Of a stretch of DNA of 20,424 nucleotides, positions 1-20,424 are shown piece after piece. Both the position numbers and the translations under genes were made by a program. The notes beneath the pieces are model-generated. The model worked only from the letters and a program-made list of their open reading frames with translations. It was not told the origin of the DNA and did no database searches. How positions within the stretch are numbered: position 1 is the stretch's first letter; the number at the start of each line of letters is the position of its first letter. This stretch comes from a virus. The stretch covers positions 1-20,424 of the IMG/VR virus record IMGVR_UViG_3300050821_001236, one strand, 5' to 3'.

Positions 1-12
1 GTGGGGCATGTA

Positions 13-519
13 ATGGCTAACAGCGTCATCGGAGGCAAAAAACTCACGCTTGCGCTACAGGCGCTTGAGAAGAAAATCACGAACGCGGGCGTGCTGCGTA
101 TGGGGTTTCTCGAGGGCGCCACGTACCCGCAAAAAACCAACGCGCGATTTTTAAAGGCCGTTGGCAGCAATGCTGCACCCAAGGTGCAACCTGTGTTGTC
201 GATTGCTCAAGTCGCATTCTGGAATGAGTACGGAACTACTACCGCCCCCGCGCGCCCGGCGTTCCGTACCACGATTCAGAGGCACTCCAAGGAATGGGGC
301 GACCGACTCGGCAAGGCTGTGAAGGTCATGAACTACGACGGGCAAAAAGCGCTTGCTCTCCTCGGGCAAAGCATGCGCGACGATCTCGAGAATGAAATCG
401 CGCAATGGACAAGCCCGGGCAATGCGGCCCTCACTATCAAAATTAAAGGTTTCGACAAACCATTGGTCGATTCGGGCGACATGCAGCGCGCGCCGGACTA
501 CGAGGTCAAGGCGAAATGA
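13..519 (+). CDS. Tail completion protein, HK97 gp10-like
   Basis: Probable neck/tail-completion protein acting at the head-tail junction during virion assembly. The stretch WNEYGT followed by APARPAFRTTI (about residues 70-88 from the ATG at 13) is the pattern common to HK97-gp10-like and minor tail protein Z-like families (established family pattern, recognised by eye). The frame is open from base 1 (GTG), so the gene could start at GTG 1 or upstream of the window; ATG 13 gives 168 residues and is the simplest choice. The stop overlaps the next start (ATGA at 516-519), so translation is probably coupled. It is followed by collar and terminator genes, which fits a neck role. No membrane segment or signal peptide is visible. 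The general class is fairly sure; the exact structural position is inferred from gene order. Confidence 0.7.
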   Translation: MANSVIGGKKLTLALQALEKKITNAGVLRMGFLEGATYPQKTNARFLKAVGSNAAPKVQPVLSIAQVAFWNEYGTTTAPARPAFRTTIQRHSKEWGDRLGKAVKVMNYDGQKALALLGQSMRDDLENEIAQWTSPGNAALTIKIKGFDKPLVDSGDMQRAPDYEVKAK

Positions 520-923
520 ACCTGCACGGTATCGTCCGGCCCGCGATCAATTCGGTAAACCCCGACAAGGTGGCGCTGTACCGTGCGAGCATCGGCAATA
601 CGGTCGGCTCGGATTTCTCGCAGACGCCGACCTACGCGCCGGGCGTGCCGCTGCGTATCCAGATACAGCCGCTCGGCCGCGACGAGTTGAAGCACGTCGA
701 AAAATTGAATCTTGAGGGCGTGTTCCGCACAGTGTTCATGTTCGGCAACACGCAGGGAATCGTGCGTGTGCTCGCGCAGGGCGGCGATCTCCTACAATTC
801 GCGCCGTTCCAAGGGCAGGCTGTGCAGGTTTGGAAAGTCGTCTACGTGGACGGCCCATGGAACGTCGAGAACGGCGGATGGTGCAAAGTCATTATCTGCC
901 TGCAGAAGGACGCACCGGTATGA
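516..923 (+). CDS. Phage collar / head-tail connector protein
   Basis: A 135-residue protein beginning MNLHGIVRPAINSVNP, with a central beta-rich part (LRIQIQPLGRDELKHVEKLN, FRTVFMFG, IVRVLAQGGDLLQF) and a C-terminal VWKVVYVDGPW...WCKVIICLQ. This resembles a family annotated as phage collar proteins, small beta-barrel connectors between portal/head and tail. The recognition rests on the N-terminal MNLHG and C-terminal pattern and on location between a gp10-like protein and a tail terminator. Both ends overlap neighbouring genes by a few bases (ATGA upstream, TATGA downstream), so the three neck genes are probably made together. It could instead be a head-closure (stopper) protein; sequence alone does not separate these. 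Confidence 0.6.
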   Translation: MNLHGIVRPAINSVNPDKVALYRASIGNTVGSDFSQTPTYAPGVPLRIQIQPLGRDELKHVEKLNLEGVFRTVFMFGNTQGIVRVLAQGGDLLQFAPFQGQAVQVWKVVYVDGPWNVENGGWCKVIICLQKDAPV

Positions 924-1483
924 GTGCTCCACTGGCAACCGTCGTCAATACGTTGACTGACGTGTACACGGCGCTCGGGGCATTTATCGTGGCGCAGATC
1001 GGGCTTAACCCCGGACAAGTCATACAAGGATTTCCGAACCGGACAGCAATGCCGCTCGGCCCTTTCGTGGCTATGTCGGGCATGCTCAAGAAACGGCTAC
1101 GCACGAACGTCGATAACTTCGCCGGCACTGTCCTCGTGCCGCCGGCTCCCGGCCCCGTGACGGCTGAGCAAGGCATGCAGATTGACGTGGTGCTCGATTG
1201 CTATGGGCCGGCCTCGTCCGATTGGTCCGACATCCTGACGACGCTCTTGCGTGACAACGTGGGCTGTTTGGCGCTCGCGCCGAAGTGCCAGCCCCTTTAC
1301 GCAGATGATCCGATTCGGGCACCGCTGACGAATGCGGAACTTCAATATGAGGATCGCTGGATTGTGACCGCCCGAATACAGTACAATCCGGTAACGACGA
1401 CCGCTCAAGACTACGCTACCGTCCTCGGGCCGGTCGACATCATTGACGTTACGCCGACAGGTTTTGCGCCCGCGGCCCCATAG
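920..1483 (+). CDS. Neck / tail terminator protein
   Basis: Predicted tail terminator that caps the tube-sheath stack and joins the tail to the head. The ATG at 920 overlaps the previous stop and gives 187 residues; the longer frame from 830 lies inside the previous gene and is not the start. Residues 32-49 (GQVIQGFPNRTAMPLGPF) match the phage neck terminator family (LIC_12616-like, gp12-type), in which an N-terminal helical segment is followed by the PxGPFVxM signature. The later part contains VLDCYGPASSDWSDILTTLLRD, typical of the helix after the central strands, and ends in a Pro/Ala tail. It lies just before the sheath gene, as expected for a terminator in myoviruses of this type. The family call is reasonably firm. 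Confidence 0.75.
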   Translation: MSAPLATVVNTLTDVYTALGAFIVAQIGLNPGQVIQGFPNRTAMPLGPFVAMSGMLKKRLRTNVDNFAGTVLVPPAPGPVTAEQGMQIDVVLDCYGPASSDWSDILTTLLRDNVGCLALAPKCQPLYADDPIRAPLTNAELQYEDRWIVTARIQYNPVTTTAQDYATVLGPVDIIDVTPTGFAPAAP

Positions 1484-1499
1484 AGACAGGACCAAATAC

Positions 1500-3224
1500 A
1501 TGCCCCCTTCAATTCCCGCATCGGTTTTCGCAAGCGTAATCCCGGGCGTCCTGAGTGCCGGCGGCAATCCGCTCGCCCTGAATGCTGTCTACATCACGTC
1601 AGACCCGTCAATCCCGTATGGCACGGCTCAGGCGTTTGCAAGCGCGGTTGATGTCTCGGATTGGTTCGGACCGTCGGCGCCGGAAACGATCCTCGCAAAC
1701 GTTTATTTCGCAGGTTTCACCAACTGCACCGTGCTACCCGGCACGCTATATTTCGCGCAGTTCAATTCCGCTTCCATCGGCGCCTATGTGCGCGGCGGCA
1801 GTGTCGCGGACTTGACGCTTGCTCAGCTCAATGCCCTATCCGGTACGCTCGCAGTGGTTGTCGATGGCGTGCTCGTCACGTCCGCGGCAATCAATCTGTC
1901 CGGCGCGACGAGTTTCACCAACGCCGCGACTCTGTTGCAGGCGGGACTTCAGACGACCGGTAACGTGTTTTCCGGTACGGCATCGCAGTCCGTCGGGGTC
2001 GTGGATATCCTCTCGACTGTCTCGGGCTCGCTCGCCATCGGCGACGTGTTGAACGGCAGCGGCGTTTCCGGGCCAGCTACGATCGCGTCGTTCGGTTCCT
2101 ACACTGTCGGCGCCGGCACCGGCACCGTGAACGTCAACACGTCCGCGACCGTCTCGACGGGTACGGCCACGGTTACGGCGCTGCCGACTGTCACGTACGA
2201 CACGCTCCGACATGCGTTTGTGATCTCCTCGGCAACGCTCGGCCCGACCTCTACAATCGGTTTTCCGACCACGGGCGCACTGTCCACGGGTCTCGACCTT
2301 ACGGCCGCCGAGGGCGCTGTGCTGTCGCAGGGCGCGAACGCGAATACGCCGGCCGGCGTCATGGCGCAGATTGTCGCTGCAACGCAGAATTGGGCCACGT
2401 TCATGACCGTGACCGAACAGACGTTATCCGTCAAAGAGGCGTTTGCTGCATGGGTCCAGACGACCAATCAGCGATATCTGTACGTCGTGCAGGATTCCGA
2501 CGCGACGCCTACCACGAGCCCGAATGCGACCGGATCGTTCGGTAATATCGTGAATGCTGCCAATGATACAGGTGTGATGCCTGTGTACGATATCAGCGGA
2601 TCGGGCGTCATCGCCGCGTTTTTCACTGCCATCGCAGCGTCAACGAATTTCAACCAGCAGAACGGCCGCACCACGGCGGCGTTTCGCAACCAAGCGGGGC
2701 TCGCCGCTCAGGTGACCAACGACACGGTTTACGAGAACCTCAAGGCGAACGGCTACAACGCATATCTTGCGGTCGCGACGGCCAATCAGCAGTTCACGTA
2801 TGCCGCGCCGGGCCAGATCTCGGGCGCGTTCAAATGGTTCGATACCTACATTGACCAAATTTTCTTGAACTCGCAATTTCAGCTCGCACTGATTACGCTG
2901 CTGACGAGCGTGCCGGCCGTACCCTACGTGACGCGTGGATACAACCTGATCCGCTCGGCGCTGCTCGGCCCCATCAAAGCCGGCTTGAACTTCGGCAGCA
3001 TCGTCGCGAACGTGCAGCTGTCCGCGGCTCAGTCCGCAGCGCTCAACAACGCGACGGGCGACTCGAGCGCAACGGCCACGATTCAGAACACCGGATGGTA
3101 CCTGCAGATCCTTGACCCGGGCGCGATAGTGCGCGGCGGGCGTGGTACGCCGACGATCAATTTCTACTACACCGATGGCGGCAGCGTGCAGCAAATCAGC
3201 ATGTCGTCGGTCGACGTTCTCTAA
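1500..3224 (+). CDS. Tail sheath protein (DUF3383-type) with extra domain
   Basis: Contractile tail sheath subunit, 574 residues from the ATG at 1500, preceded by AGAGACAGGA as a weak ribosome binding site. The N-terminal SVFASVIPGVLSAGGNPLALNAVYIT and the block EGAVLSQGANANTPAGVMAQIVAATQNW (about 271-298) are characteristic of DUF3383 sheath proteins. The C-terminal part (VPYVTRGYNLIRSALLGPIKAGLNFGSIVANV) matches the conserved inner domain that contacts the tube. Residues about 155-228 look like a foreign Thr/Gly/Val-rich beta domain inserted where the family normally runs straight from a short helix (SFTNAATLLQAGL) to TYDTLRHAFVISSATLG. This makes the protein longer than the roughly 400-480 residues I associate with the family. 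It is followed directly by the tube gene. Confidence 0.85.
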   Translation: MPPSIPASVFASVIPGVLSAGGNPLALNAVYITSDPSIPYGTAQAFASAVDVSDWFGPSAPETILANVYFAGFTNCTVLPGTLYFAQFNSASIGAYVRGGSVADLTLAQLNALSGTLAVVVDGVLVTSAAINLSGATSFTNAATLLQAGLQTTGNVFSGTASQSVGVVDILSTVSGSLAIGDVLNGSGVSGPATIASFGSYTVGAGTGTVNVNTSATVSTGTATVTALPTVTYDTLRHAFVISSATLGPTSTIGFPTTGALSTGLDLTAAEGAVLSQGANANTPAGVMAQIVAATQNWATFMTVTEQTLSVKEAFAAWVQTTNQRYLYVVQDSDATPTTSPNATGSFGNIVNAANDTGVMPVYDISGSGVIAAFFTAIAASTNFNQQNGRTTAAFRNQAGLAAQVTNDTVYENLKANGYNAYLAVATANQQFTYAAPGQISGAFKWFDTYIDQIFLNSQFQLALITLLTSVPAVPYVTRGYNLIRSALLGPIKAGLNFGSIVANVQLSAAQSAALNNATGDSSATATIQNTGWYLQILDPGAIVRGGRGTPTINFYYTDGGSVQQISMSSVDVL

Positions 3225-3236
3225 GGGGCATGACAC

Positions 3237-3674
3237 ATGGCACGTTTCATTACATCAGCGAACAGCGAATTTACCCTCACGATTCCAGGGGTATTTTCCG
3301 GGCCTGTCATCCTCCAAGGCTACGCGGTCGACGACGCGTTCGGCACGGCGAACGTCAAGCCGACCGAGGCCAAGCAGGGCGTTGACGCGAAGAAATCTTC
3401 AGGTCGCACGCCGTATCTCGTGGTCATGAAAGTTCACCTGATGCCGGACAGTCCCGCGATTGATATTTTCGACCAGTGGAATGGCGCCATAGCAGCCGTG
3501 AACGATGACTTGCCGGCGTCTGAAGGTTCCATCTGGGCACCGTCGCTCGGCAAAGCGTGGGCGTGCTCGAACGGTTCGCTGACCGAGTACAGCCCCGTCC
3601 CGGCCGCCAAGAAACTGTTCGAGGCGCAGGAATATGAGATCACGTGGGAACTCGTCCAGGTTTCTAACGTCTAG
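3237..3674 (+). CDS. Tail tube protein
   Basis: Probable inner tail tube subunit, 145 residues. It starts 12 bases after the sheath stop with an AGGGGC ribosome binding site and ATG at 3237. Position right after the sheath gene and before the tail chaperone/tape measure is the invariant place of the tube gene in contractile-tailed phages. The sequence is predicted mostly beta (SEFTLTIPGVFSGPVILQGYAVDD, TPYLVVMKVHLMP, YEITWELVQVS), as expected for a tube fold, with a central loop rich in Asp/Lys. It has no signal peptide or membrane segment. The role is inferred mainly from size and synteny, which are strong here. Confidence 0.8.
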   Translation: MARFITSANSEFTLTIPGVFSGPVILQGYAVDDAFGTANVKPTEAKQGVDAKKSSGRTPYLVVMKVHLMPDSPAIDIFDQWNGAIAAVNDDLPASEGSIWAPSLGKAWACSNGSLTEYSPVPAAKKLFEAQEYEITWELVQVSNV

Positions 3675-3774
3675 TTTTGTGCTCTGTCGCGGATCGGTCC
3701 GCGGCCTGATGTAGCGAGGGTCAAACCTCGGGGGCACGCCAATTGAAACGGCACCACCACGCCGAGGAGTTAAC
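3675..3774 (+). other. 100-bp gap in late operon with two hairpins
   Basis: The largest gap inside the virion gene run. It contains a perfect 6-bp GC-rich hairpin, CGCGGA-TCGG-TCCGCG (3688-3703), and a second 5-bp one, CGAGG-N6-CCTCG (3715-3730). Neither is followed by a T tract, so they are not intrinsic terminators. The gap separates the most abundant products (sheath and tube) from the chaperone and tape measure, which are needed in far smaller amounts. The hairpins could shape mRNA stability or processing, but this is inference. The gap ends with the good ribosome binding site GAGGAG (3764-3769) of the chaperone gene. Confidence 0.45.
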
Positions 3775-4191
3775 ATGCGACGAACTGAAAAGCTCGTGAT
3801 CCCCGGCACGCGGTCCGAAGCGCCCGGCGAACGCGACAACGGCAAGACTTTCGTCTTGACTGAGATGGACGCCTATAGCGGGCAGGATTGGGCTCTGCGG
3901 GCACTCCTCGCGTTGGCCGCCAGCGGCGTACAGCTGCCTGACGGCGCCACGCAGACCGGAATGGCAGGACTTGCCGGGTTCGGCCTCACAGCCCTTCTAC
4001 AGGCGCCCCACGCGGCGCTGAAACCCCTCCTCGACGAGATGCTTGCGCAGGCCGCCTACCAGCACGATCCGAAGCACCCCGCGCAACCGATCCGGCCCGG
4101 CCCGAACTGCGTAGTGGAGGAGATCAAGACGTTCCTCTTATTGCAAAAGGCGCTGATAAAGCTCCACACGGGTTTTTCCGCGGCCGTTTGA
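3775..4191 (+). CDS. Tail assembly chaperone
   Basis: Predicted tail assembly chaperone (functional analogue of lambda gpG), which keeps the tape measure protein soluble and helps tube subunits polymerise on it. It is 138 residues long, starts at ATG 3775 and has a strong GAGGAG site 5 bases upstream. The N-terminal LVIPGTRSE...DNGKTFVLTEMDAYSGQDWALRALLALAASG is the pattern of phage tail assembly chaperones of this class. Its place directly before the tape measure gene supports this. The 3' end contains the slippery heptamer G_GGT_TTT at 4170-4176, and the stop TGA (4189-4191) overlaps the ATG at 4191 of the downstream frame. A fraction of ribosomes is therefore expected to make a longer fusion product. 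Confidence 0.8.
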   Translation: MRRTEKLVIPGTRSEAPGERDNGKTFVLTEMDAYSGQDWALRALLALAASGVQLPDGATQTGMAGLAGFGLTALLQAPHAALKPLLDEMLAQAAYQHDPKHPAQPIRPGPNCVVEEIKTFLLLQKALIKLHTGFSAAV

Positions 4192-4219
4192 TGCCTGAGT
4201 ATGGGCCGCTCCCAGCGGC
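4170..4219 (+). promoter_or_regulatory. Programmed -1 ribosomal frameshift site
   Basis: In the chaperone frame the codons ACG GGT TTT TCC contain the heptamer G_GGT_TTT (4170-4176), an exact X_XXY_YYZ slippery site. A -1 slip moves ribosomes to codons TTC CGC GGC CGT TTG ATG, with no stop before the downstream frame that ends at 4400. Just 3 bases after the heptamer, GCGGCC (4180-4185) can pair with GGCCGC (4204-4209); an alternative hairpin GCCGCT-CCC-AGCGGC lies at 4205-4219. Either could stimulate slippage. Site, frame and position before the tape measure match the lambda G/GT arrangement. Confidence 0.75.
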
Positions 4220-4400
4220 GCGCGCCAGCGGCCTGATCGACTACGTGAATTTACCCCCGATGATTGGCGTGGTAATATCAGAAAACAAGGCCACGCTATG
4301 CGAGCTGCAGTCGGTGTATGGTGTAGGTGACTTGTTCAATCTCTGCGAGGTCATCGCGGTCGACGGATACAACCGACGCATACTCTCGCAGGATAAGTAA
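4191..4400 (+). CDS. Tail chaperone frameshift extension (T-like part)
   Basis: A 69-codon frame from ATG 4191, or more likely translated mainly as the C-terminal part of a -1 frameshift product of the chaperone gene. The fusion would be about 208 residues: 134 codons of the upstream frame up to base 4176, then 74 residues beginning FRGRLMPEYG. The sequence LCELQSVYGVGDLFNLCEVIAVDGYNRRI is a helical segment typical of the second tail assembly chaperone product, which binds tape measure and tube protein. The stop TAA overlaps the ATG of the tape measure gene (TAATG at 4398-4402). No good ribosome binding site precedes ATG 4191, although termination-reinitiation at TGATG could also give a free small protein. 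Confidence 0.65.
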   Translation: MPEYGPLPAARASGLIDYVNLPPMIGVVISENKATLCELQSVYGVGDLFNLCEVIAVDGYNRRILSQDK

Positions 4401-5941
4401 TGGCCTCGACCGTAATAGACTCCCTCGTCGTTCTCCTCGGCCTTGACGCCAGCCAATTCAAAAAGGGCCGCGAGACAGCCGAAAAAGAGACGAGCGAAAC
4501 CGCGCGCAAAGCGAAAGAGTCGGCCGACCAAATCACGAAGTCATTGACCGAGGTTGGCCGCACGATCGCGGGCCTATTCCTTGGGTTCGAGTCTGTGTCC
4601 GGGTTCGGCAAGTTCCTGTCGAATCTAAACAGCGGCGAAGCAGCGCTCGGACGCACGGCCGCCAATATCGGCATGTCGGCTCACGAGTTGAACAAATGGG
4701 GCAACGCCGCCAAGCTCGCAGGCAGTGACGCAAGTGACGTACAGGCAGCATTCTCGCAGCTGACTGACGAAGCGCAAAAATTCTTCGTGACTGGGCAGGC
4801 GTCGCCACTCATCAATACGTTGATGCAGTACGGCGTCAATCTTAAGGATTCGACCGGCAAACTACGGAATCAAGGTGAGGTATTCGAGGAGCTTGCTGAC
4901 AAGACTGCGGTCTATGGCCGGCAGTATCAGAATTTCGCGCTCAAGCAAGCCGGTCTGTCTCAAGGCGAAATCAACTACCTGACACAATCCAAAGAGTTGC
5001 GCCAGGATCAATTACGATTGGCCGAGCGAAACAACAGTGTCACGGAACAGAGTGTGGCCGATGCTCAGCGACTCCAAGAGTATTGGCGCAATATCGGCAC
5101 ACAGATCGAGGCCGCAGGACAGAAAATTCTGACGGCAGTAACGCCAGCGATTCAGGGGGCGTTTACGGCCGCTACGAATCTTATGGACAAGTTCAAGGAG
5201 ACGGGCGGCCTCGACCGGATCTCGCAGACGATGCGAGTCATCGGTAGCATCTTCGGCGCGCTCGGCGATTCAATCAATTATTGGGCTAAGGTCGTCAACG
5301 ATTCGGCGATTGGCAAATATTTTGATTTCATGTTCAAGCTCTACGGTAAAGGGCTGGACATACTCGACCCGACTCATGGAGCGAAGGCAGCACCGGGTGC
5401 AACGCAGGGCGGCCCAGCCACGCCCGCGGTAAATCCATCGGCGGACACGACGGGGCGGTACATTCCCCCAGCCGGAACCAAGGCCGCCCGCTTCAACAAC
5501 CCGGGAAATATCCTCGACGCCAAAGGCAACGAACGCCGCTATGCGACTCCTGAAGAGGGCGCCGCGGCGCTCGAGCGCGATCTCGCAATCAAGATGCAAC
5601 GCGGTTTGCGGACTGTGGACGCCATCATTGACGCTTACGAGGGCGGCGACAACGTCCGCAACAACATACCGGCGTACATCGCTGACGTACGGAAACGGCT
5701 AGGCAAGAACGAATTGACTGAGGCCGACATCAAACAACTGGCGCTCGCGATATCCACGCATGAGAGCGGCCCGAGCGCCTCGCGTGCTGCGCCCGCTATT
5801 GGCGGAAGTACGACAACCGTATCAGTCGGTGAGATCAACGTACACTCCTCGAGCGCTGATCCGCGGTCCGTGGCCGATCAGGTACCGGCGGCGATTCAAC
5901 GTAAGTTCTCGGTTTCGCAGGCCGATACGGGGCAGTCGTGA
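4400..5941 (+). CDS. Tape measure protein with C-terminal wall-associated module
   Basis: Tail length-determining protein, 513 residues, short for a tape measure. Residues 1-60 (VIDSLVVLLGLDASQFKKG, then Lys/Glu/Ala-rich heptads) and 75-320 are mostly helical, with the typical SQLTDEAQKFF...LMQYGVNLKDSTGK...FEELADKTA phage tape-measure pattern. Residues about 362-450 are a separate module beginning ARFNNPGNIL, followed by TPEEGAAALERDLAIKM and IPAYIADVRKRLG. That NNPGN...AYI..V...L order is seen in phage structural proteins linked to peptidoglycan (PRD1 P5-like/lytic transglycosylase-associated domains). The tail end (GGSTTTVSVGEINVHSSSADP) looks like a beta segment that sits in the baseplate hub. 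The gene lies between chaperone and baseplate genes. Confidence is high for tape measure and moderate for the module. Confidence 0.85.
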   Translation: MASTVIDSLVVLLGLDASQFKKGRETAEKETSETARKAKESADQITKSLTEVGRTIAGLFLGFESVSGFGKFLSNLNSGEAALGRTAANIGMSAHELNKWGNAAKLAGSDASDVQAAFSQLTDEAQKFFVTGQASPLINTLMQYGVNLKDSTGKLRNQGEVFEELADKTAVYGRQYQNFALKQAGLSQGEINYLTQSKELRQDQLRLAERNNSVTEQSVADAQRLQEYWRNIGTQIEAAGQKILTAVTPAIQGAFTAATNLMDKFKETGGLDRISQTMRVIGSIFGALGDSINYWAKVVNDSAIGKYFDFMFKLYGKGLDILDPTHGAKAAPGATQGGPATPAVNPSADTTGRYIPPAGTKAARFNNPGNILDAKGNERRYATPEEGAAALERDLAIKMQRGLRTVDAIIDAYEGGDNVRNNIPAYIADVRKRLGKNELTEADIKQLALAISTHESGPSASRAAPAIGGSTTTVSVGEINVHSSSADPRSVADQVPAAIQRKFSVSQADTGQS

Positions 5942-6687
5942 GCGTATCACTCATCATACAGGGCTGGGGCGCCGGACTCGGTATTCCGATCACCGTTCCG
6001 TTGCCGCCGTTCCCAAACGTGGCATCACTGCCGGGTGTTCCGCAACTGGCCCGATCGTTGCTCATTGAAGCGCTTGCGCCGCCCGTTCTCGGGTTTGCGG
6101 CCGAACCTTCAGTATTGTGGCAGGCCACGCAGTCGGCGCCCGTGTGGGGCGTATTCGATGACAACAACAATATCGTGGTGAACGCGGACAGCGTCCAGGA
6201 TTTCGGCTGGCGGAAGGAAAACCGCATACCTAATTTCCCGATTCAGCAAGGCCAATTCGCGACCTACAATCGCGTAGGACTGCCGTCCGAAGAATCGGTA
6301 ATGCTCAGCAAGGGTAGCGCGAACGGCGACGGCCTCTCGGCGCGTACGCGGTTCCTGCAGGAAATTGACGCGATCGTGGATCAGAAGAACATAAACTTGT
6401 ACACGATCCGCACTCCCGAGAAATCATATGTTAACGTCAGCGTGACCCGCGCGGAAATGTCCCGCCGCGGCGTGGCGCACGCCAACTACATCGACGTTGA
6501 ATTATACTTCATCGAAATCGTGCCGATCTCGGCGCAATACGGAACGACCGCGGGCGCGACTCCCAACGCGAAGGAACCTAGCGCGCTACCCGTCGCGAAT
6601 CAGGGTTTGACGCAAGCACAGACGCCGACGACGGCCGTGCAAAAATCGGCAGCTGCCGCCATCACGCCGCCCGTGCCGACAGGTTAG
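5938..6687 (+). CDS. Dit-like baseplate protein
   Basis: Baseplate protein of 249 residues starting with GTG at 5938, overlapping the tape measure stop (GTGA). Residues about 69-198 form the recognisable domain: VWGVFDDNNNIVVNADSVQDFGW, FPIQQGQFATYNRV, then INLYTIRTPEKSYVNVSVTRAEMSR and a final YIDVELYFIEIVPISA. This matches the Dit-like phage tail protein N-terminal domain, which forms the ring joining tube to hub. The first 55 residues are hydrophobic and Pro-rich (IIQGWGAGLGIPITVPLPPFP) but do not look like a signal peptide. The last 45 residues are a low-complexity Ala/Thr/Pro tail. Next come plug and hub genes, the order known from Pam3-like myoviruses. Confidence 0.75.
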   Translation: MSVSLIIQGWGAGLGIPITVPLPPFPNVASLPGVPQLARSLLIEALAPPVLGFAAEPSVLWQATQSAPVWGVFDDNNNIVVNADSVQDFGWRKENRIPNFPIQQGQFATYNRVGLPSEESVMLSKGSANGDGLSARTRFLQEIDAIVDQKNINLYTIRTPEKSYVNVSVTRAEMSRRGVAHANYIDVELYFIEIVPISAQYGTTAGATPNAKEPSALPVANQGLTQAQTPTTAVQKSAAAAITPPVPTG

Positions 6688-6691
6688 CCCC

Positions 6692-7057
6692 ATGTTGCAA
6701 ATACCTCTAAGTGCAGTTGCATCGCAGACGCTTAGCATCGTACTCGACGGACAGAGCTGTCAGATTGCCGTCTACCAAAAACAGCCGATCGTTGATGAAT
6801 ACGGGGTCGCAGCCGGGCTATTTTTTGACTTGATCGTGGGCGGCGTGCCGATAGTGAACACTGTCCGTTGTCTCGACCGGACACTGCTATTGCAGGATCG
6901 TGAGTATCTCGGCGTGGTCGGTGATTTCATGTTCTTGGATACGACCGCGACCGAGGGCGGGCCGCCCACGTTCAACGGGGCGCCGCCGTACTACACGGGG
7001 CTCGGCGCACAATTCGTGTTGCTATATCTTGAGGCATCGGACATTGCCGCCCTCTAA
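6692..7057 (+). CDS. Baseplate plug protein
   Basis: Small (121 residues) all-beta protein: MLQIPLSAVASQTLSIVLDGQSCQIAVYQK, then LFFDLIVGGVPIVNTVRCLDRTLLL, YLGVVGDFMFLDT and YTGLGAQFVLLYLE. This is the pattern of the phage baseplate plug family (known from cyanophage Pam3 gp18), which sits below the tube inside the baseplate and closes it before contraction. The start ATG at 6692 is 4 bases after the previous stop, with only a weak upstream purine stretch, so coupling is likely. Its 3' end overlaps the proposed TTG start of the hub gene. The family call is fairly firm because the N-terminal and C-terminal motifs both fit. Confidence 0.75.
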   Translation: MLQIPLSAVASQTLSIVLDGQSCQIAVYQKQPIVDEYGVAAGLFFDLIVGGVPIVNTVRCLDRTLLLQDREYLGVVGDFMFLDTTATEGGPPTFNGAPPYYTGLGAQFVLLYLEASDIAAL

Positions 7058-7985
7058 TACCTACACGGTAAAAAATCTCAGGGTGACATTCACGCTGGCG
7101 GGCAGCAATGCCGTGTTCCCGGGAACATCAGCGAATAAGCTCCAGGTATCCGGCCTGCGTATGTCCGCTGTGATCCGAGGCGCAGGCATCCCCGCGTTCC
7201 CCGAGGCATCGCTTCGAATCTACGGGCTCGCCCAGCAAGACATGAACGCGTTGGCCGTGACACAGGTTCTCGTGGGCAAGCCGCAGTATCAGCGGAACAT
7301 CGTACAGATTGAAGCTGACAGCGGCGACGGTTTCACGTTCGTATTCTCCGGTCAGATAATTCAAGCCGGCCCTGATTATTCGAGCGTGCCGGACGTATAC
7401 CTATACGTGCAGGCCGTGTCGTTGGGTCTAGATCAATTGGCGCCGGCCACGCCGATATCATTCCCGGGCGTCGCGAATGTCTCCGATATCGTGAGCGGCA
7501 TAGCGTCGAAAATGGGCCTTGCGTTCGAGAACGATGGCGTGACGGGCACACTCACGGGTGCGGTTTATTCCGGATCGCTCGCCGATCAGTTGCGTACCGT
7601 TTGTAGTGATGCGGGAATCTACTACGCGATTGAACCGGCCACACCGAATCTATTGGTCATCTCGCCGGCCGGCGTGCCGCGACAGAATCTTACTAAATTT
7701 ACGCTGACACCGTCGTCAGGATTGAATGGTTATCCCGAAGTCTTGGGCAACGGGTACATCAACGTCCGGTCGTATTTCAATCCGGCGTATCGCATGAATG
7801 GGCCGCTGACGATCCAGGGTAGTGACGTGATAATCGATGCATCGTTGCCCAAGACGCTCAACAGTCAAGCGGACGGCGATTGGGTCATCGGCCCGCTGAC
7901 GCACACGCTCGAGTGTCAAAAACCGGGCGGGGCATGGTTCACGGATATGAGGTTAGGTCCGCCGAGCGCGCCGCATACGTCATGA
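7044..7985 (+). CDS. Baseplate hub protein (gp27-like)
   Basis: Predicted baseplate central hub, 313 residues, linking tube/plug to the spike. No ATG lies near the expected start; TTG at 7044 is preceded by GAGG (7031-7034) at 9 bases and overlaps the end of the plug gene, so I chose it. The frame upstream lies in the plug gene and reads as Arg/Pro-rich noise. The protein begins with YTVKNLRVTFTLAGSN and continues LQVSGLRMSAVIRGAGIPAFPEASLRIYGLAQQDMNALA, a pattern shared by phage hub proteins, with later LADQLRTVCSDAGIYYAI and a C-terminal THTLECQKPGGAWFTDM. The stop overlaps the ATG of the spike gene (ATGA). The role is supported by both sequence pattern and order. Confidence 0.75.
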   Translation: MPPSNTYTVKNLRVTFTLAGSNAVFPGTSANKLQVSGLRMSAVIRGAGIPAFPEASLRIYGLAQQDMNALAVTQVLVGKPQYQRNIVQIEADSGDGFTFVFSGQIIQAGPDYSSVPDVYLYVQAVSLGLDQLAPATPISFPGVANVSDIVSGIASKMGLAFENDGVTGTLTGAVYSGSLADQLRTVCSDAGIYYAIEPATPNLLVISPAGVPRQNLTKFTLTPSSGLNGYPEVLGNGYINVRSYFNPAYRMNGPLTIQGSDVIIDASLPKTLNSQADGDWVIGPLTHTLECQKPGGAWFTDMRLGPPSAPHTS

Positions 7986-9625
7986 GCAACGTAGGCCAAG
8001 CGAATATTTTCAGCGATGCGAGCGAGTACAACACGCTCAATTTCGTCATTGCGCGCGCCACTGAAAAGATGCAGACAGTGTCGATCGTCCAGGTAAAGGC
8101 CGTCGACACGATCAAGCTCACCGTTGATGTTCAAGTTCTCGTCAATCTCGTCACGGGCGCGAACGTTTCAATCCCCCATGCGGTTATCTTCGGGCGTCCG
8201 TACTACCGCGCGCAGGGTGGCACGTCAGGGATAATCCTTGATCCGGTCGTGGGCGATATCGGAATCATGGTGTTCGCCTCGCGCGACTCCTCGGCTGTGA
8301 TCTCGGCCAAGGGGCTCGCCAACCCGGGCAGTCAACGTCGTTTCTCGTGGTCGGATGGGATCTATTTCGGCGGCATCCTCAATGTGTCGCCCGCGCAATA
8401 CCTGAAGTTCGCCGCGGGCGGCATAACGCTGCACTCGCCGACGGCCATCACGCTTGACGCGCCCGCCTCGACTATTACGGGTACGGCGGATGTCACTGGA
8501 GCCACGACCCTGCATGCAACGCTCGCGGTGACTGGCACAAGCACGCTGACGGGCGCCGTAATGGCTCCAGGCGGTATTACGACCACGACCATTGCCGGCG
8601 CCTCGGCCGTGTTCACCGGTAGCGTCACGGCCTCCTCATTCATCGGAGGAGGGGGCGGCGGGGGTTCAGTCACGTCCGTAGGAATTTCGACGGCCGGCGT
8701 CGGTGTGGTCGTGGGCGGCGGCCCTATCACGACGGCAGGCACGCTGACCGTCGACCTATCCTCATCTGCGTACGCCGCGCTCGCGCTCGCTGTGACGGCG
8801 TTGCAGACGGTCAGCGTGCAGGATTCGATTACCGGCAACGGCACGTCAGGCTCGAAACTACAGCTCGTCAACGACTCGGCCTCGCCCGGCGCGAACATGG
8901 CGTACAGCACTGACGGCAGCGGTGTGAAAGGCTGGCATGCGAGCGGCGGCACTCCGACGCCCGTACCGGCGACGATTCCCGATATGTTCTATTGGCTGCA
9001 GGGCGACACCTACAACATAAGCGCAGCCTCGCGGGCGTTCAATCTCGCCAATTCATGTCCGTTCAACCCAGCCTGGGCTCAGCCCGTGAACGCACCCGGC
9101 GTCACGTGTGCTGCAGCTCAGCTCAACAGCAAGAACGTGTTGCAGTGGCCGGGCAACAATACGGGACGATACAAGCTGCAAAGTCCGGGCATACTGCCTG
9201 AGGTTTCCGTGTTCGTGGTGTACTACCAGCCGACCACGACATATGCGAATTGGCTGACCGGGCCGTCCGGCGCGTTCCAAATCACGATTGACTCGAGCAC
9301 CGGAAAATTCGCGTCTGTGCAGTCGGCTATTGCTGTCATCGGCGAATCCACGACTGCGGTACCGACGGCAGCCTGGACGCAATTCAACACAACCTACAGC
9401 CAGTCATCCGGTGCGTGGGCGTTTCGGATCTCGCAGGCGGCGGCCGGCAGTGGGACTAATTCGCTGGCAATTACGGCAAACAGCGATTCGATCGGATGGG
9501 ATGACGCCTCGGGAACGCAGGATATGACCGGTCGAGTGGCCGAAATGATAGTATATAGCCGAGCGCTGACCCTGGTAGAAGTCCAGGCTGTCGAGGCGTA
9601 CCTTTTCGCTAAATGGGGCGTCTGA
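7982..9625 (+). CDS. Baseplate spike protein with C-terminal LamG-like domain
   Basis: Central spike of the baseplate, 547 residues from ATG 7982. Residues about 18-115 resemble the Gp138/gpV N-terminal OB-fold that plugs into the hub (IPHAVIFGRPYYRAQGGTSG, DPVVGDIGIMVFASRD). Residues 140-215 are Thr/Gly/Ala-rich repeats of the kind that form a trimeric beta-helix needle. A run of seven Gly (222-228) then links to VTSVGISTAGVGVVVGGGPIT, common in tail fibres. Residues about 330-547 look like a concanavalin/LamG-type lectin fold ending RVAEMIVYSRALTLVEVQAVEAYLFAKWG, the usual last strand and helix of LamG_3 proteins. Spikes usually end with a metal-tipped needle; here the sequence continues into a likely glycan-binding domain. 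The hub gene precedes it and a gp25-like wedge follows. Confidence 0.75.
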   Translation: MSNVGQANIFSDASEYNTLNFVIARATEKMQTVSIVQVKAVDTIKLTVDVQVLVNLVTGANVSIPHAVIFGRPYYRAQGGTSGIILDPVVGDIGIMVFASRDSSAVISAKGLANPGSQRRFSWSDGIYFGGILNVSPAQYLKFAAGGITLHSPTAITLDAPASTITGTADVTGATTLHATLAVTGTSTLTGAVMAPGGITTTTIAGASAVFTGSVTASSFIGGGGGGGSVTSVGISTAGVGVVVGGGPITTAGTLTVDLSSSAYAALALAVTALQTVSVQDSITGNGTSGSKLQLVNDSASPGANMAYSTDGSGVKGWHASGGTPTPVPATIPDMFYWLQGDTYNISAASRAFNLANSCPFNPAWAQPVNAPGVTCAAAQLNSKNVLQWPGNNTGRYKLQSPGILPEVSVFVVYYQPTTTYANWLTGPSGAFQITIDSSTGKFASVQSAIAVIGESTTAVPTAAWTQFNTTYSQSSGAWAFRISQAAAGSGTNSLAITANSDSIGWDDASGTQDMTGRVAEMIVYSRALTLVEVQAVEAYLFAKWGV

Positions 9626-9626
9626 C

Positions 9627-9995
9627 GTGGCTGCACCGTTCTCGACACTTTTACTTGATGTTGGGTTGTGGGACTTGACACTTGACGCGTTCGGCAACAT
9701 TGCGGTTGCGGCGCCGCCGTATGCCTTGGCGCAGGAAGTGGCGAGTGCGTGCCGGACAGTGCTCGGCGAAGTCTACTACGACACGTCAATCGGCGTGGAT
9801 TACTTCGGGCAGATATTCGGCAAGACGCCGCCCGCGACAGTTTTTCAGGAAATGTTTGTAGCGGCGGCGCTCACCGTGCCGGGCGTGGTTTCGGCGACAT
9901 GCAATATCGAAGCGTACAACGCGGCAACGCGCGAAGCCACGGGGCAAGTTTTGTTTACCGATATCAATCATCAAGTGCAGACGATAGGACTATAG
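9627..9995 (+). CDS. Baseplate wedge protein, gp25/GpW-like
   Basis: Baseplate wedge subunit of 122 residues, GTG start at 9627 one base after the spike stop, with GGGGCG upstream. The sequence has the pattern of the gp25/Mu gp46-like wedge family: LDAFGNIAVAAPPYALAQEVASACRTVLGEVYYDTSIGVDYFGQIFG, then helix VFQEMFVAAALTVPGVVSA and final strands TGQVLFTDINHQVQTIG. These proteins join the wedge to the first sheath ring. It is followed by a baseplate J-like protein, the standard neighbour. It lacks the clear EPR motif of T4 gp25, as do Mu-like relatives. Confidence 0.8.
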   Translation: MAAPFSTLLLDVGLWDLTLDAFGNIAVAAPPYALAQEVASACRTVLGEVYYDTSIGVDYFGQIFGKTPPATVFQEMFVAAALTVPGVVSATCNIEAYNAATREATGQVLFTDINHQVQTIGL

Positions 9996-9998
9996 GCC

Positions 9999-11261
9999 AT
10001 GGCAGACACGACCAACGTACCGACACCGGTATTTACGCCGACAGGGCTTGTGCTGCCACAGGAGGCCGCCATTTTGGCGGGCGTCCAGCAAGACTATAAC
10101 GCAGCGTTCGGCGGCAATCTCAACCCGGCGTTGAACTCGCCGCAGGGGCAGCTTTGCTCGAGTACGGCTGCCATGATCGCGAACGGCAATACGGTGTTCG
10201 CCACGTTTGTCAATCAAGTCGATCCTGACACGGCCACCGGTTTCATGCAGGACGCGATCGGCCGAATCTATTTCATGAATCGCAAGCCGGCCGTACCCAC
10301 GTCAGTTAACGTGCAGTGCGTCGGCGCGTTCGGCACGCCCATTCCCGTCGGAGCGCTCGTGCAGGATACGAGCGGCAACATTTATTCGTGCACGCAGGCC
10401 GGATCTATACCGATCGGCGGCACAATAACGTTAGCATTCGCCAATGTCGTTGCAGGGCCGACAGCGTGCCCGGCGAATACGGTCACGATTATTTATCAGG
10501 CTATCAACGGATGGGAATCAGTCAACAACTCATCGCCCGGCACAGTCGGTTCAAATATCGAATCGCCGGCCGCGTTCGAGTATCGGCGTCGGCAATCCGT
10601 CGGAATCAACGCGCAGGGATCAATTCCCGCGGTATACGCCGCGTGCTTCGCCGTCGCCAACGTCATTGACGTGTTCGTGACGCAGAACAACACAGGCTCG
10701 ATTATCTCAGGCGCCATTAACGGCAACCCAAATTCAACGTCGTACCCGGTTGCCGCGCATTCGGTTTACGTGGCCGTGACCGGTGGCGCCGCGCAGGACG
10801 TGGCAAATGCGATATGGCGCGCCGTGAATATTGGTGCTGCGTATCAGACTGCAGCGGGCAGCGCGGGCGCAACACTCGTGTCCGAGACCGTAACGGACAA
10901 CAGCGGGTACTCGATTCCTGTCCCCTCATACACAGTGAATTTCATCAACCCGGTCGCGACGCCGATATTTTTCGCCGTCACGCTTGCAGCCTCGGCGTTG
11001 CTGCCGGCGAACATTCATTCGCTCGTACAACAAGCGATCATCGCGCAGTTCACGGGACAGGCGCAGGGCAGCTTGCGGGAACGTATCGGTGCTCAAGTCC
11101 TCGCGTCGCGGTACTTCGGCCCGATTCAGGCAATCGGCCCTGAGGTCTCGATTCTGACAATCACTATCGGATTCAACTCCGGCGTTGGGCAAGCGTCGCT
11201 GCAGATGGGAATCGATCAGCAACCGACGATTTCCGCGACTAATATAGCGATCTCGCCGTAA
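9999..11261 (+). CDS. Baseplate J-like wedge protein
   Basis: Baseplate wedge protein of the J/gp47 family, 420 residues. The N-terminus (PTPVFTPTGLVLPQEAAILAGVQQDYNAAFGGNLNPALNSPQGQL) and the central QDAIGRIYFMNRKPAVPTSVNVQCVGAFGTPIPVGALVQD are typical of baseplate J-like proteins. So is EYRRRQSVGINAQGSIPAVYAACFAVANVIDVFVTQN. It would form the periphery of the wedge together with the gp25-like and DUF2612-like products. ATG 9999 lies 3 bases after the previous stop and the TAA stop overlaps the next ATG (TAATG at 11259-11263). The length is in the normal range. Confidence 0.88.
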   Translation: MADTTNVPTPVFTPTGLVLPQEAAILAGVQQDYNAAFGGNLNPALNSPQGQLCSSTAAMIANGNTVFATFVNQVDPDTATGFMQDAIGRIYFMNRKPAVPTSVNVQCVGAFGTPIPVGALVQDTSGNIYSCTQAGSIPIGGTITLAFANVVAGPTACPANTVTIIYQAINGWESVNNSSPGTVGSNIESPAAFEYRRRQSVGINAQGSIPAVYAACFAVANVIDVFVTQNNTGSIISGAINGNPNSTSYPVAAHSVYVAVTGGAAQDVANAIWRAVNIGAAYQTAAGSAGATLVSETVTDNSGYSIPVPSYTVNFINPVATPIFFAVTLAASALLPANIHSLVQQAIIAQFTGQAQGSLRERIGAQVLASRYFGPIQAIGPEVSILTITIGFNSGVGQASLQMGIDQQPTISATNIAISP

Positions 11262-13156
11262 TGCCAGCCCCGACAGTAGAAGTTCTTGGCCCGCTACCAG
11301 TCACTATGCCCGCCCATGTGGGCTGGGGTAACGGTGCGACCACGGGCACGGTTAATATTCAGACGACCGCAGCGACAATGCTTGTCGTCTGCACGATCAC
11401 GGATCAGCCGCCCGGGCCGCCGACGCGCGGTATTACGTCGATCACGTCAGCGGGCCTCGTATTCACGCGATACGTGCAGCAGCTTGCGACGGGTGCAGAC
11501 CCTACGTTGTGGCAAGAAATATGGACCGCGCCAGTCTCCGGGCCGATTAGTTCACAGAGTCTCAGTATCACGATTGCGAACGGCGCGGATAGCGCGACAG
11601 CGATCATATTCGGATTGATTGGCGGCACAGCGCTTGACGCTGACCCGTCTCTGCCGGCGGAAACAACGTACACGTTAACCAATCCGCTTGACGTGACGTT
11701 CAATACGAGCAATGCCAACGATTTGATTATTTATCTGGGCGGCCATTCATTCACTACGGACTTCGGGCCACCATCAGGGTTTACCACGGTCCTGCATTCG
11801 AACGACGCGGACGGCGCTCGCCAAGTCGGACAGGAGATTGCGGCCTACGCGCCCGGGACAATTCTGACAGGTTCGTCAGTTACGTCACCGATTACCGGCG
11901 GCCTGATATCGTTGATGACAGTATTCGCTGTCAATGATGGATCTACTACGGTCCCCAATGTCGTAGGCGACGATGACACAACGGCCCGCGCCGCGATCAT
12001 TGCCGCTGGGCTTATCGTCGGTTCGGTCACGTCAATTGCAGGCGGAACGCCCGGTGTCGTTCAATCGCAATCGCCCGTCGGCGGAACTGCGGTAGCTGGC
12101 GGCAGTGCCGTCAACCTCGTGGAATATGAAGGCAACGTTGTCCCGAACGTCGTCAACACGTCGCTTACGGTCGTCGCCCCGGGCATCCTCGCAGCGTCAG
12201 GTTTCACGGTAGGGCTCGTCACGTACGAAGCCAGCGGCATCATAATCACGGGTAACGTCATACGGCAGACGCCCGCGGCGGGTTCGTTCGCTGCGGCCGG
12301 TTCCGGTGTCAATCTCGTGGTGTCCACGGGGCTACCGTCACTACGTGTGCCTGATCTATTCGGCCTGTCGCAGACGGATGCAATCAACACACTGCTTGCG
12401 CTCGGCCTCGTGGTCGGTGCCATCGGCTCAGCACCGTCGCAGTTCGTGCCGCCCAACACGGTACAGACGCAAAACCCGAGCGCAGGTACACCCGTCGGCC
12501 CCGGGACGATCGTCAGTTTCGTGTTGTCGACCGGTATCCCGGCGATTGGCACGCTGTTCGATTTCGAAGCGACGGTAATTTCGCAATACGCGAATAGCCC
12601 GACAATTCTGCAGCTCGTCAACAACCTGAATCTGTACATTGACCAATCGGCGAACTTCGCGAATTTCTTCAATTTCGTTTGGAATGTCGATACGGCTGTC
12701 GGTTTCGGCCTTGATATATGGGGCAAGATTGTAGGTGTGTCGCGGTTATTGCAGATTCCGAACACGACCGATTACGTTGGATTCGACAACGGTACGCGCT
12801 CGCCGCCCGATTGGCAGAGCATGGGAAGCGATCAGCCACCCGGGCCTCCGGTCGGTGGCGCGATGTACACTGGTTTCAACGCCACGTCTACGTACATTCT
12901 CGGCGACGATGCGTATCGGCAGCTAATTTTAGCCAAGGCGTTCGCGAACATCTGCACGACGACGGCGCCGGCAATCAATACGATCCTCCAAAACCTTTAC
13001 GGCCCCGGTACCGCGTGGGTGCTCAATACGGGACCGATGGCTATTTCGTACAACCTCAGTTTCAAACCCTCCGCGATTCAACTGGCGATTCTCGAGCAAT
13101 CGGGCGTAATACCGACGCCCCCGGGCGTTTCAGTGACAATCGTAGTGCCGCCATAG
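11261..13156 (+). CDS. DUF2612-type baseplate wedge protein with three PASTA repeats
   Basis: A 631-residue composite protein. Residues about 430-631 (TLFDFEATVISQYANSPTILQLVNNL, FFNFVWNVDTAVGFGLDIWGKIVGV, DDAYRQLILAKAFANI) are the DUF2612 baseplate domain, the P2 gpI-like partner of the J protein that usually stands alone at around 200 residues. Before it lie three PASTA-like repeats at about 231-290, 294-357 and 363-425, each with VPNVV/VPDLF at its start, a helix ending in GL or GF, the strand, a QxP motif (QSQSP, RQTPA, QTQNP) and G-V-NLV/SFV at its end. Residues 1-225 look like a beta-sandwich similar to carbohydrate-binding modules in phage fibres. PASTA domains bind peptidoglycan or muropeptides in bacterial kinases and PBPs. 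The role proposed here, holding the baseplate at the wall, is inference. Confidence 0.8.
   Translation: MPAPTVEVLGPLPVTMPAHVGWGNGATTGTVNIQTTAATMLVVCTITDQPPGPPTRGITSITSAGLVFTRYVQQLATGADPTLWQEIWTAPVSGPISSQSLSITIANGADSATAIIFGLIGGTALDADPSLPAETTYTLTNPLDVTFNTSNANDLIIYLGGHSFTTDFGPPSGFTTVLHSNDADGARQVGQEIAAYAPGTILTGSSVTSPITGGLISLMTVFAVNDGSTTVPNVVGDDDTTARAAIIAAGLIVGSVTSIAGGTPGVVQSQSPVGGTAVAGGSAVNLVEYEGNVVPNVVNTSLTVVAPGILAASGFTVGLVTYEASGIIITGNVIRQTPAAGSFAAAGSGVNLVVSTGLPSLRVPDLFGLSQTDAINTLLALGLVVGAIGSAPSQFVPPNTVQTQNPSAGTPVGPGTIVSFVLSTGIPAIGTLFDFEATVISQYANSPTILQLVNNLNLYIDQSANFANFFNFVWNVDTAVGFGLDIWGKIVGVSRLLQIPNTTDYVGFDNGTRSPPDWQSMGSDQPPGPPVGGAMYTGFNATSTYILGDDAYRQLILAKAFANICTTTAPAINTILQNLYGPGTAWVLNTGPMAISYNLSFKPSAIQLAILEQSGVIPTPPGVSVTIVVPP
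11951..12535 (+). repeat. Three tandem PASTA domain repeats (coding)
   Basis: Codes for residues 231-425 of the composite wedge protein. The repeats span roughly 11951-12130, 12140-12331 and 12347-12535, about 60-64 residues each. All share a VPxxx start, a helix of about 12 residues, GhxVGxV/GAI, VxxQxPxAGxxV and a final Val-rich strand. The units are diverged at DNA level, so this is an old tandem array and not a recent duplication. Confidence 0.75.
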
Positions 13157-13169
13157 TAGGATACTCGTC

Positions 13170-14360
13170 ATGCCTAGCACTCTCGTCACACCGCTGCTGA
13201 TCTCCGTCCCTTGGGGCGTAGGTGCCGCGAATCCGACTTATATCAAGTTGCCGATTCCGGTCCCCTCGCAAATTTCCACGACGGTTAATGCGGCCTCATT
13301 CACGGACGGATTCCCGCCCAACACAATGACGCCTGAGGCGTCCGGTGGTCTGCCGTTCTTCGGGCAGGATATGAACGGTATCCTGTGGATGATTTCGGCC
13401 TACTGCGCGAACTTCGCGGCCGGCGCGTTCGCGAAATATGACGCGACGATGTCGACGGCTATCTCAGGTTATCCGCTCGGCGCTGTTCTGTCGGCCACGG
13501 GTGCTGCGTCCGGCACGAATAACCTATGGGTCAATCTTGTTGACGGCAACACGACCAATCCGGACACGGGCGGCGCCGGTTGGCTGCCGTTCGATGGTGT
13601 CGGTGTCGGTCAGATTGCGGTTGCAGGCACGAATATTACTTTGACCGCCCTGCAGGCTGCGTTGCCGTTTCTTCAGTTTACCGGGACTCTGACAAGCAAT
13701 ATCAACGTTATATTTCCGGTTAACACGGGTCAATCGTGGATACTCGCCAACGGTGCCGGAGGCGCATTCACGATCACGTGTAAAACGGCGAGCGGTACCG
13801 GTGTCGTTGTGCCGGCGACCGGGACCGGAGCACCTACGTCAGTTTATTGCGACGGTACGAATATATCGAACACGGGTGTTAGTACGGCCGGCCTCGCCCC
13901 GATCAATTCGCCTGCTCTGACCGGCACGCCGACGGCGCCGACCGCGACGCCCGCGACGACCAATACGACGCAAATTGCTACGACAGCATTCGTGCAGGCG
14001 GCAATCACTGCGGGATTGTCCGGCTATGCGCGGCTCGCATCGCCGATTTTCACTGGAACACCTGTAGTACCGACCGCAGCGCCCGGCACGAATACCGGAC
14101 AAGCAGCGTCGACCGAGTTCGTCGAGGCGGCCGTCGCAGCAGCAACCGTCGATCAACGCTCCGGCACGTTCACGGCGATCAACGGAACTACTACCGTATC
14201 GTTTGGCCACACATTTGCGAGCGTGCCGAAAGTGTTCGTACAGTGGAATTATGCATCTACTGTGGGGTTCATCCCTAACGGTAGCATCACGACGACCGGA
14301 TTCAATTACACCAATTCGAACTCTGGCCCCTGCAGTTGGTTCGCAACGACGGCGCCATAA
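13170..14360 (+). CDS. Tail fibre protein
   Basis: Probable receptor-binding or side tail fibre, 396 residues, ATG 13170 with TAGGA about 8 bases upstream. The N-terminal region (FTDGFPPNTMTPEASGGLPFFGQDMNGILWMISAYCANFAAG, about 44-86) is the common virion-attachment segment of many proteobacterial phage fibres. Residues 145-232 form a beta-rich domain with ITLTALQAALPFLQFTG and ILANGAGGAFTI. Two copies of a SPALTGTPTAPTA...TTQIATTAFVQAAI-type repeat follow (about 246-279 and 290-323), the usual triple-stranded shaft motif. The C-terminus (VSFGHTFASVPKVFVQW...CSWFATTAP) resembles an H-type tip domain. No dedicated fibre assembly chaperone follows; the lysis genes start 3 bases later. Confidence 0.82.
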   Translation: MPSTLVTPLLISVPWGVGAANPTYIKLPIPVPSQISTTVNAASFTDGFPPNTMTPEASGGLPFFGQDMNGILWMISAYCANFAAGAFAKYDATMSTAISGYPLGAVLSATGAASGTNNLWVNLVDGNTTNPDTGGAGWLPFDGVGVGQIAVAGTNITLTALQAALPFLQFTGTLTSNINVIFPVNTGQSWILANGAGGAFTITCKTASGTGVVVPATGTGAPTSVYCDGTNISNTGVSTAGLAPINSPALTGTPTAPTATPATTNTTQIATTAFVQAAITAGLSGYARLASPIFTGTPVVPTAAPGTNTGQAASTEFVEAAVAAATVDQRSGTFTAINGTTTVSFGHTFASVPKVFVQWNYASTVGFIPNGSITTTGFNYTNSNSGPCSWFATTAP

Positions 14361-14362
14361 TT

Positions 14363-14611
14363 ATGAACGACAATGAACTGTCACAGCTTCGGGAACAAGT
14401 CGCCGTACTACGCGAGGGCCGAGCCGCGCACGCTGAGCAAATCAACGCGGTAGCTACGCGCGTTGATTCGATCGCCGACGACGTCAAAACGATCCTCGGG
14501 TACATGGAGCGCACGAAAGGATCGTGGAAAACTCTAGTAGCTCTCGGCGGCGTCGTTGGCGCCATAGTCGAGACAGGCCATTGGATCGTGGGCTGGCTGC
14601 ACCACACATGA
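14363..14611 (+). CDS. Small coiled-coil protein with C-terminal TM (possible holin accessory)
   Basis: An 82-residue protein from ATG 14363, 2 bases after the fibre stop; the longer frame from 14336 runs inside the fibre gene. Residues 3-45 form an amphipathic coiled coil (LSQLREQVAVLREGRAAHAEQINAVATRVDSIADDVKTILG). Residues about 54-78 form one hydrophobic segment (WKTLVALGGVVGAIVETGHWIVGWL) flanked by KGSWK. The layout resembles XhlA-like or other class III holin-associated proteins. It overlaps the endolysin start (ATGA at 14608-14611), so a lysis role is likely. I cannot tell whether it is a holin, antiholin or membrane anchor. No convincing ribosome binding site is present; reinitiation after the fibre gene is likely. 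Confidence 0.6.
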   Translation: MNDNELSQLREQVAVLREGRAAHAEQINAVATRVDSIADDVKTILGYMERTKGSWKTLVALGGVVGAIVETGHWIVGWLHHT

Positions 14612-15066
14612 CACTGATTGACTTCGTCAAGGCTCGAGAAGGGTGCCAGCACGATAACGGCGACGGCACGGTTACGGCCTATTGGGACGCCGCCGGCAAG
14701 GTCTGGACGATCGGGTGGGGAACGACCGGTCCCGAAGTCGTCCAGGGTACTACGTGGCTTGTGCAGCGTTGTGAGGCGGCCCTACAGGCCAAACTCGACG
14801 CGGCGCGGCGCGCGGTCTGCGTACTGAGCCCGCCAACCACGCAATGGCCGACCGGTGCCCTGGACGCCCTCACGGATTTTGTCTACAACGAGGGCTCGGG
14901 CAACTACCAGGGTTCAACCGTCCGCAAATGCGTGCAGGCCGGCGATTGGGGTGGGGTCCGTAAGCACCTACTCGACTGGGAGTTTGCCGGTGGAAAGCGC
15001 CTCGGCGGCCTCATTACACGGCGTGAGGGTGAGGCCGCTATGATTGGCGGCCCGTCCGCTGTATAA
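14608..15066 (+). CDS. Endolysin, GH24 lysozyme
   Basis: Phage T4-type lysozyme (muramidase) that cleaves the MurNAc-GlcNAc bond of peptidoglycan, 152 residues from ATG 14608. The catalytic pattern is visible: Glu11 in AREG, Asp27 in AYWDAAG and Thr34 in WTIGWGT. The spacing between Glu11 and the Asp is 7 residues longer than in T4 lysozyme (Asp20), because of an HDNGDGTVT stretch. The C-terminal half has the expected ALDALTDFVYNEGSGNYQGSTVRKCVQAGD and GGLITRREGEAAM. There is no signal peptide or SAR anchor, so release should depend on a holin; candidate holins lie on both sides. The stop TAA overlaps ATG 15066, but the next gene more likely starts at 15102. Confidence 0.88.
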   Translation: MTLIDFVKAREGCQHDNGDGTVTAYWDAAGKVWTIGWGTTGPEVVQGTTWLVQRCEAALQAKLDAARRAVCVLSPPTTQWPTGALDALTDFVYNEGSGNYQGSTVRKCVQAGDWGGVRKHLLDWEFAGGKRLGGLITRREGEAAMIGGPSAV

Positions 15067-15101
15067 TGGTGCCCCGTTACCATTACCGGAGTCTCCCGAC
15101 C

Positions 15102-15356
15102 ATGACCACGAATAACCCGTTTGCGAACGTCAAAGCCGACATCGCAGCTGTCGACGGCAAGGTTTCCGCTGCCGTTTCGACCGTGACCGCCGACGCCGCC
15201 AAGGTTTCCGCTGAAGTCGCGGCCGTCAAGGCTGACTACGTTGCCGCTGACAACGCCGCGATTGCGTACGTCAAGAACAACCCCAAGAAAATTGTGGCCG
15301 CAGTGGTCAGCATCGTCGGGGCCGCGCTGTCGCATTTCGTGTGGAAAATCCTGTAA
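15102..15356 (+). CDS. Ala/Val-rich coiled-coil protein with C-terminal TM
   Basis: Unrecognised 84-residue protein. I chose ATG 15102 because GGAG (15088-15091) lies 10 bases upstream; ATG 15066, overlapping the lysozyme stop, would add 12 residues without a clear ribosome site. Residues 7-55 form a regular heptad coiled coil containing two 14-residue units (DGKVSAAVSTVTA and AAKVSAEVAAVKA) that are also duplicated at DNA level. Residues about 63-83 (IVAAVVSIVGAALSHFVWKIL) are a membrane segment reaching the C-terminus, preceded by KNNPKK. The topology suggests a tail-anchored membrane protein. The position between endolysin and a two-TM holin candidate suggests a lysis role, for example an antiholin or an Lpp-like spacer, but this is not shown by the sequence. 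Confidence 0.6.
   Translation: MTTNNPFANVKADIAAVDGKVSAAVSTVTADAAKVSAEVAAVKADYVAADNAAIAYVKNNPKKIVAAVVSIVGAALSHFVWKIL
15158..15213 (+). repeat. 14-bp direct repeat, 42-bp period
   Basis: CAAGGTTTCCGCTG occurs at 15158-15171 and again at 15200-15213, exactly 42 bases (14 codons, two heptads) apart. It encodes the repeated KVSA start of each coiled-coil unit. Exact period and identity point to a fairly recent in-frame duplication. Confidence 0.8.
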
Positions 15357-15553
15357 AAAATTCTCGGGACTTACGCGACTACGTCGTCATGGGCTTATTG
15401 TCCGGGGCGTGGTTCGCGTCGACCGTTTTTATTTTCAAGTACCACACCGAAATCAACTTCGCCACGTGGGCGACGTTTTCGGGCGCGATCATCAGCGCGT
15501 ACCACTGGCTTATCGTCAGGGATGACAAAACACCGGACTGCGAACATTCATGA
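15341..15553 (+). CDS. Two-TM protein, holin candidate
   Basis: A 70-residue protein with GTG start at 15341, overlapping the previous gene by 16 bases. It has two predicted membrane segments: about 14-33 (YVVMGLLSGAWFASTVFIF) and 41-59 (ATWATFSGAIISAYHWLIV), separated by a short loop (KYHTEINF). The N-terminus is charged (NPVKNSRDLRD) and the C-terminus polar (RDDKTPDCEHS). Size, two-TM layout and position just before the spanin genes are those of class II-like holins, which form lethal membrane holes that release endolysin. I see no strong ribosome binding site, so it is probably translated by coupling. ATG 15389 would remove most of TM1 and is unlikely. Confidence 0.6.
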   Translation: MENPVKNSRDLRDYVVMGLLSGAWFASTVFIFKYHTEINFATWATFSGAIISAYHWLIVRDDKTPDCEHS

Positions 15554-16026
15554 CAGCTCTACTCGCCCTCATTCCTTCGCGTGCATACCTGTACGGCGCC
15601 ATCGTTCTCGTGCTCGCCCTCGCGTTCGGCGGCTACACGATTCACGAGCGCGGCGTGCAGCACGCGAAGGACATAGCCGCAGAGACCAAGGCCGTTACGA
15701 AAGCCAACGTTGTTGTGGCGGCTGATGACGCCCACGCTCAAACCACGGAGACCCAAAATGCGATCATTTATAGACAGGCTGTTGCGATTCCTGCCATTGC
15801 TGATATTGGCCTCGTGTGCCAGCACGCCGCCCGTAGTGTTCCATTGCCCGCGGCCGGCGCCGTCACAGCAACCCCAGCTCGAGACAGTCAAGCCGACAGT
15901 GGAAGCGGACATGCAGCTGACCCTTCAGGAGCTATTCTGACGCGAGCGCGCGACGCTGACGCGCAGATATCCTACCTACAGGGCCGCGTCGCCGAGCTTG
16001 AGAAACAGATGAGAGACGCGCCCTAA
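15550..16026 (+). CDS. Rz: Inner-membrane spanin (Rz-like)
   Basis: Inner-membrane spanin of 158 residues, starting at ATG 15550 and overlapping the upstream stop (ATGA). The N-terminal segment (YLYGAIVLVLALAFGGYTIHERG, about 13-35) is the single membrane anchor. The periplasmic part begins with a helical stretch (HAKDIAAETKAVTKANVVVAADDA) and ends with a coiled coil (ILTRARDADAQISYLQGRVAELEKQM). The middle (about 90-130) is Ala/Pro/Ser-rich and lies where the second gene is encoded in the alternative frame, which probably explains its low complexity. It would pair with Rz1 to fuse inner and outer membranes at the last step of lysis. The stop TAA (16024-16026) overlaps the stop of the convergent polymerase gene. 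Confidence 0.8.
   Translation: MTALLALIPSRAYLYGAIVLVLALAFGGYTIHERGVQHAKDIAAETKAVTKANVVVAADDAHAQTTETQNAIIYRQAVAIPAIADIGLVCQHAARSVPLPAAGAVTATPARDSQADSGSGHAADPSGAILTRARDADAQISYLQGRVAELEKQMRDAP
15758..15940 (+). CDS. Rz1: Outer-membrane spanin lipoprotein (Rz1-like), embedded
   Basis: Lipoprotein of 60 residues in the +1 frame entirely inside Rz, starting at ATG 15758 with GGAG (15747-15750) 7 bases upstream. The signal peptide MRSFIDRLLRFLPLLILASC ends in the lipobox L-A-S-C with the lipidated Cys at residue 20. The mature 41 residues are Pro-rich at first (STPPVVFHCPRPAPSQQPQ) and end in a helix, as in lambda Rz1. Together with Rz it forms the spanin complex across the periplasm. The nested arrangement matches the lambda type. 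An upstream ATG in the same frame (15710 area) has no good ribosome site and would spoil the signal peptide. Confidence 0.85.
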   Translation: MRSFIDRLLRFLPLLILASCASTPPVVFHCPRPAPSQQPQLETVKPTVEADMQLTLQELF

Positions 16027-18293
16027 TCCCATTTGCCATAACGCGGTCCGCGCCATCCGCCGCGTGCGAATATCGGCCAGCCCTTAGCGTAGTCTGGTAG
16101 ATCATTGAGGGCAGCTTCGAAGTGCTTGACATAGTCGTCAGGTTTTAGGCCCGGGTCGCAACGTTCGTCGATTTCGCTCACTGTCTCGTCATAGGTGTGC
16201 ATCACGATCGGGTACCCGAGGCGCGTCACGTTCTCCATGCCATGCATCTGAATGTCGCGGGCCGTGCCGCCGGTTGCGTTCTGCGTGAGCACCCCGCCGT
16301 ACAAATCTTGTTGTATCCAGTCGGGCGGCCCCTTATCTGGATTCGTGTTCCAACCCCAGTACGACAGCGCCAGTTCCCACGGGCTCGCCCATTGACGCGT
16401 AGCCTGCGTGAGTCGTGGCTGATGATACGATATGCACCGACCGCTCGGCAGCTGCATGTACAGACAATCGTCGGCGCCAACTTGAAATACGATCGTTTTC
16501 GCGCGGTTGCCGTAGAATGCTTTGCCCGGTTCCTGGACGGCCTGAATAGCCGCACCCTCTAGCCCGTAGAGTTCCTGCCGCTCCGGCGCATAACTGCCGT
16601 CCGGCGCGCGGTTGAATTTGTTGCGCGTCTGCCCGCCCCATAGCTCTACCGTGTTGGGTACGGTATCGCGATAGCCGAGGATCGCCTGCTTGATTTCTTG
16701 ATCGTCGCGATAGTATTTGTCGGCCCCGAATTTTTTCCATCCGTTGATCCAGGACGCATAACCCCCAGACAGCTTCGCGAGCTTGCCTTGCTGCCGCAGC
16801 GGATGGTGTTTTCCGCCGCGGATTCCGTCCATGTGGTCGCGACCATTCACGAACACGCCGCCTGTATCGATTCGGTGCTTGACGAAATCCTCGAATGGCG
16901 TGCCGGTCATACGGGCGATTTGTGCCTCGTAGATCATGCCGTGCGTTCGGTGAACGTCGAGTACCCAATCCTCGCCCGCGAGCGCTGCAAGCACGACGTC
17001 CTCGATTGCAGAGTAATCGGACGAGATCAGCGTCTTACCCGGGCCAGCCACGAACAACGAGCGCAAGCAGTTGTTTACGACGTCGAGGGCGCCAAGCTTA
17101 GGATATGCCGCCTCGACCGCGGCAAGCGAACGTGTCGCTATAACCTTGAGCGCGGCATCAACCTCCTCAGTCGTGTGCCAGTCGCCTTTATATAGGTTCG
17201 CTGGCTGTGGACCATATCCGCCGGTTCTACCGTGGTGAGTCGCATGCATCATGTACATGCCATGAACTCTGCCGTCACTCGCTGTCATCGCCTGCAGGGC
17301 GTATAGTTTCTTGACACTTGCTGACCCGAGCATCTGTCGAATCTGCAGCACACGCAAGCACGGATCTACCACGCCACCGTGAGCGGCCGTTTCAAGCGTG
17401 AGCCGGTCGACTGTAGCCGAGATTGTTTTCTCGGTCATGTCGTACATGCCAACGCCGCGGGCCGCGAGCCATCCTTGCAACTGTTTCAGCTCGGTTGGTT
17501 CAATGCCGCCGGTCAGCGTGCGGAATTCTTCGCCATACCGGTGGTAAGCTTGCTCCACAATCGAAATGCAGTCTGCGATCCCTTTCGAATCGACGGCCAT
17601 GCCTCGGTCGTTGATTTGCTGGTCGAGGAACCATCGCCGCTGTTCGTCGGGTGACAGATCGGGCAGGGCAGAGGACACTTGAAATTCCGAACGAATATCG
17701 GTGAGGTTGTACGATTTATACCGTTGCCATTCATCGGGGGCCTCGTGGGGTAGTGTGATAACGCGCGGGTCTTTTTTGGTCGGCTGCCGCGGGATTGAAA
17801 ATAACTTCATCAGCCGATCGCCGTCTTTGTCTTTTTTAATCGGCGTGTCGAGAACCTGTGTCACGTGCTCGAGCTTGCCCGGGTATCCGGCGGCACGAGC
17901 CTTGACAGCACTGCACCGCTGCTGCTCGATTCGTAGGAGGGGCCAGTGCCATTTAGGCACACAGAAATAATTCCAGACTTCGCGTTCAAACTCTGCGTTA
18001 TGGCTCTCGAGGAGGCCGCCACGCTCCACGTGTTCGAACAGCGGGGCCAGCACGTCGAAGGACTGCCCGTACTCCCACTGCCACGCGGTTGCACCGTCGT
18101 ACTGCGGCGTCAAATCGAATGCAAGCAGTTGCGGGAAAAACGTCGCATGCTCAACATATACGCGGATTCCGACGGCGCCTAGGCCGCGTTTCTGATTTGA
18201 GAAACCGGGCAACGATTCCCAGCGACCGAGGCCGTCCGGCGTCCACAGAAACCCGGCAAACGATACGGTTTCGAAGTCTGCTACTGGGATCAT
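16023..18293 (-). CDS. Family A DNA polymerase with 3'-5' exonuclease
   Basis: Replicative phage polymerase of 756 residues. The exonuclease domain shows ExoI D6-x-E8 (ADFET), ExoII H98-N99 with E103 (SHNAEFE), and ExoIII Y195-D199 (YNLTD). The polymerase domain has HHGRTGGYGPQPANL (353-367), motif A SSDYSAIE (424-431), motif B R500-K504-Y512 (RQQGKLAKLSGGY) and motif C HTYDE (699-703). In motif C the usual HDE is YDE with a His two positions earlier. There is no 5'-3' exonuclease domain. The only ATG possible is at 18293, since an in-frame stop lies at 18324-18326. It has no ribosome binding site and is directly preceded by a terminator-like hairpin with six T. The gene follows nuclease and SSB genes, a common phage replication order. 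Confidence 0.92.
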   Translation of the reverse strand: MIPVADFETVSFAGFLWTPDGLGRWESLPGFSNQKRGLGAVGIRVYVEHATFFPQLLAFDLTPQYDGATAWQWEYGQSFDVLAPLFEHVERGGLLESHNAEFEREVWNYFCVPKWHWPLLRIEQQRCSAVKARAAGYPGKLEHVTQVLDTPIKKDKDGDRLMKLFSIPRQPTKKDPRVITLPHEAPDEWQRYKSYNLTDIRSEFQVSSALPDLSPDEQRRWFLDQQINDRGMAVDSKGIADCISIVEQAYHRYGEEFRTLTGGIEPTELKQLQGWLAARGVGMYDMTEKTISATVDRLTLETAAHGGVVDPCLRVLQIRQMLGSASVKKLYALQAMTASDGRVHGMYMMHATHHGRTGGYGPQPANLYKGDWHTTEEVDAALKVIATRSLAAVEAAYPKLGALDVVNNCLRSLFVAGPGKTLISSDYSAIEDVVLAALAGEDWVLDVHRTHGMIYEAQIARMTGTPFEDFVKHRIDTGGVFVNGRDHMDGIRGGKHHPLRQQGKLAKLSGGYASWINGWKKFGADKYYRDDQEIKQAILGYRDTVPNTVELWGGQTRNKFNRAPDGSYAPERQELYGLEGAAIQAVQEPGKAFYGNRAKTIVFQVGADDCLYMQLPSGRCISYHQPRLTQATRQWASPWELALSYWGWNTNPDKGPPDWIQQDLYGGVLTQNATGGTARDIQMHGMENVTRLGYPIVMHTYDETVSEIDERCDPGLKPDDYVKHFEAALNDLPDYAKGWPIFARGGWRGPRYGKWD

Positions 18294-18320
18294 AAAAAAC
18301 GCCCGGCGGTTAAGCCGGGC
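18294..18320 (-). terminator. Intrinsic terminator immediately before polymerase start
   Basis: Read on the minus strand: GCCCGGC, loop TTAACC, GCCGGGC, G, then TTTTTT running straight into the polymerase ATG. The stem is seven perfect GC-rich pairs, followed one base later by six T, a classical Rho-independent terminator. It would end transcripts from the nuclease-SSB genes. Nothing comparable lies on the plus strand side. If it works, polymerase expression needs leakage, antitermination or a start inside the gap. Confidence 0.8.
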
Positions 18321-18362
18321 CAGTTATGACAGCCCTCGCGGGGATGGTGCGGGGCGGCCGTT

Positions 18363-18476
18363 TCAAAACGGGATGCAGTCATCGTCGCAGTCCGGCCATT
18401 CCCACACGGCCGCCGGCTTTCCAGCGTAGCGACCGTGTGGATTCCATACAGCCTGATGGCCGCTGCAACAATCCAG
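18363..18476 (-). other. In-frame open extension after SSB TGA, ending in SSB-like acidic tip
   Basis: Directly after the TGA (18477-18479) of the ssDNA-binding protein gene the same frame stays open for 37 codons and stops at TGA 18363-18365. It begins LDCCSGHQAVWNPHGRYAG and ends WEWPDCDDDCIPF. The last nine residues closely resemble the bacterial SSB C-terminal tip DFDDDIPF, which recruits SSB partner proteins. The stop context is TGA followed by C. No ATG is present in the stretch; CTG is the first codon. It may be reached by UGA readthrough, may be a remnant separated by a recent nonsense change, or may be chance. Readthrough would give about 345 residues. Confidence 0.5.
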
Positions 18477-19400
18477 TCAGCCCACGTACCCGTCAGCCCG
18501 CAGCTGTGCGTCAGTCCAGCCCTGTGCCACGTAGGCGGCGTAGGCGATTCCTTTGTGCGGCGGCCGAGCGACCGGCGCGGGAGGTGCTGCCGGAGCTGCA
18601 GCGGGCGGCGGGGGCGCGGCGGCCACCGTAGGGATTCCCATGATTGCCGGGGCCGGGACTACGGCCGTAGGAGGGGCGGCAACGGCCGGCAGGGGGGCCG
18701 GAATCGCCGGAGAGGGCGCAGGAGCGGCGCTCGGCGCGGGGGCGGGCATTGCGACGGCCGCGGGCATCGTGGAGGCGCCAGCGGGCACTGCGCCGCCGAA
18801 TTTGCCCTTTACGTCGACACCCCGGGTGACGATTTCCGGCAGGTAGGCGCGCAGGCCGACGGCGTTGTGATTAAGGTAAACGCCGGGGGATGATCCCGTG
18901 TTGCCTTTGACCGTGCCCACGACTTGGATGACATGGCCGGGGCGCACCGCGTCCTTATCGTTCATCGGCACGGGGTTTTCCGGGTTGGTCAGCGCGTTGT
19001 AGATCGCCGGGGCGAACGCGGACTGCAGCCGCAGCACCCAACAACCTTTCCAGCCTTCGCGGTCACACGGCCGAACCTTCGATTTCGACTTGGTCGGGAT
19101 CACGGTCGAGTCGCCATCGTAAATCTTCCACGAGAAATCAGGGCGTTGTGCCTCGCCTCCCGGGAACGCTGCGTGGCCGGCGGCCCAGATCGTTTGGCCC
19201 CAGCCCGGCTCGCTGCCCCAATGGGCGGCCGTCTTGGGGAGCGCCAAGCCGATCACGTAAAGCTGCGTGTCTTTGCCGGCGTCCGGACCGTTCTTGATTT
19301 TCATCCGGTTGCCGTCGAAATCTTCGGTTTCCGGCTCGTAGAGATCGCCGAACACGAAACGACCCGGCGAGGTGGTCAATTCAACTGCTGTCTTGCTCAA
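18477..19400 (-). CDS. Phage ssDNA-binding protein (DUF2815-like)
   Basis: Predicted single-stranded DNA-binding protein of 307 residues. I chose TTG at 19400 because AGGAG (19409-19413) is 8 bases upstream; a GTG at 19457 would start inside a hairpin without such a site. Residues 1-200 fit an OB-fold ssDNA-binding protein of the DUF2815 type: GRFVFGDLYEPETEDFDGNRM, LYVIGLALPK, GCWVLRLQSAFAPAIYN, RPGHVIQVVGTVKGNTGSSPGVYLNHNAVGLRAYLPEI. Residues 204-284 are a Pro/Ala linker like the disordered linker of SSBs. The end AYAAYVAQGWTDAQLRADGY is a short helical motif seen at C-termini of phage proteins. In many phages DUF2800 nuclease, DUF2815 and polA are neighbours, as here. The annotated protein lacks the acidic tip; that sequence lies in frame beyond the stop. 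Confidence 0.78.
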   Translation of the reverse strand: MSKTAVELTTSPGRFVFGDLYEPETEDFDGNRMKIKNGPDAGKDTQLYVIGLALPKTAAHWGSEPGWGQTIWAAGHAAFPGGEAQRPDFSWKIYDGDSTVIPTKSKSKVRPCDREGWKGCWVLRLQSAFAPAIYNALTNPENPVPMNDKDAVRPGHVIQVVGTVKGNTGSSPGVYLNHNAVGLRAYLPEIVTRGVDVKGKFGGAVPAGASTMPAAVAMPAPAPSAAPAPSPAIPAPLPAVAAPPTAVVPAPAIMGIPTVAAAPPPPAAAPAAPPAPVARPPHKGIAYAAYVAQGWTDAQLRADGYVG

Positions 19401-19424
19401 GTTAGAAACTCCTATGATGGTGGA

Positions 19425-19486
19425 GTCTGCGCCCGTCTGTGGGTCCGGTATCCCCACGTGTTAGACCGAATTCTCAGGGCGCAGAC
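19425..19486 (-). promoter_or_regulatory. Structured leader of the ssDNA-binding protein gene
   Basis: A 10-bp perfect inverted repeat (GTCTGCGCCC at 19425-19434 and GGGCGCAGAC at 19477-19486) encloses inner pairs GTCT/AGAC (19435-19438 with 19463-19466) and GTGGG/CCCAC (19439-19443 with 19453-19457), with a 9-base loop. In total 19 pairs form one long bulged hairpin. On the minus-strand transcript it lies between the hairpin-protein stop and the SSB ribosome site, 11 bases before AGGAG. No T tract follows, so it is not a terminator. Control of SSB translation is a reasonable inference. Confidence 0.6.
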
Positions 19487-19498
19487 AATCAACTGATT

Positions 19499-19855
19499 TT
19501 AGACGGCCTCGGTCGGCGTGGTGGGTGGCAGAGCGTCGGCGCCGGTCGGCGCGTCGGGCGCGGCCGAGCTGCTCCCGGGCTGCCCCTTGGGCTCGCTCGT
19601 CGTCGCAGTGCCGGCAGCGGCCGGTTTCGGCGCGGCGGGCACGCCAAACTGCAGGACATGCTTGATCGCCCAAAACGACGCCTCTTCGGCGGCCTTGCGG
19701 GCAAATTCCATCGGCTGTGACGTAAGTTTCTGTCCGTCGGCGTTTGCGTGCATCAGCGTGGACAGGTACTCGTGTACCGAGTTGAACACTTGGCCGACTT
19801 GCGCGGCTGCTTGCTGGCGCTCGGGCGTGATCGTTTGCGGGGCGGGATTCGTCAT
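19499..19855 (-). CDS. Small helical-hairpin protein with Pro-rich tail (possible Acb2/Tad1-hairpin-like)
   Basis: A 118-residue protein, ATG 19855, overlapping the nuclease stop (ATGA), with AAGGAA about 9 bases upstream. Residues 10-72 are predicted as two long helices: RQQAAAQVGQVFNSVHEYLSTLMHAN and PMEFARKAAEEASFWAIKHVLQF. The second helix has the pattern (A-R-x3-E-E-A-x-x-W-A-x-K-H) that I associate with small phage proteins grouped as Acb2/Tad1 hairpin-like, some of which sequester cyclic nucleotide signals of CBASS or Thoeris defence. Residues 73-118 are a Pro/Ala/Ser-rich tail. The match is by eye only. The alternative is a plain replication accessory protein co-expressed with nuclease and SSB. 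Function is not established. Confidence 0.55.
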   Translation of the reverse strand: MTNPAPQTITPERQQAAAQVGQVFNSVHEYLSTLMHANADGQKLTSQPMEFARKAAEEASFWAIKHVLQFGVPAAPKPAAAGTATTSEPKGQPGSSSAAPDAPTGADALPPTTPTEAV

Positions 19856-20424
19856 GTCGTAAATTTCCTTGCGGTTTTGGTGGTTTCGGGAACTAGTTTG
19901 AACGCTCCCTTAGGGCGATCACTATACTGACTGACAATCGCGTCAGCAAGTATTTTTCGTTGCTTGGCCTGCGTCGGTGTGATCGGTTTGACTGGCGCCA
20001 TAACAGACTTGCCGTTCATTTGCGCTGTCATCTCGACGATTTCAATCGGCATCGTCCACGCGAGCCGGCCTTCCGACTGTTCAAGCATGAAATGTGGGAC
20101 GCGTTTGCCGGCGCGAATCATTCCCTCGGCGAGAGCTGATAGGCCCGTCTCGCGCGCCTCGAGCCGTTTGATGAATTCCTGGACAACCTTCAGCTCACGG
20201 CCGACGTCCTCGGGCGTAGACACCATCGGATCAGCGCGACCGGCGAAGTCGATTCCGTTCATAACCGTTTTCGCGTACGTCTTGCAGACCGCGCGTGCGG
20301 GGCAGTACGTGCAGTGCGTGCCGCTAATTACGCGCGGATTGGCCGACTCGGCCTCGTTGATCGCGTGACGCATGCGTTCGGAATAGAAATGCAGCCCTTC
20401 GCGGCCGATCGTCCAAGTACGTAT
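19852..20424 (-). CDS. DUF2800 / Cas4-RecB-like nuclease, C-terminal part
   Basis: The frame is open to the window edge, so the 5' part of the gene lies outside; 190 residues are visible, starting IRTWTIGREGLHFYSERM. The block NPRVISGTHCTYCPARAVCKTYAK has the C-x2-C-x5-C cysteine pattern that closes the nuclease fold in DUF2800/Cas4/AddB-like PD-(D/E)XK proteins and usually binds an Fe-S cluster. The catalytic residues would be upstream and cannot be checked. The C-terminal 100 residues (ELKVVQEFIKRLEARETGLSALAEGMIRAGKRVPHFMLEQSEGRLAW) fit the helical end of DUF2800 proteins. The stop overlaps the next gene (ATGA). Linkage to an SSB and a family A polymerase supports a role in phage DNA recombination or end processing. 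Confidence 0.75.
   Translation of the reverse strand: MRTWTIGREGLHFYSERMRHAINEAESANPRVISGTHCTYCPARAVCKTYAKTVMNGIDFAGRADPMVSTPEDVGRELKVVQEFIKRLEARETGLSALAEGMIRAGKRVPHFMLEQSEGRLAWTMPIEIVEMTAQMNGKSVMAPVKPITPTQAKQRKILADAIVSQYSDRPKGAFKLVPETTKTARKFTT

Follow-up and report, generated by a model that had tools for sequence, protein, structure and literature searches.

The C-terminal tip of bacterial SSB, DFDDDIPF, recruits RecO, PriA and other proteins. In the RNA phage Qbeta, a leaky UGA gives rise to A1, a minor form of the coat protein carrying a long C-terminal extension. The SSB of phage HK620 loads the annealing protein Sak4 through its tip, NDYPPF (PMC5928155), and annealing proteins recognise SSB ends (PMC10711431). 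C-terminal modules added by recoding are known for phage structural genes, namely tail chaperones and Ig-like domains (PMC5009743): in lambda G-GT and in the Listeria phage PSA, recoding fixes a small ratio of two C-terminal forms, by means of a -1 slippery site and a CCC-stop +1 site, respectively; and the Ig-like domains constitute a portable C-terminal module carried by unrelated phage proteins via -1 or +1 recoding, apparently in either direction. In the literature searched (open-licence papers only; an unseen report is possible), we found neither a recoding case for SSB, RecT or Erf genes nor a description of the tail module reported here.

This module is a conserved, unannotated stretch of about 27-40 aa with the pattern C-x2-GH...DC-x3-C-IPF*. 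It shares with the bacterial SSB tip the acidic residues followed by a C-terminal Ile-Pro-Phe, the long disordered linker and the attachment to a ssDNA-binding protein, but here invariant Cys flank the acidic triplet, C-x2-GH lies ahead of it, and only recoding would give access to the end; we do not claim homology in sequence. The HK620 tip also resembles the bacterial one and recruits an annealing protein, but it is in frame, constitutive, free of Cys and located on a bona fide SSB (PMC5928155). The Ig-like domains are similarly portable; however, they sit on capsid and tail proteins (PMC5009743), whereas here a Cys/His motif of 27-40 aa with an SSB-type C-terminus is carried by ssDNA-binding proteins, annealing proteins and proteins of the recombination cassette, and reading through a UGA appears to serve as a further route. 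The lambda and PSA shifts affect structural genes and involve no peptide module common to unrelated bodies. The Qbeta case shares the leaky UGA and the extended minor phage protein, and differs in the length of the extension and in concerning an RNA-phage coat protein.

The window, that is, the whole stretch of DNA analysed (20,424 nucleotides, IMG/VR virus record IMGVR_UViG_3300050821_001236), includes the following features:

16023..18293, minus strand: family A DNA polymerase, the next gene downstream (phrog_17, E 1.7e-55).
About 18294..18321, minus strand: intrinsic-terminator-like hairpin, GGCCCGGC TTAA CCGCCGGGCG, plus a T run (identified by eye, without a terminator-tool score).
18363..18365, minus strand: TGA stop of the extension.
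18366..18398, minus strand: WPDCDDDCIPF, the second Cys pair and the SSB-type C-terminal IPF.
18366..18476, minus strand: tail module of 37 codons, LDCCSGHQAVWNPHGRYAGKPAAVWEWPDCDDDCIPF, in the same frame as the SSB body.
18456..18470, minus strand: CCSGH, which would form the opening half of the putative zinc knuckle (C-x2-GH); its C, G and H do not vary across a 29-row alignment.
18474..18479, minus strand: candidate readthrough site UGA-CUG, kept in 9 tail-bearing clade members and in 0/24 tail-less relatives.
18477..18479, minus strand: TGA stop of the SSB body.
18477..19457, minus strand: Gp2.5-like ssDNA-binding/annealing protein body, 326 aa, TGA stop included (ORF, GTG start).
19499..19855, minus strand: 118 aa protein between the exonuclease and the SSB (ORF).
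19852..20424, minus strand: DUF2800/exonuclease, truncated by the end of the window (phrog_69).

The SSB body matched phrog_7011 in a profile search (E 2.2e-56, residues 23-324); its coding part runs from 19457 down to 18480 on the minus strand and includes a Pro/Ala linker and the C-terminal end ...GWTDAQLRADGYVG, followed by the TGA. The 118 aa protein had no Pfam or PHROG match. The initial annotation reported 37 in-frame codons beyond this TGA ending in DCDDDCIPF, and we confirmed them (18476-18363 on the minus strand, stop included; the last residues are WPDCDDDCIPF). The extension was also correctly placed before the terminator: the tail stop precedes the GC-rich hairpin and T run (about 18321-18294).

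Compared with DFDDDIPF, the tip DCDDDC-IPF has a Cys in place of the Phe and one additional Cys. The initial annotation considered these Cys unusual, and they do depart from the SSB tip, but they are not peculiar to the window copy: both are invariant in the 29-row alignment, and thus look like zinc ligands rather than a quirk of one sequence. The C-terminal IPF was found in 28 of the 29 rows (VPF in the remaining one), preceded by D or E in nearly all of them; the L081 tail ends in IPW. Averaged over the last 11 codons of 29 copies, entropy was 0.35, 0.39 and 0.92 bits at the first, second and third codon positions of the tail frame, respectively. The invariant ligand pattern C-x3-H ... C-x3-C, together with the AlphaFold2 model of the 37-mer (29 rows; mean pLDDT 88, pTM 0.49), in which a small beta-hairpin is accompanied by a short helix close to CDDDC, suggests a zinc knuckle, with metal binding inferred; beyond its acidic tip, the tail probably forms a zinc knuckle. 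If the Cys on either side of DDD bind zinc, this tip may differ from a free SSB tip. A Foldseek search with the predicted fold returned only a weak PDB match (NEIL2, E 3.6), and none of the 29 members had a Pfam or PHROGs profile match in the tail. Standard ORF calling omits the module from the body protein in every copy found, and no copy joined in frame to its body by a sense codon, that is, without recoding, was found.

TGA-CTG followed by the tail is present in nine distinct viruses (the window, L002, L008, L009, L010, L012, L081, L082 and L084). The nearest IMG/VR relative of the window, L002 (75% identity by tblastn, 84% in the alignment), carries GYTG*LERERMCCSGH...EWPDCDENCIPF* in the body frame. 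In the maximum-likelihood tree of SSB bodies the tail clade had a support of 100/100, and its sole tail-less member, L083, has the stop TAA-CCG (stop at 2365), indicating a joint loss of the tail and the leaky stop. TGA-CTG occurs in 9/9 tailed and 0/24 tail-less relatives (Fisher p 3e-8, uncorrected for kinship). Among the eight intact tails of this clade (L010 was left out), pairwise pS was 0.22-0.98 and pN 0.03-0.36, and dN/dS was 0.04-0.33 where saturation permits (simple Nei-Gojobori counting on short sequences), with divergence at third positions and mostly synonymous differences; on these counts, the tail extension is under purifying selection. The expectation that so specific an in-frame ending would not arise by chance was met, since the relatives carry the same extension beyond the same TGA; the refuting condition set in the initial annotation, homologues with unrelated sequence past the stop, was checked and did not refute its reading. 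Readthrough of the UGA, as proposed in the initial annotation, remains the best reading, given TGA-CTG in all nine tailed members and the selection on the tail; no protein product has been shown.

In L010 and L014, two assemblies of the same virus, TGA-CTG is present and the tip is thrown into another frame by a 4-base tandem duplication (GCAG) in the tail (L010:6082-6250), corresponding to either a lost tail or a further shift. A suppressor tRNA for UGA was also considered; it is unsupported, no tRNA having been found in the 20 kb window or in the UGA-clade loci scanned, all of which are fragments.

Scans for the degenerate ending and one profile search, followed by removal of chance matches, identified 25 distinct further copies of the module beyond the clade of the window. 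The upstream half was absent from the DNA patterns used, but a later filter required C-x2-GH (L046 and L064 were added by eye); it lies 20-40 residues upstream of the ending in 23 of the 25 copies. Pattern matches dropped on inspection as chance were L015-L017, L019, L021, L022, L025, L026, L037, L048-L052, L054-L056, L060, L065 and L066. Each of the 25 is nested, in frame -1, within a longer body ORF extending beyond the tail. The module is present in at least seven unrelated body families, and the nested bodies include: an Erf-like protein (L007, phrog_155); RecT PF03837 (L027, L034) and RecT-like phrog_561 (L020, L034); Gp2.5/Enc34-type SSBs (L031, L033); the SSB-like family phrog_27714 (L018, and L046 by sequence inspection); a relative of N4 gp47 (L057); and several families of unknown function. 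In the loci tested, many nested copies have phrog_69 exonuclease genes, SSB genes or both as neighbours, a layout also seen in the window. The module is a wider family, reached elsewhere by a putative -1 or +1 frameshift, which goes beyond the reading of the initial annotation.

Of the 25 nested copies, 20 have an in-phase X_XXY_YYZ heptamer at a distance of 6-36 nt before the first Cys, against 1/25 in each of the other two phases and 157/4728 (3.3%) in other windows of the same ORFs (binomial p about 1e-25; this value ignores kinship, and the 36 nt window was set after inspection). The heptamers were GGGAAAC (8), CCCTTTY (5), AAAAAAG (3), GGGAAAG (2), CCCAAAG (1) and CCCCCCT (1); L034, L040, L041, L042 and L053 lack a canonical one. 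A_AAA_AAG, G_GGA_AAG and C_CCA_AAG are the most efficient shift motifs measured in E. coli, and C_CCU_UUY is shift-prone too; G_GGA_AAC is weak in E. coli, yet it is employed by IS elements (PMC4066793). Two different RecT-type genes in a single Rhizobium MAG (G001; L020 and L027) carry the same -1 tail past CCCTTTT, a hint that annealing proteins swap their C-terminal modules.

A candidate +1 route was observed in L013 (= L106), where the module lies in the +1 frame across GGT-CCC-TAA-C; CCC_UGA is the +1 site type of the Listeria phage PSA (PMC5009743). The tree sister of L013, L101 (100/99), has no module. In its place, GDSIDDDIPF was observed in the +1 frame directly past the TAG stop of the Gp2.5-like SSB (L101:2396-2509, plus strand; site GTT-TAG-C; the hidden tip reads ...GSGDSIDDDIPF*), close to the tip of the Pseudomonas SSB, DSFDDDIPF (PMC10711431). 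Another Gp2.5-like SSB (L125:35-1066, plus strand) has the in-frame end QDLDDEIPF, so this SSB family can bear a tip without recoding too. It is chiefly on the hidden tip of L101 and the in-frame tip of L125 that the designation of the module as an SSB-type tip rests.

The module was not found in any cultured phage: tblastn of the tail against 50,697 phage records gave only weak unrelated matches, and the hidden tail was absent from the genes examined in the cultured relatives N4, phiEaP8, Zuri, ort11, RHph_X3_15, Scuro, Silvanus and B2. Of the genomes searched, 385 from the class to which the Rhizobium MAG belongs and 369 from that of Acinetobacter, only the seeding Rhizobium MAG was recovered. 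Nearly all copies come from uncultivated viruses or a MAG, and kinship inflates the p-values given above.

We consider it likely, from the sequences compared, that programmed recoding produces a minor isoform ending in an SSB-type zinc-knuckle tip, which would recruit SSB partners. Most ribosomes would halt at the UGA and release the ordinary 326 aa protein, and a small fraction would read through UGA-CUG, adding 37 residues that would fold like a zinc knuckle (Cys-x3-His ... Cys-x3-Cys) and present the acidic IPF tip at their free end. Once on ssDNA, tailed protomers may bring in a restricted number of proteins that bind SSB tips, the candidates being RecO, PriA, ExoI, RecQ and the polymerase chi subunit of the host, or else an annealing protein of the phage, and other phages would attach the same module by a -1 slip at heptamers or a +1 slip at a stop. 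Recoding itself is strongly supported, and the comparison establishes a conserved coding module, conserved putative recoding sites and the lack of independent starts in most copies; expression, recoding rate, zinc binding and partner function are inferred, all the evidence being comparative, with no proteomics, reporter or binding data. Partner recruitment is the most likely role, not shown, because SSB tips recruit RecO and PriA, the HK620 tip loads Sak4 and annealing proteins recognise SSB ends. The placing of the module by -1 or +1 shift on unrelated phage ssDNA-annealing proteins and on further members of the same recombination cassette makes a low, ribosome-set dose seem the selected property, and the convergence of three putative recoding mechanisms on one product speaks for strong selection on the dose of SSB-tip recruitment. 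The broader proposal, to which we give about even chances, is of a portable, recoding-gated recruitment tag: an undescribed zinc-knuckle SSB-tip module gained repeatedly by unrelated ssDNA-binding and annealing genes, always past a recoding site, with the ribosome fixing what proportion of filament subunits can recruit SSB-tip partners. If true, programmed recoding would govern the composition of ssDNA-protein filaments, which was not found in the literature searched, and phage SSBs and annealing proteins seemingly devoid of an SSB-type tip would be explained by a tip hidden past a stop or in another frame.

Recoding could be real and the module something other than an SSB tip, for instance a tag for turnover, or a zinc knuckle that has DNA or the adjacent exonuclease as its binding partner. 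The invariant C, G, H, C and C, the confident predicted fold, the several nested bodies that are not known ssDNA-binding proteins and the phrog_69 exonuclease gene adjoining tailed genes at several other loci tested all fit such a role, which we regard as unlikely but a serious contender; against it, the exact IPF end follows acidic residues in almost every row, and the sister L101 has a textbook SSB tip in the same place and likewise out of frame. Independent initiation of the tail as a small zinc-knuckle protein, restarted at the CTG or a nearby ATG and supplying a free SSB-tip peptide in trans, is improbable. Reinitiation is possible in three members of the UGA clade, L002, L009 and L012, with an in-frame ATG directly before CC, and TGA-CTG is itself compatible with a CTG restart, which has no evident Shine-Dalgarno on sequence inspection. 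The window extension, however, holds no ATG, GTG or TTG in frame before the Cys cluster, its sole NTG being the CTG directly past the TGA, in agreement with the earlier remark that it lacks a good start codon; the same three codons are missing in L008, in L013 and in the tail frame before the Cys of 20 of the 23 nested copies examined (in several, no more than 3-8 codons are open at that point), which rules out an independent gene as a general account of the module; with such a start, the in-phase slippery heptamers would be needless.

A conserved nucleic-acid element or selfish insertion, with translation irrelevant, would account for the scattering of the module across unrelated genes and for the nearly fixed third bases in TGCATCCCCTTCTGA of the nested copies (TGC, ATC and TTC are the more constrained codons of the tip). 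These bases are fixed only under overlap with a second frame, where an A or T in third position would introduce Tyr, Phe or Val in the linker of the body; dual coding is, by inference, a sufficient explanation. The UGA clade lacks such an overlap with a second body frame, and there the third positions of the tip vary freely and dN/dS is low; the entropy over the 29 copies follows the codon positions of the tail frame. We hold this explanation to be very improbable. A recent nonsense mutation or sequencing error, put forward as an alternative in the initial annotation, would have split a normal in-frame tail from the SSB, and the window tail is indeed in frame with its body. Conservation excludes this: TGA-CTG is common to nine distinct viral contigs, the TGA being conserved in every tail-bearing clade member, and the alignment of homologues revealed no sense-codon fusion. 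Programmed recoding yielding a tailed minor isoform remains the preferred reading.

RNA structure downstream of the candidate sites varied among the copies, and its weakness in the window and most others is a point against the recoding reading. The only clearly strong hairpins were found right past the SSB stop in L008 (z -5.5) and L013 (z -4.8); the window value was not strong (z -0.8), and the -1 copies were mostly between -1.3 and +2, with L007 at -2.5. In L007, ARAGORN called a tRNA-Trp(CCA) at 3225-3295 (minus strand), inside the Erf-like annealing reading frame and just upstream of the -1 tail.
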